Assembly: GCF_017696315.1 (NCBI RefSeq)
Contig: NZ_JAAORJ010000002.1
Location: 457,267 to 521,266, forward strand
Length of the DNA stretch: 64,000 nucleotides
Direction of reading: 5' to 3'
From: Prochlorococcus marinus XMU1412
GTDB lineage: Bacteria > Cyanobacteriota > Cyanobacteriia > PCC-6307 > Cyanobiaceae
Below the pieces are notes generated by a model that was given only the letters and a program-made list of their open reading frames with translations, had not been told where the DNA came from and ran no database searches. Below are positions 1 to 64,000 of the stretch, one piece after another. Both the position numbers and the translations under genes were made by a program. Within the stretch, counting starts at the first letter, position 1, and each line of letters begins with the position of its first letter.

Positions 1-36
1 GAAATAAGTATTTTTTTCGTTATTTTTATTTAATAT

Positions 37-1212
37 TTATGTAGTACTGACTTTTATTTTAAGAGCAGCTTCATCTGCATTTTTTTTAGCCAAATTAATG
101 TCAGAATTTGATGAGAGAACAACACCCATTCTTCTGCCTTTTCTGGAAACTGGTTTGCCAAATATGAGTACTTTAGTTTTTTCAAATTCTAATGCTTCAT
201 TAAGACCCTCATAAATAGGATTAGGATAGTCTTGGTTAGAGAGTATAACTCTGGTTGCAGAGGGCTCTATTAGATCTATACGGGGTATTGGTAAATTTAA
301 AAAAGCCCTTAAATGTAATTCAAATTCATTAATATTTTGACTAACTAATGTAACCATACCAGTGTCGTGTGGTCTTGGAGATAATTCTGAAAATATAACC
401 TCACTTCCTTTTATAAAAAATTCTACTCCGTATAATCCAGCTCCATTAAGGTTATTTAATATTCTACTTGTCATTCTCTTAGCTTCAATAATTAAGGATT
501 CCTTGATCTCTAAAGGTTGCCAACTACATTGATAGTCTCCATTAGATTGAAGATGTCCAATTGGTAAACAAAAAATATTTTCACCATTTTCTTTTCTTAC
601 AGATAAAAGAGTAAACTCAAAATCAAAATTAATAAATTCTTCAATAATTACACCTTTAACCTTTCCTCTTGAATTTGCTTGTGCCTGTTTCCAAGCATTT
701 TGTAAATCATTTTTTGTTTCAACCAAACTCTGCCCTTTTCCTGAAGAGCTCATTAAAGGCTTAAGTAAAAGTGGCAATCCGATTTCATCTGCTTTTTTTT
801 CTAAATCATCAAATTCAAAAATATAATCAAACTTTGCGGTTTTAATTTTTAAATCTTTAGAAGCTAAGTCTCTAATTTTCTCTCTATTCATTGTAATTTC
901 TACAGTTCTAGCGTTGGGAACAATATTGAATCCTTCATCCTCGAGTTCTTTTAGGGCTTCAATTGAAAGTGCCTCTATTTCTGGGACAACATAATCAGGC
1001 TTAAATTCTTTTATAACATTTTTTAAAATATTTTTATCTCCCATATCAATTACTCTTGAATAATCAGCAACTTGCATTGCAGGAGCATTTTCATATCGAT
1101 CAATTGCGATAACTTCTAATCCTAATCTTTTGGATTCTATTACTAATTCTTTTCCAAGCTCGCCACTACCAAGTAATAAAATTCTCTTTTTAGAAAAAAT
1201 TGATTCTTTCAT
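37..1212 (-). CDS. purT: Formate-dependent phosphoribosylglycinamide formyltransferase (PurT)
   Basis: This enzyme of purine synthesis formylates GAR with formate and ATP, avoiding the need for 10-formyl-THF at that step. The 391-residue length is normal for PurT. An N-terminal Rossmann-like segment (LLGSGELGKE, about residues 13-22) is followed by an ATP-grasp domain with the loop SSSGKGQS near residue 155 and the C-terminal signature ELSPRPHDTGMVT near 275. The leftward gene follows a small membrane-protein gene after an 11-bp gap, so the two may be co-transcribed. Identification is secure from the conserved ATP-grasp signatures. Confidence 0.96.
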   Translation of the reverse strand: MKESIFSKKRILLLGSGELGKELVIESKRLGLEVIAIDRYENAPAMQVADYSRVIDMGDKNILKNVIKEFKPDYVVPEIEALSIEALKELEDEGFNIVPNARTVEITMNREKIRDLASKDLKIKTAKFDYIFEFDDLEKKADEIGLPLLLKPLMSSSGKGQSLVETKNDLQNAWKQAQANSRGKVKGVIIEEFINFDFEFTLLSVRKENGENIFCLPIGHLQSNGDYQCSWQPLEIKESLIIEAKRMTSRILNNLNGAGLYGVEFFIKGSEVIFSELSPRPHDTGMVTLVSQNINEFELHLRAFLNLPIPRIDLIEPSATRVILSNQDYPNPIYEGLNEALEFEKTKVLIFGKPVSRKGRRMGVVLSSNSDINLAKKNADEAALKIKVSTT

Positions 1213-1223
1213 ATATATAAAAC

Positions 1224-1466
1224 TTATTCCTCATCACAAGAAGGTTGGGAAGATGTATCATCTGTAATTTTTTTATCTTTAGAATAACTAAATAAAAAAT
1301 TTCTACCAAACCAATTTTGACTTCGAATGCTATTAGTTATTGATCTTGAAATTGCTCCTAAAAAAAAGATTCCAATCATTGCCCAAATAATTCTTTCTAA
1401 AGCAATTGCAGGCGAAAAACCTTGACCAGAATATATAATTTCAGTAAGTGGGTCTAAAGGGTCCAA
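1224..1466 (-). CDS. Small conserved membrane protein, function unknown
   Basis: This is an 80-residue protein with one hydrophobic segment (about residues 24-42, IIWAMIGIFFLGAI) and a polar, acidic tail ending in PSCDEE. The reading frame opens with TTG; the first in-frame ATG falls inside the membrane segment, so the TTG start is the only one that keeps an intact N-terminus. It lies directly upstream of purT in the same direction. I do not recognise a family. The frame is not antisense to any other gene, and the composition looks like a real membrane protein. Confidence 0.6.
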   Translation of the reverse strand: MDPLDPLTEIIYSGQGFSPAIALERIIWAMIGIFFLGAISRSITNSIRSQNWFGRNFLFSYSKDKKITDDTSSQPSCDEE

Positions 1467-1611
1467 ATTTAAACTGATTAATAATATTAATTATAAATGG
1501 TTTAATAGATGAAAAATTAAAACTTATAAAAGAAATTACCAAAACTACTAGATAAATTAAACACAATAAAGTCTATACAATGCTATCTTCAAAGGGTGAT
1601 TTTTTTAAGAC

Positions 1612-2091
1612 ATGCAAGTTGACGTACAAAATACTACTGTTCTTTCCGCAGACGGATCATCCATAAAACTAGGTGAATATTCAGGGGAAGTCATTTTAGT
1701 TATTAATGTAGCTAGTTATTGCGGTAATACTGCTCAGTATGAGGATCTTCAAAAGCTACATGATTTATATTCAAGCAAAGGCCTGCGAATACTAGCATTC
1801 CCTTGTAATGATTTTGGGAAACAAGAACCCGACTCTCTTTCTGAAATAAAAGATTTTTGCACAACAAAATATGGAGTTAAGTTTGAAATCTATGAAAAAG
1901 TTCATGCCAAAGGCAACACCACAGAACCATACACAACCCTCAACAAAGTTGAACCTGAAGGAGATGTTGAATGGAATTTCGAGAAGTTTCTGATAGGGAA
2001 AGATAGTAAAGTAATTGCAAGATTCAAGCCAGGTGTTAAACCTTTTGACGAAAACTTAATAGCCGCTATAGAAGTAGCTTTAGATTCATAA
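1612..2091 (+). CDS. Glutathione peroxidase-family thiol peroxidase (Cys type)
   Basis: This is a 159-residue thioredoxin-fold peroxidase that reduces hydroperoxides, probably lipid or organic ones. The peroxidatic site is VASYCGNT with Cys37 in place of selenocysteine. The second signature AFPCNDFGKQEP follows at residues 62-72, and the tryptophan motif EWNFEKFL lies near 120. A further Cys83 could be the resolving cysteine, which would make it thioredoxin-dependent like other non-seleno GPX enzymes (family knowledge). The gene stands alone, reading right, between leftward genes. The family call is secure; the physiological reductant is inferred. Confidence 0.95.
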   Translation: MQVDVQNTTVLSADGSSIKLGEYSGEVILVINVASYCGNTAQYEDLQKLHDLYSSKGLRILAFPCNDFGKQEPDSLSEIKDFCTTKYGVKFEIYEKVHAKGNTTEPYTTLNKVEPEGDVEWNFEKFLIGKDSKVIARFKPGVKPFDENLIAAIEVALDS

Positions 2092-2226
2092 AAACCTTCT
2101 TTTAATTCAAATTAATATATTAAAAATAAAGACTTTTTATATTTAATTAAAAAATAAGCAAATTATTTTAAAATTTTCTTTTTTAGGATTCAACCTTCTC
2201 TGGTTTTCTTTTATCTAATTTAAATC

Positions 2227-2694
2227 TTATTTATTATCAGAATCAACTTCTACTTCTATTATTTCATCTTTAACAGTTCTTTTTTTAGGTTTAATTGATT
2301 TTATCTCTGGCTCTACTGTCTCTGCTTTAACTTCACTTTCTTCTGGTTCCTCTGATTTTATCTCTGGCTCTACTGTCTCTGCTTTAACTTCACTTTCTTC
2401 TGGTTCCTCTGATTTTACATCTGGCTCTACTGTCTCTGCTTTAACTTCACTTTCTTCTGGTTCCTCTGATTTTACATCTGGCTCTACTGTCTCTGCTTTA
2501 ACTTCACTTTCTTCTGGTTCCTCTGATTTTACTTTTGAATTTACTGAGCTTTGATCTTCATCTTTACTTAAGAGGAACTTTAATAGTTTTTTGAATAATA
2601 AGAAACCTTTTTCAATTCTTTTTGGACCTAAAATTGAAAGCAAAATTACTAATATTATGAATATTTCAGGTGAATTTAAACCTAATAGTTTCAT
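2227..2694 (-). CDS. TatA/B-like membrane protein with repetitive acidic tail
   Basis: The first ~45 residues look like a TatA/TatB protein: a short polar start, one membrane helix (EIFIILVILLSILGPKRI, with LGP where TatA has FGP), then a basic amphipathic helix (LLFKKLLKFL). The rest is a highly charged tail built from four near-identical 19-residue units of the type KSEEPEESEVKAETVEP, followed by a different C-terminus (KPKKRTVKDE). TatA family members form the twin-arginine export pore; whether this one still serves Tat transport is unknown. The helix and hinge support the family call, but the tail is atypical. It could instead be a TatA-derived protein with another job. Confidence 0.72.
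   Translation of the reverse strand: MKLLGLNSPEIFIILVILLSILGPKRIEKGFLLFKKLLKFLLSKDEDQSSVNSKVKSEEPEESEVKAETVEPDVKSEEPEESEVKAETVEPDVKSEEPEESEVKAETVEPEIKSEEPEESEVKAETVEPEIKSIKPKKRTVKDEIIEVEVDSDNK
2306..2533. repeat. Four tandem 57-bp coding repeats
   Basis: Four consecutive 57-bp units (19 codons each) lie inside the TatA-like gene. They differ only at the unit boundary (GAT/GAA and GTA/ATA codons), so they are almost identical at the DNA level. This suggests recent unequal recombination or slippage and a copy number that may vary between strains. Confidence 0.95.
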
Positions 2695-2741
2695 AAAATT
2701 TCATATTCTATTTATATTTTAGTACATGCTAAAAATTTAAT

Positions 2742-3134
2742 CTAATTATTCTCAAAAGTTGGTAAATAGAGTTCCCTATTTGATGCAATTAAACCTTCTT
2801 CTTTAAAAAAAATCTCTAGGTCTTTAAGATCATTTATATCTACAAATTCACCACAATTATCTAATATATTATTATGGGTGAAATTCCATAAATCAGCCAA
2901 ATATTCGTCATCATCTGGAAATGCTACAAATTTCAAATATGTATTATTCAAAGCATATTCACTAGCAAAATCAGAATCTAAACCTTCCCTCTTAGCATCA
3001 CAAAAAACTTTAGCAAATCTTTTGCCTACAGAAGTTTGAGCAGTTGATAAATCTAAATTACCTTGCATAGCATTTACATTTATTGGTGCAATAAAAATAA
3101 TTATTGGAAGAAAAATAGATACTAATATAAACAA
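2742..3134 (-). CDS. Exported protein of unknown function
   Basis: This 130-residue protein starts with a hydrophobic signal sequence (ILVSIFLPIIIFIAPINVNA, cleavage likely after Ala) followed by a soluble domain with two cysteines. The start codon is TTG, preceded by an AAGGA-like ribosome site about eight bases away; no in-frame ATG lies upstream. It probably acts in the thylakoid lumen or periplasm. I do not recognise the domain. Its only close neighbour in the same direction is the TatA-like gene just downstream. Confidence 0.65.
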   Translation of the reverse strand: MFILVSIFLPIIIFIAPINVNAMQGNLDLSTAQTSVGKRFAKVFCDAKREGLDSDFASEYALNNTYLKFVAFPDDDEYLADLWNFTHNNILDNCGEFVDINDLKDLEIFFKEEGLIASNRELYLPTFENN

Positions 3135-3305
3135 GAAAAAATTTCCTTTTTAAATTTCAACTCAACATAAACTAGCAAAAAAAGTAATCAATTAGGCCTA
3201 TTTAAGAAAAAGCACTTATTATAAATTAAGAAATAAATAGAAAAAATAAAATCAGCTCCATATCTGAATTTATAATAAAGAAAGATTAAATAAATTTGAA
3301 ATTAT

Positions 3306-4313
3306 ATGTCTTCAAATATAAGTCTAAAAGGAAGGGGAGTTAACAGGATAATTACGAGTAAGGTCATGCTATCGCCATTAGCAGGTGTTACAGATAATAT
3401 TTTTAGACGACTTGTACGTAAATGGGCCCCAAACTCTTTACTTTTTACAGAAATGATAAATGCCACAAGTCTTAAAAAAGGATATGGCATACAAAAAATC
3501 AATCAAATAGATTTAGAAGAAGGTCCAATTGGAGTACAAATATTTGATAATAGGCCATATGCTGTTTCTGAAGCTGCGAAACAAGCTGAGGACTCTGGAG
3601 CTTTCTTAATTGATATAAATATGGGATGTCCAGTAAAAAAAATTGCAAAGAAAGGTGGAGGCAGTGCTTTAATTAAAGACCGAAAACTTGCTATAGAATT
3701 AGTCAAAAATGTTGTAAAAGCTGTTAGGGTTCCAGTAACAGTAAAAACACGACTCGGATGGGATAGTAAAGAAGAAAATATAGAGGATTTCTTATTTAAA
3801 CTTCAAGATGCGGGAGCAACGATGATCACACTTCATGGAAGAACTAGAAAACAGGGGTATTCAGGCAAGTCAGATTGGGAAATGATCGGGAGACTTAAAA
3901 AGTCGTTGGAAATTCCAGTAATTGCTAATGGAGATATCAAAAATCCAGATGACGCTCTTAATTGTTTAAAAAAAACAAATGCTGATGGTGTAATGATTGG
4001 AAGAGGAATTTTAGGATCCCCATGGAAAATTGGAGAAATAGATTATGCTCTTAGAGAAAATAAAAATTTTAAAGAACCAAACACAGAAGAAAAACTATAT
4101 TTAATTATTGAGCATCTTGATGAATTAATAAAAGAAAAAGGAGATCACGGATTGCTTATAGCGAGAAAACATATCTCATGGACATGCAAAGACTTTAAAG
4201 GAGCATCAAATTTGAGAAATAACTTGGTTAGAGCTGTTGATAAAAATGAAGTTAAAAATTTAATAATTAAAATGATTAAAACTCTGAATAATGAAAAAAA
4301 TAGATTAGCTTAA
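3306..4313 (+). CDS. dusB: tRNA-dihydrouridine synthase (DusB type)
   Basis: This FMN-dependent enzyme reduces specific uridines in tRNA D-loops. The 335-residue protein has the TIM-barrel start MLSPLAGVTDN, the catalytic motif DINMGCPVKKI with Cys108, and the phosphate-binding TLHGRTRKQGY and IANGDI motifs. Length and motifs fit bacterial DusB. It is followed after 17 bp by a DUF2470 gene in the same direction, so the two probably share a transcript. The family is certain; the subfamily letter is an estimate. Confidence 0.94.
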   Translation: MSSNISLKGRGVNRIITSKVMLSPLAGVTDNIFRRLVRKWAPNSLLFTEMINATSLKKGYGIQKINQIDLEEGPIGVQIFDNRPYAVSEAAKQAEDSGAFLIDINMGCPVKKIAKKGGGSALIKDRKLAIELVKNVVKAVRVPVTVKTRLGWDSKEENIEDFLFKLQDAGATMITLHGRTRKQGYSGKSDWEMIGRLKKSLEIPVIANGDIKNPDDALNCLKKTNADGVMIGRGILGSPWKIGEIDYALRENKNFKEPNTEEKLYLIIEHLDELIKEKGDHGLLIARKHISWTCKDFKGASNLRNNLVRAVDKNEVKNLIIKMIKTLNNEKNRLA

Positions 4314-4330
4314 AAAAAATTATTTTATAA

Positions 4331-4600
4331 ATGAAAATTATTAGTAAAGAAACAAGTAAAAGAGTTTGTGATCACATGAACAATGATCACATAGATTCAG
4401 TGCACAAATATCTTACCCATTATGGGAAGATATCAACATTTGAGAATGCCTATATGGAAGAAATTAATAATAGTTATATAAAAATCAATTACGATGGCCA
4501 ATCAGCAATTATCAATTTTAAAAATGAAATATCTGAAGAAGAAATTCATTCAACTTTAGTATCAATGATTAAAGACATTAAAGAAGAAAATAATTTATAA
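4331..4600 (+). CDS. DUF2470 domain protein
   Basis: This 89-residue protein has the hallmark CDHMNNDHIDSV near its start, the His/Asp-rich motif of DUF2470. That domain occurs alone or at the end of heme-utilisation and pyridoxamine-oxidase-like flavin proteins. A role in tetrapyrrole or heme handling is inferred from the family. It follows dusB closely and is likely co-transcribed. Confidence 0.82.
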   Translation: MKIISKETSKRVCDHMNNDHIDSVHKYLTHYGKISTFENAYMEEINNSYIKINYDGQSAIINFKNEISEEEIHSTLVSMIKDIKEENNL

Positions 4601-4607
4601 AAAAATT

Positions 4608-4772
4608 CTAATTTTTATTTTCATAGTAATCAGTTATCTTTTTACATTCTTCAAATGAAAGCAAGCTTAATCTAGATGTGGCTTTTATTTTTAAAATTGC
4701 ACAAACAGCTAATAAATCAGCGCTATCAACAGTAAGTGCTTCAGAAAGTTCTAGGACCCTAAGACCTTTCAT
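4608..4772 (-). CDS. Free-standing IF2_N-like small protein
   Basis: This 54-residue protein, read leftwards, begins MKGLRVLELSEAL and continues ...DLLAVCAILKIK...LSLLSFEECKKI. The pattern matches the small N-terminal helical domain of translation initiation factor IF-2 (V-x-EL-x3-L-x4-LL-x-LGI-x8-S), but with no GTPase attached. The stop lies 8 bp past the stop of the DUF2470 gene, so the two converge. The similarity is by eye only. The function of isolated copies is unknown; RNA or ribosome contact is a guess. Confidence 0.7.
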   Translation of the reverse strand: MKGLRVLELSEALTVDSADLLAVCAILKIKATSRLSLLSFEECKKITDYYENKN

Positions 4773-4814
4773 TATTATTAAAAAATCTTTTCTACATTAT
4801 CAATAACCTTAAAA

Positions 4815-5051
4815 TCAGTGGGCTGCATTTTTCCCTAAACCTGCAACGAATGGAAAAGTTTGTTCATCACCAAATATATCTTCTACTGAAGAATTAGAAA
4901 TATTAGTTTTTTTATTATCAGGCTTAATTTCTTCAATTTCATTTGAAATATTATCTTTAATGTTATTTTCAATTTCTTTTGCTAATAAATTATTCGTATT
5001 AGAAAATATTGAAAAAACTAATACACATAAAAACAAAACAATTTTTTTCAT
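4815..5051 (-). CDS. Small exported protein, function unknown
   Basis: This 78-residue protein has a clear signal peptide (KKIVLFLCVLVFSIFSNTNNLLA) and a short acidic mature part ending in EQTFPFVAGLGKNAAH. The mature protein is only about 50 residues with no cysteines. The C-terminal motif looks conserved in style, being the least AT-biased part of the protein, but I cannot assign a family. It is probably lumenal or periplasmic. Confidence 0.65.
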   Translation of the reverse strand: MKKIVLFLCVLVFSIFSNTNNLLAKEIENNIKDNISNEIEEIKPDNKKTNISNSSVEDIFGDEQTFPFVAGLGKNAAH

Positions 5052-5152
5052 AAAAAAAATTTATCTAATACTATTGTCATACGCCAATAAAGTTATTTAG
5101 AAAAACTAGATAATTTTAAAACAAATCTAAATAAATCAAAATAAAAAAATAT

Positions 5153-5389
5153 TCATCTTCCCAATTTATTTCTATTTTTAAATCTAATTAAAAAATAAAG
5201 ACCTAGTAACAAAAGAATTGCCAAGGCGTACTGATTAAGAAAAACATAAACTATATAAACGAGAAATGGGAACAAGCACGCCCTCTTAAAATTCAATTTC
5301 TGTTCCTTTGACATATTTTTCCAATTTAAATATTCTTCCCATTGAAAAATCTTCTTCATTTTTCTACTTCTATTTTTACGATTAAACAT
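5153..5389 (-). CDS. Small membrane protein, function unknown
   Basis: This 78-residue protein has a strongly basic N-terminus (NRKNRSRKMKK), a middle segment rich in Trp and Lys, then two adjacent hydrophobic stretches (LFPFLVYIVYVFL and ALAILLLLGLYFLI) that could form a hairpin, and a basic end. An internal Met (residue 11) offers a shorter start. No family is recognised. It stands alone on the minus strand ahead of the divergent thioesterase gene. Confidence 0.55.
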   Translation of the reverse strand: MFNRKNRSRKMKKIFQWEEYLNWKNMSKEQKLNFKRACLFPFLVYIVYVFLNQYALAILLLLGLYFLIRFKNRNKLGR

Positions 5390-5496
5390 AACTTTATAAA
5401 TATAGTCTTGATGATTCTTATGTTAATAAACAAAATTAATCTACAATATCAAAATAAGTTTTTTTTCATTGAATAAAAATATTTTTTAAATAAAAG

Positions 5497-5916
5497 ATGA
5501 ACTCAAAACCAGTTTGGAAAATAGAAAAAATTGTTTTACCTCAAGATGCAGATCATGCAGGAGTTATGTGGCACGGTAAATATTTTAATTGGCTTGAAGA
5601 AAGCCGAATAAATGCACTTTCAGAAGTAGGTATAAGTTATTTCGAACTAACTAAAAATGGCTTAGATTTACCTTTAATCAATACTTCTATAAAATATAAA
5701 TCTCCTTTATTTCTTGGTGAAAAAATAACAATCGAGAGCGAATTCAATATTGATAAAAGTCCTAGGATTAATGTAATTTCAAAATTTCATAACAAGAAAA
5801 ATGAAATCTTAACGATTGCTGAAGTCAATTTAGTCTTAATAAATAAACTGAATTTTTCTATAATAAGAAAAAGACCAGATTTCCTATCGGAAGCCTTTAG
5901 TAAGTTAAACGGTTGA
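5497..5916 (+). CDS. Hotdog-fold acyl-CoA thioesterase, probably DHNA-CoA hydrolase
   Basis: This is a 139-residue 4HBT-type hotdog thioesterase. The N-terminal signature LPQDADHAGVMWHGKYF carries the conserved catalytic Asp (17 or 19), and NWLEESRINAL follows. Cyanobacteria use a close relative (Synechocystis slr0204) to hydrolyse 1,4-dihydroxy-2-naphthoyl-CoA in phylloquinone synthesis for photosystem I. That role is inferred from family and length; other acyl-CoA substrates are possible. The enzyme is cytosolic. Confidence 0.85.
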   Translation: MNSKPVWKIEKIVLPQDADHAGVMWHGKYFNWLEESRINALSEVGISYFELTKNGLDLPLINTSIKYKSPLFLGEKITIESEFNIDKSPRINVISKFHNKKNEILTIAEVNLVLINKLNFSIIRKRPDFLSEAFSKLNG

Positions 5917-5958
5917 AACTATTATCCGCCAATTGAATGATTTATTAGATTATTAATT

Positions 5959-6156
5959 ATGAATATATTTCAAGTTATTGATTCTTATCAATATGAAATG
6001 GAATCAAGATATCAAGAAAAATCAATGCTCACTAATCTTTTTACAGAGCACAAATTTATAGGATGGTTAGGGTTGTTTATAGTATTTTTCTCTATCTTTG
6101 CAATTTTTGTTTTTCAATTTCTTGAGTGGGAAAGTAATGACAATAATAAAAGTTAA
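5959..6156 (+). CDS. Small single-span membrane protein
   Basis: This 65-residue protein has a soluble N-terminal half (YQYEMESRYQEKS) followed by one hydrophobic helix (FIGWLGLFIVFFSIFAIFVF) and a short polar tail. It lies 42 bp after the thioesterase gene and 28 bp before the next gene, all rightward, which suggests one transcript. I recognise no family. Confidence 0.55.
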   Translation: MNIFQVIDSYQYEMESRYQEKSMLTNLFTEHKFIGWLGLFIVFFSIFAIFVFQFLEWESNDNNKS

Positions 6157-6184
6157 GAAGATTTAATGCTTATAATTCAACTGA

Positions 6185-6448
6185 ATGACTAAAAAAATGG
6201 CTATCTACTTAAAAATAACTAACCCTACAGAGGTTGTAAAAAAAAAGACCTCAAAATGGCTTACAGATATTACACCCGAAAGAATTGATAGAAAATTGGT
6301 CGAGGATGAAGTAATAAAAGGCATTATCGAGCAATTAACATTAGAAGGCATAAAAGGAGAAATATCAGCAATTAATGGGTTTGAAGTAAATGAATCTTCA
6401 GTAATAACAAAAAATAATTTTGTTATTAGAAAAACAAAAACTTTTTAG
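6185..6448 (+). CDS. Small soluble protein, function unknown
   Basis: This 87-residue soluble protein contains no cysteine. A second Met at residue 5 (codon at 6197) would give the start MAIYLKITNP and is equally plausible. The sequence alternates Lys/Glu-rich strands and helices. It sits in a tight rightward run between a small membrane protein and the Mrr-type nuclease. Function is not recognisable. Confidence 0.6.
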   Translation: MTKKMAIYLKITNPTEVVKKKTSKWLTDITPERIDRKLVEDEVIKGIIEQLTLEGIKGEISAINGFEVNESSVITKNNFVIRKTKTF

Positions 6449-6468
6449 ATAGAAAATAAAAATCTTTA

Positions 6469-7338
6469 ATGAAAATTTTTTTTATTTTAATTATTTTTAT
6501 CATTTTTTTAATTTTTATAATTGTAAGAGATTATCAAATTAAGAAGAAAAAGTTAAAATTAAATAATGCCTTAAATTCCAATTTCTTTATTCAAACAATT
6601 AATAAATTAATTGACGAGAACAAATACAATTTGTTAGAGGAGAGGATCAGATTAAGGGAGATAGATGCTTACGGTAACGAGGATTATAAAAAATGGATTG
6701 GCAATCCACCTCTTGATGAAAAAGCCATTGAGAAAAATATATTTAATGGATCTAAGCGATTTAAAGAGGGTATACCATACTTCTATGAAAAAGTAATTTT
6801 AAAAGAATTTGGAAGTACGGAATTATTTTTCGAAAAGTGGAGATCCTATTGTAATGAAAATCCTACTATTGATGATGAGATAATTGGATCTATTAGAAAG
6901 CTCGAGACTGAAGATTGGTTTGTTTTCATAGCAAGTCAAATTGAGAAATCATGCTTAAACCTAATAGAAAAAAGCTACTCAAGTAAAAAAAAGGGAAACT
7001 ACAAAAAAGGTATTAGATTTGAAAATCATTGTATGGAAATTCTCAAACAAAATGGCTGGGAAGTAAAAGAGACCCCTATTACAGGAGATCAAGGGGTTGA
7101 CTTAATTGCGTCAATAAATGATTTGAGAATATGTATACAATGCAAAGATCATGAAAAAGCAATTGGAAATAAAGCAGTTCAGGAAATTTCAGCTGGTAAA
7201 TTATTTTGGAAAGGTACACATGCAATAATAGTCTCAAAATCTGGCTTTACAAAGTCTGCTCATCAACTAGCAAAATCAAATAAAGTGGAACTAATCAATG
7301 AATATCAATTAAAAGTTTTAGAAAAGTTTATTGTTTAA
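6469..7338 (+). CDS. Membrane-anchored Mrr-type restriction endonuclease-like protein
   Basis: The C-terminal 115 residues form a PD-(D/E)xK nuclease domain of the Mrr_cat type: KGIRFENHC with Glu185, GDQGVDLI with Asp211, and IQCKDH with Gln224-x-Lys226, all in the expected spacing. The N-terminus is a membrane helix (residues 3-19, nearly all Ile/Phe/Leu), then about 150 residues of charged sequence without a recognised domain. Mrr nucleases cut modified DNA; no methyltransferase or specificity gene adjoins it. The anchor suggests action at the membrane, perhaps on incoming DNA, but that is inference. Confidence 0.87.
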   Translation: MKIFFILIIFIIFLIFIIVRDYQIKKKKLKLNNALNSNFFIQTINKLIDENKYNLLEERIRLREIDAYGNEDYKKWIGNPPLDEKAIEKNIFNGSKRFKEGIPYFYEKVILKEFGSTELFFEKWRSYCNENPTIDDEIIGSIRKLETEDWFVFIASQIEKSCLNLIEKSYSSKKKGNYKKGIRFENHCMEILKQNGWEVKETPITGDQGVDLIASINDLRICIQCKDHEKAIGNKAVQEISAGKLFWKGTHAIIVSKSGFTKSAHQLAKSNKVELINEYQLKVLEKFIV

Positions 7339-7342
7339 AAGT

Positions 7343-7747
7343 TTATATCAATTGAGTTAAGCCCTCTTTATAAAGCAAAAGTGTTGTAAAAATTCCTGAG
7401 GCCCACATTAAACCTCTAGCTGTGGCGATATTAAATATATATGCACCAATATATAAAAAACGAAAAATAGGATGAATCAATGCTGCAATTATTGCAATAT
7501 TAGAGTCAGTTAAACTAATCAAACAAAGAAGACATGCGGGTGCATGTAGGGAAATACTTTCCCAACAATTTTGATGACACCAAACTGCTCTTTTTCCAAA
7601 AGAAGGTAATTCATCGAATAAAGCCCTTGGAGCAGACATATTTTCAACAGAATATCCCGCTTTAACTCTCCCTATAGTTAATGGAATAATTGATAATAAA
7701 ACAACACCAACTGATAGACAAAGGCTCCAGGCAAAAGCTACTTGCAT
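7343..7747 (-). CDS. MAPEG-family membrane protein
   Basis: This 134-residue protein has about four hydrophobic segments and the layout of the MAPEG family (membrane-associated proteins in eicosanoid and glutathione metabolism): an N-terminal helix, a loop with NMSAPRALFDELPSFGKRAVWCHQNCWE, then three helices. Cyanobacterial members are small membrane proteins of unclear substrate. It ends 5 bp from the stop of the nuclease gene, to which it is convergent. Confidence 0.8.
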   Translation of the reverse strand: MQVAFAWSLCLSVGVVLLSIIPLTIGRVKAGYSVENMSAPRALFDELPSFGKRAVWCHQNCWESISLHAPACLLCLISLTDSNIAIIAALIHPIFRFLYIGAYIFNIATARGLMWASGIFTTLLLYKEGLTQLI

Positions 7748-7864
7748 ATGATTTAAATAATATTATTAGCTTAATAATTGAAGCTCGTTATCGTGATAAA
7801 TGAAAAATCATTACCATAGATAAAACTTTGCAAAAAATGCTGTAATTTATAAAAAAAATCATTT

Positions 7865-7990
7865 ATGGATATTTCAAAGATAGTTTTAATTTTTGGCATA
7901 AGCTTACTAATATATTCTGCTTTTCTGTTTTTAGGATTTTTTCTTAAGAATAAAAATCTAAAGGCACAGAATCTAAAAAATGAAGAATAG
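7865..7990 (+). CDS. Small single-span membrane protein (41 aa)
   Basis: The frame starts with ATG and encodes MDISKIVLIFGISLLIYS, then a hydrophobic continuation and a Lys/Asn-rich tail ending LKNEE. One membrane helix and a basic stop-transfer tail are plain to see. A longer reverse-strand frame overlaps it but has no sensible composition. The family is unknown; the size and shape resemble photosystem or cytochrome accessory peptides without matching one I know. Confidence 0.5.
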   Translation: MDISKIVLIFGISLLIYSAFLFLGFFLKNKNLKAQNLKNEE

Positions 7991-8121
7991 ATTATTAATG
8001 CCACGAAAATTTACTATTTTCACAATATTTTTATATCTTTTTGAATATATTTAATGGAAATAAAATTTGATCCAAATAATAATAAGGAATATTTGAAATT
8101 AAATAAGACAGTTACTGGTAT

Positions 8122-8415
8122 ATGAAAAAATTTTATAAATTTCTTAAAAGTTTTCTATTTATATCACTATGGCTTATTTTATCCTCATTTTTAACCCAAT
8201 ATTGGAATACCTTTCATTGGGAATATGTTTATTTAAACTTCAGACTTATATTTGATAAAGAATTTTGGTTTGTTGTAGAAAAAATTCTTTTAGGATTTGA
8301 TATTGGTTACTGGTTAGAAGAAGCACTAAAATTCTTAAGTTATGAAATACCTAAAGAATCATTTAAATATTTACCAATTTATTTCGTATTAAAGTCTATT
8401 TGGATAAAGAATTAA
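8122..8415 (+). CDS. Membrane protein of unknown function
   Basis: This 97-residue protein has a basic start (KKFYKFLKSF), one clear membrane helix (LFISLWLILSSFL) and a Trp/Phe/Tyr-rich second half that may sit on the membrane. Its ATG overlaps the TGA of a possible 23-codon upstream frame (8054-8125) as ATGA, which could couple translation. No family is recognised. It converges with the fibrillin gene, with 9 bp between. Confidence 0.5.
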   Translation: MKKFYKFLKSFLFISLWLILSSFLTQYWNTFHWEYVYLNFRLIFDKEFWFVVEKILLGFDIGYWLEEALKFLSYEIPKESFKYLPIYFVLKSIWIKN

Positions 8416-8424
8416 TTTCTATTT

Positions 8425-8967
8425 TTAATAGATTTTAATAAATTCCTTGAAATTCTTGAATAAAGTCGGTGAATTTATTTTTCTTAAAACAAATAAAGTT
8501 CCTTTATCACCTCTACAGATTCTAAGCTTATTGCTTAAATAAGTTATCTCTAACCACCCTAATTGTTCATTATTTATTTCTTTCATAGCCTTTATATTTT
8601 TTCTTCCAAATTTAGGACCAATAACACCAGCATGTGTAAATTTGACCCCAATTTTATTTTCATTTATGTAATTAAGTCTTAACAAAATGCCAGTACCAAT
8701 AATTGATTTTATTCCTCTAGGTTTAAGTAAATTAAGACCATTTAAATTTAAGGGATCAAGAATTTGAAGGTTATCAATTAAAGGAGAATATTTTAAAAAA
8801 GGGCTATTAGAACTGCTCCACCTAAGCTCCCAAACACCCTGCAAATCATTTCTATCTTTGGTAAAGGAAAAATTATGATCAATTTCAAGTTGTTCGGCAA
8901 TAGTACGTATACTCTCTGAATTTGGAGATTTAAGAAGTAAATTTAATAAATCATTTTCGGTTTCCAT
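8425..8967 (-). CDS. PAP/fibrillin-family protein
   Basis: This 180-residue protein shows the plastid-lipid-associated (fibrillin) pattern: LQGVWELRWSSSNSPFLKYSP near residue 43, then a lipocalin-like beta-rich domain ending in LRICRGDKGTLFVLRK. Fibrillins in cyanobacteria associate with thylakoids and are linked to photoprotection and lipophilic-molecule handling. No signal peptide is present. A second PAP protein lies at 11398-12168. Confidence 0.85.
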   Translation of the reverse strand: METENDLLNLLLKSPNSESIRTIAEQLEIDHNFSFTKDRNDLQGVWELRWSSSNSPFLKYSPLIDNLQILDPLNLNGLNLLKPRGIKSIIGTGILLRLNYINENKIGVKFTHAGVIGPKFGRKNIKAMKEINNEQLGWLEITYLSNKLRICRGDKGTLFVLRKINSPTLFKNFKEFIKIY

Positions 8968-9046
8968 TTAATAAACGCTGGAGTATATAGCTAAGGATAA
9001 ATACTTACCTCCATGTGCTATATTCTACCCAGAATATGTTGATTTG

Positions 9047-9331
9047 ATGACAAAGAGTTATTGGCTAAAGAAAATTTCAATTCCAAATGCTGATTTATTT
9101 CTGGAATATATAAGGACAGTATTGCCTTGGATTAAATCTGTGGGAGGAGTAATAGTAAAAAGAGATTTAATACAAGAATCAACCTCAAATGAATGGGATG
9201 GAGGGCAGCTTGGATTAGTAATTGAATTCGAATCAAAATTTGCTGCTAAAAAAGCATTTTATTCTGAAGTATTTCAAAAATATCTGCAGTCCAGAGATTT
9301 AATGGAACTAGTTACTATAAGTACTCTTTAA
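9047..9331 (+). CDS. DUF1330-like protein
   Basis: This is a 94-residue ferredoxin-like (dimeric alpha-beta barrel) protein. The pattern KSYWLKKISIPNADLFLEYI, then a Gly-Gly-containing strand (SVGGVIVKRD), LGLVIEFES and FQKYLQSRDL, fits DUF1330, a family of small proteins of unknown activity. The codon before ATG 9047 is TTG in frame; the ATG is the likelier start. It is cytosolic and stands alone in its direction. Confidence 0.7.
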   Translation: MTKSYWLKKISIPNADLFLEYIRTVLPWIKSVGGVIVKRDLIQESTSNEWDGGQLGLVIEFESKFAAKKAFYSEVFQKYLQSRDLMELVTISTL

Positions 9332-9469
9332 AAAAAATCAACCAATATCGACCTCACACAAGCAACTTATAAGTATTTATTACTATTAAATTATTTATGT
9401 AATATTTATAACTTCACTAGCAATAGCATATTTTGCAAAATTTAATTGTAAAAGTAATCCGTTAATCAA

Positions 9470-9649
9470 ATGAACTATTCAACAGAAAAAGATGATTATT
9501 TGATGACAACTCCATATACAAAGAAAATTCAGCAAAAATTCGAAAAGGTTAAATCATTTTTAGAGCAAAATGGATTTAATCCTTCATCAGAGAGCTTAAT
9601 GCAAGATATAGTTAGCTCAGAAGAATATATTGCTAAAAATGGCTTATAA
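9470..9649 (+). CDS. Small soluble protein (59 aa), function unknown
   Basis: The frame begins MNYSTEKDDYLMTTPYTKKI and ends SSEEYIAKNGL. It is soluble and probably helical, with the feel of a conserved picocyanobacterial small protein. It ends 5 bp before the stop of the reverse-strand ssl1498-like gene, a tight convergent packing that supports both. I recognise no domain. Confidence 0.55.
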   Translation: MNYSTEKDDYLMTTPYTKKIQQKFEKVKSFLEQNGFNPSSESLMQDIVSSEEYIAKNGL

Positions 9650-9653
9650 AATA

Positions 9654-9833
9654 TCAGAATATATTCAGAGTCCTTAAATAATAAAAACCGCCTATTAGAA
9701 AAGGTAGTAATATTCCAATAAATAAAAAAATGGATTTCTTTGATTCTCCTTCTGATATGGGGTTAATTTCTGGTTCAATTGCAAAACCATTTTGTCTACC
9801 ACCGCTTTCGGTTGTATAACCTTTTTTATTCAT
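9654..9833 (-). CDS. ssl1498-family light-harvesting-like small protein
   Basis: This 59-residue protein starts with GYTTESGGRQNGFAIEPE, matching the N-terminal signature (YTxExGGxxNxFAxEP) of the cyanobacterial ssl1498 family, which is grouped with LHC-like small proteins. A single C-terminal membrane helix (IFLFIGILLPFLIGGFYYL) follows. A role near the photosystems in the thylakoid membrane is inferred from the family. The chlorophyll-binding ExxNxR motif of true Hli proteins is absent. Confidence 0.75.
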   Translation of the reverse strand: MNKKGYTTESGGRQNGFAIEPEINPISEGESKKSIFLFIGILLPFLIGGFYYLRTLNIF

Positions 9834-9918
9834 AAGAAAAATAATCTATGCAGATTATCTCATGTAAAAACTTATTTAAAAAAATTTTTTACATTTAGAA
9901 TTAAACTAATTTTAAAAT

Positions 9919-10053
9919 CTAATAATTGATTTCAATCTGAGATTTCAATTTGGCAGCTTTTTTTAAAAGACCTACAACTTCCTTACGGCCAGTAGCAAAC
10001 TCAGCCTTGTTAAGTAATTCGCTATATTTTTTTGTGATTTCTCTATGGTTCAT
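9919..10053 (-). CDS. Small basic protein (44 aa), function unknown
   Basis: The leftward frame begins MNHREITKKYSELLNKA and continues ...FATGRKEVVGLLKKAAKLK. It is a charged, probably all-helical peptide with about ten Lys/Arg. It is likely real because its composition is protein-like and the antisense frame is not. A nucleic-acid contact is conceivable from charge alone; no family is known to me. Confidence 0.5.
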   Translation of the reverse strand: MNHREITKKYSELLNKAEFATGRKEVVGLLKKAAKLKSQIEINY

Positions 10054-10138
10054 TTTGAATATTATCTTTATAAATTATAAAGTTACTAAAAAAAGTTTTT
10101 GTATAAAAGATATCAAAAAAGAGTTTAAGTACCTTTAC

Positions 10139-10441
10139 CTATTTAAACCATCCTTTTTTCTTTGGTTTAATATCTTCTTTAATAACTTCTTTTTTTCTCC
10201 CAAATAATCCCTTTTTTTGGACTGTTAAATTCTCTTCAACAGGTTTAGGTTTTCTGTTAAATAAGCCTTTTTTAGGTTCTTTTTTAATTGATTCTTTTTT
10301 GTCGGAAATCTTTGTTTTCTTAGGCTTTGATTTTGAATTTTTGGGTTTGCTATCTGCAAATAAAGTTTGATATATAAAAAAACCAAAAACAGCAAAGAAG
10401 CCTAATGCCTGTACTAGAGCAGTTCCAAGATTATCAAACAT
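10139..10441 (-). CDS. Membrane-anchored Lys-rich protein
   Basis: This 100-residue protein has one N-terminal membrane helix (LVQALGFFAVFGFFIYQTLF) followed by a very Lys-rich, low-complexity cytoplasmic tail with an imperfect repeat: KKGLFNRK, KKGLFGRK, KKKGWFK. Its ATG abuts the TAA of the upstream gene, so the two are translated from one message. Function unknown; the repeated KKG(L/W)F motif may be a docking site. Confidence 0.6.
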   Translation of the reverse strand: MFDNLGTALVQALGFFAVFGFFIYQTLFADSKPKNSKSKPKKTKISDKKESIKKEPKKGLFNRKPKPVEENLTVQKKGLFGRKKEVIKEDIKPKKKGWFK

Positions 10442-10627
10442 TTAGGCCTCAACTTTGTATAGTGATTCTTTTTCTTTCGCATCTATACATTTTTTATCAT
10501 CAGACAAGCATTCAATTTCTGCCTTCGTCTCAGTATGAGAACTGCAGCCACCTGCATTTACATTAGTTATTGAAAACAAAGTTAGTACCCCTAAAATTAA
10601 GGCGCATGAGGTGTTAATAGGTTTCAT
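10442..10627 (-). CDS. Small Cys-containing exported protein
   Basis: This 61-residue protein has a signal peptide (CALILGVLTLFSITNVNA) and a mature part of about 36 residues starting GGCSSHTE with three cysteines (GGC, IEC, KKC). The GGC after the hydrophobic segment is only a weak lipobox, so lipidation is uncertain. It is the first gene of a two-gene unit with the Lys-rich membrane protein. Confidence 0.6.
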   Translation of the reverse strand: MKPINTSCALILGVLTLFSITNVNAGGCSSHTETKAEIECLSDDKKCIDAKEKESLYKVEA

Positions 10628-10712
10628 AAGTTTTATTTTTATTATGGAAAAATAATTTCGTAATTGCGAAGATAATCTTCTCTTCTGCTGAAAGTATTCC
10701 CTTTTTATATAT

Positions 10713-10892
10713 CTATTTATAGTAATTAACTAAATCGATAATTAATATTGCTAGTAATGAAAAACCTAAAATGAAAGGTAAATAAGGATATTTATTTAAA
10801 ATTTTGTTTAGTTGATTTTTCGATGTTTGTTTTTCCTTTTTCTTTTCTCTAGGTGGTAAGCCTAACTCTTCCCTTCTCTTAGCTTCTCCCAT
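10713..10892 (-). CDS. DUF2839 family small membrane protein
   Basis: This 59-residue protein opens MGEAKRREELGLPPREKK, the signature of cyanobacterial DUF2839, and has one C-terminal membrane helix (YLPFILGFSLLAILIIDLV). Family members are conserved in cyanobacteria with unknown function. The ATG and frame were read directly on the minus strand. Confidence 0.78.
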   Translation of the reverse strand: MGEAKRREELGLPPREKKKEKQTSKNQLNKILNKYPYLPFILGFSLLAILIIDLVNYYK

Positions 10893-11017
10893 AATTTTTG
10901 AAGTATTTATGACTATTCTATATACCTAGTATTAGTAGTGTATTGTTCTAGATTTAAATTATTAACGGTTAATTTAATTTAAATTTTGGATATATTAAAA
11001 ATATATAAAAAAATTAC

Positions 11018-11125
11018 ATGATAGAAGTAGTTTGGTCAGTAAATATAATGATTGCAATTCTTATTATTGGTGTTGCCTGGGTTCTTTATTACATATTTAC
11101 TTATGATCAAAAATTTACTTCCTAG
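11018..11125 (+). CDS. Tiny single-span membrane peptide (35 aa)
   Basis: The frame MIEVVWSVNIMIAILIIGVA... is nearly all hydrophobic until the polar tail YDQKFTS. Size and shape resemble Psb/Pet small subunits, but it does not match any I know (PetN, PetL, PsbM, PsbT and others were considered). It ends 4 bp before the start of the Nif11-like gene, so the two are likely co-transcribed. Confidence 0.5.
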   Translation: MIEVVWSVNIMIAILIIGVAWVLYYIFTYDQKFTS

Positions 11126-11129
11126 ATAA

Positions 11130-11312
11130 ATGTCAGATAAAGATCTAAGTAATTTTCTAAAAAAAATAGAGCAACTTAATCAAATTGCTGAGCTAATAAA
11201 AAATAATCCTAGTAAAAAGTTATCCCTTTCAAAATGCAAGAATCATGATGAAGTAATTAAATTAACCACTGAATGGGGTTTTAATATTGGTAAAAGGTGG
11301 GGAGAATATTAA
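11130..11312 (+). CDS. Nif11-like small protein
   Basis: This 60-residue protein has the Nif11 shape: SDKDLSNFLKKIEQL at the start, a middle helix, then HDEVIKLTTEWGFNIGKRWGEY. In other bacteria Nif11 domains act as leaders of ribosomal peptides modified by LanM-type enzymes. This one ends right after the Nif11 core, with no Gly-Gly cleavage site and no core peptide, and no modifying enzyme is nearby. It is therefore probably a stand-alone Nif11 protein. Confidence 0.7.
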   Translation: MSDKDLSNFLKKIEQLNQIAELIKNNPSKKLSLSKCKNHDEVIKLTTEWGFNIGKRWGEY

Positions 11313-11397
11313 TTGGTTTTATTACCAGCATTATTAAAATTGCCATCAACATCAAATTAAATTCCTAAGATAAATTAGTATTTCTTGTATTGGAGTT

Positions 11398-12168
11398 ATG
11401 AAAGAAATTGGAGAGATAAAGTCAAATATATATAAAATAGCTGCTGTTACAGATAGAGGGCAAAGATTAAATAAATTAATTTCTCCTATGTATGAAGAAA
11501 AAGCTAATGAAATGGATGAATTGATTGATGCTCTTAAAGACTTTAGTTTTGAAATATCAGAAAAATTAATGTCTGGAGAGTGGGAATTGATTTTTTCTAA
11601 TGTTGAATTATTTCGAAGTTCTCCTTTCTTCCTTGCTATTGAAAAGGCATTAAATGATGAATTTAAAAGTAATCTCTTTTTTAAATTACATCAATTGCAA
11701 GTAGGATCCTTTGGCATATCAACTATTGGGAGAATTGCTCAAAAGATTGATTTTGAAAAAAAAGAATTTATATCTACTTTTGACACTACAATATTTGGGC
11801 TTACAACTATTCCAATCCTAGGTTGGTTCAAACTATTGCCTACTTTTGGTGGAAGAGTAATAACCCTAGCAAGTGATTTAGTTTTAAGAAATAATTTACT
11901 TGATATGAACTTACAAAAGACAAAAGTTTCCAAAGTTGATGGACTTAATAAGATTCCATTATTTAGTGAATTACTTATGGATAGATGGTATCCAGTTAAA
12001 GAGGTATGGAATAAGTTACCTTGGAATAAAGAATCGCCAAATTGCCAAGTTTCAATTATATACTTAGACGATGAAATGAGAATTATGCAGGATATGTATG
12101 GGTCTATTTTTATTTATATAAGGCCTTCAATTTCCTTGTTGAATTCAAATACAATCTCTAATGATTAA
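11398..12168 (+). CDS. PAP/fibrillin-family protein (larger paralogue)
   Basis: This 256-residue protein has helical N-terminal residues 1-60 and then a PAP/fibrillin lipocalin-like domain: SGEWELIFSNVELFRSSPFF near residue 62, and the closing MRIMQDMYGSIFIYIR near 225 where the family has a similar oxidoreduction-insensitive strand. It is probably thylakoid-associated. It is longer than the other PAP protein at 8425-8967 and not obviously a recent duplicate of it. Confidence 0.82.
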   Translation: MKEIGEIKSNIYKIAAVTDRGQRLNKLISPMYEEKANEMDELIDALKDFSFEISEKLMSGEWELIFSNVELFRSSPFFLAIEKALNDEFKSNLFFKLHQLQVGSFGISTIGRIAQKIDFEKKEFISTFDTTIFGLTTIPILGWFKLLPTFGGRVITLASDLVLRNNLLDMNLQKTKVSKVDGLNKIPLFSELLMDRWYPVKEVWNKLPWNKESPNCQVSIIYLDDEMRIMQDMYGSIFIYIRPSISLLNSNTISND

Positions 12169-12298
12169 TTTAAACACTGAATAATAATTTTGTAATTTAT
12201 AGAAAAAATCATTAAAAATTTATTTTAAAGATTAATTAATAAAACATCTCACATCTTAAATACAAATAGGTTATGTTCATAATGAACATTTTTTTATT

Positions 12299-12613
12299 AT
12301 GCTTAGAAATCAAGAAAAAAATTCTGTAGTTAGAGGAATATTCCTAATAGGAGGTTGGGGCTTAGGTCTAGACAGATTCTACGAAGGTGATAAAAAAGGT
12401 GGTTTTTTATCAATCATTGGTTGGAGTATCACATTTTTTAGCTTTATCTTTCTTAAATGTTCAGGTTATGAATATGTTGAGGGTGTGAAAAATTATTCAA
12501 ATTATTCCCCTAACCCTTTAATAGTATTACCTTTACTGGCAGGAGCATATGGTGGCTTTCTAATAATTAAGAAGGCATTTAGATTAGCAAAACAATTTGA
12601 GAATGCTGAATAA
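12299..12613 (+). CDS. TM2-domain-like membrane protein
   Basis: This 104-residue protein contains GGWGLGLDRFYEGDKKGGFLSIIGW. The pattern (G-x-(H/D)RFY-G-x-x-x-GG) is that of TM2 domains, two membrane helices joined by a short DRF-type turn. A third hydrophobic segment (PLIVLPLLAGAYGGFLII) is near the C-terminus. Function of bacterial TM2 proteins is generally unknown. Confidence 0.75.
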   Translation: MLRNQEKNSVVRGIFLIGGWGLGLDRFYEGDKKGGFLSIIGWSITFFSFIFLKCSGYEYVEGVKNYSNYSPNPLIVLPLLAGAYGGFLIIKKAFRLAKQFENAE

Positions 12614-12630
12614 TACTACCAGCAGTTAAT

Positions 12631-12792
12631 TCAAGATAATAATCCAGATCCTTTCAAATAAAATTTAAATAAAAGAATCACTAAAAGGTTTACTATTGCT
12701 AAGGCTACTAAACCATTTCTGTTTTTTACATCTAATTTCTTGACTAAATTAGAAAGATAAACTACTGGATTTTCTGGCTCTTTATTATCCAA
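12631..12792 (-). CDS. Small C-terminal-anchored membrane protein (53 aa)
   Basis: The frame reads DNKEPENPVVYLSNLVKKLDVKN, then a hydrophobic helix (GLVALAIVNLLVILLFKFYL). No in-frame ATG precedes it; the start chosen is TTG, and an upstream stop limits any extension to about ten more codons. The composition is protein-like, but the non-ATG start keeps confidence low. Confidence 0.4.
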   Translation of the reverse strand: MDNKEPENPVVYLSNLVKKLDVKNRNGLVALAIVNLLVILLFKFYLKGSGLLS

Positions 12793-12888
12793 ATTTTTTT
12801 TAAATATTAATTTGACAAGAAAATATCACAGTTTCATTTGAAGAATCAAAATTGTAAAGATGAATACCCAAAAAGAAATAAATAACTT

Positions 12889-13263
12889 TTAACCCATAAT
12901 TCCTGCATTTCTTAAAAACGCTTTACCCATATTGCCAATTACAAAAAATAGAGACAAATTAATTAAAAGGACTATTAATAATGCCAACATTTTATAGTTT
13001 GGATTAGTTGAAATGCCATCAAATCCATTATTAAGAAATCTTTTAAAAAGTGATTTGTCAATTTTTAGTTTTTGTTGCTCAGGATCAAGTTTTACTTTTT
13101 CTTCTGAAGAATCTTGATTACTTGCTTTCTCTAGAAATTCTGTAAATGCCTTAACATTTTCTTCTTTATTATTCCCCTCATTAAGATCTTTATTGTCTTC
13201 ATTCAAATTGGGGGACGATTCGATTGAATTATTTTCCTCAGGATTAAATTTTGAATCTTCCAA
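12889..13263 (-). CDS. Acidic protein with C-terminal membrane anchor
   Basis: This 124-residue protein has about 90 residues rich in Glu/Asn/Ser/Asp (low complexity, probably disordered) ahead of a single membrane helix (MLALLIVLLINLSLFFVIGNM) near the C-terminus. A basic stretch (KIDKSLFKRFLNNGF) lies just before the anchor. A TATACT box about 25 bp upstream of the start may be its promoter. No family is recognised. Confidence 0.6.
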   Translation of the reverse strand: MEDSKFNPEENNSIESSPNLNEDNKDLNEGNNKEENVKAFTEFLEKASNQDSSEEKVKLDPEQQKLKIDKSLFKRFLNNGFDGISTNPNYKMLALLIVLLINLSLFFVIGNMGKAFLRNAGIMG

Positions 13264-13297
13264 ATTAATAGTAAATGCTAGGAGTATATTACACCAT

Positions 13298-13332
13298 AAA
13301 AAAAACCCACTCGATCAATTGAAGAGAGGGTT
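13298..13332 (-). terminator. Rho-independent terminator reading left, ending a candidate ncRNA
   Basis: A 9-bp stem with one T-T mismatch (AACCCTCTC / GAGTGGGTT on the minus strand) is followed by eight Ts. No coding gene upstream needs it: the next gene to the right starts at 13443 on the other strand. The minus strand has a TATAAT box near 13410, so a short untranslated RNA of about 100 nt ending here is plausible. Confidence 0.6.
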
Positions 13333-13442
13333 AGCTAAGGTTAAAGTTCTTAACTTGATAATAATTTATTTTAATTAAATTTGCGGTTGTAGCATAATGA
13401 AGTTTTAAATAAGATTATATTCAAGGTGATTTTTTCGTACAT

Positions 13443-13649
13443 ATGTTAGATGCAAATACTAAAAAAGCATGTAAAGATGATCCCTCAATAAGAGAAATTA
13501 AAATTAGAAATATAGAACATGCTATTGAACAAGCAGAATTGATGATAAAAGAATCAAAAATGAGCCAAGAAGAATTAATCTTTTTAAAAAGAAAAATATC
13601 GGACTCTAGACAGGATTTAGAGATACTTTATTTAATGAAAATTCAATGA
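13443..13649 (+). CDS. Small helical protein, function unknown
   Basis: This 68-residue charged protein is predicted by eye to be two helices (REIKIRNIEHAIEQAELMI and QEELIFLKRKISDSRQDLE), possibly a coiled-coil hairpin. It has no membrane segment and one cysteine. No family is recognised. Confidence 0.55.
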   Translation: MLDANTKKACKDDPSIREIKIRNIEHAIEQAELMIKESKMSQEELIFLKRKISDSRQDLEILYLMKIQ

Positions 13650-13765
13650 ATATAAATTAGTTAATCTTTAAAAGGATTGAATTTATACAAAGAAAATTAA
13701 TTTGTATATTTGAAGACTTATAAAGTTTAAAGGGAATGTAATTATTTTTTATAAAGGTTCTAGTT

Positions 13766-13867
13766 ATGTCCAAAAATAATCTATATATACCTTTAAAGGT
13801 TGTTCCATACATCTTCATTTCAATTACTGCTATAGCAATAACAGCAGCTACATATGTAATTACTTAG
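13766..13867 (+). CDS. Tiny single-span membrane peptide (33 aa)
   Basis: The ATG at 13766 follows an AAAGG ribosome site by about ten bases. The peptide starts MSKNNLYIPLKVVPYIF and is hydrophobic to the end (TYVIT). It resembles small photosystem or cytochrome b6f subunits only in size. Unassigned. Confidence 0.45.
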   Translation: MSKNNLYIPLKVVPYIFISITAIAITAATYVIT

Positions 13868-13931
13868 TTCTATAAGCTATGCAAAGTTTTTAGATATTAA
13901 ATAAATTAAAATATTTGTAATAACTAATTGT

Positions 13932-14174
13932 ATGAATAAATTCAAAATAGCAATTTTTACAATATTAATAATCATATTTTCCCTTATTGGGATTAAAAAA
14001 TTAATTTATATAAATCAAGTTAAAAATTTAAAAAATAAAGAAGAATCATTTTTAAATGAATCTATACGTGTTCTAAATGAATGCTTCGATCTAGAAAATA
14101 AAAATAAAAGAACTCTTAATAAATCAATTGAATTAATTGAGTATTGCATAGAGGAATATGGATATAAAAACTGA
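13932..14174 (+). CDS. Membrane-anchored small protein, function unknown
   Basis: This 80-residue protein has an N-terminal membrane helix (FKIAIFTILIIIFSLIGI) followed by a charged helical part with two cysteines (NECFDLE and EYCIEEYG). It may be an uncleaved signal anchor with the C-terminus outside. No family is recognised. Confidence 0.55.
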   Translation: MNKFKIAIFTILIIIFSLIGIKKLIYINQVKNLKNKEESFLNESIRVLNECFDLENKNKRTLNKSIELIEYCIEEYGYKN

Positions 14175-14302
14175 TTTCAAAACTTGAATGATGAATTTCC
14201 TTAATACTCCACTAATATGCAAATAAAAAATTTCTCATAAATAATCTTGTTATGTTCCATAGTTTTTTTATTAATAATATTTTCCTAATTTAATTTTCTA
14301 AA

Positions 14303-14710
14303 ATGACTAAAGTTAAATGCTCTTATTTAGGAAATTTAAACTGTGAGGCTATTCATCTACAATCTGGAAGTCTTATTAGAACTGATGCACCTTTAGATCA
14401 CTGCGGAAAAGGTGAAAGTTTTTCCCCAACTGATTTATTAGCAACATCTCTAGGTACTTGCCTGCTAACCATTATGGCAATCAAAGCTAAATCGAAAGGA
14501 TTTGATTTGAAAGGTATATTTTTAAACATTGAAAAAGTAATGACACAAAATAGCGAGAGGAAGATAAAAGAACTAATAATAGATATTTTTATACCAGAGA
14601 GCACTTCTGATGAAACTATTGATTTTTTGAAAAAAGCTTCCAAAGAATGTCCAGTTACAAGAAATTTATCTCAAGAAATAGATATTCAAATTAATTGGCA
14701 TCATGAATAA
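14303..14710 (+). CDS. OsmC/Ohr-family protein
   Basis: This 135-residue protein shows the OsmC fold signature: FSPTDLLATSLGTCLLTIM with the first reactive Cys (about 53), and KKASKECPVTRNLSQEIDI with the second (about 117). OsmC/Ohr proteins reduce organic hydroperoxides using a Cys pair. The spacing of both cysteines is normal. The protein is cytosolic and is likely to add to peroxide defence along with the glutathione peroxidase at 1612. Confidence 0.9.
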   Translation: MTKVKCSYLGNLNCEAIHLQSGSLIRTDAPLDHCGKGESFSPTDLLATSLGTCLLTIMAIKAKSKGFDLKGIFLNIEKVMTQNSERKIKELIIDIFIPESTSDETIDFLKKASKECPVTRNLSQEIDIQINWHHE

Positions 14711-14740
14711 ATCTCAAACATAGTAACTACATAAAAAATA

Positions 14741-14866
14741 ATGAAATACTTTATCGGAATAGTCATTCTTTTATTTGGAATATATATAATGACAGACTTG
14801 GCATTAAAGACTAGGTATACAAGAAAAAGACTTTCCAAAAAAAATAATAAATCTTATAAATTTTAA
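14741..14866 (+). CDS. Small single-span membrane protein (41 aa)
   Basis: The frame starts 30 bp after the OsmC gene and encodes MKYFIGIVILLFGIYIM, then a strongly basic tail (KTRYTRKRLSKKNNK). The positive tail would sit in the cytosol. It is probably co-transcribed with osmC. No family is recognised. Confidence 0.5.
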   Translation: MKYFIGIVILLFGIYIMTDLALKTRYTRKRLSKKNNKSYKF

Positions 14867-14925
14867 TAATGCAGATTAAGGAAATAGATTTATTTTTGTA
14901 CTAAAAATTAAGGCATATTTTAGTT

Positions 14926-15210
14926 TTATTTTTTCACTATTTTTTGGTCAATCAAACTAATCAAAGGGATCATGAAATTTACATTTATCCCAACAGTGCA
15001 CCATGTATAAATAATAAGAAAAACTATTTTTATAAATAAATTAGGTGGTAAGGTGAAAAATATTTTGAAAAACCCTCCAACAAATAATACCAATATTCCA
15101 ATTTGAAAAAGACCTTTTATTATCCATTTAAGTCCATTTTTTTTAATGTTTATATAAAACCAGAAAAAAACAAAACTAGATAGCAATAAATATATAAAAT
15201 TTATGATCAT
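14926..15210 (-). CDS. Membrane protein of unknown function, possible Fur-family target
   Basis: This 94-residue protein is nearly all membrane: three hydrophobic helices (about residues 3-20, 30-50, 57-80) with short polar loops and the end DQKIVKK. A perfect 12-bp palindrome TGATAATTATCA sits about 45 bp upstream of its start, where a metal-dependent Fur-type repressor could act. That link is inference. No family is recognised. Confidence 0.55.
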   Translation of the reverse strand: MIINFIYLLLSSFVFFWFYINIKKNGLKWIIKGLFQIGILVLFVGGFFKIFFTLPPNLFIKIVFLIIYTWCTVGINVNFMIPLISLIDQKIVKK

Positions 15211-15254
15211 CTTTTTAGAGAAAATCTAATAAATTAGCCTTTATCAGGACATGA

Positions 15255-15266
15255 TGATAATTATCA
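15255..15266. promoter_or_regulatory. Candidate Fur/Zur-type operator
   Basis: TGATAATTATCA is a perfect palindrome preceded by ATGA, so that GATGATAATTATCAC resembles the GATAAT-based boxes of Fur-family repressors. It lies upstream of the leftward three-helix membrane protein and downstream of the DUF1499 gene. In AT-rich DNA such palindromes can arise by chance. Confidence 0.4.
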
Positions 15267-15353
15267 CTTTTTTATCTGCTAATTTTTTTTTTAAATGACA
15301 AAGTTATACAAAAAACAATAAAAACAAATAATTTTTTTTTAACTTTTTTTATC

Positions 15354-15737
15354 TTAAAACATTTTGGATTTTAGTAAATCAACTCTTTTTTGATTCACTC
15401 CCAAATCACTTTCTCCAACTCTTGATTCTGATCTTATTGATAAGATGTTTGATTCAGGTAGAAAGGATACTTCTAAGTCGTCTACATACTTCATCCATTT
15501 ACTGGTCGCCTCAGCATGAAGGTAATCGCCATCAATTTCTACTATCTCAGTTCTTGGAGTGTTTTCGATAAATGCTTTAATCTCTTCAAAAGGTTTCTCA
15601 ATATTGTTAACCTCCCATTCTTCCCGTACACAATGAGCAATCTCTACACAAGGTTTTAGTTCTACATGTGAGGCAAATGATGAAGAAGGGAATAAAAAGC
15701 TTGAACAAATTAAAATTGCTAAAAAAAGTATTTGCAT
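15354..15737 (-). CDS. Exported DUF1499 protein
   Basis: This 127-residue protein has a signal peptide (FLAILICSSFLFPSSSFA) and the DUF1499 features: a paired-cysteine segment (KPCVEIAHCV) and the strongly conserved C-terminal SIRSESRVGESDLGVNQKR. The family is common in cyanobacteria, diatoms and proteobacteria with unknown function. It is probably lumenal or periplasmic. Confidence 0.85.
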   Translation of the reverse strand: MQILFLAILICSSFLFPSSSFASHVELKPCVEIAHCVREEWEVNNIEKPFEEIKAFIENTPRTEIVEIDGDYLHAEATSKWMKYVDDLEVSFLPESNILSIRSESRVGESDLGVNQKRVDLLKSKMF

Positions 15738-15866
15738 TAACAGAAAAATTTAACGAATTATAATCTAACGAATTAAATTACTAATTTGTAATGACGACAT
15801 AATTTTTTGGAAGAAAGCATAAATGTTTTTATATTCGGAATTTAATATGAATTTCTAATAATCTCC

Positions 15867-15975
15867 AAAAAAAAAAGATCCCTCAGAGAGAGATCTTTTT
15901 AAAATTGATTTATATCAAGTGTTTCCTTGTTTCCACTGAAATAAATCAATTCCTCCTACACACACACCTAATATC
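15867..15975 (-). ncRNA. Candidate Yfr2-family small RNA
   Basis: Read leftwards, the element begins with a GTGTGTGTGTAGGAGGA stretch (15951-15968). It continues with a long hairpin whose outer stem is 11 perfect base pairs (15903-15913 with 15941-15951) and whose loop contains GGAAACAAGGAAAC. It ends in a terminator stem (AAAAGATC/GATCTTTT) with ten Ts at 15867-15899. The 5' stretch is nearly complementary to the Yfr1 motif, as described for the Yfr2 family of marine cyanobacteria. The 5' end is a guess; no open frame explains the conserved structure. Confidence 0.6.
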
Positions 15976-16041
15976 ACACCAAAATTCAAAATATGTAATG
16001 CTTAATAGACCTCTATCTTAACTGTCACATCTCAAAAATAC

Positions 16042-16115
16042 AAAAAGTACTCAAACATTGCGGTCGAGTACTTTTAAAGTTATCAGAAAAAAGTGTGTGA
16101 GGAGTTTCTGATGTA
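16042..16115 (-). ncRNA. Candidate Yfr10-like small RNA carrying the Yfr1 motif
   Basis: Read leftwards, a 7-bp stem (ATCAGAA/TTCTGAT) presents a loop containing ACTCCTCACACAC, identical over 13 nt to the Yfr1 motif at 44012-44024. It is followed by a perfect 10-bp terminator stem (AAAAGTACTC/GAGTACTTTT) with five Ts. A TAATAC box lies about 8 bp before the likely 5' end. Yfr10 is a known Prochlorococcus sRNA family sharing the Yfr1 motif in a different structure, which fits. The same DNA read rightwards would give the perfect complement of Yfr1, but the stronger T-run favours the minus strand. Confidence 0.7.
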
Positions 16116-16230
16116 TTAAATTTACTCCGTAGGTAATTTAAAAGGCTACAGTATAAATTACTAATTATTTAAATCTTTCAGAAAAATTGGGCGTTGATGA
16201 AAAAAAATAATGTAAAAACATAATAAATTC

Positions 16231-16365
16231 ATGAAAAGCATTTACAAAAAAATTATTTTTATTATTTCGGCAATTGCTCTTTTTTCAGTAATAGTAGGTG
16301 TTGTCAAATATTCGCTAACTTATATTGAAAATAATCCCGAAAAATACTTACCTACACAAAAGTAA
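16231..16365 (+). CDS. Small single-span membrane protein (44 aa)
   Basis: The frame MKSIYKKIIFIISAIALFSV encodes one membrane helix and a polar tail (YIENNPEKYLPTQK). The N-terminal lysines favour an uncleaved anchor with the tail outside. It is the first gene after the two sRNA candidates. No family is recognised. Confidence 0.45.
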   Translation: MKSIYKKIIFIISAIALFSVIVGVVKYSLTYIENNPEKYLPTQK

Positions 16366-16442
16366 GACAAAAATTAAGTATAAATTCACTTCAAAAAATC
16401 TATAAAATGTCTTAAATATGTTCTACATAGACAGCTTGAGTC

Positions 16443-16586
16443 ATGAAAATCAAAAATACTTCAATTCTTAATCAGCATAATATTCATTTAAGTAAATTTA
16501 AAAATAAGCATAAATATCAAATACTTGAAAATTACTGGAAGAAAAGAAAGAAAGAATGTGAAAAGAATCTTTCAAAATTTTGCTAA
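16443..16586 (+). CDS. Small strongly basic protein (47 aa)
   Basis: The frame starts MKIKNTSILNQHNI and ends YWKKRKKECEKNLSKFC. It has about fifteen Lys/Arg and few acids, no membrane segment and two cysteines near the end. It ends 9 bp before the next gene in the same direction. Its charge suggests nucleic-acid or ribosome contact, but nothing more can be said. Confidence 0.45.
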   Translation: MKIKNTSILNQHNIHLSKFKNKHKYQILENYWKKRKKECEKNLSKFC

Positions 16587-16595
16587 CCGATAATT

Positions 16596-16844
16596 ATGAA
16601 TTTTATTTTTTCTTTTTTATTAGCATCTGTAATGTGGGTACAAGTTCCACAATGGGAAGCTGACTGGTCAAAATGTGCTGTAGATGTTCCCGATTCATCA
16701 TGTCACTGGTATGTAGCTGCTCCAGATAATACTTTTGGAGAAGGATTTAATTGGGAAAACGCTCCTTGGTTTGATGCTAATGGATTACAGGATGTTGCTA
16801 AGATTGAGAAAGAATCTGTAGTAGAAAAACTTCAAAATAACTAA
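16596..16844 (+). CDS. Small exported Trp-rich protein
   Basis: This 82-residue protein has a short signal peptide (NFIFSFLLASVMWVQV), then a mature part unusually rich in Trp and Asp (PQWEADWSKCAVDVPDSSC, HWYVAAPDN, NWENAPWFD) with two cysteines ten residues apart that could form a disulfide. It is probably lumenal or periplasmic. No family is recognised. The codon use is less AT-skewed than that of its neighbours, which suggests selection or good expression. Confidence 0.65.
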   Translation: MNFIFSFLLASVMWVQVPQWEADWSKCAVDVPDSSCHWYVAAPDNTFGEGFNWENAPWFDANGLQDVAKIEKESVVEKLQNN

Positions 16845-16927
16845 AGTTTCTATTTCATCAATTAACTTTTAAAAGTATTTAAATCTAGTTGCTTAGTGGT
16901 TAACTTTTGATTAATTAAAAATTTTTT

Positions 16928-17074
16928 ATGCGTTTCAAAGTAAGTCTCAAAAAAAATGGAAAGGAATTTGATGAAGTTGTTATAGCTAATAATAAAAAAG
17001 AGGCTATGGAAGTAGCTTTAAAAAACAATCCAGAAGCACAAGCATTAAACTCTGATTGGACATTTAAGATTTAA
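16928..17074 (+). CDS. Small soluble protein (48 aa), function unknown
   Basis: The frame starts MRFKVSLKKNGKEFDEVV and continues with an Ala/Lys-rich helix (NKKEAMEVALKNNPEAQ) and SDWTFKI. This beta-beta-alpha-beta look is typical of small conserved marine cyanobacterial proteins. Its stop codon directly abuts the stop of znuB on the other strand, with no bases between. Confidence 0.6.
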   Translation: MRFKVSLKKNGKEFDEVVIANNKKEAMEVALKNNPEAQALNSDWTFKI

Positions 17075-17860
17075 TTATTTGCGAAGCTTAGGAATCAAAA
17101 GAGATGCAACACAAATAACACTAATTGCAGGCCCAGGCGAAAGATTGAAGACTATAGAGAGAATAAATCCCAGAAGTGAGATGCATAATCCAAAAAATGA
17201 AGACCTCATCATTGCAATTCTTAAACTATGAGCCTTATTTAGCCCTAACAAAGTTGGCGTAGAAAGAAGAGCAATTACAAGAATCACTCCCACTGCTGAC
17301 ATTGAACTAACAATTACTAATGCCGTTGTAAAACTCAAAGCAAGATTTAATAAAGAAACGTTTATACCACTTGCGGATGCACCTTCTGGATCTAATCCAA
17401 CATAAACAACCTTTTCATATCCAAAAGTCATTAAAATTATAAATACTAAAAAAGCAATTATTGTTCTAAGTAAATCTCCAAAATTTGCTGTCAATAAATC
17501 GCCAAATAATACTGCCTCCAAATCAATCCTTATTCCGAGTAAAGGGATTATAAGGACCCCAAATCCAAGCATTCCAGCGAGAATAGTATTCATAACTGCT
17601 TCATAATTTTCACTTTTTCTATTGGTTAAACTTTCCGCAATTACCGAGCCTAAAAGACCACTTATAACACCACCAATTGAAGGGTGAATTCCAAGCGCTA
17701 ATGCGAGAGCAAGTCCAGGCAACACGCAATGAGAGATTAAATTAACTTGTAATAATCTCTTATGGGTGATTAATACAGTTCCCATCGCTGGGCATAAGAT
17801 CCCAGAAAATATAGTTATTATTAATGGAACCAACCACCAGTTGTTATTAATAAAAGACAT
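17075..17860 (-). CDS. znuB: Zinc ABC transporter permease (ZnuB)
   Basis: This 261-residue ABC-3 family permease has about eight hydrophobic helices, including the family signature near CVLPGLALALALGIHPSIGG and the later DPEGASASGINV loop. It forms the inner-membrane channel for zinc delivered by ZnuA and driven by ZnuC. It lies leftward 18 bp from the possible zur start, and its own 5' region falls inside zur. I see no Zur box directly upstream, so it may depend on transcription coming from znuC through zur in antisense. Confidence 0.92.
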   Translation of the reverse strand: MSFINNNWWLVPLIITIFSGILCPAMGTVLITHKRLLQVNLISHCVLPGLALALALGIHPSIGGVISGLLGSVIAESLTNRKSENYEAVMNTILAGMLGFGVLIIPLLGIRIDLEAVLFGDLLTANFGDLLRTIIAFLVFIILMTFGYEKVVYVGLDPEGASASGINVSLLNLALSFTTALVIVSSMSAVGVILVIALLSTPTLLGLNKAHSLRIAMMRSSFFGLCISLLGFILSIVFNLSPGPAISVICVASLLIPKLRK

Positions 17861-17916
17861 TATTCGAAAGATTCGGTATGATCAAAAATACGAGGCAAAA
17901 AAAGATTTTGGAAGCA

Positions 17917-18312
17917 ATGGTAACTAAGTCTGACATTACCAAAAGACAAGAACAACTTCTTGAAGAACTTAATAAATGCGAGGATGAACTGAGCGGTCAA
18001 GAGTTGCATAGACAATTGATTGAAAGCGGAAAAGCTATGGGACTGACAACTGTTTACAGGAATCTTCAAGTTCTTATAAAGCATGGTTTAATTCGTTCTA
18101 GACATCTCCCAACAGGAGAGGTTCTTTATACTCCCGTAGATAGAGACATTCATCATTTGACCTGCGTTCAATGCGGAGAGACGTCGAAAATGGAAGGTTG
18201 TCCTGTTAAAGATATTCATGCCCCTAAAAAAAATCCAAGAAAGTTTCAACTTTTGTTTCATACACTCGAATATTTCGGCCTTTGCCAAAACTGTTATCAA
18301 GCTCAAAATTAA
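17917..18312 (+). CDS. zur: Fur-family zinc uptake regulator (Zur)
   Basis: This Fur-type repressor has a winged-helix N-terminus (ELSGQELHRQLIESGK, MGLTTVYRNLQVLIKHGLI) and a metal-binding C-terminus with HHLTCVQC...GCPV and GLCQNC, the two CxxC pairs of the structural zinc site. I prefer the ATG at 17917 (MVTKSDITKRQEQ, 131 residues, GGAAG just upstream) over the ATG at 17878, which gives an extra 13 residues of unusual sequence. Zur rather than Fur is inferred from the znu neighbours. The gene lies antisense between znuC and znuB. Confidence 0.9.
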   Translation: MVTKSDITKRQEQLLEELNKCEDELSGQELHRQLIESGKAMGLTTVYRNLQVLIKHGLIRSRHLPTGEVLYTPVDRDIHHLTCVQCGETSKMEGCPVKDIHAPKKNPRKFQLLFHTLEYFGLCQNCYQAQN

Positions 18313-18325
18313 TAAGGAACATTTT

Positions 18326-19096
18326 CTAATCACAGAAATTATTTTCCTTTATAGAGCTTATGTTTATCGCATCTAATTTATCTTTTATTTGATCAGGACT
18401 ACCAACTGCTAAAACACTTTTATCAAGAACGATTACTTGATCGTAGTTATTTAGAGACTCGCCCCAATCATGGCTACTTACTAGCAAAGAAAGTCCCGCA
18501 TCTGCGAGTTGACGAACAATTTTCAGGAAGTCCTCTTTTGCGGGGGGATCCAATGCCGCACAAGGTTCATCCAGAAGAAATATTTTTGCAGGGGACATAA
18601 GAGTTTTTGCTAATAGAGCTCTTTGTTGCTGTCCTCCTGAAAGAGAATCAAGTCTTCTATTAGCCAAATTAGCAATTCCTACTCTTTGCATTGTCGCTTC
18701 TAATTCACAACATTTATTAATCCAAGAATTAGGATATTCTAGAAGAGCCTTGATTTGAAAGGGGTTATTACTTCTTGATTTTGAATACTTTATTTGACCA
18801 AGAGATACCAATTTTTCAACTGTAATGGGAAACTTCCAATTCATAGAACTTCTTTGAGGCATAAGTGCCACTAGAGCTCTAGATCTATATAAATTTTCAC
18901 CATCAATTTTTATTTCGCCTTTATCTGGAGTATTTTGTCCTTGCAATATCCTCAAAAGAGTTGATTTTCCGGCACCATTTGGACCTACTAGCGCTGTTAG
19001 AGTTCCAGGTTTAATCTCAACCGATACCTTATTTAAAGCTGGCTTACTTTTTTCTGTGTATGCAAATGTTAAATTTTCAGCGACTAAAGTAGCCAT
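18326..19096 (-). CDS. znuC: Zinc ABC transporter ATPase (ZnuC)
   Basis: This 256-residue ABC ATPase has the Walker A motif GPNGAGKST near residue 37, the Q-loop LMPQRSS, the signature LSGGQQQR near 153 and Walker B IFLLDEP followed by SSHDWGES. It energises zinc import with ZnuB. It is divergent from znuA; the shared 139-bp gap holds a Zur box. Its stop is 13 bp from that of zur (convergent), and no clear terminator separates it from znuB beyond. Confidence 0.93.
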   Translation of the reverse strand: MATLVAENLTFAYTEKSKPALNKVSVEIKPGTLTALVGPNGAGKSTLLRILQGQNTPDKGEIKIDGENLYRSRALVALMPQRSSMNWKFPITVEKLVSLGQIKYSKSRSNNPFQIKALLEYPNSWINKCCELEATMQRVGIANLANRRLDSLSGGQQQRALLAKTLMSPAKIFLLDEPCAALDPPAKEDFLKIVRQLADAGLSLLVSSHDWGESLNNYDQVIVLDKSVLAVGSPDQIKDKLDAINISSIKENNFCD

Positions 19097-19195
19097 TAAT
19101 TAATCTTCATGAAAAAAGTCACTTTACAAGCTTACCAATAATACAAGCTGCGTATTATTTTCATAACATTTGATACCTTTTCTTGTCAGGTGTAA

Positions 19196-19216
19196 TGAAA
19201 ATGATTATCATTTTTA
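19196..19216. promoter_or_regulatory. Zur box in the znuC-znuA divergent promoter
   Basis: TGAAAATGATTATCATTTTTA is an imperfect inverted repeat of 9+3+9 bases with one mismatch, close to the cyanobacterial Zur consensus. It lies 20 bp upstream of the znuA start and 100 bp upstream of znuC, so one bound dimer could repress both directions when zinc is plentiful. Confidence 0.8.
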
Positions 19217-19235
19217 AGTATTTAATAATTTTTTT

Positions 19236-20750
19236 ATGTCAATTTTTAAAAGACTTTTATCAAATAAAACATGTTCAAGTAAGTCAATTATTAAAAATTC
19301 CGTAATCGCTGGAACGATTATATTTTCTGGTTTTGGGCAGGATGTAATGGCTAAAGGGAAGTCATACGTAGCAGTAGAACCACTAGTTTGTGATTTAGTT
19401 AAATCTATTGCTTTACCATCTGACGAAGTTACATGCTTAGTAGATAGAAAACAGGATGTTCATGACTTAAAGATCAATCCAAGACAAGCTCAATTACTAA
19501 ATAGCGCAGACAAAGTATTCACTCTTGGCAAAGAAATGACTCCAAGTATGAGAAATTGGGAAAGTAAAAAGAATACTATTGTTGTAGGTGTTAGTGCAAT
19601 AGACGTAGATGATCATTCTGATCATGAAGGTCACGATGACCATTCAGACCATGGCGGACATGACGATCATGCTGAACATTCAGCTAAGGTAGATGATCAT
19701 TCTGATCATGGAGGTCATGATGATCATGCTGAGGGTGCTTTCGAATGGGCAGGTAAATTCCAGCTTTCTAAGGGTTCATACAAATGGTCATTTGAAAAAG
19801 TCGATGGCGAATATGCAGATCCTGCAATGAAGATGGTGATTCTCAAATCTAATGACATAGAAGGGTCTGAAGATTTAGCCAAAGAATTATTAGGATCTAA
19901 AGACTCAATAAGCAGAAAAAATGATGGAACTTTGATAGCAAGTAATAAAGCTTTTGTTCTTAACTTTGATCAAAGAAAAGAAAGTACTGTTTTTAACGTG
20001 GATATCAAAGAAGATGGTGAATATATATTTTTTACTGAACACATGCCTTTTGAGTTTGAAGCAACTCAACACTTTTTTAAAGACGTTTCAAATAGTGATG
20101 TAGAACCAATAGCACAAGTTCCAGACGAAGGAGAGGGGCATCACCATCATGACCATGGAGGTCTAGATCCACATGTATGGCATGATCCACATAACATCAT
20201 AAAAATGGGAGATCTTATAAGCAAAAGTTTAAAGAAAGATATTTCAGTTTTTAATAGAGGTGACAGAAAACTAATTAATGAAAGATTCGAAAAAGCTGAT
20301 TCTCTCTTAGAAGGCTTAGATAGTTGGATCGTCGAACAAGTAAGCTCTATTCCTGAGGAAAACAGAGTAATTGTCTCTAAACACAAAGCAATGGAATACT
20401 ACGGGGATGCATTTGGTTTTGAAACCATTAGTTTACTTGACTTTCTTGGAGACTCCTCAAGCTTAAGGCCAGACAACATAAGTTCTACTTTAAAAATGTT
20501 AGATGAAGAGAAAGTTCAGGCGATATTTCCTGAACAAATTCCAGCATCTAAGTTATTAAGGAACTTAAGTAGACAAAGTTCAGTTCCTTTAGCTTCTAAT
20601 CAAATATTCGTTGATGGATTGATGATGGATGGTAATACGGTTTCAGTAGCCGTTCACAACACTTGTACAATTGTTGATTCATTAGGTGGAAGCTGTGATA
20701 AAGAATCTGGCTCCAATCTTGAGTCTGAATGGTATAAACTTTCAGATTAA
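19236..20750 (+). CDS. znuA: Zinc-binding protein ZnuA with inserted domain
   Basis: This is the periplasmic zinc-binding component of ZnuABC. At 504 residues it is far longer than usual (about 300). After a signal region (to about 39), the first lobe contains the ligand His76 (DVHDLK). Residues 125-166 are a His/Asp-rich loop of DHSDHGGHDDHAE repeats. Residues 168-282 are an extra domain (FEWAGKFQLSKGSY...YIFFTEHMPFEF). A second His run (GHHHHDH, 301-307), DPHVWHDP and the second lobe (VSKHKAMEYYGDAFG, LLDFLGDSS) follow. The insert resembles one in the next gene's GTPase. A Zur box precedes the gene. Confidence 0.93.
   Translation: MSIFKRLLSNKTCSSKSIIKNSVIAGTIIFSGFGQDVMAKGKSYVAVEPLVCDLVKSIALPSDEVTCLVDRKQDVHDLKINPRQAQLLNSADKVFTLGKEMTPSMRNWESKKNTIVVGVSAIDVDDHSDHEGHDDHSDHGGHDDHAEHSAKVDDHSDHGGHDDHAEGAFEWAGKFQLSKGSYKWSFEKVDGEYADPAMKMVILKSNDIEGSEDLAKELLGSKDSISRKNDGTLIASNKAFVLNFDQRKESTVFNVDIKEDGEYIFFTEHMPFEFEATQHFFKDVSNSDVEPIAQVPDEGEGHHHHDHGGLDPHVWHDPHNIIKMGDLISKSLKKDISVFNRGDRKLINERFEKADSLLEGLDSWIVEQVSSIPEENRVIVSKHKAMEYYGDAFGFETISLLDFLGDSSSLRPDNISSTLKMLDEEKVQAIFPEQIPASKLLRNLSRQSSVPLASNQIFVDGLMMDGNTVSVAVHNTCTIVDSLGGSCDKESGSNLESEWYKLSD
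19608..19733. repeat. His-rich coding repeats in znuA
   Basis: GATGATCATTCTGATCATG and similar 12-30-bp blocks repeat three times in tandem, encoding (D)DHSDHxGHDDHAE units. The loop lies at the metal-entry site of ZnuA proteins. The near-identity of the DNA copies suggests expansion by slippage or unequal recombination. Confidence 0.85.
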
Positions 20751-20827
20751 ATTTTTCTAATAAAAACGGTTTTCATTTCTTATTATTACTATTATTAAAC
20801 TATTGTTTATTTGGTAAAAATCAGTAA

Positions 20828-22183
20828 ATGAGCATCAAAGATAAAGTTCCAGTTACTATTCTCACTGGATTTCTAGGTTCAGGGAAAACTACTTTACTTA
20901 ATAGAATACTAAGTGAAGAGCACGGGAAAAGAATAGCCGTAATTGAGAATGAATACGGTGAAGTAGGGATAGATCAAGGGCTCGTAATTAATGCCGATGA
21001 AGAAGTGTTTGAGATGTCAAACGGGTGCATTTGTTGTACTGTTCGCGGTGATTTGATAAGAGTCCTTGGCAACCTTATGAAAAGAAGAGATAAGTTTGAC
21101 TATGTTTTAGTAGAAACGACCGGATTAGCAGATCCTGGGCCAGTCGCGCAGACATTTTTCATGGATGAAGAAATTAGTTCTGAATTTACTCTTGATGGAA
21201 TTGTAACTTTAGTTGATGCTGCTCATATTGATCAGCAGCTAGGAAGAAGTGATGAAAGTTCAGAACAAGTTGCGTTTGCAGATGTTCTTGTCCTTAATAA
21301 AACTGATTTAGTCTCTGATGATGCACTAGATACTCTTGAATCGAGATTGAGAGATATGAACCGAATGACTCGAATCATTAGAGCCGAGAATGCCCAAGTA
21401 CCAATCGAAACAGTCCTAAATCTAAGTGCATTTGATCTAGATCAAATCCTTAAACGCAGACCAACATTTCTTGAACCAGAATATCCTTTTGAATGGACAG
21501 GTGTTTACGACCTTGCTGCAGGTAAATATGAATTAATGCTAGAAGAAGGTCCCGATCCAGAAATGTCATTAGTAGCTTTCGCTAATCAAAGTGAGAGTGA
21601 AGAAGAACTTAAAGATGGTGCTGAATCCTGCGTAAGACTTTATGCAGAAAAAGCTAAAAGCTTAGAACCTGGTAATATCATTCCATTTGGAGAACATATA
21701 AACCTTAAATTGGAGGATAAAGGAAATAAATCATTTATATTAAATATCGAAAAGGGATCAAAGATAGGTTTATATACACAGCACACTGCTGAAGAATTCA
21801 ATATGAAAATCATTAAAAGTGAAGACAATAATTCAAAAGAGATCCCATTTAATATTGAAAGATTCTGGCAAGCCGAGCACGAGCACGATGATGAAGTAAC
21901 GTCCATTGCAATTGAACGATTTGGAGATGTTGATCCAGAAAAACTTAATACTTGGTTGGGCAGACTTCTTTCTGAAAAAGGGGTGGATATATTTAGAACT
22001 AAAGGTTTCATTAGCTACTCAGGCAACCCACAGAGAATAGTTTTCCAAGGGGTACATATGTTATTTACAGCGCAACCTGATAAGGAATGGGGTAACGAAC
22101 CTCGTAGAAACCAACTTGTTTTTATAGGTAGAAATTTGGACGAGAAAGAGATGAAAGAAGGTTTTGAAAAATGCCTGATATAG
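20828..22183 (+). CDS. COG0523 (CobW/ZNG1-type) metal chaperone GTPase with inserted domain
   Basis: This 451-residue P-loop GTPase, probably a zinc chaperone, has Walker A GFLGSGKTT (residues 14-22), the metal motif GCICC (Cys67, 69, 70), ETTGLADP and NKTD. Residues 221-330 form an extra domain (FEWTGVYDLAAGKYELML...IGLYTQHTAEEF) like that inside ZnuA, ahead of a HEHDDE His motif and the CobW_C domain (WLGRLLSEKGVDIFRTKGF, about 375-448). It follows znuA by 77 bp and overlaps the WD40 gene by 13 bp. Zinc rather than cobalt is inferred from context. Confidence 0.93.
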   Translation: MSIKDKVPVTILTGFLGSGKTTLLNRILSEEHGKRIAVIENEYGEVGIDQGLVINADEEVFEMSNGCICCTVRGDLIRVLGNLMKRRDKFDYVLVETTGLADPGPVAQTFFMDEEISSEFTLDGIVTLVDAAHIDQQLGRSDESSEQVAFADVLVLNKTDLVSDDALDTLESRLRDMNRMTRIIRAENAQVPIETVLNLSAFDLDQILKRRPTFLEPEYPFEWTGVYDLAAGKYELMLEEGPDPEMSLVAFANQSESEEELKDGAESCVRLYAEKAKSLEPGNIIPFGEHINLKLEDKGNKSFILNIEKGSKIGLYTQHTAEEFNMKIIKSEDNNSKEIPFNIERFWQAEHEHDDEVTSIAIERFGDVDPEKLNTWLGRLLSEKGVDIFRTKGFISYSGNPQRIVFQGVHMLFTAQPDKEWGNEPRRNQLVFIGRNLDEKEMKEGFEKCLI

Positions 22184-23229
22184 AATCATTTAGCCCAAGA
22201 GGCATGTTCCACGAGGGATGGACAGCTGAAGTTAATGATTATGCCATAGTTTGTGGTTGGGCTACTAAAGGAAAGTTATTCATTGTTGGGGATGTAGCAG
22301 GAGGTATTTTTGCCTTTGAAGGAGATACTGGGAAAATTATTTGGAAAAAAGAAAATACACACTCTGCTGGTCTATTAGCAATGTCCATTCATCCAGAAGG
22401 AGAGATTTTTGCAACTTCCGGTCAAGATGGAAATATTCAAATATATAATTGTCACGAAGGTAAAGTAATTAAAACTCTCGATCTTGGCAAGGCTTGGGTA
22501 GAGCATCTTAAGTGGTCAAATGATGGCTTATTTCTTGCAGCAGCTTCTTCAAAAAAAGTATATGTTTTTAATGAAATTGGGGAAGAAAAATGGGTATCAG
22601 ATGATCATCCAAGCACAGTGAGTGCAATAAAATGGTCAAACAATAATGAGCTAGCTACAGCCTGCTACGGGAGAGTAACATTCTTTGACATAGTAAATAA
22701 TAAAACGAATCAAAAGCTCGAGTGGCAAGGATCATTAGTCTCAATGGAATTAAGTCCTGATGGTGATATAGTCGCTTGCGGGAGTCAAGACAATTCAGTT
22801 CATTTTTGGAGAAGATCAACCGGAATGGATGCTGAAATGACAGGATACCCAGGGAAACCCAGTCACCTTTCTTTTGACGATAGTGGAAAATTACTGGCAA
22901 CTAGTGGCAGTGAAAGAATTACAGTGTGGAGCTTTATAGGTGACGGTCCCGAGGGGACTATGCCTGGAGAGCTATGGCACCATACCGAACCTATTTCTAG
23001 CCTAGCCTTTTCAAATAAAGGCATGCTTGTAGCTTCCGGATCTAGAGATGGTTCTGTTGTCGCAAGTTTTCTAAAAAAAGACGGTAATGGTGACCCAGTT
23101 GGGGCTGCATTCGCAGGCGATTTAGTGGGTGCACTTTCGTGGAGACCTGATGATTGTGCACTAGCTGCAGTTAACGCAAAAGGTGTAGTAAATGTTTGGA
23201 AATTTAAAGTTCGTACTAATTCTTTTTGA
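22171..23229 (+). CDS. WD40-repeat protein linked to zinc genes
   Basis: This 352-residue beta-propeller protein has about seven WD40-type repeats visible as GHS/TSGQDGNIQIYN, WSNDGLFLAAAS, SPDGDIVACGSQDNSVHFW, SGKLLATSGSERITVW and VASGSRDGSVV. No signal peptide or enzyme domain is seen. Its ATG lies within the last codons of the COG0523 GTPase (13-bp overlap), so translation is probably coupled and the proteins may be partners. WD40 proteins serve as scaffolds; its partner and role in zinc handling are inference. Confidence 0.88.
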   Translation: MPDIESFSPRGMFHEGWTAEVNDYAIVCGWATKGKLFIVGDVAGGIFAFEGDTGKIIWKKENTHSAGLLAMSIHPEGEIFATSGQDGNIQIYNCHEGKVIKTLDLGKAWVEHLKWSNDGLFLAAASSKKVYVFNEIGEEKWVSDDHPSTVSAIKWSNNNELATACYGRVTFFDIVNNKTNQKLEWQGSLVSMELSPDGDIVACGSQDNSVHFWRRSTGMDAEMTGYPGKPSHLSFDDSGKLLATSGSERITVWSFIGDGPEGTMPGELWHHTEPISSLAFSNKGMLVASGSRDGSVVASFLKKDGNGDPVGAAFAGDLVGALSWRPDDCALAAVNAKGVVNVWKFKVRTNSF

Positions 23230-23262
23230 AGGAATTTAAGCAGGAAAATAAAATAATTCAAA

Positions 23263-23418
23263 CTACCAATAGTTAGCTTTTAAATGTCTTTCCATACAGA
23301 TGACTTCACAGTCATTATCTATACCTTTTGGGTGAATATCGCAATATGAGAGACATTGAAAATATTCGTCTATAGGATTAGATTGATCAGCTTTAATAAC
23401 TTCTTTCGAATGATTCAT
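23263..23418 (-). CDS. Small Cys-rich protein (51 aa)
   Basis: The leftward frame reads MNHSKEVIKADQSNPIDEYF, then QCLSYCDIHPKG and DCEVICMERH. Its four cysteines sit in two C-x3-C pairs, a layout able to bind a metal or form a helical hairpin with disulfides (CHCH-like). Its position immediately after the zinc operon makes a metal link tempting but unproven. Confidence 0.6.
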   Translation of the reverse strand: MNHSKEVIKADQSNPIDEYFQCLSYCDIHPKGIDNDCEVICMERHLKANYW

Positions 23419-23432
23419 AAAAGAGTTCCTCA

Positions 23433-23890
23433 ATTATTTAAAATCAAGATAATCGAATTAAATATCAAAGGAAATAAGCAAAACTTACTAAAAATATCTC
23501 AAAAAAATTAACGCGAATGATTACTACTCTCGGACATTTTTAATTAAAAAGCAATGCGTATAAAAACGGATTGTCTTTAGAGAAATATTTTCCTAATTTT
23601 ATATTGTTGAGTTCTAGGAGGTCTTTCAAAATGATCGATAGCCTGCCTGAAATTTCGGAATAACCCGAACTAATTTAATTAACTGCTCCAATTATTTTTT
23701 ATTAATGTCTAAGCTTCCTTCTTCTGCATCGTTTAGGTGCCCTTTAAGAAACAAGCTTAATTCTAGAGTTTTTGCCCCAGTTAAAGACAATTAGTTAATT
23801 TTGGTGAGAATTAGCTTAAAAGAAGTTAGCGACAAGGATCCATGATTTAGGTGCGTTAATAACTTCAGTAAAAAATATAAGTAAGAGATA
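23433..23890. other. Gene-free region with structured elements
   Basis: About 460 bp without a convincing gene. It holds an unusually strong ribosome site (AGGAGG at 23616-23621), nine bases before an ATG that opens a frame of only ten codons (23631-23663). The stop of that frame lies in the loop of a small TTCGG/CCGAA hairpin. Further on, TAAGCTT and AAGCTTA (23710-23759) form an inverted repeat. The stretch ends in a rightward terminator, so an untranslated RNA or leader peptide transcript is likely. I tested it by eye against tmRNA, RNase P RNA and SRP RNA and found none. Confidence 0.5.
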
Positions 23891-23920
23891 AAAGAGGGTT
23901 TAAGTAAGCCCTCTTTTTTT
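23891..23920 (+). terminator. Strong Rho-independent terminator
   Basis: A 12-bp stem with one G-U pair (AAAGAGGGTTTA / TAAGCCCTCTTT) and a two-base loop is followed by eight Ts. It ends rightward transcription, either of the zinc operon or, more likely, of an RNA encoded in the preceding gene-free stretch. Confidence 0.8.
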
Positions 23921-23977
23921 TATAAGATGACTTTCTTCTAGTTTTATAGATAATGATTAAAACAATAAAATTTAAAA

Positions 23978-24253
23978 ATGGTTCGATATTATTGCCCATA
24001 TTGCAATCCTAAATATCAATTTCAAAAACAAACCTCAAAAGGGAATTTGATTTGTGGCTTGTGTGGAGAGGAACTTGTAAAAAAACCATTTATTAGGTTG
24101 AACCAGATAATCGCTTTAGTTGCTGCTTCATCATTACTTTTACCGTTGATATATACTTTTATTTTTTTAATTAAAAATCAATTAAATCCTCCTAATAAAA
24201 ATTATCAAGCAAATGGTACTTTAATGATCATTATCAAAGAAATAATTTCATAA
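23978..24253 (+). CDS. Zinc-ribbon membrane protein
   Basis: This 91-residue protein starts VRYYCPYCNPKYQF and has a second knuckle LICGLCGEEL, a classic CxxC-x18-CxxC zinc ribbon, followed by one membrane helix (IALVAASSLLLPLIYTFIFLI). It is a small conserved picocyanobacterial type with the ribbon on the cytosolic side. Function unknown. Confidence 0.72.
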   Translation: MVRYYCPYCNPKYQFQKQTSKGNLICGLCGEELVKKPFIRLNQIIALVAASSLLLPLIYTFIFLIKNQLNPPNKNYQANGTLMIIIKEIIS

Positions 24254-24277
24254 AACAATTTTAAAAATCTCGAATGG

Positions 24278-24499
24278 TCAACCTCTACATAATGATTTAT
24301 TTAAACAAGAATTTTTACTCTCAATATTTAGTTGATCATCAATATTTTTTAATTTGTTTTTATTACTTATTACTTTAACTTTTTGCCCACAATGTTCTTT
24401 ACAACCACCATTAAATAAATTATGTGCATATAAATTGGAACTATTCGTAAGTAATAAAAGAAAAATTATTTTAAAAATTTGAATAAAATAAGACTTCAT
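24278..24499 (-). CDS. Small Cys-rich exported protein
   Basis: This 73-residue protein has a signal peptide (FIQIFKIIFLLLLTNSSNLYAHN) and a mature part of about 47 residues with four cysteines (GGCKEHCGQK and KNSCLNKSLCRG). These are likely to form disulfides outside the cytosol. No family is recognised. It is similar in design to the exported Cys protein at 10442-10627. Confidence 0.6.
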   Translation of the reverse strand: MKSYFIQIFKIIFLLLLTNSSNLYAHNLFNGGCKEHCGQKVKVISNKNKLKNIDDQLNIESKNSCLNKSLCRG

Positions 24500-24542
24500 T
24501 TTTATTATGATTTTCTCGGAATTAGTAAATAAATAATATCAG

Positions 24543-24779
24543 TTAATTCCAGGGAGTGTTTATAAGTCCCCAGATATCAAAGAAGAAAAATAAAACTGCA
24601 ATAACAACAAGATCCCATGCTCTCTCCCTAAAAGCCCAAGGAGCAATAAAAACTTCTCCAAGTCCATGGAGTGCCGCCCCAATAGGTAAATGATCAAGGA
24701 CAAGCAAACTGTGAGAGAGAATAAAAAGAAAGCTTGCGAAATATCTAAAAAAAACAAATTGCCAATTACTAGAATTCAT
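24543..24779 (-). CDS. Small conserved membrane protein
   Basis: This 78-residue protein has two to three hydrophobic helices and well-conserved-looking polar motifs between them (LPIGAALHGLGEVFIAPWAFRERAWD). An alternative overlapping frame on the same strand (24560-24757) is less protein-like and is ignored. It probably lies in the thylakoid or plasma membrane; function unknown. Confidence 0.65.
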   Translation of the reverse strand: MNSSNWQFVFFRYFASFLFILSHSLLVLDHLPIGAALHGLGEVFIAPWAFRERAWDLVVIAVLFFFFDIWGLINTPWN

Positions 24780-24917
24780 ACTTTTTTAGATTTTTAAAAA
24801 ATATACTTCAATGATCAAAATAAAGAAATAGATCGAGTTAGGGGATGTTTTTTTTTGTAGCCATAAATACGAATAAAGATTTGAAGCTAAAGTAAAAGTT
24901 ATTAAACCATGAAATAT

Positions 24918-26351
24918 ATGTTTTCAAGCTATCGTCCAAAAAATAGTTTTGATGAATACTTTAAAGATAACGTCAACTCTGCAAGAGAAATATTAATTCC
25001 ACTTCTGTCCTCTTTAGATAATATGGGTCTTGAAGAGTTAAACAGGAATCATTCTGCAGCAAAAAAATTATTATTAAGACATGGTGCCACTTTCAGATTA
25101 AACGATACTGGTTTAAAAGGTACTGAGAGAATATTACCTTTTGATCCACTGCCAAGAATAATAAGTAAAGATGATTGGGTAACATTAGAAAAAGGCTTAA
25201 AACAAAGGCTTGAGGCAATTGATTTATTCCTAGACGATATTTATAATTCTCAAAATATAATTAATGATGGAATAATTCCAAGAGAGTTAATCGAGAGTTC
25301 AGAAGGTTGGAGACCTCAAATGATAGGTTTCAAACCTCCATTAAATAAATGGTGTCAAATTTCGGGACTTGATTTAATAAGAGACAGAAAAGGAGATTGG
25401 CATATTTTAGAAGATAATTTAAGGTGTCCTTCTGGGGTTGCTTATTTTTTAGAAAATAGATTAGTTATGAAAAATATTTTCCCTAATCTTTTTTCTGGAA
25501 GAATAGTAAAACCAATTGATGAATATCCATCATATCTTTTAAAAACCCTTCAAGAACTTGCTGTTTGGACAGACACTCCCAAAATAGTTCTACTAACTCC
25601 TGGAATTTTTAATAGTGCATATTTTGAACATAGTTATTTAGCGCAAGAAATGGGCATCCAATTAGTACAGGGTCATGACTTAATTTGTAATGATAATTAT
25701 GTATATTTAAAAACTACCTCCGGTTTAAAGAGGGTAGATGTCATTTACAGAAGAATTGATGATGATTTTTTAGATCCTCTTAATTTTAGAAAAGATTCCT
25801 GCCTTGGTGTTAGCGGATTGCTTGATGTTTTCAAGGCTGGTCATGTTGCTTTAGCAAATGCCCCTGGGACTGGGATAGCAGATGACAAAATGATTTATTC
25901 TTTTGTTCCAAAAATGATTAAATATTATCTTGATGAAGAAATTATTATTAAAAATGTAGAAACATATATTTGTCATTACGAAAAGGATCGGGAATACGTT
26001 CTAGAAAATTTACCAAAACTTGTTGTTAAGTCTGTCGCTGAAGCTGGTGGATATGGAATGTTAATTGGACCTCACTCAACAAGAAGTGAAATAGAAGAAT
26101 TTGCTAATAAAATTAGAAAAAATCCTAGAAATTTCGTAGCACAACCAACATTAGAATTATCTACTGTACCATCGTTATGTGATGGAGAACTATATCCATG
26201 CCATGTTGATTTAAGACCATATATCTTGAGAGGAAAAGATTCATGGGTTAGTCCTGGCGGGCTTACGAGGGTAGCATTAAAAAAAGGATCATTAGTCGTA
26301 AACTCTTCTCAAGGTGGAGGATGCAAAGATACATGGGTTGTAGGTAAATAA
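24918..26351 (+). CDS. Circularly permuted ATP-grasp protein (COG2308)
   Basis: This ~477-residue member of the circularly permuted ATP-grasp type 2 family has family motifs such as HLEDNLRCPSGVAYF (read as HILEDNLR), IYRRIDDDFLDPL, APGTGIADDKMIYSFVP and the P-loop-like VVKSVAEAGGYGMLIGP. These enzymes are predicted to ligate amines to carboxylates or form peptide bonds. I prefer the second Met (24918, MFSSYRPKNSF) over the one three codons earlier. It heads a three-gene unit; the next gene starts 1 bp after its stop. Confidence 0.92.
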   Translation: MFSSYRPKNSFDEYFKDNVNSAREILIPLLSSLDNMGLEELNRNHSAAKKLLLRHGATFRLNDTGLKGTERILPFDPLPRIISKDDWVTLEKGLKQRLEAIDLFLDDIYNSQNIINDGIIPRELIESSEGWRPQMIGFKPPLNKWCQISGLDLIRDRKGDWHILEDNLRCPSGVAYFLENRLVMKNIFPNLFSGRIVKPIDEYPSYLLKTLQELAVWTDTPKIVLLTPGIFNSAYFEHSYLAQEMGIQLVQGHDLICNDNYVYLKTTSGLKRVDVIYRRIDDDFLDPLNFRKDSCLGVSGLLDVFKAGHVALANAPGTGIADDKMIYSFVPKMIKYYLDEEIIIKNVETYICHYEKDREYVLENLPKLVVKSVAEAGGYGMLIGPHSTRSEIEEFANKIRKNPRNFVAQPTLELSTVPSLCDGELYPCHVDLRPYILRGKDSWVSPGGLTRVALKKGSLVVNSSQGGGCKDTWVVGK

Positions 26352-26352
26352 T

Positions 26353-27294
26353 ATGCTTTTAAGTCGTGTAGCAGAATCTCTTTATTGGATCAATCGTTAT
26401 TTAGAACGAGCAGAAAATATATCTCGTTTTGTGGAAGTAAGTGAAGCAATGTCATTAGATTGTCCACCAGGAAGTGCAGAGCCTTGGCTCCCGTTAATTG
26501 ATGCTTCAAGCGACAGAGAATCTTTTGATAAAAGATTCCCAGAAAAAAAGCCTGATGACGTTATAAATTTTTTAATAAGAGATCGTTTAAATCCAAACAG
26601 CATAATTTCTTGTATTCAATTAGCTAGAGAAAACGCACGACAAATAAGAGACGTGTTGACAACAGAAATGTGGGAGCAAATTAATATTTTATATTGGAAT
26701 ATGCAAGAAGGAGAAGCAATATGGAATAAGCCAAGACAAGAACAATTAAGTGAAATAAGGAGAGCATGTCAGCTTTTTTATGGAATTACAGATGCGACTT
26801 TAAGCAAAGACCTTGCTTGGAGATTTAGCATTCTTGGAAGATTAGTTGAGAGAGCTGATAAAACATCGAGAATTTTAGATGTTAAATATTATTTACTTCT
26901 ACCCAGCCTAGATGAACTTGGAGGTGTTCTTGATGAGTTGCAATGGATTGCTCTTTTACGTTCCGCTGGAGCTTATCAAATGTTTAGGAAAGCAGAGCAA
27001 AATTCTATTAAGCCTGAATCAGTTGCAAGATTCCTTTTACTGGATCCAATTTTTCCGAGATCAATAAGATACTGTCTTGATGGGATAAGCAATACTCTTA
27101 AGATGATAGATAACTCTCCATCTCTGGAAAACCCTTCAGAATTAGAATGCATGAGAGGCTTGCTCAAAGCAAAGTGGAGTTATATCAGAATTGAAGATAT
27201 AATTAATGATGGTTTACATGAGGCAATCGATTCATTGCAAATTGATTTGAATAAATTAAATGATCTCATTCAAGAAAAATACTTTATCAATTAA
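26353..27294 (+). CDS. Alpha-E domain protein (COG2307)
   Basis: This 313-residue all-helical protein has the typical start MLLSRVAESLYWINRYLERAEN and later LLGRLVERADKTSRILDVKY-like residues near 170, both hallmarks of the alpha-E family. It always travels with the permuted ATP-grasp protein and a transglutaminase-like protein. The family is uncharacterised, predicted to work with the ligase in making or modifying a peptide. It is tightly packed, 1 bp after the ligase gene and 11 bp before the next. Confidence 0.92.
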   Translation: MLLSRVAESLYWINRYLERAENISRFVEVSEAMSLDCPPGSAEPWLPLIDASSDRESFDKRFPEKKPDDVINFLIRDRLNPNSIISCIQLARENARQIRDVLTTEMWEQINILYWNMQEGEAIWNKPRQEQLSEIRRACQLFYGITDATLSKDLAWRFSILGRLVERADKTSRILDVKYYLLLPSLDELGGVLDELQWIALLRSAGAYQMFRKAEQNSIKPESVARFLLLDPIFPRSIRYCLDGISNTLKMIDNSPSLENPSELECMRGLLKAKWSYIRIEDIINDGLHEAIDSLQIDLNKLNDLIQEKYFIN

Positions 27295-27305
27295 TAAGTT
27301 TTTTA

Positions 27306-28163
27306 ATGAGAATTAAATACATTCACAAACTTGAATATAAATATGAAGTACCTGTTCAATTAGGCGAGCATAGATTGTGTATAAAGCCAAGGTCAAATGG
27401 CTTCCAAAAACTAAAGAATTTTGAATTAAAAATAACCCCAGAACCAGAAATTATTTATCCATTACTTGCTGCCAGCGGAGAAGAGATTAATAGAATCAGA
27501 TTCAATGGATTAACAGATAATTTAATTATTGAATCAATTAGCGAAGTTGAAACTATAAAACATCCAAACATTATTGATGGAGTTAAAAATAGAGATTTAA
27601 CATTACCTTTTTGTAGAAGCATTATTAACAGAGATTTACAGGGAGCATTAGAGGGATGGATGCCTAATGGACAACATGATCCATCTGCCGTAGAACTTGC
27701 CCAAGAAGCCTTAGCAGGAAGCATTAATAACGCATTATCATTTACCTACCAGCTAATAGAGATTATTCAAGATCGGGTCAAATATACCAAAAGACATACA
27801 GGCCCAGCATGGCCGGCTAGTAGAACACTTAGAGAACGTATAGGTTCATGCAGAGATTTAGCAATGCTGATGGTTGAAGCTTGCAGGTCTATAGGTATCC
27901 CAAGCAGGTTTGTAAGTGGTTATCATTTTGAAGATCCGTTACCATCTGAGTTGGATTTACACGCTTGGGCCGAACTATATATTCCAGGTGCTGGTTGGAG
28001 AGGTTTTGATCCAAGCGGAAAAGGATTAATAGATGATAGATATTTAACATTGGTATCCTCTTCAAAATCTAATTTAACCTCTGTAATTACAGGAAACTTT
28101 ATAGGAAAAAATAATTTAGAAAATACTTTATCCTGGGAAATCAAACCTCTTGAAATTAAATAA
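27306..28163 (+). CDS. Transglutaminase-like cysteine protease (COG1305)
   Basis: This 285-residue protein has an N-terminal beta-rich domain (RIKYIHKLEYKYEVPVQLGEHRL) and a papain-like core with all three catalytic positions: Cys in RERIGSCRDLAMLM, His in LDLHAWAELYIPGAGW and Asp in GFDPSGKG. It completes the ligase/alpha-E/transglutaminase trio and may cleave or crosslink the product of the ligase. No signal peptide, so it is cytosolic. Confidence 0.92.
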   Translation: MRIKYIHKLEYKYEVPVQLGEHRLCIKPRSNGFQKLKNFELKITPEPEIIYPLLAASGEEINRIRFNGLTDNLIIESISEVETIKHPNIIDGVKNRDLTLPFCRSIINRDLQGALEGWMPNGQHDPSAVELAQEALAGSINNALSFTYQLIEIIQDRVKYTKRHTGPAWPASRTLRERIGSCRDLAMLMVEACRSIGIPSRFVSGYHFEDPLPSELDLHAWAELYIPGAGWRGFDPSGKGLIDDRYLTLVSSSKSNLTSVITGNFIGKNNLENTLSWEIKPLEIK

Positions 28164-28289
28164 ACACTAAATTTTTAAGCTTTTTAAATAACAAAAAAAT
28201 ATAAATAATAATATGTTTCTTTTTTAGTGTTAATTGATACGTTCTTGGATATATATATCTGTTTTTATTTGTTTAATATTTAAAGAAAA

Positions 28290-28811
28290 TTGAACTCAAG
28301 TTTAGAAATTCCAGTTATCAAATCAAACAAATCGAAAATGTTTGAATTGATAAGTTATGAAAAATTTCGCGATACAAAAGATGTAAGATTTTTTGATATT
28401 AGTGTTAATGAATCAAACTATAGAGATCTAGTTATTCACAGTGGGCCTGCAGTTAGTCCTCCAGATGATGAAGAATTTAAGAATTGGCAATTTTACATAC
28501 ATCACAATCAAGAAGATAATCTATTAGCTATCTCTGGGGGTAGAACATTTTTTCTTGTCAATTTTGGTTGGGATTACCCTTTTTATAAAGTTAGATTAGA
28601 ATCTTGCGGATATATTTTAAGGATACCTAGAGGAACTTTTCATAGATCGGTATCTGACGAAAATGGTTCCATCGTTTTAAATCAAGCCATTAGAGATGAA
28701 GGCGGTACAGTTGAATCTGAATTCAAGGTTACGAATAGCAAAGATAATAAAAAACTTTTAGATTGTATAACCAATCTAGAACCTAGGTTTAAAATTTATA
28801 GTGTTAAATAA
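28290..28811 (+). CDS. Cupin-like protein of unknown function
   Basis: This 173-residue soluble protein has central strands with a cupin look: GPAVSPPDDEEF, WQFYIHHNQEDNLLAISGGRTFFLVN and a late YILRIPRGTFHRSVSDENGS, where a PxGxxHR motif resembles cupin motif 2. The frame opens with TTG at 28290; an ATG 16 codons further in is an alternative start. Possible metal ligands are His94/95 and His129. Function unknown. Confidence 0.65.
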   Translation: MNSSLEIPVIKSNKSKMFELISYEKFRDTKDVRFFDISVNESNYRDLVIHSGPAVSPPDDEEFKNWQFYIHHNQEDNLLAISGGRTFFLVNFGWDYPFYKVRLESCGYILRIPRGTFHRSVSDENGSIVLNQAIRDEGGTVESEFKVTNSKDNKKLLDCITNLEPRFKIYSVK

Positions 28812-28894
28812 TTTTAAAAAGGGGTTCCAAATTTATATATCAATTTTAAAAATTATCTAATTGTTATAAAATAATGATATTCGAATTCTATAGT

Positions 28895-29413
28895 ATGAAA
28901 TTTTTCAGATTTATAAAATATCTTTTATGCATAACTTTTTCTTTCTTAGTTTTATCCTCTCCAGTTTTTGCTGGGGCAAATGTAGCTGTTAAGGGCGAGG
29001 GAGATGAAGTTCCAAGTTATGTAAGATCTAATATTACAGGATTTGATTTCCATGGAGAAGATCTTCATTTGTCATCTATAGCTGGAGCAGTGGCAAGAGA
29101 TGCAGATTTTAGTGACGTTGATTTACATGGGACAACCTTAACCCTATCTGATTTAAAAGGTTCTAATTTAAATGGAATCGACCTGACAGATACTCTTTCT
29201 GATCGAGTTAATTTCCAAAAAACAGATCTTAGAAATGCTGTTTTAATAAATATGATCGCATCAGGTAGCAGTTTTGCAGGAGCTCAAATAGAAGGAGCAG
29301 ATTTTTCTTACGCTATTCTTGACAGCGAAGATCAAAGAAATCTTTGTGAAATTGCTGATGGGATCAATCCAACAACAGGAGTTTCAACCAGAGAAAGTCT
29401 TGAGTGTAGTTAG
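28895..29413 (+). CDS. Exported pentapeptide-repeat protein
   Basis: This protein has a signal peptide ([24 protein letters not shown]) followed by about 15 pentapeptide units of the A(D/N)Lxx kind ([33 protein letters not shown]), forming a right-handed quadrilateral helix, and a C-terminal part with two cysteines (LCEIADG, LECS). It is similar to lumenal pentapeptide proteins of cyanobacteria. I chose the Met at 28895, since the ATG at 28874 only adds seven residues before the signal sequence. The role in the thylakoid lumen is unknown. Confidence 0.85.
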
Positions 29414-29436
29414 AACAAAAACTATAAGTAAACTTT

Positions 29437-29790
29437 TTATAAATAAACTTTCTTACCATTATTAAATTTATAAATCCTTTGTTCATCATCTTGAAATATC
29501 ATTTCACCATTTAATTTGGATTTCTTAAATTTTGAAAGCCTTGCTCTGTGAATATTAGATTTCCTATTAATATTTTCTTCATTATCATAACTCCCAATAT
29601 AAATATTTATATTAGGGTTTGAAAAGGTTTTTTCTTCCTCTCTTAAAAAAATTCTTTCAATATTTGTTTGCGTGCTTTGAAGTTTATTTTTAAATTTATT
29701 TAATTTCAAGTTCTTTGGTTTTTTATATTTAACTTTTTTGTAGACAAAAAAAATAACTCCTAAAATTAGAAAAAATAAAAATATATTCAT
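29437..29790 (-). CDS. Membrane-anchored basic protein, function unknown
   Basis: This 117-residue protein has an N-terminal membrane helix (IFLFFLILGVIFFVYKKV) followed by a basic, low-complexity cytosolic part (KKPKNLKLNKFKNKLQ). The C-terminal third has better-formed sequence (GEMIFQDDEQRIYKFNNGKKVYL) that could be a small beta unit. It follows the 63-residue membrane gene by 3 bp, so the two form one unit with the PfkB gene upstream. Confidence 0.55.
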   Translation of the reverse strand: MNIFLFFLILGVIFFVYKKVKYKKPKNLKLNKFKNKLQSTQTNIERIFLREEEKTFSNPNINIYIGSYDNEENINRKSNIHRARLSKFKKSKLNGEMIFQDDEQRIYKFNNGKKVYL

Positions 29791-29793
29791 TAA

Positions 29794-29985
29794 CTATTTA
29801 ATTTTTATTTTAATATCTACTCCTAAGTTACTTTTAGTAGTTAATATTTCTTTTCTTAAGATTCCATAAGTAAAAATTCTAGATAAAGTTTTCAAAGATT
29901 TAAAAACCAAAAAAACAATAAATAAAAAGAAAACAATAATGTTCTCTACAAGAATATTTTTATTTTTATTATCTGGATTGCTCAT
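29794..29985 (-). CDS. Small membrane protein (63 aa)
   Basis: One membrane helix (ILVENIIVFFLFIVFLVF) lies between a short polar start and a basic tail (GILRKEILTTKSNL). It is packed between the kinase gene (7 bp) and the following basic protein gene (3 bp), which supports it as a real cistron. No family is recognised. Confidence 0.5.
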   Translation of the reverse strand: MSNPDNKNKNILVENIIVFFLFIVFLVFKSLKTLSRIFTYGILRKEILTTKSNLGVDIKIKIK

Positions 29986-29992
29986 GTAAGTG

Positions 29993-30871
29993 TTAATTCA
30001 ATTCTTTTTCATCATTATTTGCATATGGTCCGAAAAATTCACTAGCGTCTCTTCCCATTACTTTAGCAAGATTTAAACTTTTATCTATATCCCATTTAGA
30101 TGCCATTCCATAAAGAATACCCGCGGCAAAAGAATCACCACATCCATAAGAATCAACCTTTAATTTTTTGTTTTTATGAGCCTTATATCTTCCTCCTGGG
30201 AATATTATGCCTCCCTTCTCTCCCTCAGTTTTAACAGTATATTTCGGTTTTAACGATAATTCAGAAAAAGAAAAAACTTCTCCGGGATCAAGATTACTGC
30301 CTATTAATCCATCTAAAAGAACATTTGAATTATTAATTGTATTTAATCCTACCCTTGGTGTTGTACACAGTATTGAAGCTGATCTGGCCATTTTAAAAAT
30401 CTCTGAATCAGATGCAGTAATAAAAATTCCGTCCATTTTTTTTAAAATGTTCCATTCTAAATTGTCTTTATGAGTTGGAGCTAACCTTTCTCCAATAACT
30501 GTTATTGCTCTTTCACCTTGAGAGTCAATTAAACTAAATCCTCTTCTAGTTGGTTTATCACGCCAAGCTACATGCAACTTAATTCCCATATTTGAAAGAA
30601 TCTTGAAACACTTATCTCCATAATCATCATTACCTAATGACGTAAAAAAATGAATTTGGTTTAAAGTTAAATCAGAAAGTATTTTCGCGATAATAGATCC
30701 ACCACCAGCTGGATACTCAAGGGACTTTTCAGAATGTGAAATAACTCCGGGTTTTGGTAATTGATCAACCTTTAAAAAATTTATCCACTCAACATGACCA
30801 ATAACGGCAAAATTTAAATTTCCTTTTTTAAATTTATAGTCTTCAACTTTATTATTCTTGTCAACAATCAT
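29993..30871 (-). CDS. PfkB-family sugar kinase
   Basis: This 292-residue ribokinase-fold kinase has the N-terminal Gly-Gly motif (YPAGGGSIIAKILSDL) and the C-terminal catalytic signature DSYGCGDSFAAGILYG, where Cys replaces the usual Ala of GAGD. The base Asp is kept. It phosphorylates a sugar or nucleoside; the substrate cannot be told from sequence. It heads a leftward three-gene unit. Confidence 0.88.
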   Translation of the reverse strand: MIVDKNNKVEDYKFKKGNLNFAVIGHVEWINFLKVDQLPKPGVISHSEKSLEYPAGGGSIIAKILSDLTLNQIHFFTSLGNDDYGDKCFKILSNMGIKLHVAWRDKPTRRGFSLIDSQGERAITVIGERLAPTHKDNLEWNILKKMDGIFITASDSEIFKMARSASILCTTPRVGLNTINNSNVLLDGLIGSNLDPGEVFSFSELSLKPKYTVKTEGEKGGIIFPGGRYKAHKNKKLKVDSYGCGDSFAAGILYGMASKWDIDKSLNLAKVMGRDASEFFGPYANNDEKELN

Positions 30872-30912
30872 AAGCTTTTAAATACTATTATTAAAAGAAA
30901 TATTTTTGACAA

Positions 30913-31284
30913 GTGAATTCATTTAACATTTTAAAAGATAATAAACAGATACTATCTTTTCTTTACCTTTTTCTATCAATTTTGGGAGCTGTTCTGCCAA
31001 TGTTGGCAAATTTCGAATTTGCTAGGGAATATGGAAACAGCTTTGATATAAATAACTTCATTTCTTTAGCGAATGCAAACCCTGCAGCTCAGTCAATTTC
31101 TAGAGACTTATTAGTAGGTGCAAGCGCTATTTTTATATGGATAGTAAATGAATCAAAAAAACTAAACATGAAGAATATGTGGGTTGTATACATTGGAACT
31201 TTTCTTATAGCCTTCGCATTCTCTGCACCTTTTTTCTTATTTCTTAGAGAGAGAAGAATTATTGAATTAGAAAAGATTAATTAA
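30913..31284 (+). CDS. DUF2834 membrane protein
   Basis: This 123-residue protein has three to four membrane helices and the DUF2834 pattern: an N-terminal helix with FLSILGAVLPMLANFEF, a loop with ANAN, SRDLLVGASAIFIWIVNESKKL and a third helix ending in FFLFLRER. It starts with GTG. Its TAA overlaps the stop of the MFS gene by 4 bp (convergent). Function of the family is unknown. Confidence 0.82.
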   Translation: MNSFNILKDNKQILSFLYLFLSILGAVLPMLANFEFAREYGNSFDINNFISLANANPAAQSISRDLLVGASAIFIWIVNESKKLNMKNMWVVYIGTFLIAFAFSAPFFLFLRERRIIELEKIN

Positions 31285-32510
31285 AATAATCTCTTAAATA
31301 GAATTGTAAAGGCAATAAAGCAACAACAAGAAATTGAAAGCCAGATTATTGAAGCATAACCAAATAGATCTAATATGCGTCCTGAAATAAATGGTCCAAA
31401 AAAATAACCCATAGCGAAGCATTGTGATAATAGAGCAAGTGCAAAACCTTTTTTATTTGAAGGAGCTATTCTGAAAACGACATCTGTTGATGTTGGAAGA
31501 AATGAAGCAGTCCCTAAACTTACTAAAATCAATGCCAAAGAAATTAAATAAAACGCTGGGATATTTAAATAACTAGAAATAAATAATAAAAATGAAGCGA
31601 AAGAGAAATTTATTAAACTAAATTTCAAGCCAAATAATCTTTCTTTCTTAGATATCCAAGAACCGACAGGCCATTGTAAAAACAACAATAAAATTAACTG
31701 AATAGAAATTATAAGACTAATAATTTCTTTGCTTAATGCATTACGATATACTCCACCTTTAACAAGATCCAGAGGCAAAGTTACTTGTATCAAGGCTAAA
31801 GAGGTAGTTATCAATAAAATAGATAAAATTATAATTGTTGAATTTTTATTCCATTTCAATTGTCCCTGATTAATTGGATCTACTAATTTTTTTTGAAAAT
31901 TTTCTAAGTTTCTTTTTATAGACGAACTTTTTCTAGATATTAAATACGTGATAACTAACATGCAAAATATATCATTTATAAATATTGATTTAGAATACAA
32001 AAAATTCGTCATATAACCCCCTAAGAATACCCCTAGAAATATTCCTAAAGCCTCAGAACTTCTAACAAGGGCATAAGCTTTACGTGTTTCGATAGGATGA
32101 CAAAAATAGGGCACGCCAAACTCGGCAGCAGGCCAATATATTCCTGCAGCAGCCCCAACAAGTGATTGTCCAATTATGTACAAAAAAGTATCTCTTGAAA
32201 AAAAGAGGCATAAGCTAGCGGCAATACTTAGTATTGAAGAAGTAATTATCGGAAATTGTATTTTTCCCGTTTTATTAAGATAATTACCTGTAAAGAGTCT
32301 TGTTACGGTTCCAATTATTGCTGAAATGGTAAATCCCAGGCCAATATCTGTCGCCGATAATCCTAGGTTATTAAAAATAAGTGATGTTAAATAAATAACA
32401 CCTCCTGCTCCAAATGCAGCGAAAAATCTTATCTTGGTTATTAACCTCAAATGATAAGGAAATTGAATCCACCAATTTTTGCTAATTTGTAAACTATTTG
32501 GACTAATCAC
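31281..32510 (-). CDS. MFS transporter
   Basis: This 409-residue protein has about twelve hydrophobic helices and the MFS loop between helices 2 and 3 (GTVTRLFTGNYLNKTGK, a variant of the GxxxDRxGRK motif). The substrate is unknown; the layout resembles drug or metabolite exporters. The start codon is GTG, only 2 bp from the divergent GTG of the hydrolase gene, so one or both starts may lie further inside. Confidence 0.85.
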   Translation of the reverse strand: MISPNSLQISKNWWIQFPYHLRLITKIRFFAAFGAGGVIYLTSLIFNNLGLSATDIGLGFTISAIIGTVTRLFTGNYLNKTGKIQFPIITSSILSIAASLCLFFSRDTFLYIIGQSLVGAAAGIYWPAAEFGVPYFCHPIETRKAYALVRSSEALGIFLGVFLGGYMTNFLYSKSIFINDIFCMLVITYLISRKSSSIKRNLENFQKKLVDPINQGQLKWNKNSTIIILSILLITTSLALIQVTLPLDLVKGGVYRNALSKEIISLIISIQLILLLFLQWPVGSWISKKERLFGLKFSLINFSFASFLLFISSYLNIPAFYLISLALILVSLGTASFLPTSTDVVFRIAPSNKKGFALALLSQCFAMGYFFGPFISGRILDLFGYASIIWLSISCCCFIAFTILFKRLF

Positions 32511-32512
32511 TA

Positions 32513-34063
32513 GTGAAATACATTTTTATAATTTTTTTTAGTTTTTGTGGTTTATTTTTAAATAATGGTTTAAAGGCTGCTGAAAAGATAAATATTAAGT
32601 TCGAAGAGATGGAAATCCCTCTTACTATAGAACAATTATCAAAATTAGAAAAATACAAAGATAATTCAACAGAATTAATAGATTGGTTAAAAAAAAATGG
32701 TTTTATAAGAGTTTTTGAATTATCAAAATTTTTAGAATTTCCAGTTTTCAAAGAAGAGGGATTAAATAGAGAAATATTAAGAAGTTGGATAGGGCGTAAA
32801 ATTCTTACAGAATTAAGCAAAAGCATTAAAGTTCCAAATGACAATAATGGAACAGAAATATATAACACTATAGAAAATTTATTAGATCAAAAAAAAGAAG
32901 TTTCAACTTTAGACATCATAAAGGCATTACCATCAGAAGAAATTTCACTGGATATTGATAATCTAATTTTAATAATTTCATCTTGGAAAAATGAATTATC
33001 AATGCAACAAGAACTTTTGTCCAAATTAAATCAACTTGAAAGAACTAAACAAAATGCCTTTAAAAATACTGAAAAAAAATCAACTAAAGATCTAATAAAA
33101 ATTGAAAAAAAAATTTATGCTCCTCACCGAGTGAAACCTTTTGAAATTGAAATATGGAAAAGCAATAAAACAAATTTTGATAAAGAATTGATAATATTTA
33201 TGCCAGGACTTGGAGGCGAAATTAATAATTTCAAATGGATTGGTAACGAATTGGCCAGAAGAGGCTGGCCAATATTATTCATAGATCATAGAGGGAGTAA
33301 TTTAGAATCATTCATAGAAGTACTCGATGGTAAGGAAACAATACCAGGAAGTGCAGACTTTTACTTATATAGAATTAAAGATTTAGATGCTGTATTGAAA
33401 GCTCATGAAAATGGAGAATTTGGTTTACCTAATAATTCTTATATTTTAATGGGGCATTCACTTGGTGCTTTAATAGCACTTTTATATGAAGGCAAGAAAC
33501 CTACTGATCAACTAGAGGAAAAATGTGATTCGGCATTAAAAGACTTTGCGGTAACAAATTTATCAAAATTACTTCAATGTCAGTTGAGTGAAATACCATT
33601 CCCTAAGAAAAACAACTCTAATAAGGCCAGTGCGATTATAGGTTTTAATTCATTTGGAAGTTTAGTATGGCCAAAAGAAAATAGTACAGGCATTAAAGCA
33701 CCAACTCTTCTAATAGGTGGTACTTATGACCTTATTACACCGTTAATCAATGAACAATTTAGAGTTTTTTATGCTTTAAATAATCCATCAAATAGATTTC
33801 TAATTATTGAAGGAGCAAGTCATTTCTCTCCAATAAGAATTAATAAAAGCTATGAAGAAAATAATGATCTCTTCAAAATAAGTGAATCTTTTATTGGTTC
33901 AGAGCCAATATTAGTACAAGATTTATCTACTAAATTTATAGTTGAATTTTTAAAAAATATTAAAGACCAAAAGATCCCTAATGTAGTTAAAAACCAAAGA
34001 GATTTTGGACTTGATTTCCATCTTTTAGATCTTGAAACGATAAAAGAAATTTCTGAAAATTAG
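32513..34063 (+). CDS. DUF1400 alpha/beta hydrolase
   Basis: This 516-residue protein has a signal peptide (IFIIFFSFCGLFLNNGLKA), an N-terminal DUF1400 region (helical, about residues 25-180) and an alpha/beta-hydrolase domain with the oxyanion segment MPGLGG, the nucleophile elbow GHSLG (Ser316), and likely Asp in GGTYDLITP and His in EGASHFSP. This architecture is typical of cyanobacteria. It is probably a lumenal or periplasmic lipase/esterase-like enzyme; the substrate is unknown. It starts with GTG, and its stop overlaps that of the permease by 4 bp. Confidence 0.85.
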   Translation: MKYIFIIFFSFCGLFLNNGLKAAEKINIKFEEMEIPLTIEQLSKLEKYKDNSTELIDWLKKNGFIRVFELSKFLEFPVFKEEGLNREILRSWIGRKILTELSKSIKVPNDNNGTEIYNTIENLLDQKKEVSTLDIIKALPSEEISLDIDNLILIISSWKNELSMQQELLSKLNQLERTKQNAFKNTEKKSTKDLIKIEKKIYAPHRVKPFEIEIWKSNKTNFDKELIIFMPGLGGEINNFKWIGNELARRGWPILFIDHRGSNLESFIEVLDGKETIPGSADFYLYRIKDLDAVLKAHENGEFGLPNNSYILMGHSLGALIALLYEGKKPTDQLEEKCDSALKDFAVTNLSKLLQCQLSEIPFPKKNNSNKASAIIGFNSFGSLVWPKENSTGIKAPTLLIGGTYDLITPLINEQFRVFYALNNPSNRFLIIEGASHFSPIRINKSYEENNDLFKISESFIGSEPILVQDLSTKFIVEFLKNIKDQKIPNVVKNQRDFGLDFHLLDLETIKEISEN

Positions 34064-35082
34064 TACTCTATTCGTGGATCTAAATATGCGATTAAAATAT
34101 CCACGAAGAGATTTAGAGAGACTATAAGCATAGAGGTAAAAATTACAATTCCTTGAACCAAGGTATAGTCTCTTTGAGAAATAGCTTCATGTAATCTTAA
34201 AGCTATACCTGGCCATGAAAAAGTCACCTCGAACAACAGTGCACCTCCTGCTAAAGAGGCCATAGTTAAGCCAGAAATAGTGACAATTGGCAGTAGAGCA
34301 TTAGGCAATGCATGGTTTAAAAATATTTTTTTCCTCGATATTCCTCTACATATAGCAGCATTTACATAATCACTTTTTAATGTCTTATCAAAATTTACTC
34401 TTAATGAGCGGCTGAATATACCACTTAATAAAAAGCCAAGGGTAATAGAAGGGAGTGCGAGATGATAAAGACTATCTTTCAAGGCAATAATATTATTTGA
34501 AATAATACTATCTAAAACTAGAAAACCTGTAATTTGGGGTTGTTGCTGAAATATCGGAAATCTCCCTCCAATTGGGGAAATGTTAAAAAATACAGAAAAT
34601 AATAATTGCGCTAACATTGCACCCCAAAAAGGAGGGATCGCATATGTAGCAATTCCTAATATTCTCGCAATATAATCAGTCTTTTTCCCTCTATTTCTTA
34701 AGCCAATTAATCCCAATGGGAATCCTATTAGTATGGCACTTAATATTGAAAAGAATCCAAGCTCAAGACTTGCAGGCAATGACTTTATAATAATATTAAA
34801 GACCGGCTCTTGGGTACTAAGAGATTGGCCAAAATCTAAGTTCAATATATTTTTAATATATGAAAAATATTGATTTATTAAAGGTTGATTTAGCCCCAAT
34901 TTATTTCTTAGAAATTCCCTAGAAACCTCATCTGCACCAGATCCAAGTATGGCATCGACAGGATCGCCGGGAGCAACTCTTAATAAAATAAAAACTAATG
35001 AAGAAATTATCCATAACATTATCGGTATTAATGAAATTTTTAATAAGGAATAATTTAGGAGTTTATTGAAATTTCTACTCAT
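34060..35082 (-). CDS. Peptide/nickel-type ABC transporter permease (DppB-like)
   Basis: This 340-residue permease has about six helices and the DppB family features: N-terminal LRVAPGDPVDAILG, the GLNQPLINQYFSYIKNILNLDFGQSL segment and the EAA loop NAAICRGISRKKIFLNHALPNALLP. It works with the binding protein encoded just upstream (overlap 8 bp). The usual second permease (DppC) and ATPases are not in this window. It is convergent with the hydrolase gene. Confidence 0.9.
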   Translation of the reverse strand: MSRNFNKLLNYSLLKISLIPIMLWIISSLVFILLRVAPGDPVDAILGSGADEVSREFLRNKLGLNQPLINQYFSYIKNILNLDFGQSLSTQEPVFNIIIKSLPASLELGFFSILSAILIGFPLGLIGLRNRGKKTDYIARILGIATYAIPPFWGAMLAQLLFSVFFNISPIGGRFPIFQQQPQITGFLVLDSIISNNIIALKDSLYHLALPSITLGFLLSGIFSRSLRVNFDKTLKSDYVNAAICRGISRKKIFLNHALPNALLPIVTISGLTMASLAGGALLFEVTFSWPGIALRLHEAISQRDYTLVQGIVIFTSMLIVSLNLFVDILIAYLDPRIEY

Positions 35083-36646
35083 TAATTAACTCAAGATCAC
35101 TCAATGAAATTATTCCTGCGCCATTAAAAATAGGTTTTGATATTTTATTTTGTGACCATGCTTTTTGAGAGGAGATCCAAATAGGAATATAAGGTATTGA
35201 ACTTGCTGCTATTTTTTCAATTTCAACAAGTTTTTCTAATCTTTTAATTCCACTTATTTTTTCACTCTCAAGAAATAAACTTTCCACTTTATTAGATCCC
35301 CAAAAACTACCGCTGTAAACTGATTCTCCTTTTTTACATATGCCATCAACTATTTCATTACAACTTAAAAGAGGGGTAAGATAAGCCTCTGGATCTGAAT
35401 AAGCCCCAGTCCAATCGAGAAGAACTGCCGTATAAATTCCTAAACTTAGATTCTTATAAACTGTTGTAGATTCAACCCCATTGAGTTCAATATCAATACA
35501 ATCTTTCAAATAATTTTTAATTTCTTCTTGCCATGTTAGAGCAATAAGCTTGTCAGCTGGTACATTCGATCTATAAGTAAGGGGTATTTTAAGAATATTT
35601 CCATTGCAATAATTTTCTTTTTGCAATAACTTTCTCGCTTCTAAATAATCATATTTAGGCCACAGTTCTTGATTATCTTTTTTTAATATCGGAGGAATAA
35701 TTGATCTAGATGGCTTCCTTAATCCATAACTTACTTTCTCACTAATCAATTTTCTATTAAGACTTTTTGCCAAAGCCAGTCTTAAATTAAGATTACTTAA
35801 GGGATAAGAACTAGTTTTGAGGCTTATAAAACTTAATTCAGTGAAAGGGCTATTACCTTCATTAAACTGTTTATTTTTGCTTAAATCATTTAAACTTTTT
35901 CTCTGACTATCATCAATTGAATTTGATAAAAGCACGTCAATTTGTTTACTTTTTAAAGCCCCAAAAAGAGAGGACGAATTTGAATATCCCACAAAATTAA
36001 GACCGTTATTTAAAGGCTTTTCACCCCAATAATTCAAATATGGATCAATTGATTGAACTTCATTAGAAAAACTGGTCAGCACATACTTGCCGGTACCAAC
36101 AAATTTTTCATTTAGAAACTTATCAGAATATTGTTTGTAAAATGTAGGAGATATTGGAGTTAAATTTACTGATGTGAGTAAACCATTTAAAGAACTTGAT
36201 GGTTTATTCAAATTTATTATGACTGAATATTCACTTGGCGTTTCTATTGATTTAATCTTATTTCCTAAAATATAGTTCATCGTTCCAATTCTTTTGAATC
36301 TATCAAAGGTAAACTTCATAGCATTTGAGTTAAATGGAGTTCCATCGTGAAAAAAAACATTCTTTCTTAAATTGATTGTTATTTGAAGTCTATCCTTTGA
36401 AATAACTGGCATCCCCGAGGCCAATTCAGGTATTAATTCTCCGTTAGAATTTAATTCATATAATGTGTCTCCAAGAGAACTGATTAATTGAATTGCTTTA
36501 AGAGTATTTGCTCTAGCTGGATCTAAAGATTCAATTTTTCCAGAACTTGCTACTATGATTTTTTTAGATATTCTTTTTGAGCCGCAAGAATTCTGTAAAA
36601 AAGAAATTAAAATTATAAATATTGATAAAACAATTTTTTTTTTCAT
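35075..36646 (-). CDS. Peptide/nickel-type ABC transporter binding protein (SBP_bac_5)
   Basis: This 523-residue extracytoplasmic binding protein starts with a hydrophobic leader ending in LQNSCGS (weak lipobox, Cys21). Family motifs include the opening DPARANTLKAIQLISSLGDTL, VFFHDGTPFNSNAMKFTFDR and the LALAKSLNRK helix. It captures oligopeptides, nickel or a similar ligand for the DppB-like permease encoded next. The ligand cannot be told from the sequence. Confidence 0.92.
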   Translation of the reverse strand: MKKKIVLSIFIILISFLQNSCGSKRISKKIIVASSGKIESLDPARANTLKAIQLISSLGDTLYELNSNGELIPELASGMPVISKDRLQITINLRKNVFFHDGTPFNSNAMKFTFDRFKRIGTMNYILGNKIKSIETPSEYSVIINLNKPSSSLNGLLTSVNLTPISPTFYKQYSDKFLNEKFVGTGKYVLTSFSNEVQSIDPYLNYWGEKPLNNGLNFVGYSNSSSLFGALKSKQIDVLLSNSIDDSQRKSLNDLSKNKQFNEGNSPFTELSFISLKTSSYPLSNLNLRLALAKSLNRKLISEKVSYGLRKPSRSIIPPILKKDNQELWPKYDYLEARKLLQKENYCNGNILKIPLTYRSNVPADKLIALTWQEEIKNYLKDCIDIELNGVESTTVYKNLSLGIYTAVLLDWTGAYSDPEAYLTPLLSCNEIVDGICKKGESVYSGSFWGSNKVESLFLESEKISGIKRLEKLVEIEKIAASSIPYIPIWISSQKAWSQNKISKPIFNGAGIISLSDLELINE

Positions 36647-36663
36647 ATTTCCTTAGTTCTTAA

Positions 36664-36912
36664 TTATCCTGAAGAATTATTTGAGCAGAAAATTTGTAAG
36701 GTTATTTCACTAATTTCTAAAGCAAATGTTTTTTTAGAATTACAAGCAAAAGGCCACTCTCTCACCCAACAAATTTCATTACCTCTATTTAAACCAATTA
36801 CTTGAAAAGTCTTATTGCTATTTTTAATTTTTACACAAGCACCTTTATATAGGTTTTCAGAAAAAACTAAATTATCTTCATTATTATTATCTAATAGTTT
36901 TGAATGAATCAT
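36664..36912 (-). CDS. Small conserved protein, function unknown
   Basis: This is an ~82-residue soluble protein (from the internal ATG MIHSKLLDN; a GTG seven codons earlier at 36933 is an alternative). Its core looks like a small beta barrel (YKGACVKIKNSNKTFQVIGL and EICWVREWPFACNSKKTFALEI) with several cysteines. It lies between hom and the binding-protein gene on the same strand, so probably in one transcript with either. Confidence 0.6.
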   Translation of the reverse strand: MIHSKLLDNNNEDNLVFSENLYKGACVKIKNSNKTFQVIGLNRGNEICWVREWPFACNSKKTFALEISEITLQIFCSNNSSG

Positions 36913-36982
36913 TAAGGTGCTAAAACCAAACACTTACTTTCTTCGGTTTACCAAGCTATAAGGAAATTTGCAAACTATTTTT

Positions 36983-38284
36983 TTAAATACAACTTAATTG
37001 ACTTGCAATAATATTGACTTCATTTAGCGAATTTATTTCATCTTTCGATCTCTCAAAATCTCCATTATTCACCTCATGAGTAATAACGACAATTTCAGCT
37101 TTGTCCTCACTAGCATCAAGTTGAACAATTGATTCGATTGATACATTATTCTTTCCAAAAATATCTCCAATCTTTCCTATGACACCTGGACTATCAAGAC
37201 AAATAATTCTAAGGTAATTTTTTTTATTTATTTGTGAAGAATTTATTATATGGCAGTTTCTCCAGAAATCAAAAGATAATAATGGATCGATTGAATTATT
37301 ATTTTTTACTGAGGCAGCATGCAGATTTAATATATCTGATACTACTGATGCTGCAGTTGGGCCACTCCCTGCACCTGGACCATATAACATTATTTCTCCA
37401 AGAGGATCAGCCTCAATCAATAAGGCATTATTAACTCCCTTAACTGTTGACAATGGATGAGATTTTGGAATCAAAGAAGGTCCTACCCAAATATTTAAAG
37501 CGAGTGAATCATTACTATTAATTTGTCCCCTTTCGGAGAGCGCTAAAAGTTTTATTTCAAACCCTAATTTATTGGCATATTCGATATCCTTAAGATTAAT
37601 TTTACTAATGCCCTCAGAATGAATCTCCTCTCTTTTAATTTTCCCTCCAAATGCAAGTTCACTAAGAATTGAAATCTTATCAGCTGCATCATGGCCCTCA
37701 ACATCTGCAGTTGGATCAAATTCTGCATACCCAAGGCTTTGTGCCAGCTTTAAGGTCTCCTTGTAATCAGCTTTTTCATTTGTCATCTTTGAAAGAATAA
37801 AATTTGTTGTGCCATTTATTATCCCAACCATTTTTTTTACGCTATTACTTTTTAATGATCTTTTTAAGGGTTCGATTATAGGAATCCCCCCGCAAACTGC
37901 CGCCTCTGACAATATATAAACTCCTTCTTTGGATGCAGTTTTATATATTTCTTCTCCATATCTTGCCATAACTGCTTTATTTGCTGTAACAACAGATTTA
38001 CCTAATTTTAATGATTTCAGAATAATATCTTTCGCCAAATCAATCCCACCCATTACTTCAACAATTACATCGATAGAGGGGTCATTAATTAATTTAAATG
38101 GATCATCAGTTAATAAATTATTATCTAGCTCAATATCCCGTTTTTTGTTGAGATCTTTTACTGCTATTTTTGCAACTTCTATTTCTTTTAGAATTGGATG
38201 TGAATCAACTTCAGAATTTAATATTTTATAAATCCCTGAACCTACAGTTCCAAAACCTACAATCCCAATTTTGCATTTTCTCAT
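36983..38284 (-). CDS. hom: Homoserine dehydrogenase
   Basis: This enzyme reduces aspartate semialdehyde to homoserine, leading to threonine and methionine. The 433-residue protein has the NAD(P) site GIVGFGTVGSGIY, the ANKA motif (VVTANKAVM), the catalytic GYAEFDPTADVEGHDAADK, and a C-terminal ACT domain (RIICLDSPGVIGKIGDIFG...) for feedback by threonine. It is leftward in a housekeeping block downstream of sufE. Confidence 0.97.
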   Translation of the reverse strand: MRKCKIGIVGFGTVGSGIYKILNSEVDSHPILKEIEVAKIAVKDLNKKRDIELDNNLLTDDPFKLINDPSIDVIVEVMGGIDLAKDIILKSLKLGKSVVTANKAVMARYGEEIYKTASKEGVYILSEAAVCGGIPIIEPLKRSLKSNSVKKMVGIINGTTNFILSKMTNEKADYKETLKLAQSLGYAEFDPTADVEGHDAADKISILSELAFGGKIKREEIHSEGISKINLKDIEYANKLGFEIKLLALSERGQINSNDSLALNIWVGPSLIPKSHPLSTVKGVNNALLIEADPLGEIMLYGPGAGSGPTAASVVSDILNLHAASVKNNNSIDPLLSFDFWRNCHIINSSQINKKNYLRIICLDSPGVIGKIGDIFGKNNVSIESIVQLDASEDKAEIVVITHEVNNGDFERSKDEINSLNEVNIIASQLSCI

Positions 38285-38328
38285 TTTTTATTTCTTTTAA
38301 CTTTGAGTTTAATTTTATATTATTAGGC

Positions 38329-38748
38329 CTACAAAAATTCATTTGCTTGAGACTGCATTTTCAATAAAATGTTTAAAAAACCATTTGATCGTGAAGGAGT
38401 TAAGCTTGCTTTCAAACCAGTATCTTCTATAAATTTCTTATCTATTTCAACAACTTCATTTGGTGTTAACTCATTCAATCCACTTATTAGAAAGGCCAAC
38501 AAACCCTTTGTTATAAGAGCATCAGAGTATCCTTCCCAAAATAATTTACCAGCTTTAATAGTTGCTTTAACAAAAACTTCTGAAACACATCCCTTAACTT
38601 TATTTTCTTCAACAAGGATTTCACTATGTGGTTCTTTCAATTTTTTGCCTAACCACAAAATGTATTCATATTTTCTTTTTGGATCTTCTGATTTCTTCAG
38701 CTTTTCTACTAATTTTGATAAATTATTGTATTTTTCCTGATTTTCCAT
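38329..38748 (-). CDS. sufE: SufE cysteine-desulfurase activator
   Basis: This 139-residue SufE protein accepts sulfur from SufS for Fe-S cluster assembly. The sulfur-accepting Cys54 lies in the typical ENKVKGCVSEVFV loop, and the family segments ALITKGLLAFLISGLNELTPNEV and LTPSRSNGFLNI are present. It lies 44 bp upstream of hom and probably shares the leftward transcript. Confidence 0.94.
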   Translation of the reverse strand: MENQEKYNNLSKLVEKLKKSEDPKRKYEYILWLGKKLKEPHSEILVEENKVKGCVSEVFVKATIKAGKLFWEGYSDALITKGLLAFLISGLNELTPNEVVEIDKKFIEDTGLKASLTPSRSNGFLNILLKMQSQANEFL

Positions 38749-38787
38749 TTTAAAAAACTATAAATTAATCACTTTATGAATCTTTTA

Positions 38788-39345
38788 TTATACAAATATT
38801 TCTTTTTCTGTGATAAAGCCCGATAAAGGAATATCCCATTCAGCTCTGGTCAATGGAATCGTACTTACACAATTAGAAGTTAATACTCCAATGCATGGAA
38901 CATTTCTCCAATCATTATCTCTCCTTAATTTATCAAAATAACCACCTCCATAACCTAATCTTGTTAAATTTTTATCAACGGAAAGACATGGTACAAATAT
39001 CATGCTTATCTGCGAATGACTTAAAGGGGAAGAATTATTGGGACTTAGTATTCCCTCAGAATCTTTGGTAAGAGGTTTTTCGTCCCATGGATAAAATAAC
39101 AAATCTTTTTCATCTTTACATCTAGGCAAAGCTAAAGTAAATTTTTTCTTGAGACCTCTTATATCAACTTCATTTTTTAGAGGCCAATATATGGCTATGT
39201 AACCAATATTTTTATATCCATTAACAATTGAATCAATATATAATCTTACATTCTTTTCTACATTTTCTCTTTGATTAAGAGACATCCCATCTCTTAGTTT
39301 TCTAAACGTATCCCTCTCCAATTTCTTATTTTCAAAGATCGTCAT
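38788..39345 (-). CDS. 5-formyltetrahydrofolate cyclo-ligase family protein
   Basis: This 185-residue enzyme converts 5-formyl-THF to 5,10-methenyl-THF with ATP. Typical features are the N-terminal KLERDTFRKLRDGMS, the EVDIRGL segment, FVPCLSVDKNLTRLGYGGGYFDKL (the conserved LGYGGGYYDR-type motif) and the Asp/Trp near the end. It starts 9 bp after the stop of ruvC on the same strand. Confidence 0.92.
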   Translation of the reverse strand: MTIFENKKLERDTFRKLRDGMSLNQRENVEKNVRLYIDSIVNGYKNIGYIAIYWPLKNEVDIRGLKKKFTLALPRCKDEKDLLFYPWDEKPLTKDSEGILSPNNSSPLSHSQISMIFVPCLSVDKNLTRLGYGGGYFDKLRRDNDWRNVPCIGVLTSNCVSTIPLTRAEWDIPLSGFITEKEIFV

Positions 39346-39354
39346 ATTAAATTT

Positions 39355-39828
39355 TCAGTTAAAACCATCTTCATTTAGTTTTGTAAGTGCTATAGCCAAT
39401 GCATCTGCTGAATCATCAGGTTTTGGAGGTTTGTTAAGGTCTAAGTTATACATAACAGCATCAAGAATATCTTTCTTAGATGCCTTTCCAGACCCAGCAA
39501 TTGTTAATTTTATGTGAGCAGGTGAATACTCACTAACGTGAATTTTTTTTGAGGCCAATACCATCATAATCACGCCTCTAGCCTGCACCACACTAATGGT
39601 AGTGCTTGACCTGTAAAAGAAAAATTTTTCTACTGCCGCTGCAGTTGGGTTCCAATGATTTATTAATTCATTAAGATCTTGGAATATCTCATAAAGTCTT
39701 TCTTCTTCTTTTTTATCTTTACCTGTCTCAATAACGCCGCAATCTAATAATATCTTTCTTTCATTTTTTATCTCAATTATTCCATAACCAACTCTAGCTA
39801 ATCCAGGGTCAATCCCAATTATTCTCAC
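39355..39828 (-). CDS. ruvC: Crossover junction endodeoxyribonuclease RuvC
   Basis: This 157-residue Holliday-junction resolvase has the acidic residues of the RNase-H fold: Asp7 in [14 protein letters not shown], Glu in [11 protein letters not shown] and Asp in [13 protein letters not shown]. It lies between chlI (5 bp) and the formyl-THF ligase gene on the same strand, an arrangement also seen in other picocyanobacteria as far as I recall. Confidence 0.96.
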
Positions 39829-39833
39829 TGTTA

Positions 39834-40922
39834 TTAAGCTTCAGCAGACAATTGAAATTTTGAAAGATTTTCTTTTTCATCTAAATCAAATACTTTACAA
39901 AAAGCTTGAATAACTCTTTCACCTGAATCAACTTGTTCTAAGGGATCTTTTCTAAGTCTATGTCTTAAAGAACAAGAAATAACCCTTGCTATGTCATCTT
40001 CTTGCACTTCAGTTCTGCCCTCAAATGCTGCAATTGCTCTTGCAGACCTATTTGTAACAATATCTCCACGTAAACCATCCACATCTAGTTCTCCGCAAAT
40101 TGCAGAAATATTCAATCTTAGGTCATCGTCCATTTTAACAGAATTTAATATTTCTTGTGCTTTAATTACTTTTTGTTGAAGTTCATCTTGTTGTTTCTCA
40201 ACACTCAATGAAAACTCATCAGGATTATCGTCGAAAGAAGTTCTTTGATCAACTACTTGAACTCTTAATTCGGCATCTCTAACAGTCTTAACTTCAACAC
40301 TCATTCCAAATCTGTCCAATAATTGAGGCCTTAATTCACCTTCTTCTGGATTTCCTGAACCAATAAGGACAAACCTCGCAGGATGTCGGACTGAGACCCC
40401 CTCCCTTTCAACTGTATTCCATCCGGAGGCGGCCGAATCTAAAAGTACATCAACTAAATGATCATCAAGTAAATTCACTTCATCAACGTATAGTAAACCC
40501 CTATTGGCTTTTGCTAATAGACCGGGTTCGAATGCCTTAACACCTTCGCTCAAAGCCTTCTCTATATCAATGGTTCCACAAAGCCTGTCTTCAGTAGCCC
40601 CTAAAGGCAAGTCAACCATAGGTACTTGTTTTTGAATACCCTCTAGATTTTCTCCTTGAGTAATTTTTTCCAAAACTTCTTTACTTTGTAAATCAGGATC
40701 GACTAGTGAACTATTATATGGATCGTCTTTAACAACATCGATTGCAGGCAACAAATCAGCTAAGGCTCTGATTGTAGTAGACTTTCCAGTCCCTCTATCA
40801 CCCATTATCATTACTCCACCAATTCTTGGATCAATAACATTTAACAAGAGAGCCAATTTCATTTCTTCTTGACCAATTACTGCGGTAAAAGGAAAAACTC
40901 TTCTTTTCTTTGTTGTAGGCAC
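39834..40922 (-). CDS. chlI: Magnesium chelatase subunit ChlI
   Basis: This AAA+ subunit of magnesium chelatase inserts Mg into protoporphyrin IX for (divinyl-)chlorophyll. The 362-residue protein has Walker [10 protein letters not shown] (41-49), Walker [12 protein letters not shown] and the sensor/arginine motif region [19 protein letters not shown]. It works with ChlD and ChlH, which are not in this window. It is the first gene of a leftward cluster with ruvC. Confidence 0.97.
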
Positions 40923-41039
40923 AGTTTTAGTTTTCTTAAATATTCAAATAATCAATAGATGTTACTTCAGAAAATGTTTTTAGTAAATATCCATATCAAA
41001 TTAAAACAAGAAGTGAATAGTAATTAATCAAGTTTATAC

Positions 41040-41792
41040 TTACTTATTTTTTTTTGAATTGTTCAAAAACCAGTTTATTTGATGGACAATTCCTCTTAAA
41101 ACATTTATTTCGTGCATTGATGTATTTGCCCTCAAAATAAAATTCTTAAATTTACTGATTTTTGCCTTGGAGGTATGTTTTAAAAGATATCCAACTCGCA
41201 AAAGCATTTCTTCTATCTCCACAAATGTATCATGTATTTCTTTCGATGATGCTAAGTTAAAAACTTTTAATTCATTTTTTAAATTCTTCTTAGAAGACTT
41301 ATTTAATTCATACAAAACTATTGAAACAGCGTGAGAAAGATTTAATGAAGGATTATTCTCAGAAGTTGGAATATTAAAAGTTTTATTTGCTAAAAGCAAT
41401 TCACTGTTAGTTAAACCTCTATCTTCTCTTCCGAATATAATTGCTAAATTATTAATCTTCTTAAAAGATAAAGTCCAATCAAATATATCTTCAGAAGATA
41501 CAAAAAATGAATCTTTATTTACATCAATCCTTCCACAAGATGCTAGAACCAAATCACAATCAAAAATTGCTTTTTGAAGATCATCAAAAACCATACAATG
41601 TTTAAGAAATTTTTGACCTTTAAGAGCCATTTTTTTTGCTTCTAAAGAAAATATGTCGCATTTAGGAGAAACAATTCTTAATTCATCAACTTCAAAATTA
41701 CTGCATAATCTAGCAACGCTTCCTACATTTAAAGGGCCATTTGGTTCAACTAAAATTACCTTTAAATTAGAAAAATTTTTTCTCAAAATCAT
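41040..41792 (-). CDS. SpoU/TrmH-family RNA methyltransferase (TrmJ-like)
   Basis: This 250-residue protein is a SPOUT-class 2'-O-methyltransferase: VILVEPNGPLNVGSVARLCSNF at the start, then LAIIFGREDRGLTNSEL, and NLSHAVSIVLYEL closing the knot. This is the TrmJ/LasT branch that methylates tRNA. Its ATG overlaps the stop of cytM as ATGA, so the genes are translationally coupled. Confidence 0.9.
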   Translation of the reverse strand: MILRKNFSNLKVILVEPNGPLNVGSVARLCSNFEVDELRIVSPKCDIFSLEAKKMALKGQKFLKHCMVFDDLQKAIFDCDLVLASCGRIDVNKDSFFVSSEDIFDWTLSFKKINNLAIIFGREDRGLTNSELLLANKTFNIPTSENNPSLNLSHAVSIVLYELNKSSKKNLKNELKVFNLASSKEIHDTFVEIEEMLLRVGYLLKHTSKAKISKFKNFILRANTSMHEINVLRGIVHQINWFLNNSKKNK

Positions 41793-42175
41793 TCAAGGCT
41801 ATGAAGATATTTTAATAAATTGGACATATTTACAGGATCAATTTCAAAACTTGGCATAGGAGGAGTCAATCCTCCAGTAACTTGTTTTATTATCTCTTTA
41901 TCATTAAGACGTTGAGTTATTGAGTGTAAGTCTGGCCCCACTAATCCTCTTGCTGTAATTCCATGACATCCAACACAATTTATCTTAAAAAGAGCATCTC
42001 CTTCCTCGGCAGAGCCATTAAGTTCAAGAGTCTCAATAATATATTTGTTATTTTCATGATGATTTATGAGAAATATTGAAAAACAAATAAATAAAACTCC
42101 AAATACAACAAAAACAATTTTTAAGAATTCTCTCTTAAAGTCTCTTTCTGCTGCAGTTGATGAAGATGTTGACAC
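41789..42175 (-). CDS. cytM: Cytochrome cM
   Basis: This 128-residue c-type cytochrome has an uncleaved N-terminal membrane helix (FLKIVFVVFGVLFICFSIFLI), one heme site CVGCHG and a Met ligand candidate in GGLTPPMPSF. It is conserved in cyanobacteria and thought to divert electrons or regulate respiration and photosynthesis balance. It is coupled to the RNA methyltransferase gene; petG lies just upstream on the other strand. Confidence 0.9.
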   Translation of the reverse strand: MSTSSSTAAERDFKREFLKIVFVVFGVLFICFSIFLINHHENNKYIIETLELNGSAEEGDALFKINCVGCHGITARGLVGPDLHSITQRLNDKEIIKQVTGGLTPPMPSFEIDPVNMSNLLKYLHSLE

Positions 42176-42229
42176 AAAAAATAGTCTCTATGTAACAATT
42201 GTGAGTAAGAAATTCAAAAAAGGCAAAAA

Positions 42230-42349
42230 ATGATCGAGCCTCTTCTATGTGGAATTGTTTTAGGTTTAGTTCCAATAACTCTTCTTGGATTATTCGTTAG
42301 TGCATGGAATCAATACAGAAGAGGCTCAGGGATGCTGGACATTGATTAA
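42230..42349 (+). CDS. petG: Cytochrome b6f subunit PetG
   Basis: This 39-residue, single-helix protein reads [20 protein letters not shown] and ends [11 protein letters not shown], a near-textbook PetG. It is an essential small subunit of the cytochrome b6f complex in the thylakoid membrane. It is too short for many gene callers. Its end overlaps the 3' end of rsmD on the opposite strand by 24 bp; cytM is divergent 54 bp away. Confidence 0.95.
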
Positions 42350-42925
42350 AAATGTTAATCTTGACTGTCCATAATTCCTTACATCTATAGTTTCCCACAA
42401 AGTACTTTTTTTAATAAATAGATTTGGAGAATGTTCACAAATAACTGTTGAATTTTTTTTTAAAAGATTACATTTAAATATTTGATTTAAAACTAATTCA
42501 TGGAAATCCACATCGTATGGAGGATCTAGATAAACAAAATCAAATTTTAATTTGTTAAAGTCCATATTCCTAGATGATAAGTTTCTCTCATAATTAGGTT
42601 TTGTCCATTTCAAAACGTCTTTACATATAACTTCTATATCATTTCTCCTATTCTCTACATTCTCCAACGAGAGTAAATTTTCTATGCAAATTTTTGAGTT
42701 GATTTTGTTTTTTTCAATTGCAATTATTTTGCTTGCCCCATGATTATAGGCTTCACAAGAAATGGCCCCTGTTCCACTAAATAAATCTAACCAGTTACTA
42801 TTTTCAACCCTTCTGTTCAATATATTGAATATGGCCTCTCTCACTCTCAAAGTTGTAGGTCTGGTATAAGAATTATTTGGACTTTGGAGTTTTTTACCAC
42901 CTATTAATCTTAAGTTAGTCTTCAT
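42326..42925 (-). CDS. rsmD: 16S rRNA m2G966 methyltransferase RsmD
   Basis: This 199-residue Rossmann methyltransferase has [15 protein letters not shown], the SAM motif [20 protein letters not shown] and the catalytic FVYLDPPYD. These are hallmark features of RsmD. It probably shares a leftward transcript with hisH (13-bp gap) and trxA. Confidence 0.93.
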
Positions 42926-42938
42926 TCCTAAACATCTC

Positions 42939-43556
42939 TTATTGAATATTACTCAACCATCTTCTCAAAAGTTTTTCGCCGGTTTTTCCAGATTTTTCTG
43001 GATGAAATTGACAGGCCAATAAATTATCATTCTCAATCATTGCAGTTAATTTTTCAGAGCCATAATCAACCTGAGCTGCAATAATATTTAAGTCATCTGG
43101 GATTGCATGATAGGAATGTACAAAATAGACCCAATTATTTAATTCTTCTAACTCTAATAATGTATTTGGTTTAGTAGGTAAAAGTTGGCACCAACCCATG
43201 TGTGGGATTCTTTGGTTAACAATTGTGGGTATTTTTTGTATTTTTCCTTTTAAAATCCCTAGCCCTTGAACTTTTCCTTCATCACTAGATTCAAAAAGGA
43301 GTTGGAGACCTAAACATATCCCAAAAAAGGACTTCCCACTTTTAATCCAATTTTTCAAATCAGTAATCAAATCAGTGTTTATGAGATTATTCATTGCTGG
43401 ATCAAATGATCCAACCCCAGGAAGTATTATCGCCTTACAAAGCTTCGAATCATTAAAGTTTTTAATCAATATAATTTCTTCTCCAAGACTTTCTAGAGAT
43501 TTTGTTACAGAATGAATATTACCCATTCCATAGTCTATTAGTCCAATTTTATGCAA
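42939..43556 (-). CDS. hisH: Imidazole glycerol phosphate synthase glutaminase subunit HisH
   Basis: This class-I glutamine amidotransferase of histidine synthesis supplies ammonia to HisF. The 205-residue protein has IIPGVGSFD, the nucleophile segment GKSFFGICLGLQLLF (Cys), and the His-Glu pair QFHPEKSG. It lies 11 bp after trxA on the same strand; hisF is elsewhere. Confidence 0.96.
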   Translation of the reverse strand: MHKIGLIDYGMGNIHSVTKSLESLGEEIILIKNFNDSKLCKAIILPGVGSFDPAMNNLINTDLITDLKNWIKSGKSFFGICLGLQLLFESSDEGKVQGLGILKGKIQKIPTIVNQRIPHMGWCQLLPTKPNTLLELEELNNWVYFVHSYHAIPDDLNIIAAQVDYGSEKLTAMIENDNLLACQFHPEKSGKTGEKLLRRWLSNIQ

Positions 43557-43567
43557 AGCTTTTAAAT

Positions 43568-43891
43568 TTATAAATGCTTAGTTAAAGTGCTAGAAAGAGT
43601 TGCTTTTGGCACAGCACCAACAACTGTATCAACCTTTTGACCACCCTTAAAAATCATTAATGTAGGAATACTTCTAATTCCGTATTGACTGGCTACATTT
43701 GGATTCTCATCCGTGTTTAATTTAAAAACTTTAATTTTCCCTTCAAAGTCCTTTGAAATTTCTTCTACAACTGGAGCGACCATCCTACATGGACCGCACC
43801 ATGGTGCCCAAAAATCAACCAATACTGGTAGATCACTTTGCAGTACATCCTTGTCAAATGAAGAATCAGTTACGGCTGGAGCTGATGACAT
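43568..43891 (-). CDS. trxA: Thioredoxin
   Basis: This is a 107-residue thioredoxin of the canonical m/x type with the active site WCGPC (Cys32, Cys35), the buried Asp in LVDFWAPW, and cis-Pro in [13 protein letters not shown]. It transfers electrons from ferredoxin- or NADPH-thioredoxin reductase to peroxidases and regulatory disulfides. It starts the trxA-hisH-rsmD run; Yfr1 lies upstream. Confidence 0.97.
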
Positions 43892-43983
43892 AATTTAAGT
43901 ATTCCCTTTTTGAAAATTTAGCAGGCAAATCTTTTAAGTGATGATTTCATTACAGATAAAATAATATAAGTAACAAAATATCT

Positions 43984-44042
43984 AAAAAAGCCCGATTAAT
44001 CGGGCGATTTAGTGTGTGAGGAGTATGGGGTTTCCCCCATCA
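43984..44042 (-). ncRNA. yfr1: Small RNA Yfr1
   Basis: Read leftwards, a 5' hairpin (ATGGGG/CCCCAT, 44025-44040) is followed by the unpaired ACTCCTCACACAC motif (44012-44024), and then a terminator hairpin with a perfect palindromic stem (GCCCGATTAATCGGGC, 43990-44005) and six Ts. This is the known layout of Yfr1, an abundant ~54-nt antisense regulator of outer-membrane porin and other mRNAs in picocyanobacteria. The position between trxA and guaB matches published synteny. The exact 5' end is not visible. Confidence 0.95.
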
Positions 44043-44122
44043 TTTCATAATAACTCCTAATTAGAAAATTTTTCAATTTAATACTTAATTCACTAAGGTT
44101 TTATAATTTTGTTCTAGATGAA

Positions 44123-45286
44123 CTACTTACCCATCCCAAGCTGCTGAGCTTTTTGATAAACCTTACCCTCTGTGAGAAGCGATGGTGCGATAACTATTTC
44201 AACTTCTTGCATTTCTTTAATATTTTTTGCACCAAGAGTACTCATTGAGGTTCTAATGGCTCCTAATAAATTATGTGTCCCATCATCAAGTAAGGCAGGG
44301 CCTTTAATTATTCTTTCTAAGGAGCCTGTAGAACCAACTTCAATTCTTGTGCCCCTTGGCAATACTGGACTTGGAGTAGCCATACCCCAATGAAATCCTT
44401 TACCTGGAGCGTCTGAGGATTTAGCTATTGGGGATCCAATCATTACAGAATCTGCTCCACATGCTAAACATTTGCAGATATCTCCGCCCGTTACAATTCC
44501 TCCATCACCAATAATAGGAATATAACGACCACTTTCTTTAAAGTAATCATTTCTTGCCGCACTACAATCAGCAATTGCAGTTGCTTGAGGGATTCCAATT
44601 CCCAATACTCCTCTTGATGTACATGCCGCTCCGGGTCCTATCCCAACCATTAGTCCTGCAACTCCAGCATTCATAAGAAGTTTTGCAACTTTGTAAGTAA
44701 CACAATTTCCAGCTACAACTGGGACATTCATAGATTGGCAGAGATTTTTAATATTTAAGGTTTCCTTACCTTCCATACCTAGATGTTCAGTTGAAACAAC
44801 TGTTCCTTGAAGAAAAAATAAATCTATTTTGGAATTATTAAGTGTTTCTTTAAACTTAATAGCAGCTTGAGGTGTCCCACTAAAAGCAGCGATACCTCCT
44901 CTTTCTTTGACCTCATTTATTCTTTGTAAAATCAATTCCTCCTTGACGGGTTCACTATATATTTTCTGCATTAACGGAACGAACTCATTCTTCCCGACAG
45001 ATGCTATTTGGTTCAATATTTCATCAGGATTTTCATATCTTGTTTGTATACCCTCCATATTAATTACCCCTATGGAACCTAATTTTGTGAGTTCTACAGC
45101 CGTATTGACATCGACAACACTGTCCATGGCACTAGCTACGATCGGAACTTCTCTTTTAAAATCACCTATTGACCAAGAAGGATCAGTCAAATCGTAATCA
45201 AGTGTTCTATTACCCGGGACTAAAGCTATTTCATCAATGCCATAAGCCCTTCTGACTTTTTTATTTAAACCAAGTTCAATATTCAC
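44123..45286 (-). CDS. guaB: IMP dehydrogenase-family protein without CBS domains
   Basis: This enzyme oxidises IMP to XMP on the way to GMP. The 387-residue TIM barrel has the catalytic loop GIGPGAACTSRG (Cys in the loop), GDGGIVTGGD and the IMP-binding MIGSPIAKSSDAPG. The usual insert of two CBS domains (about 120 residues) is missing. This short form is common in cyanobacteria, though a GMP reductase-like activity cannot be excluded. Its guaB assignment also fits the Yfr1 synteny. Confidence 0.9.
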   Translation of the reverse strand: MNIELGLNKKVRRAYGIDEIALVPGNRTLDYDLTDPSWSIGDFKREVPIVASAMDSVVDVNTAVELTKLGSIGVINMEGIQTRYENPDEILNQIASVGKNEFVPLMQKIYSEPVKEELILQRINEVKERGGIAAFSGTPQAAIKFKETLNNSKIDLFFLQGTVVSTEHLGMEGKETLNIKNLCQSMNVPVVAGNCVTYKVAKLLMNAGVAGLMVGIGPGAACTSRGVLGIGIPQATAIADCSAARNDYFKESGRYIPIIGDGGIVTGGDICKCLACGADSVMIGSPIAKSSDAPGKGFHWGMATPSPVLPRGTRIEVGSTGSLERIIKGPALLDDGTHNLLGAIRTSMSTLGAKNIKEMQEVEIVIAPSLLTEGKVYQKAQQLGMGK

Positions 45287-45466
45287 GGAATTTTTCTCTT
45301 TATTTTGAATAAATTAACAACTAAAGGGGTAATAAGCCAAGGTTTATTCAAAAACAACAGGTTTTATTTTGATTTGTGTGTAAATGTGAGTATTTGGGAA
45401 TTAAATAAATATTTTTTTTTATTCATTATGACAATGAGCGATTATTATTAAAAAAAGGATTTTTAT

Positions 45467-48064
45467 ATGTCTGATATTTTAGATTCTGATAACTCAGGAT
45501 TAAGCGAAGATAACGACCGAATTATTCAGACTGACCTAAGAAACGAGATGTCTCGCTCATACCTTGAGTATGCAATGAGCGTTATAGTCGGTCGTGCTCT
45601 TCCGGATGCGAGAGATGGATTAAAACCTGTTCATAGAAGAATTCTTTATGCAATGTATGAACTTGGTTTAACTAGCGGTAGACCATACAGAAAATGTGCA
45701 AGAGTTGTTGGAGAAGTACTAGGTAAGTATCACCCTCATGGCGATACTGCTGTTTATGATGCTTTGGTTAGGATGGCTCAGGATTTCTCTATGAGAATGC
45801 CTCTCATAGATGGCCATGGAAACTTTGGTTCTGTTGATAATGACCCTCCAGCCGCAATGAGATATACAGAATCTCGTTTACAGTCTCTTACAGATGAAAG
45901 TCTATTAGAGGATATTGAATCTGAAACTGTAGATTTCGCCGATAATTTTGACGGTTCTCAGCAAGAACCAACAGTTTTACCTGCTAGGATTCCTCAACTA
46001 CTGCTAAATGGATCATCTGGAATAGCTGTAGGAATGGCAACTAATATTCCACCTCATAACTTAGGAGAATTAATTAATGGTCTTAAATCAATCATCAATA
46101 ACCCTTCGATTGAAGATAGAGAACTTTTTGAAATAATTAAGGGTCCAGATTTTCCCACAGGTGGTCAAATCCTAGGCAGAGATGGTATCAGAGAAACTTT
46201 CAAGACAGGGAGGGGTTCAATAACCATGAGAGGTGTAGCAAATATTGAGCAAATTAAATCCAGTGGTAGAGCAGAAAAAGATGCAGTAATAATTACAGAG
46301 CTCCCATTTCAAACTAATAAAGCGGCATTGATAGAAAGAATTGCTGACTTAGTTAATGAAAAAAAACTAGAAGGTATTTCTGATATTAGAGATGAAAGTG
46401 ATCGAGACGGAATGAGGATTGTTATTGAACTAAAAAGGGATGCCTACCCACAAGTAGTTTTAAATAATTTATTTAAGTTAACACCTCTACAAAATAACTT
46501 TAGTGCAAATATCCTTGCTTTAGTAAAAGGAGAGCCCACAACACTTTCACTCAGGAAAATGTTAGATGTATTTCTAGACTTCAGAGTGGAGACAATAAGG
46601 CGAAGAACGGGATTTTTATTAAAAAAGGCTGAAGAGAGGGATCACATTGTAAAAGGTCTTTTATTAGCGTTGGGCTCTATGGATGAAATTATCAATCTAA
46701 TAAGATCAGCAAAAGATACAGCTTCAGCTAGAGAAAAATTACAAAATGATCATGAGTTATCTGCCACACAGGCAGACGCAATCTTACAAATGCAGTTAAG
46801 AAGATTAACAGCCTTAGAAGCAGATAAAATCAAAGGTGAACATAATGAATTAACCCGAAAAATCAACCAATATCAGCAAATATTGAATAGTAAAGAGAGA
46901 ATTTTTGAAATTATTCTTGAAGAACTTAATAAAATCGATGAAAGATTTTCCTCTCCAAGAAAAACAGAAATACTTGATTTAGGAGGTGGTCTAGATGATA
47001 TTGATCTTATCGCTAATGACAGATCTGTAGTTTTATTAACTGAAGCAGGTTATTTAAAAAGAATGCCTGTTAATGAATTCGAATCTACAAGTCGTGGGTC
47101 AAGAGGTAAGGCTGGAACAAAGACACAAGGAGATGATGAAGTAAAATTATTTATAAGCTGTAATGATCATGATACTCTTTTGCTTTTCAGTGATAGAGGC
47201 GTATCTTATGCTCTTCCAGCATATAGAGTTCCTATGAGTAGCAGAACAGCTAAAGGTACTCCATCAGTTCAACTTCTCCCAATACCAAGAGAAGAAAAGA
47301 TAACTTCATTGGTTGCAGTAGATTCTTTTGATAACAACTGTTATCTATTAATGCTAACCAAGGCTGGATTTATAAAAAGAACTTCACTCTCTGCCTTCTC
47401 AAAAATTCGATCAAATGGATTAATAGCAATAAATCTTGAGGATGGAGACGCTTTAACTTGGGTTAGATTATCAAGAGAAGGTGATAGTGTTTTGATTGGA
47501 TCAAGAACAGGAATGGCTATTCATTTCAGATTAGATATTAAGGAATTAAGGCCACTTGGCAGGACTGCGAGGGGGGTTAAATCTATGAATCTGAGAAAAG
47601 GAGACAATCTTGTATCTATGGATGTTTTGACATCTGATTTAGTTGATCAATTAGCTAAAAATGAAGATCTTACTAACGAATTTGATGACAATCTTGAAGT
47701 TAACTCTTCAGAAGGTCCTTGGGTACTAATTGCCAGTTCATTTGGACTAGGTAAAAGAGTGCCTGTAACTCAGTTCAGATTGCAAAAAAGAGCAGGCATG
47801 GGTTTGAAAGCCATAAAATTCAGAATTAAAGATGATGTATTAGTTTGTTTGAAGGTCCTCGGAGAAGGGGAAGAATTACTTTTTGTGACCGAAAAAGGGG
47901 TGATAGTAAGAACAAACGCAGATAAAATTTCCCAACAATCTAGAGCCGCTACTGGAGTAAAATTACAAAGGTTGGACGAGGGTGATCACTTATCAGAAGT
48001 TGTCTTAGTTCCTCATGCACAAACAGAAGAACTAGACCAATTTAATGCAGGCACAGAAAATTAA
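45467..48064 (+). CDS. gyrA: DNA gyrase subunit A
   Basis: This 865-residue type II topoisomerase subunit that introduces negative supercoils has the quinolone-pocket segment [10 protein letters not shown] (Thr94 where E. coli has Ser83, Asp98 for Asp87), catalytic Tyr133 in MRYTESRL, and a C-terminal beta-propeller with the GyrA box (about [19 protein letters not shown] near 770). Family length is normal. It starts 180 bp from the divergent guaB. Confidence 0.97.
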
Positions 48065-48087
48065 AAGAAAATGGTTTATTAGATCAT

Positions 48088-49299
48088 ATGGAAATACTTG
48101 ATATTTTAATTCTTGGTTCCGGGCCCGCCGCACTTTGCTTGGCCTCTGAATTAGCCAAGCAAGATCTAAATATAAAAGGGATATCAACTAAATCTCCAAA
48201 TGAAAAATGGGAGAATACATATGGTATTTGGGCTTCTGAATTAGAGGAATTAGGATTAGAGTCCTTGTTATCTCATCGATGGTGTAAAACAGTTAGTTTT
48301 TTTGGAAATGGGGAAAATAAAAAGGGAGATAATCCAACAAAACATAATTATGATTATGGTTTGATAAACCAAGAAGCCTTTCAAAACGAACTTTTAAAAA
48401 AGTGTAAAGGAATTGAATGGTTGAATGAAACAGCTAAAGATATTAAAGAGAAAAATAAAATATCTGAGGTAATTTGTTTTTCAGGACTAAGGATAAAGGC
48501 AAGGTTAGTCATTGACGCAAGTGGTCATAAAAGTAATTTTGTAAAAAGGCCAGTCCAAAATGAGATCGCTCAACAAGCTGCATATGGAATCGTCGGGAAA
48601 TTTTCATCGCCACCAGTCAGTAAGGAACAGTTTGTTTTAATGGATTTTCGTCCAAATCATTTAAACAATGAAGAAAAATTATCATCTCCATCATTTCTCT
48701 ATGCAATGGATCTTGGAAATGAAACTTTTTTTGTTGAAGAAACATCATTAGCTTGTTATCCTGCATTATCCCAAGAGAATCTTAAAAAAAGACTTTTTAA
48801 AAGACTGAATAATAAAGGTATAGAGGTAAGTGAAATTTTTCATGAAGAGAATTGCCTTTTCCCAATGAATTTACCCCTCCCATTTAAAAAACAATTTGTA
48901 CTTGGTTTTGGAGGTTCTGCTAGCATGGTGCATCCTGCATCAGGATACATGATCGGATCTTTATTAAGAAGAGCTCCACTACTTGCAGAAAAATTAGCAC
49001 TCTTTTTAGAAGAACCTCATCTAAGTTCTCTTGAACTAGCAACAAAAGGTTGGGGGATCCTATGGCCTTACGAGTTAACACAAAGGCATAAACTTTACCA
49101 ATATGGTCTTAGAAGATTGATGAGTTTTGACGAAAGTAGATTAAGATGTTTTTTCTCGAATTTCTTTAGATTATCAACGAATGAATGGGTAGGTTTTCTT
49201 ACTAATACACTTCCACTCCCAAAACTAATTTACGTTATGAGTAAGATGTTTATAAATTCACCTCTAAAAGTAAAACTAGGAATGCTTAAGTTAAATTGA
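48088..49299 (+). CDS. crtL: Lycopene cyclase (CrtL type)
   Basis: This 403-residue flavoprotein cyclises lycopene ends to carotene rings. The N-terminus carries the FAD motif DILILGSGPAALCLASELA, and GFGGSASMVHPASGYMIGS is the conserved cyclase segment; FLPVFFEEP-like loops are replaced by FFVEETSLACYPALS. Prochlorococcus has two such cyclases (beta and epsilon). This one, next to gyrA, is probably the beta type, by my memory of synteny. It lies 24 bp after gyrA. Confidence 0.88.
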   Translation: MEILDILILGSGPAALCLASELAKQDLNIKGISTKSPNEKWENTYGIWASELEELGLESLLSHRWCKTVSFFGNGENKKGDNPTKHNYDYGLINQEAFQNELLKKCKGIEWLNETAKDIKEKNKISEVICFSGLRIKARLVIDASGHKSNFVKRPVQNEIAQQAAYGIVGKFSSPPVSKEQFVLMDFRPNHLNNEEKLSSPSFLYAMDLGNETFFVEETSLACYPALSQENLKKRLFKRLNNKGIEVSEIFHEENCLFPMNLPLPFKKQFVLGFGGSASMVHPASGYMIGSLLRRAPLLAEKLALFLEEPHLSSLELATKGWGILWPYELTQRHKLYQYGLRRLMSFDESRLRCFFSNFFRLSTNEWVGFLTNTLPLPKLIYVMSKMFINSPLKVKLGMLKLN

Positions 49300-49518
49300 A
49301 TCACTCTACTCTTTTATGCATAAAATTAAACAAGTTTCATACCACCTTTAAGCCAATTTATGGGAATGACAAAAACATCTATGACGATCAGTTAAGTATT
49401 AATGAAACTGTTAATACTTTGAAGGCTTACAAATATTTTTCTTCTACATTAAAAATTTGCAGAATTTTTTTTAGCTAAAGTCGTGACATTTCGAGGCTAA
49501 CAAGCTCTTAGTATTTTT

Positions 49519-51102
49519 TTATTTTCGCCAATCATTAATATTAATATCCGGAAAAACTTTATCTTCTTCCTCAATATCTTCAAGAAATTTTAAATTGATA
49601 TTGGAATGATTTTTAATCATTTCAACTATTTTCCAAAACCTGAACAAATGTCTTTCTATCCTCTCTTTTGCAAGTTCAGTTGTAGTTCCAGCTCTTAGTA
49701 TGAAACTCCAATCAGAGGATTCAGAGAGAAGTAATTCTCTTGCTGCTTGCTTGAAAAGTCGTAAAGAAAGGTCATTATTAAATTTTTTAGAACATAAATC
49801 AACAAAAGTTGAGCCTGCTTTCGTAATTTCAGGAACAATCCAAGCATTTGCATCATTAATCCAATAGTTATGGTAACCTCCTTGTCCCCAACTTGATGGT
49901 GATGGATCGCAAATCTGAAGATTTGGCTTTTGAATTAAGAATTCTTTTAAATTTGTAAGCTTAATTGAATATTTACTAGAATTTTTTAAAATATTTTCAA
50001 TAAAAAAAGGTCCCTCATACCACCAATGACCAAATAACTCTGCATCAAATGGAGCTACCAATAAGGGCTTGAAGGAAGAGGATAATGTTAATTTTTCTAA
50101 TTGTTTGGATCTCGCGAGAAGATAAGAATCAGCATGTTCTGCAACCTTCTTTTTGGCTTCATTTTCTAAGTAAAACGCCTTTTCCCCTAATGGTACCTTA
50201 TCATTTGTAATCTTATGAAACTTCAAACCCAAAGGTCTTTTTGTTGAGATACCTTTCTTTTGGAGTTTGGAGATAGGTAATTCCCATCCCAAATCTTTAT
50301 GAAATTCCCTATAAACCTTATCTCCCGGGAACCCGTCCTTTGCTGACCAAACAGGTAAAGTTGATTCACTATCTCTTCCAAAAAAGGCTACTCCTTTTTT
50401 CGAGCATATTGGAGCGTACACGCCATACCTAGGCCTTGGCGTAGCGTTTAGAATACCATGACCATCTAAGATTGCATATCTAATTCCAGAATTAAATAGC
50501 ATTTCATCTAAATTCTCATAATATGCACATTCAGGTAACCAAATACCTAAAGGCTTAGTTCCAAAAATATTTTCATGGTTCCTAATGGCTGTATTGATTT
50601 GTCCTTTAACAGTTTCTGGATTCTCCCTTAAAATTGGCAAATATCCGTGTGTAGCAGCACAAGTAAGAATATCCAAATTTCCAGAGTTATTTAAAACTCT
50701 AAACTTCTCAATTAAATCTCCAGAACATTGTTGCCAATACAAGTATTTGTCATTAAGGTTATTCATTAAAAATGCAGAGGCATTTTTTTCTTCTTTTGGC
50801 AGTTCGTTTAAGAAATTATTTCTTGTTTCAATCCAGCTTGGGAATGTTTCTTTAATTTTTTTATCATTTAGAAGTGATAATAATGTTGGAGACAAACTAA
50901 TAGTAAGTTTGGTATTTAAAGGATTTTCATTTTTGGAAGATTCTATTGATTGAAGTAGTGGTATATAACATTCCAAAATCGCTTGAAATAACCAATCCTC
51001 TTCTAAAGAGTTTTTTTCATTTTTTCTGACATAAGGTAGATGCGCATGTAAAACTATCGCTAACTGTCCTAAAAAATTATTTTTAGGGTATTGCCCATTC
51101 AT
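49519..51102 (-). CDS. GH57-family 1,4-alpha-glucan branching enzyme-like protein
   Basis: This 527-residue GH57 (beta/alpha)7 barrel has AIVLHAHLPYVR, LGIWLPECAYYENLDEML with the nucleophile Glu, VAPFDAELFGHWWYEG with the catalytic Asp, and a C-terminal DUF1957 region (LSESSDWSFILRAGTT). Members branch glycogen-type glucans. It runs against crtL and leuA, flanked by gaps of about 220 bp that hold nothing else I can recognise. Confidence 0.92.
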   Translation of the reverse strand: MNGQYPKNNFLGQLAIVLHAHLPYVRKNEKNSLEEDWLFQAILECYIPLLQSIESSKNENPLNTKLTISLSPTLLSLLNDKKIKETFPSWIETRNNFLNELPKEEKNASAFLMNNLNDKYLYWQQCSGDLIEKFRVLNNSGNLDILTCAATHGYLPILRENPETVKGQINTAIRNHENIFGTKPLGIWLPECAYYENLDEMLFNSGIRYAILDGHGILNATPRPRYGVYAPICSKKGVAFFGRDSESTLPVWSAKDGFPGDKVYREFHKDLGWELPISKLQKKGISTKRPLGLKFHKITNDKVPLGEKAFYLENEAKKKVAEHADSYLLARSKQLEKLTLSSSFKPLLVAPFDAELFGHWWYEGPFFIENILKNSSKYSIKLTNLKEFLIQKPNLQICDPSPSSWGQGGYHNYWINDANAWIVPEITKAGSTFVDLCSKKFNNDLSLRLFKQAARELLLSESSDWSFILRAGTTTELAKERIERHLFRFWKIVEMIKNHSNINLKFLEDIEEEDKVFPDININDWRK

Positions 51103-51325
51103 ACTTTTTAAATTTATGCCTATAGTTCTATAAAAATTCGAAATTATTTTTTATAAAAGAAGGCTTTAACCATAAAAGAATACTTTAAAAATTTAAGTAT
51201 TTTATTTTTTTTTCATAATTTTAACCAATATTATCTAAGTTATAATCTTTCAACAAATTTTTATTGAAGTAAATCTAGTCAAATTTTTTTAATTAGCTTA
51301 ATATAAGTTTAGTTTACTCCCTCTA

Positions 51326-52966
51326 ATGTCAAAAGATCCTGGAAGAATTTTGATATTTGATACAACTCTTCGAGATGGAGAGCAATCTCCTGGTGCCAGT
51401 TTAAATCTCGAAGAAAAACTTGCTATCGCCCATCAATTAGCAAGATTAGGAGTAGATGTTATTGAAGCTGGATTCCCTTTCGCAAGTCCAGGAGATTTTA
51501 AAGCTGTTAATAAAATTGCTAATGCTGTAGGGAAAGAAAATGGCCCTATAATATGCGGTTTAGCTAGAGCGTCTAAAGGCGATATAAAAGCATGTTACGA
51601 AGCAGTAAGTCCAGCTCCCAAAAAAAGAATACATACTTTTATTGCGACAAGTGATATTCATCTTAAACATAAACTTAAAAAATCCAGAAAAGATGTTCTT
51701 CAAATAGTTCCAGAAATGGTTAACTATGCAAAATCATTAGTTGATGATATTGAGTTTTCTTGTGAAGATGCCTCAAGGAGTGATCCTGATTTTTTATACG
51801 AAGTTATTCAACTAGCAATTTCTGCAGGAGCGACAACAATAAATATCCCTGATACTGTTGGATTTACAACTCCTAGTGAATTTGGCAAGCTAATTGTCGA
51901 CATAAATAAAAATGTTCCAAATATTGATGAGGCAGTAATCTCGGTTCATGGTCATAATGATTTGGGTTTAGCAGTAGCCAATTTTCTTGAGGCAGTAAAA
52001 AATGGAGCAAGACAACTAGAATGTACTATTAATGGAATTGGTGAAAGAGCCGGGAATGCCTCTCTAGAAGAATTAGTAATGGCACTTCATGTTAGGAAAA
52101 GTTTTTTTAATAGTTTTTTCAAAAGAAATCCAGATTCCCCAACTCCTCTTACGGCTATAAGAACAGAAGAAATAACAAAAACCTCTAGACTTGTTTCTAA
52201 CCTAACTGGAATGACTGTACAACCTAATAAAGCAATTGTTGGAGCTAATGCTTTTGCACATGAGTCAGGCATTCATCAGGATGGGGTTTTAAAAAATAGA
52301 CTAACTTACGAAATTATCGACGCAAAAACTGTTGGTTTGAGTGAAAACAAAATTTCTTTAGGGAAACTTAGTGGAAGAAGTGCGGTAAGAGCAAGATTAG
52401 AAGAGATGGGATATGACTTGAGTCGAGAAGATTTAAATGATGCTTTTGCTCGTTTTAAGGATTTAGCTGACAGGAAAAGAGAAATTACTGATAGAGATTT
52501 AGAAGCAATTGTTAGTGAACAAGTTCAGCTCCCCGAAGCTAAATTTCAATTAAGTCTTGTACAAGTAAGTTGTGGTAACGCCTCTAAACCTACTGCCACC
52601 ATTTCGCTTCTAAACACGGAAGATAATAGTGAAGACACTGCTGTATCAATAGGGACTGGACCTGTTGATGCTGTATGCGAGGCTTTAAATAAATTAGCTA
52701 AAGTTCCTAATGAATTAATTGAATTTTCTGTTAAGTCGGTAACAGAAGGAATTGATGCTTTGGGCGAAGTAACAATAAGAATAAGAAGGGATAATAAAAT
52801 ATATTCTGGTCATTCTGCTGATACAGACGTTGTAGTTGCTGCAGCGAATGCTTACGTTAATGCTTTAAATAGACTTGTATTTTCTGAGAAAAAAAATTCA
52901 ATTCATCCACAATTTGATAATTTAGAGAATTCTGATAATAAGTTCCTATCTAATCCTGCTAATTAA
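51326..52966 (+). CDS. leuA: 2-isopropylmalate synthase
   Basis: This is the first committed enzyme of leucine synthesis, condensing acetyl-CoA with 2-oxoisovalerate. The 546-residue protein has the HMGL-like start [16 protein letters not shown], the metal motif [24 protein letters not shown], and a C-terminal regulatory domain (about residues 390-520) for leucine feedback. Length is normal for the long form. Confidence 0.97.
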
Positions 52967-53049
52967 ATTATTTTCTTAGGATTATTAAGTAGCACCAAAA
53001 AGTAGTCTCACAATACTGTAGATTAAATTAATAGTTAAAGCAGTAAATA

Positions 53050-53442
53050 ATGAGAGAAAGGGTACTTGGATATTGGGCACTTTCGTGGGTTGGCTTAATA
53101 GGCAACATAGTTGCACTTCCAATAATCGCATTAATAATAAGTTATGGGCCTCCACTAAAAGTTGCGAATATAACTCTTGCCATAAGTCTTGGATGGCCTG
53201 CTGCAATTGTTGGCATAGTTTCCTCAGCAGCTCTGTTAGCAGAGAGAAAATGGGGAGTAACTTTAACTCTAGTATCTCTATCAATGGTAATTTCTGGTAT
53301 GGGTCCTTATTCAGTTGTAAGGCTCATAACTCTTCAAGACATTTATGGAGTTGGTGGGTTTACTCTTTTAACAACATTATTAAGTACGTTAGCTCTTCTT
53401 TATTGGTGTAATCCGAAACATCGAAGAAGTATTAGGTTATAA
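53050..53442 (+). CDS. Membrane protein of unknown function
   Basis: This 130-residue protein has four hydrophobic helices with Gly/Pro motifs (GYWALSWVGLIGNIVALPIIALI, ISLGWPAAIVGIVSSAALLA, LTLVSLSMVISGMGP, LTTLLSTLALLYW). It is compact, with polar residues only at the ends (KHRRSIRL). Two antisense/overlapping frames here are not credible. It ends 9 bp from the stop of the HD protein gene (convergent). Confidence 0.7.
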   Translation: MRERVLGYWALSWVGLIGNIVALPIIALIISYGPPLKVANITLAISLGWPAAIVGIVSSAALLAERKWGVTLTLVSLSMVISGMGPYSVVRLITLQDIYGVGGFTLLTTLLSTLALLYWCNPKHRRSIRL

Positions 53443-53451
53443 AATTGAAAA

Positions 53452-54924
53452 CTAAGAAAAAGTATTATTCTTGCTAGTTGGATACTGAATTCTTCTGTGT
53501 CTAATTCTTTTCCACACATTCAAGAATGCCCTTTTTATTAGAAAAATTTCTCCTTTCGATAAATTACTATCATCTAATTGCCCATCTTTTTTACGCGAGT
53601 AGATAATATTAGAAATTGTTTTCAAAGCTTCTTCATCAGATGCATTAATATTCATAGCTCTTAATGCTGCTTCACATCCATCGGCAAGCATTAAAATAGC
53701 TGTTTCTTTAGACTGAGGGATAGGGCCTTTGTATCTAAAATAATATTCATTAATGTCGAGATTTTTTTCTTTAGCTTTTTGAAAAAAATATCCCATTTTA
53801 AGGGTACCTTGATGTTCAGGAATAAAATTAGCTATCAGTTTAGGTAGTCTATTTTTTCTAGCAAATTTCAATCCTTCATCAACGTGAGCTTGTAATACTT
53901 CTGCACTTTTAATCGGATCATCCAATTCGTCATGGGGATTTTTTGAACCATCTTGATTTTCAATAAACCAATTAGGTGCATGTAATTTGCCAACATCATG
54001 ATATAAAGCTCCAGTTTTAATTAGATCAATATCACCACCAATCATTCTTGTTGCTTCCTCTGCCAAGCCACATATAAGTAAGGTATGTTCAAAAGTACCT
54101 GGAGCTTCTAGAGACAATCTTCTAATTAGAGGTTTCTCCTTATCAGCCAATTCGAGCAATCTTGCTTTAGTTAATAATCCGAATATCGATTCAAAAATAG
54201 GAATAAATAAAATTGTAAAAAGCATAGCTATTGCCAAAAGCAAGGAGTCAGAAAATATATCCCCATTAGCTAATACAAAATCTTGCTTATTAATAATAGA
54301 TATTTTATCTTTGCCTATTAATATCCACTGACTCAAGAAGGATCCTATTGGGACAAAAATTGATAGTTGAAGTAACTGAGCTCTACTTCTAATTCTTCCC
54401 CCAAGAAGAGATACTATTGAAGCACAAAATAATAAAATAAAAAATAAGTTGTTATTGATAACAATTTCTGGGTCAGGCCAAATAAGACTCGCTATTGATA
54501 CCCAAGCTAAAGCTGTTATGCTTCCCATTCCTTGAGATATTATTAATGCCGGTGGAATTATCATAGATAATGGACTTATGGTTGAAGCTAAGACTAATTT
54601 CGTAACTTGCACCCCCAAAAGAAGAGTAATGATCAAGAAGATCTGTCTTGAAGAAATTGTGGGATTCTCTTTTTTTGAAACTAATATCAAAACTCCGGAA
54701 CTAATAAGTATTTCAGTAAAGGACAAAAACCAAGAAAAAATATCTGCGATATTTAAAGGCGATATAAGAAGTAATTTATAAGAAGAAATTATTGAAATTA
54801 AAATGCATACTAAAAAAATTATAAGATTATCTATTCTTGAAATTTTAATTGGTTGTTTTGCTGGGACTTGACTTCGCCTCCACAGATAAAACAATTTTTT
54901 TAGAGTAGTTATGATGTTTTGCAC
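53452..54924 (-). CDS. Membrane HD-domain phosphohydrolase (7TM-HD, PgpH-like)
   Basis: This 490-residue protein has about seven hydrophobic helices (residues 30-230) and then a cytosolic HDIG domain: FEHTLLICGLAEEA, ALYHDVGKLH (the HD pair), IPEHQGT and LADGCEAALRAM. The architecture is that of PgpH, a c-di-AMP phosphodiesterase, minus the large extracellular sensor. c-di-AMP as substrate is inferred from that family. Confidence 0.88.
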   Translation of the reverse strand: MQNIITTLKKLFYLWRRSQVPAKQPIKISRIDNLIIFLVCILISIISSYKLLLISPLNIADIFSWFLSFTEILISSGVLILVSKKENPTISSRQIFLIITLLLGVQVTKLVLASTISPLSMIIPPALIISQGMGSITALAWVSIASLIWPDPEIVINNNLFFILLFCASIVSLLGGRIRSRAQLLQLSIFVPIGSFLSQWILIGKDKISIINKQDFVLANGDIFSDSLLLAIAMLFTILFIPIFESIFGLLTKARLLELADKEKPLIRRLSLEAPGTFEHTLLICGLAEEATRMIGGDIDLIKTGALYHDVGKLHAPNWFIENQDGSKNPHDELDDPIKSAEVLQAHVDEGLKFARKNRLPKLIANFIPEHQGTLKMGYFFQKAKEKNLDINEYYFRYKGPIPQSKETAILMLADGCEAALRAMNINASDEEALKTISNIIYSRKKDGQLDDSNLSKGEIFLIKRAFLNVWKRIRHRRIQYPTSKNNTFS

Positions 54925-54998
54925 AGAATATAGATAAATCTATTTGAATAATTTAAAATTATAGGCATGCTAGGTGTAAAAAGGAGATGTTTTTCTAA

Positions 54999-55895
54999 AT
55001 GTCATTAAAATTAGACGGTAAAAAATTATCTCTTGAAATTGAAGAAAGATTAACTGACTATATATCTAGTAATAAAAAAATTACTAAAAGAGCTCCCGGT
55101 TTAGCTGTAATAAGAATAGGTGAAGACCCTGCGAGTGGTGTTTACGTTAATAACAAGGAAAAAGCATGTTCAAGGATTGGAATAAAGAGCTTTATCTTTC
55201 ATCTAAAAGATAGTGTAGAGCAAAAAGAAGTTGAACAATTAATAATCAAACTTAATTCTGATAAAGATATTGATGGAATGTTACTACAACTTCCCATCCC
55301 AAAGAAGTTTGACGAGCAAAAACTGATCAGCCATATTAATCCAAGCAAAGATGTAGATGGACTAAATGAGATTAACATTGGCAAACTAGTAAAAAATGAG
55401 CCTGCGATGAGATCATGCACACCAGCTGGAATTATTAATTTATTAAGATCCCAAAATATTACAATTGAAGGTAAGAAAATCGTTGTTATTGGAAGAAGTT
55501 TGCTTGTTGGGAAACCGCTTTCGCTTATGTTGTTGAATCTAAATGGAACGGTAACAATTACTCACTCTAAAACATTAAATTTGAATAAAGTCTGTAGAGA
55601 AGCCGACATTCTAATTGCGGCTGCAGGAAAACCCAATCTTGTAGATTCGAGTTTTGTGAAAGAAGGAGCAGTAATTATTGATGTTGGCATACATAGATTA
55701 AAAAGTTCCGATAAAAAACAAACCAGATTATGTGGCGATGTATTATTAGAAGATGTCATTTCTAAAGTATTTGCTTACACGCCTGTACCAGGCGGTGTTG
55801 GACCAATGACAGTAACAATGTTACTTGTAAATACTATTTTTAGCTGGCAAAAGCAATTTGGTTTATCATCAACTCTTAATGACCTTTTGCCATAA
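54999..55895 (+). CDS. folD: Bifunctional methylenetetrahydrofolate dehydrogenase/cyclohydrolase
   Basis: FolD interconverts 5,10-methylene- and 10-formyl-THF for one-carbon metabolism. The 298-residue protein has [19 protein letters not shown] (with the catalytic Lys in the YxxxK-type segment), [10 protein letters not shown], the NADP site [16 protein letters not shown] and the ending [14 protein letters not shown]. It is preceded by a GGAG ribosome site and is 36 bp upstream of crtE. Confidence 0.96.
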
Positions 55896-55931
55896 ACTGC
55901 AAGATGAAATTTTTTTTACTAAAGGAATAAT

Positions 55932-56834
55932 ATGACTGAAGTTATAAATAGTATTTCTGATTTTGAAAAATATCTTAAAAACACAAAAAAGGTTGTAGAA
56001 GAAGCCCTTGATTTTTCCTTGGGCCCTGAGAATCCAGAAATATTAAGAGAGTCAATGAGATATTCCCTCTTAGCTGGAGGGAAAAGAATACGTCCAATTT
56101 TATGTTTAGCATCTTGCTCACTGGCTGGAGGAGAACCCTCTCTTGCAGTTCCTACTGCGGTAGCAATAGAAATGATCCATACAATGTCCTTGATTCATGA
56201 TGATCTGCCTGCCATGGATAATGATGACTTGAGGAGAGGTAGGCCGACAAACCATAAAGTATATGGCGATGCATTAGCTATTCTTGCGGGCGATGCTTTA
56301 TTAACAAGGGCCTTTGAGATGGTCTCTCTAAGAAGCCCTGGAGTCAATCCAAATAGATTATTAAATGTAGTTGGTGAATTATCCCTAGTTGCGGGTGCAC
56401 CAGGCCTAGTCGGGGGACAAGTTGTTGATTTGGAATGCGAAGGCAAAGAAGTCGACCTTGAAACTCTCGAATATATTCATCTTCACAAGACTGGGGCTTT
56501 ATTAAAGGCCTGTGTAAGAACTGGCGCGATGATCGCAGGAGCTAACGAAAAACTATTACAAGCTCTGACAACATATGCAGAGGGAATTGGTTTAGCCTTC
56601 CAAATAATAGATGATATTCTTGATTTAACTTCCAGCAGTGAAAAGCTTGGTAAAACTGCTGGCAAAGATCTTTTAGCTGACAAAACTACTTACCCTAAAT
56701 TACTTGGAATGGAGGAGTCAAAGAAAAGAGCATTTGATTTAGTAGAAAATGCAAAAAAAGCAATAGAACCTTGGGGTGCAGATGCAAAGTATTTAATATC
56801 GTTAGCCGACTTTATTACAAATAGAGACAGATAA
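55932..56834 (+). CDS. crtE: Geranylgeranyl diphosphate synthase
   Basis: This 300-residue trans-prenyltransferase supplies C20 units for carotenoids, phytol and quinones. It has both Asp-rich motifs: the first, [15 protein letters not shown], and the second, FQIIDDILD. The residues before the first motif (TMSLI) fit a chain-length of C15-C20. It follows folD and precedes the DUF212 protein in one rightward run. Confidence 0.93.
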
Positions 56835-56847
56835 TTATTTTTAATTT

Positions 56848-57327
56848 ATGCCTGAGTTTTTTTCCTTTTTTAATAATTCAGTTCTTTTCTGGAGCCTATT
56901 ATCCTGTTTGCTAGCTCAAATTTGTAAAATTGTATTCAATTTCTTTTCAACTGGAGAGATGAGATTAGGAATTATGTTCGAGACGGGTGGTATGCCTTCA
57001 AGTCATTCGGCCTTAATAACTGGTGCTACATCTGGTATAGGTTATGAATTGGGATTTGATAGCTCAATATTTGCATTATCAGTTGCTGTATCACTAATAG
57101 TTATGTATGACGCTAGCGGCGTTCGAAAATCAGCTGGAATTCAAGCTGCAGAAATTAATAAACTATCAAAAAAACTAGAACCTCAATCTGAATTACTGTT
57201 AAAAGAAACCTTGGGTCATACGAAAATTGAGGTCATGGTTGGGAGTTTTTTAGGGCCATTAATCACTTTGCCTGGAATGTTTTTTTTAGGTTCTCCTCTC
57301 AAAATATTTGATTTGATAATAAATTAA
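56848..57327 (+). CDS. DUF212 (divergent PAP2-like) membrane protein
   Basis: This 159-residue protein has four to five membrane helices and the family signature GIMFETGGMPSSHSALITGATSGIG, then MYDASGVRKSAGIQA. It resembles acid-phosphatase PAP2 proteins, and might act on lipid phosphates such as prenyl diphosphates, suggested also by its crtE neighbour. Its stop overlaps that of cobB by 4 bp. Confidence 0.88.
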   Translation: MPEFFSFFNNSVLFWSLLSCLLAQICKIVFNFFSTGEMRLGIMFETGGMPSSHSALITGATSGIGYELGFDSSIFALSVAVSLIVMYDASGVRKSAGIQAAEINKLSKKLEPQSELLLKETLGHTKIEVMVGSFLGPLITLPGMFFLGSPLKIFDLIIN

Positions 57328-58715
57328 GAATTTTTTGAAAAACTAATTTGGGTGGCTTCTATAAAGTTTTTTGCGACTTCTGGAGAACTTGGCAAATGTA
57401 AGTGAATCCAACTTGCATGTAATTTTTCATCAAAAAAGCCTTCATTTTTATATTCGGTTTTCCAAGATTTAATTTTCCATGGGGAAGAAAGATTCTTCTG
57501 ATGCTCAGCTTTTCCAGAATTAAGTTCAGATAAATTATTTTCAATTTCCCAATAATGAAATTCATGTCCTCTAATTAATTGATTTTGTTTAATGACTGGA
57601 GTATCTTTTAAACCCTCAATGTATCTATAACCTACTGAAAGTTTACTTTTTTTTGATCTAAAAGGCAGGATACCACTCATTTTATGATTATTACCAGTTT
57701 CATCTTTGATGAAGTCTCCTAAAATCATCATCCCTCCACACTCAGCATATATAAATCCATTTTTGCGGAATTTCCTTAACGAATTTAAGCTTTTTGTAGA
57801 GTTACTTATATGATCAGCATATTTTTCAGGGAACCCCCCAGGAATAATTAAAGAAGAAGCCTCATTAGGTATTTCTTCATCATCATAAATACTCCATGAA
57901 ATCAATGGTATTCCTATTGCACTCAAAAACTCCTTAGTTTCAGGGTATTGAAAATGAAAGATTTTATCTTCTGCAATTGCGATAGGTTTACTTTTATCAA
58001 TTTTAAAATCTTTAAAATTGAAAGAATTAAATATTTTCTTTTGAGGAGATTTCAGAAATTTAATAAGAGAAAATATATCAAGATTTCTTTCGGCGAAATT
58101 AGCAAAATATTCAACATCAATTTCTTTTCCATTATCCATTGGAGATATCAAACCTAAATTAGCTTTGTTTAAAGTTATTTTTGAATCAGATGGTAAAAAA
58201 CCAAGAATTTCGATATCTTCATTTTTAAAAACTTCTTTGATTAATTTTTTATGTCTATCTGAATTAACGTTGTTAAATATAATTCCTGCTATTGACAACT
58301 CACTATCGAAATCTCTAAAACCTCGAATAGTCGCCAAAAGAGAAGCTACTTGACCTTTAGCATTAACAATAAAAATTATTGGAGCATTGAGAAGTTTAGA
58401 GATATTTGCTGTGCTGGAATAGGTTGTTGACCCTAGTCCATCAAACAGACCCATTGCTCCTTCAATTAACGAGAATTCATATTTCAAAGAATGTTTAAAA
58501 AAACTTTCTTGTACCCATTCCTCACCACTTAAAAAAATATCTAAATTCCTGCAAATAGGTTGTCCAATTGAGCTAAGTTGTTGTTGATCAAGATAATCTG
58601 GGCCAACCTTGAAAGTTTGTATCTTTATACCTTTTGAGAACGCCCAACAAGATAGCAAAAGAGATAATGTGGTTTTCCCGCTATCACTTGAAGGAGAAGA
58701 TATTACACAAGGCAT
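57324..58715 (-). CDS. cobB: Cobyrinic acid a,c-diamide synthase
   Basis: This 463-residue CobB/CbiA enzyme of (pseudo)cobalamin synthesis has an N-terminal P-loop domain (SSPSSDSGKTTLSLLLSCWA) and a C-terminal class-I amidotransferase domain (LIIPGGFPEKYADH, FIYAECGGMMILG with Cys). It amidates cobyrinic acid with glutamine and ATP. It starts 3 bp after opcA, so is probably in the zwf-opcA-cobB transcript. Confidence 0.94.
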   Translation of the reverse strand: MPCVISSPSSDSGKTTLSLLLSCWAFSKGIKIQTFKVGPDYLDQQQLSSIGQPICRNLDIFLSGEEWVQESFFKHSLKYEFSLIEGAMGLFDGLGSTTYSSTANISKLLNAPIIFIVNAKGQVASLLATIRGFRDFDSELSIAGIIFNNVNSDRHKKLIKEVFKNEDIEILGFLPSDSKITLNKANLGLISPMDNGKEIDVEYFANFAERNLDIFSLIKFLKSPQKKIFNSFNFKDFKIDKSKPIAIAEDKIFHFQYPETKEFLSAIGIPLISWSIYDDEEIPNEASSLIIPGGFPEKYADHISNSTKSLNSLRKFRKNGFIYAECGGMMILGDFIKDETGNNHKMSGILPFRSKKSKLSVGYRYIEGLKDTPVIKQNQLIRGHEFHYWEIENNLSELNSGKAEHQKNLSSPWKIKSWKTEYKNEGFFDEKLHASWIHLHLPSSPEVAKNFIEATQISFSKNS

Positions 58716-58718
58716 CTA

Positions 58719-60020
58719 TTAGTTATTCAAACCATTAAATATTTGAAGAGCTATTTTAATAGAATTTTCAAAAAGAGGACTGGTATTACCTCTACTACTT
58801 CCCAATAATTTACTAACATCGTACTCTGATGTAGAAAAAGAATTTGGAACAACTTGTTCTATTAATTCCATATTAGCCATTCCCCCTGCTTCAAGTCTCA
58901 TACATTCCACTGATTCACAGCCAAGTATTACACATGTATTATTTTTTTGAACCTCACTAATTTTTGAAATCAGCCTCAATCCAATAACTTGTCCTAAATG
59001 AATACTTGGATTTCCCAAAGATAAGGGATTAATTGATGTAGAAATTATTTCGCCATTAATTCTTTCAAACTCTATTTTTGTTGATTCTGTATTTCTTTCA
59101 ACTCTTAGAAAAGACCAACCAAGTTTATCGCTAATCCATGAAATCAAAAACAACGCTTGAATCATATGATCTCCCGCGATATCAATGTCAATATCAGTAA
59201 TATGATCCAAAATTGGTCTCCTTGAAGGCGGATCAAAAATCATTGCCAATGATTCCCTCCAGTTTTTCAATCTAACCCAATTCAAATCATTAATAGCTTT
59301 ATTTGAATTATTTAATTGATGTAAAACTTTTAAACATCTTTGAGGCGATCCAAGAGCAGTATCAATTATTAACCTTAGACCATGATCTGTAAAATATTCG
59401 AAGATTTCAGGCGACTCATCCAAGCTTCCATTCCACCACAACCATGAAGGTAATTCAGCAATAGATAATTCATCAATTATTTTTAATCCATTATTAGATA
59501 TTGATTCCGAGCCCCCCCTAATAACAACTAAATCCCCACAAATAGGTTGCATAGCTGGGGCATCACTTAATGGACAGTAAGCGGATACAAAAGTTTTGAT
59601 ATCTGAATTTTTATTTAATGTTGGCGCTAGAGTTATTAATCTTCTTGGATTTAATGTACTTATCGTTGATTCAAAAAATTGTCCTCTAAAATCTTCAAAG
59701 TCTTTATTAGATAAATTTTCCTTCAACAAACTCAATAATTCTTCACTACTAAGTGAAGTAGTGATAGGAAGTCCTTGATCTAATATAAATTTTTTAGCAA
59801 CTTCAATTATCTCTCGACTTAAATTTCCAGTAATTGGTCCATTTACTAATCCTTTTTGGACCAAGCATTGTTCTAGCCAAGCAGGCTGCCAGACCATTAA
59901 TGTGAAAGTATTAGCTCCACTATTATCTTTATCTTCTGAAATCCATAATTTATTAAGGTAATTAGAAATTTCCTGATAAGGCAACTCTAAAGGTGTTTGT
60001 AGTGTAAGTTGAGGTTTCAT
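58719..60020 (-). CDS. opcA: Glucose-6-phosphate dehydrogenase assembly protein OpcA
   Basis: This 433-residue protein helps assemble and redox-regulate G6PDH in cyanobacteria. Recognition rests on the family layout (LTLMVWQPAWLEQ, AYCPLSDAPAMQPICGD, SWLWWNGSLDE) and on its place 2 bp downstream of zwf. Cysteines, including CESVECM near the C-terminus, may carry the known thioredoxin-sensitive regulation. Confidence 0.94.
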   Translation of the reverse strand: MKPQLTLQTPLELPYQEISNYLNKLWISEDKDNSGANTFTLMVWQPAWLEQCLVQKGLVNGPITGNLSREIIEVAKKFILDQGLPITTSLSSEELLSLLKENLSNKDFEDFRGQFFESTISTLNPRRLITLAPTLNKNSDIKTFVSAYCPLSDAPAMQPICGDLVVIRGGSESISNNGLKIIDELSIAELPSWLWWNGSLDESPEIFEYFTDHGLRLIIDTALGSPQRCLKVLHQLNNSNKAINDLNWVRLKNWRESLAMIFDPPSRRPILDHITDIDIDIAGDHMIQALFLISWISDKLGWSFLRVERNTESTKIEFERINGEIISTSINPLSLGNPSIHLGQVIGLRLISKISEVQKNNTCVILGCESVECMRLEAGGMANMELIEQVVPNSFSTSEYDVSKLLGSSRGNTSPLFENSIKIALQIFNGLNN

Positions 60021-60022
60021 TT

Positions 60023-61546
60023 TTAGGGTCTACGCCAGAAAATATTATCTTTTGAAATTAATTGATCTGACTCAGGAGGTCCCCATGTCATAGATTCATA
60101 ATTATAAATAGGTAACTTCCAAGGAGAATTATCCATCAATTCTATTAATGGCGTATAAAGTTTCCAGGCTGCCTCTACCTCATCACTTCGAGTAAATAAT
60201 GTTGGGTCAGAAAGCATTGCATCAGCTAATAATCTTACATAGCCTTCATCTGAGGGTTCTCCAAATGATTCATCATAAGAAAATTCCATCTCAACAGGTC
60301 TTGATTTCATTCCAGAACCAGGAGATTTTACCTCAAATTTGAAAGTAGCACCTTCATTTGGCTGAATTCTAAGGACAAGTTGATTTGGGGCAGGATTTAT
60401 TATTGTTGATTCAAATAAATGAACAGGAACGTCTTTAAAAGTCAAGACTATTTCTCCAAGTCTTTTAGGTAGTCTTTTACCTGTTCTCAAATAAAAAGGA
60501 ACCCCTTGCCAACGCCAGTTATCCACGAAAACTTTTGTCGCAATATAAGTTTCTGTTGTGCTGTTACTATTAACACCATCTTCCTGCCTATATCCTTTGA
60601 GTCGATTTGAAATATTCCCTCCCTCTCCATATTGACCTCTTATGCAACAATTCCACGGTTCATTATCGTCAGCAAGTTTTGAAGCTTGAAGAACCTTAGC
60701 TTTTTCATTTCTTATTGCTTCTGGTTCAAATTTCCCAGGAGGTTCCATTGCAGTAACTGCAAGCATTTGAGTCATATGATTTTGAAGCATATCCCGTAAA
60801 GCACCAGAGCTTTCGTAATAACCTGCTCTATCTTCAACACCAACTGTTTCAGATGAAGTAATTTGAATACTTGATATATAATTCCTATTCCAAATTGGTT
60901 CAAAAATAGTGTTAGCAAACCTCAAAACAAGAATATTCTGAACTGTCTCTTTACCTAAATAATGATCAATCCTATAAATCTGACTTTCTTCAGCGCAACT
61001 TTGAACGATCTTATTCAATTTTTTTGCACTTGAATAATCTCTTCCAAAAGGTTTTTCAATTACTAAACGACTTTTCTTAGGGTCATCTAAAAGGCCAGCC
61101 CCTTTAAGGGCTTTACATCCACTTGCATAGAAATTCGGAGATACTGATAAATAAAATGTTCTATTCCCATGAGTAGCTTGTGTTTTATCAATTTCATTTA
61201 ATCTTCTAGAAAGCCTTACGACATGATCACTTTGTTGTAGGTCAACTGGTTCATAGAAAAGATAATTAGAAAATTGTTCCCACTCCCTTTCTTTACCAGA
61301 TATTTGATTTGATAACTTTACTTTCATCTTTTCTCTAAACTCATTATCAGTCCAAGGTCTTCTCGCACAACCAACTATTCCAAATTCACTAGGAATTCTT
61401 CTTTGCAAATAGAGTTCAAATAAGGCTGGTATTAATTTTCTATGAGTAAGGTCTCCACTAGCGCCAAAAATTACTAAACATTGTGGAGATATGACTCTTT
61501 CCTGCCGTAAACCTAATCTTAGAGGATTACTTAAAGTTGAAGGCAT
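60023..61546 (-). CDS. zwf: Glucose-6-phosphate 1-dehydrogenase
   Basis: This is the first enzyme of the oxidative pentose phosphate pathway, making NADPH in the dark. The 507-residue protein has the NADP site VIFGASGDLTHRKLIPALF, the catalytic YRIDHYLGKETVQN, and KPFGRDYSSAKKLN. It heads zwf-opcA-cobB; petH lies 110 bp upstream on the same strand. Confidence 0.97.
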   Translation of the reverse strand: MPSTLSNPLRLGLRQERVISPQCLVIFGASGDLTHRKLIPALFELYLQRRIPSEFGIVGCARRPWTDNEFREKMKVKLSNQISGKEREWEQFSNYLFYEPVDLQQSDHVVRLSRRLNEIDKTQATHGNRTFYLSVSPNFYASGCKALKGAGLLDDPKKSRLVIEKPFGRDYSSAKKLNKIVQSCAEESQIYRIDHYLGKETVQNILVLRFANTIFEPIWNRNYISSIQITSSETVGVEDRAGYYESSGALRDMLQNHMTQMLAVTAMEPPGKFEPEAIRNEKAKVLQASKLADDNEPWNCCIRGQYGEGGNISNRLKGYRQEDGVNSNSTTETYIATKVFVDNWRWQGVPFYLRTGKRLPKRLGEIVLTFKDVPVHLFESTIINPAPNQLVLRIQPNEGATFKFEVKSPGSGMKSRPVEMEFSYDESFGEPSDEGYVRLLADAMLSDPTLFTRSDEVEAAWKLYTPLIELMDNSPWKLPIYNYESMTWGPPESDQLISKDNIFWRRP

Positions 61547-61656
61547 ATTTTTAGTATTCTTTATTTAAAATCCTCTTTTTTTCTAATATTAGCTACATAT
61601 TGTGTCTAAACCAAAAAGTATTTAGTATGTGAAACTTAAATCTAAATATCAAAGAT

Positions 61657-62772
<1,116 letters not shown>

Positions 62773-62950
62773 TTAGATTTCTTTTATAAAAGATTATCAA
62801 TTTGTAGTTTAATTTGTAGTGATTTTACAAAAATGGTTACGTTTTGAGATCGGGATAAATAAAAGAAATTATTTTAATTTTTCAGTATTTGTTGTTTTTA
62901 TCAGTATAGTTACACAGAAATAATTTTTTATTTAATTAAAAAATTCATTT

Positions 62951-63493
62951 ATGAATAATCCTCAAGAATCAGAAGATCATTCTAAGAACAATGATTACAG
63001 GACAATTGAGCAGACTATGGAGAAGTTTTCCGGTGGGACGAGAAGACTGGCAGCTCAACTTACAACTTCTGCAAGCTTTGATTCTTTGTGGAGTGTTTTA
63101 ACAGATTATGATCGCCTAAATCTCTACATACCAAATCTTTTATCGAGCAAAAAAATATTTCAGAAGGGAAATAATGTTCACCTTAAACAAGTTGGGGCTC
63201 AGGATTTCCTTGGCATGAAGTTTTCAGCTGAAGTAACTATAGATTTATTTGAAGATAAGGAGCTTGGCCTCTTAAAATTTAATTTAATAAAAGGAGATTT
63301 TAGAAAGTTTCAGGGTAGTTGGAAAATTCAAAATATTAAAAATACTTCAACAAACTCATTAATTTATGATCTTACTGTTCAAGGTTGTCAGTGGATGCCA
63401 ATAGGGATGATAGAGAAGAGACTGAAAAAAGATCTTTCAGAAAATTTAATTGCCGTAGATAGGCAAGCAAAATCATCAAAAAGATCGTTATAA
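62951..63493 (+). CDS. SRPBCC/polyketide cyclase-like protein
   Basis: This 180-residue protein has a START-like fold: RLAAQLTTSASFDSLWSVLTDYDRLNLYIPNL, then VHLKQVGAQDFLGMKFSAEVTIDL, and the closing long helix KDLSENLIAVDRQ. Such domains bind lipids, quinones or other hydrophobic ligands; the ligand here is unknown. It stands alone in its direction between petH and tRNA-Glu. Confidence 0.85.
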   Translation: MNNPQESEDHSKNNDYRTIEQTMEKFSGGTRRLAAQLTTSASFDSLWSVLTDYDRLNLYIPNLLSSKKIFQKGNNVHLKQVGAQDFLGMKFSAEVTIDLFEDKELGLLKFNLIKGDFRKFQGSWKIQNIKNTSTNSLIYDLTVQGCQWMPIGMIEKRLKKDLSENLIAVDRQAKSSKRSL

Positions 63494-63504
63494 ATTTAAA
63501 GTAA

Positions 63505-63577
63505 TAGCCCCAAGGGGATTCGAACCCCTGTCGCCTCCGTGAAAGGGAGGTGTCCTAGGCCTCTAGACGATGGGGCC
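63505..63577 (-). tRNA. trnE: tRNA-Glu (anticodon TTC)
   Basis: On the minus strand a 73-nt cloverleaf reads GGCCCCATCGTCTAGAGG at the 5' end, has CCCTTTCACGG around the TTC anticodon and GGTTCGAATCC in the T arm. The acceptor stem closes GGCCCCA with TGGGGCT (a G-U at the first pair). CCA is not encoded. In cyanobacteria this tRNA also feeds glutamate into tetrapyrrole (chlorophyll) synthesis. Confidence 0.96.
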
Positions 63578-63618
63578 AGGAAATTAGCTTAACAGCTTAT
63601 TAAAAACTAAGAGTAAGG

Positions 63619-64000
63619 CTAGCCTTTCGTCAAGTATTGTTGCTCTTTGTTTTGTCCTTGCCACACAGGAACTGTGAAATGGAAGCAGGAACCTTCCCCT
63701 ACTTCAGATACGACCCATATTCTTCCTCCATGGACTTGTACTATTCTCCTACATACTGATAACCCTATACCAAATCCTGAAGTTCCTTCAGAAGTCTGGG
63801 GAAGTCTAACCCTATCTAGAAAAATTCTTTTTTGTTCGGTCAAAGGAATACCTGCGCCTTTGTCACAAATTGTTATTTCTACCCATTGATTTGTCTTATG
63901 GATCATAGTGATTTTTATAGATCCAGAATCTTTAGAAAATTTAATAGCATTTTCAATTAAATTTAAAAATACTTGCCTCATTCTTCTTTGATCTGCGAAT
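63619..64000 (-). CDS. sasA: Sensor histidine kinase, probably SasA (partial, C-terminal part)
   Basis: This is the ATP-binding domain of a histidine kinase, cut off by the window edge: the frame continues beyond 64000 with DQRR before the first visible Met. The N-box is [11 protein letters not shown]1 is DKGAGIP and G2 is [18 protein letters not shown]. The stretch [19 protein letters not shown] is typical of SasA, the KaiC-interacting kinase that transmits circadian output. The N-terminal KaiB-like domain lies outside the window. Confidence 0.8.

Follow-up and report, generated by a model that had tools for sequence, protein, structure and literature searches.

Two neighbouring genes of Prochlorococcus marinus XMU1412, encoding an exported zinc-binding protein and a cytosolic GTPase, raise the question of whether the inserts that interrupt their products are one and the same domain and, if so, what such a domain would do at both ends of a zinc pathway. 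COG0523 GTPases and ZnuA are central to life at very low zinc, and to our knowledge their determinants of metal transfer are poorly known. The window, i.e., the whole stretch of 64,000 nucleotides analysed, carries the following features around the insert, hereafter the FEW module:

17075-17860, minus strand: znuB, named from inspection of the open reading frame alone.
17878-18312, plus strand: gene for a Fur-family regulator, probably Zur, named from inspection of the open reading frame alone.
18326-19096, minus strand: znuC, named from inspection of the open reading frame alone.
19196-19210, plus strand: palindrome resembling a Zur box, TGAAAATGATTATCA, flanked by the divergent genes znuC and znuA, one mismatch to TGATAATNATTATCA.
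19236-20750, plus strand: module-bearing znuA, zinc ABC transporter substrate-binding protein of 504 aa (PF01297, ZnuA).
20828-22183, plus strand: module-bearing gene for a COG0523 (CobW-type) GTPase (PF02492, cobW; PF07683, CobW_C).
21023-21037, plus strand: GCICC metal motif of the GTPase (NGCICC, conforming to CxCC), from sequence reading.
22171-23229, plus strand: gene for a WD40 protein, overlapping the end of the GTPase gene (Pfam WD40, E 1.9e-28).

The znuA product belongs to the ZnuA family, matching PF01297 in two stretches at E 9.4e-42 (143.7 bits, cut-off 29). In the GTPase, the module is placed between the cobW domain (residues 8-184, PF02492, E 2.2e-61, 207 bits, cut-off 20.7) and the CobW_C domain (residues 358-450, PF07683, E 4.1e-25, 87.9 bits, cut-off 22). 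We take TGATAATNATTATCA to be the Zur-box motif; sites with two mismatches or fewer number four in the window versus 1.5 expected, a count reached by 9 of 100 shuffles. The GCICC-type metal motif of COG0523 GTPases is described in the available portions of PMC2770081.

The ZnuA and GTPase inserts are homologous and constitute one domain family of ~105 to 130 aa. A sequence-only reading of this DNA had proposed a domain common to the two proteins, and BLASTP, hhalign, shuffle-controlled HMMs and alignments now agree on it. In BLASTP of the two whole proteins, the match covered 49 aa in the N-terminal portion of the blocks (E 7e-5 as a single comparison), while the profile-profile comparison that this reading had put forward as a check matched the ZnuA and GTPase inserts over 103 columns (hhalign probability 97.9, E 4e-13). 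Searched against 292 cyanobacterial genomes, the ZnuA insert retrieved GTPase inserts (best E 6.5e-6), and the GTPase insert as a query retrieved ZnuA inserts (best E 1.9e-5). Within its own genome, the ZnuA insert found the neighbouring GTPase insert at E 0.0119, the ZnuA and GTPase inserts being its sole matches at E ≤10. Moreover, the window ZnuA frame scored E 2.9e-12 with an HMM built from 13 GTPase inserts, against 0.052 for the best of 1120 shuffled members; conversely, an HMM built from 7 inserts of cyanobacterial ZnuA gave the window GTPase frame E 4.8e-5, against 0.22 for the best of the shuffled members. Each of five HMMs, one per group (built from 13 GTPase rows, 7 of cyanobacterial ZnuA, 4 of haloarchaeal ZnuA, 3 free-standing and 1 membrane), scored modules from the remaining groups better than all 1120 shuffles. 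Chance similarity is ruled out by the hhalign comparison together with the shuffle control.

The blocks and the segments that flank them are placed as follows:

19602-19733, plus strand: His/Asp-rich loop preceding the ZnuA module, from the sequence.
19740-20117, plus strand: module in ZnuA (FEW...YADPAM...TEHMPFEF...PIAQ), residues 169 to ~294, from sequence and profile alignments and the AF2 model.
20136-20162, plus strand: His tract following the ZnuA module (GHHHHDHGG), from the sequence.
21488-21868, plus strand: module in the GTPase (FEWTG...GPDPEM...TQHTAEEF), residues 221 to ~347, from sequence and profile alignments and the AF2 model.
21878-21892, plus strand: HEHDD motif following the GTPase module, from the alignment with three insert-less GTPases.

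The segments originally delimited, 19737-20081 and 21488-21817, are present as described, but the blocks extend further, to ~20117 and ~21868. The ZnuA insertion point falls within the His-rich loop and that of the GTPase between FLxE(E/D) and HEHD; in the three insert-less GTPase relatives aligned, HEHDD comes directly after FLxE(E/D). A His-rich flank had been proposed for both proteins, which holds for ZnuA, where 12 of the 45 aa upstream of the module are His and HHHHDH follows it, but not in the same form for the GTPase, where a short HEHD follows the module and the 45 aa preceding it contain no His.

The module is also hosted by ZnuA and lipoproteins of haloarchaea, a membrane protein of Alicyclobacillus, and GTPases of Pantoea and Paraburkholderia. 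Three copies, all haloarchaeal, are free-standing, one of which (a His-rich lipoprotein) adjoins a urease (nickel) operon, and the Alicyclobacillus host sits within a metal-gene cluster, among other metal transporters. The plasmid records list these three copies, like the Alicyclobacillus host, as hypothetical proteins. The expectation that copies would occur solely in zinc-linked proteins is mostly borne out, the other hosts being ZnuA types, COG0523 GTPases, the metal-cluster membrane protein, and His-rich lipoproteins, including the one beside the urease operon. This distribution suggests a portable metal-handling part across bacteria and archaea. Evidence for the module beyond Cyanobacteriota comes from 11 plasmid records, since the scan of genome contigs retained the best 80 among 460 relatives, each of them recorded as Prochlorococcus or uncultured Synechococcaceae. 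Pattern-based scans of viral contigs with both alignments, as well as a scan of phages with the ZnuA insert, returned no relatives, and carriage of the module by viruses or phages is therefore rejected. Full-text searches recognized no description of the insert in the available portions of the literature.

We rate the module as a domain family new to the libraries searched, in line with the earlier remark that no named family covers it, which held for Pfam, NCBIfam, PHROGs and PDB sequences. No module member reached a family cut-off in Pfam or NCBIfam, PHROGs matches were at noise level, and the best PDB sequence matches (E 1 and 0.72) were noise. The lowest E value of the family libraries, 0.00039, was obtained with NCBIfam NF005913 ("hypothetical protein"), as the better of two matches among 24 members; at 12.5 bits in the one member shown versus a cut-off of 382 bits, it was taken as noise. 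CBM_35 gave a sub-threshold Pfam match in 2 of the 24 (best E 0.017), and the ZinT and GOLD families were missing from their Pfam matches at E ≤1. Structure prediction, the other check proposed, yielded a beta sandwich with nearly identical order of strands and helix for both modules, although the two models are not independent, because the input alignment of each held both module kinds. The AF2 model of the ZnuA module reached pLDDT 86.1 and pTM 0.81; that of the GTPase module is of middling quality (pLDDT 70.5, pTM 0.66, with mean pLDDT falling from 70.5 to 50.9 over five models). Foldseek gave no match with E <0.001 for either model, the top rows being unrelated beta sandwiches, and the weak fold matches were to beta sandwiches of the GOLD, carbohydrate-binding, receptor and capsid types. 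For either model, GPR180 (9fow; Z 4.6 and 5.3) and supernatant protein factor (1olm; Z 4.0 and 5.4) ranked among the highest structural matches, and p24 GOLD (5azw; Z 3.4 and 4.5) was also in both match lists. Taking the GPR180 N terminus and supernatant protein factor to be GOLD-type, the likeness of the module to GOLD-type sandwiches is weak (Z 3.4 to 5.4), under the Z of 8 from which a structural match would point beyond a shared arrangement.

In a set of 80 named loci (77 recorded as Prochlorococcus and 3 as uncultured Synechococcaceae, the best 80 of 460 relatives), ZnuA carries one module in 65, two in 6 and none in 7, two of these seven loci starting inside znuA and two of the 80 lacking the znuA end; an 873-aa two-copy ZnuA frame of one genome (G223), which runs through a block of unknown bases, was excluded. 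Two same-genus ZnuA proteins have DDHDDH-type repeats in place of the module. Related ZnuA and COG0523 proteins without the module occur in the same genus or family, which argues that it is dispensable for their basic function. In the module tree, the split follows the host protein: a branch supported at 95/91 (present in 94% of 200 bootstrap trees) sets the GTPase modules apart from the exported ones, and the cyanobacterial ZnuA modules group with those of haloarchaeal ZnuA, of the lipoproteins and of the membrane protein. The tree speaks against a scenario in which znuA recently acquired its insert from the adjoining GTPase gene, a verdict that is provisional because long branches meet and the root is a midpoint root only.

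What, then, might the module do? In a 24-row alignment of archaeal and bacterial members (GTPases, cyanobacterial and haloarchaeal ZnuA, lipoproteins and the membrane protein), E4, G14, D25, H106, E110 and F111 are invariant in all rows. A 52-row alignment that covers both module types from the window and its near relatives likewise has E3, D28, H102, E106 and F107 within its set of invariant columns. Cys is absent from 6 of 10 tabulated modules, the six in ZnuA and lipoproteins. Conservation of Asp, Glu and His may also have folding or a protein interface as its cause.

Judging from sequence, the module may plausibly take part in the sensing, delivery or docking of zinc, as originally suggested, and we consider that the FEW module most likely holds or relays metal, a reading in which we place roughly even confidence. 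We propose a model in which the module would be a beta sandwich that metal-handling proteins carry as an insert beside flexible segments, either His-rich or with HxH: the flexible His segments would capture Zn2+, the fixed Glu-Asp-His-Glu set would bind it or slow its loss, and the metal would then be handed to the high-affinity site of the host, namely, the substrate cleft of ZnuA or the CxCC/GTP site of the GTPase. That the four invariant residues lie together in space, that they bind metal, that this metal is zinc, and that the zinc is passed on are all points that we infer. We favour this model because insertion occurs at a metal-associated loop in both proteins (the ZnuA His-rich loop and the FLxE(E/D)-HEHD junction of the GTPase), because the hosts found are metal-handling proteins, products of genes in metal clusters or His-rich lipoproteins, because Glu, Asp, His and Glu-Phe are invariant across archaeal and bacterial members, and because the DDHDDH-type repeats occupy the module site in two module-less ZnuA. 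The metal need not be zinc, since one copy adjoins a urease operon and the Alicyclobacillus host sits among other metal transporters. The GTPase hosts are nearly devoid of a His-rich segment, which stands against a metal relay.

The same conservation could instead mark an interface, the sandwich binding another protein such as a partner chaperone or transporter and bringing the metal protein to it. Such docking would agree with the several beta-sandwich types among the weak fold matches that bind other molecules, and with the proposal that the variable parts of the segmentally variable COG0523 proteins set interaction specificity (PMC2770081, available portions). However, a common partner is hard to name for a module found on both membrane sides, in differing hosts and in differing domains of life, and three copies are free-standing; we therefore consider docking unlikely. 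The WD40 protein is not this partner: its gene follows the GTPase gene also in Pantoea agglomerans, Paraburkholderia, Lichenicola and Gemmobacter, and in the last two of these it is kept beside a GTPase without the module, which weakens WD40 docking as the module function.

The variation in copy number would be compatible with a structural spacer or folding aid parting or shielding the halves of the flexible His-rich loop, with no site of its own, since some ZnuA have His-rich repeats instead and others two copies, so that the exact number is non-essential. Nevertheless, invariant charged residues in 24 archaeal and bacterial members, a single lineage per host type in the tree and the existence of free-standing copies make a spacer improbable. 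Lower still do we place the binding of a metal-chelate or small molecule, and not of the bare ion, in the fashion of a carbohydrate-binding module: the CBM35 structure 2w1w weakly matches both models (Z 4.0 and 4.0) and CBM_35 appears below threshold in the two members mentioned above, but all CBM35-type matches are in the noise range, and a chelate is not expected in a cytosolic GTPase.

Several known systems resemble parts of this arrangement. The eukaryotic members of COG0523 subfamily 5 are ZNG1/CBWD. In the available portions of PMC2770081, this subfamily holds most eukaryotic members and has WD40 and znuABC neighbours. By its domains, motif and neighbours (CobW, CobW_C, GCICC, znuA and WD40), the window GTPase is a candidate member; unlike in the window, those portions of the description do not mention an insert, and insert-less relatives share the WD40 neighbour. 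The other comparisons are likewise drawn from the available portions of their sources. AdcA has a His-rich loop and an extra domain, both for zinc recruitment (PMC8416893), and like the FEW module its ZinT-like C-terminal domain is an accessory domain on a zinc substrate-binding protein with such a loop; in contrast, the FEW module lies inside the loop, not fused at the C terminus, and occurs in COG0523 GTPases as well. Identity with ZinT is rejected (hhalign against Escherichia coli ZinT, probability 0.5, E 0.11; no Pfam ZinT match in 24 members). In Synechococcus WH8102, synw0968-synw0973 are Zur regulated with a Zur box between divergent znuC and znuA, and two uncharacterized genes adjoining znuA rise in a zur mutant (PMC9337993); the window shares the divergent znuC/znuA with the Zur-box-like palindrome between them. 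ZepA (All3515) of Anabaena is a Zur-controlled, zinc-binding, free exoprotein with a PEP-CTERM domain, modelled with an immunoglobulin-like beta sandwich (PMC10957091). The FEW module is also modelled as a beta sandwich, but judged by the ZepA zinc motif H-x(2-9)-H-F/Y-H, present in 0 of 28 module sequences, it is probably not a ZepA relative.

It is possible, though rather doubtful at this stage, that the module represents an old unnamed zinc-handling family of archaea and bacteria, present in both compartments of one zinc pathway through an exported-capture/transporter lineage and a lineage on cytosolic GTPases of the subfamily that includes the eukaryotic zinc chaperones. If so, the two lineages may load and unload metal by like chemistry at the entry and delivery ends of the zinc supply in one organism. 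The description of the module would also improve annotation, with the hypothetical-protein records of the haloarchaeal free-standing copies and the Alicyclobacillus host gaining a family. A module with defined invariant residues, together with natural ZnuA variants of zero, one or two copies, offers a small object for direct tests of metal capture and hand-over.

The sequence-only reading had claimed that one block is common to ZnuA and the adjacent COG0523 GTPase, and this was borne out by BLASTP, by profile comparison and by HMM scores set against shuffled sequences. The features concerned lie in the window as follows:

19196-19210: Zur-box-like palindrome between znuC and znuA
19236-20750, plus strand: ZnuA
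19737-20081, plus strand: block within ZnuA
20828-22183, plus strand: COG0523 GTPase
21488-21817, plus strand: block within the GTPase

BLASTP of whole ZnuA against the whole GTPase paired the blocks over their first 49 aa (E 7e-5), and the comparison of a profile of 10 ZnuA blocks with one of 13 GTPase blocks spanned 103 columns with a probability of 97.9 and an E value of 4e-13. An HMM trained solely on GTPase blocks recognized the window ZnuA ORF at E 2.9e-12 (best of 1120 shuffled sequences, 0.052), and the reverse direction, from ZnuA blocks to the window GTPase, gave E 4.8e-5 (best shuffled, 0.22); a chance pattern as the source of the likeness was ruled out by these scores against the 1120 shuffles. 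When 292 cyanobacterial genomes were searched with each block, the other host type was reached both ways, with any match in 19 genomes for the ZnuA block and in 23 for the GTPase block. In the window's own 1.73-Mb genome, the two blocks were the only places at E ≤10, the GTPase one being weak (E 0.0119). Judged by sequence, the two blocks are homologous.

In the first protein, the Pfam match to ZnuA (PF01297) comes in two separate stretches; in the second, the block is flanked by cobW and CobW_C. Aligned with three insert-less GTPases, the insert follows FLxE(E/D) and precedes the HEHD motif, a position between the GTPase domain and CobW_C. The ZnuA insert sits in a loop where one of the two insert-less ZnuA-family proteins compared is rich in His. 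The His-rich setting that had been proposed for both hosts is strong in ZnuA (12 His in the 45 aa before the block, HHHHDH after it) but weak in the GTPase (0 His before, HEHD after). The window's genome encodes a second ZnuA-family binding protein of 302 aa (G000:C2:95140-95928, L001), with neither module nor His-rich loop.

All 24 aligned members of the module keep the Glu of FEW, a Gly, the Asp of GPDP, the His of TxH and the Glu-Phe of EF. Predicted models reached pLDDT 86.1 and pTM 0.81 for the ZnuA block and pLDDT 70.5 and pTM 0.66 for the GTPase block (five models, 70.5 to 50.9). Both run through three strands, a helix and five strands, an agreement that is not independent because each alignment contained sequences of both kinds; moreover, the five later strands do not correspond individually, since the ZnuA model alone has a short strand at 65-67 and the GTPase model alone has one at 107-112. 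VIA-align gave no match with Z ≥8 for either model and, at Z ≥5, none for the ZnuA block and three for the GTPase block. Shared by both were 16 of the 50 listed entries, among them GPR180 (Z 4.6 for the ZnuA block and 5.3 for the GTPase block), supernatant protein factor (1olm; 4.0 and 5.4) and p24 GOLD (3.4 and 4.5). These matches would fit a single predicted beta sandwich, GOLD-like or jelly-roll-like, and are no proof of kinship. Taken by itself, the order of the strands would allow E3, D28, H102 and E106 to sit at the same end of the sandwich.

The blocks alone reached no cut-off (no match for the ZnuA block, only DUF7244 at E 0.19 for the GTPase block). Pfam, NCBIfam and PHROGs contained no family that the module reached, PDB sequences gave only noise, and no description of the insert was recognized among the papers listed by full-text literature searches. 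The hosts are already known, and the module appears new relative to Pfam, NCBIfam, PHROGs and PDB sequences.

With the 24-member alignment as query, 31 of 386 sampled cyanobacterial genomes matched. As judged from the frames and positions listed, the GTPase carries the module in all 31 and ZnuA also in 22, never ZnuA alone; the two module-bearing genes are far apart in 2 of these 22 (G294 and G350). In G350, only a truncated N-terminal GTPase piece accompanies the module-bearing znuA (L187, 3573-3974), the module-bearing GTPase lying elsewhere. Among 119 relatives drawn, 55 matched, and same-genus genomes at 94 and 97% completeness gave no match.

The ZnuA module varies in presence and copy number from relative to relative. 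Of the best 80 loci of the named collection (77 titled Prochlorococcus, 3 uncultured Synechococcaceae), 65 have a single copy in ZnuA, 6 have two and 7 have none, of which 2 begin inside znuA, with 2 not judged; the GTPase holds one in all 80, loci that were found by that very module. ZnuA carries two tandem, diverged modules in L091, L096, L097, L101, L103 and L106 and in genomes G161, G406, G414 and G445; where identities are listed, these two share 70-72 and 74-76% of residues with the window copy. ZnuA lacks the module in L109, L111, L119, L121 and L132, and in L222 and L223 (G358 and G219), two same-genus genomes outside the 80 loci, where its place is filled by DDHDDHGHSAKK-type (DDHDDH-type) repeats.

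Outside cyanobacteria, tblastn of 72,556 plasmid records found 11 non-cyanobacterial records at E ≤1, the weakest being Halosolutus (0.4); three other queries recovered the same records (10, without Paraburkholderia, 11 and 11), with Halosolutus at 5e-32, 3e-14 and 2e-5. No relative was found in the viral contigs and phages searched. The haloarchaeal hosts comprise four ZnuA-type proteins, of which three are annotated and have transporter genes next to them and one is a frame read in an unannotated record, and three free-standing proteins that, on inspection, start like lipoproteins and are His-rich at their ends. One of the latter, on Natrinema versiforme plasmid pNVE414 (L145, 4875-5423), directly follows a urease and urease-accessory gene cluster, a neighborhood that hints at nickel. 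An Alicyclobacillus curvatus plasmid encodes a membrane protein (L142, 4782-5690) with the module inserted beside His-rich stretches, in a cluster with other metal genes and near a metal-sensitive regulator and cation transporters; searches of Pfam (E ≤0.01) and NCBIfam (E ≤1) gave no match for this host, which may resemble a NicO-type transporter. GTPase hosts occur in Paraburkholderia and twice in Pantoea. As in the window, the GTPase is followed by a WD40 gene, annotated as such in Paraburkholderia and identified by Pfam in Pantoea agglomerans. On the Pantoea soli plasmid (L150, near 5001-5694), the module-bearing GTPase gene is disrupted and reads as short frames, with a transcriptional repressor gene and zigA a few kilobases away.

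A maximum-likelihood tree of 26 copies, with an arbitrary root and many long branches, some meeting (a tool warning), separated the GTPase copies from all exported copies by a branch with support 95/91. Cyanobacterial ZnuA (100/99), haloarchaeal lipoproteins (99/96) and, more weakly, haloarchaeal ZnuA (77/81) form groups. The simplest reading would be two old lineages, each tied to its own cell compartment, rather than copying between the two neighboring genes.

According to Haas et al. 2009 (PMC2770081), COG0523 subfamily 5, including most eukaryotic members, clusters with WD40 genes and znuABC, and PMC9337993 describes synw0968 to synw0973, around znuA of Synechococcus WH8102, as raised in a zur mutant. 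The window holds 4 Zur-box-like sites with ≤2 mismatches against 1.5 expected (9 of 100 shuffles reach 4); therefore, the candidate Zur box at 19196-19210 is supported by its place more than by rarity. A second Zur-box-like palindrome, TGATGATAATTATCA at 15252-15266 with 1 mismatch, is flanked by two small ORFs on the minus strand.

We favor, at about an even chance, a metal-holding and relay module. Constant in it are a set of acidic and His residues and a position beside flexible metal-binding segments, and what its hosts share is metal handling, not location or partner. A docking module, to be set against hosts united by neither location nor partner, is a clearly less probable reading; a spacer, in a block with such constant residues, is doubtful, and a module binding a small ligand more doubtful still. 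For metal holding and relay, zinc is the likely metal in ZnuA and the Zur-type cluster, and we are less sure of it for the lipoprotein beside the urease operon. The module is not ZinT, but it may work in the manner of the accessory recruitment domain of AdcA, as described in PMC8416893.
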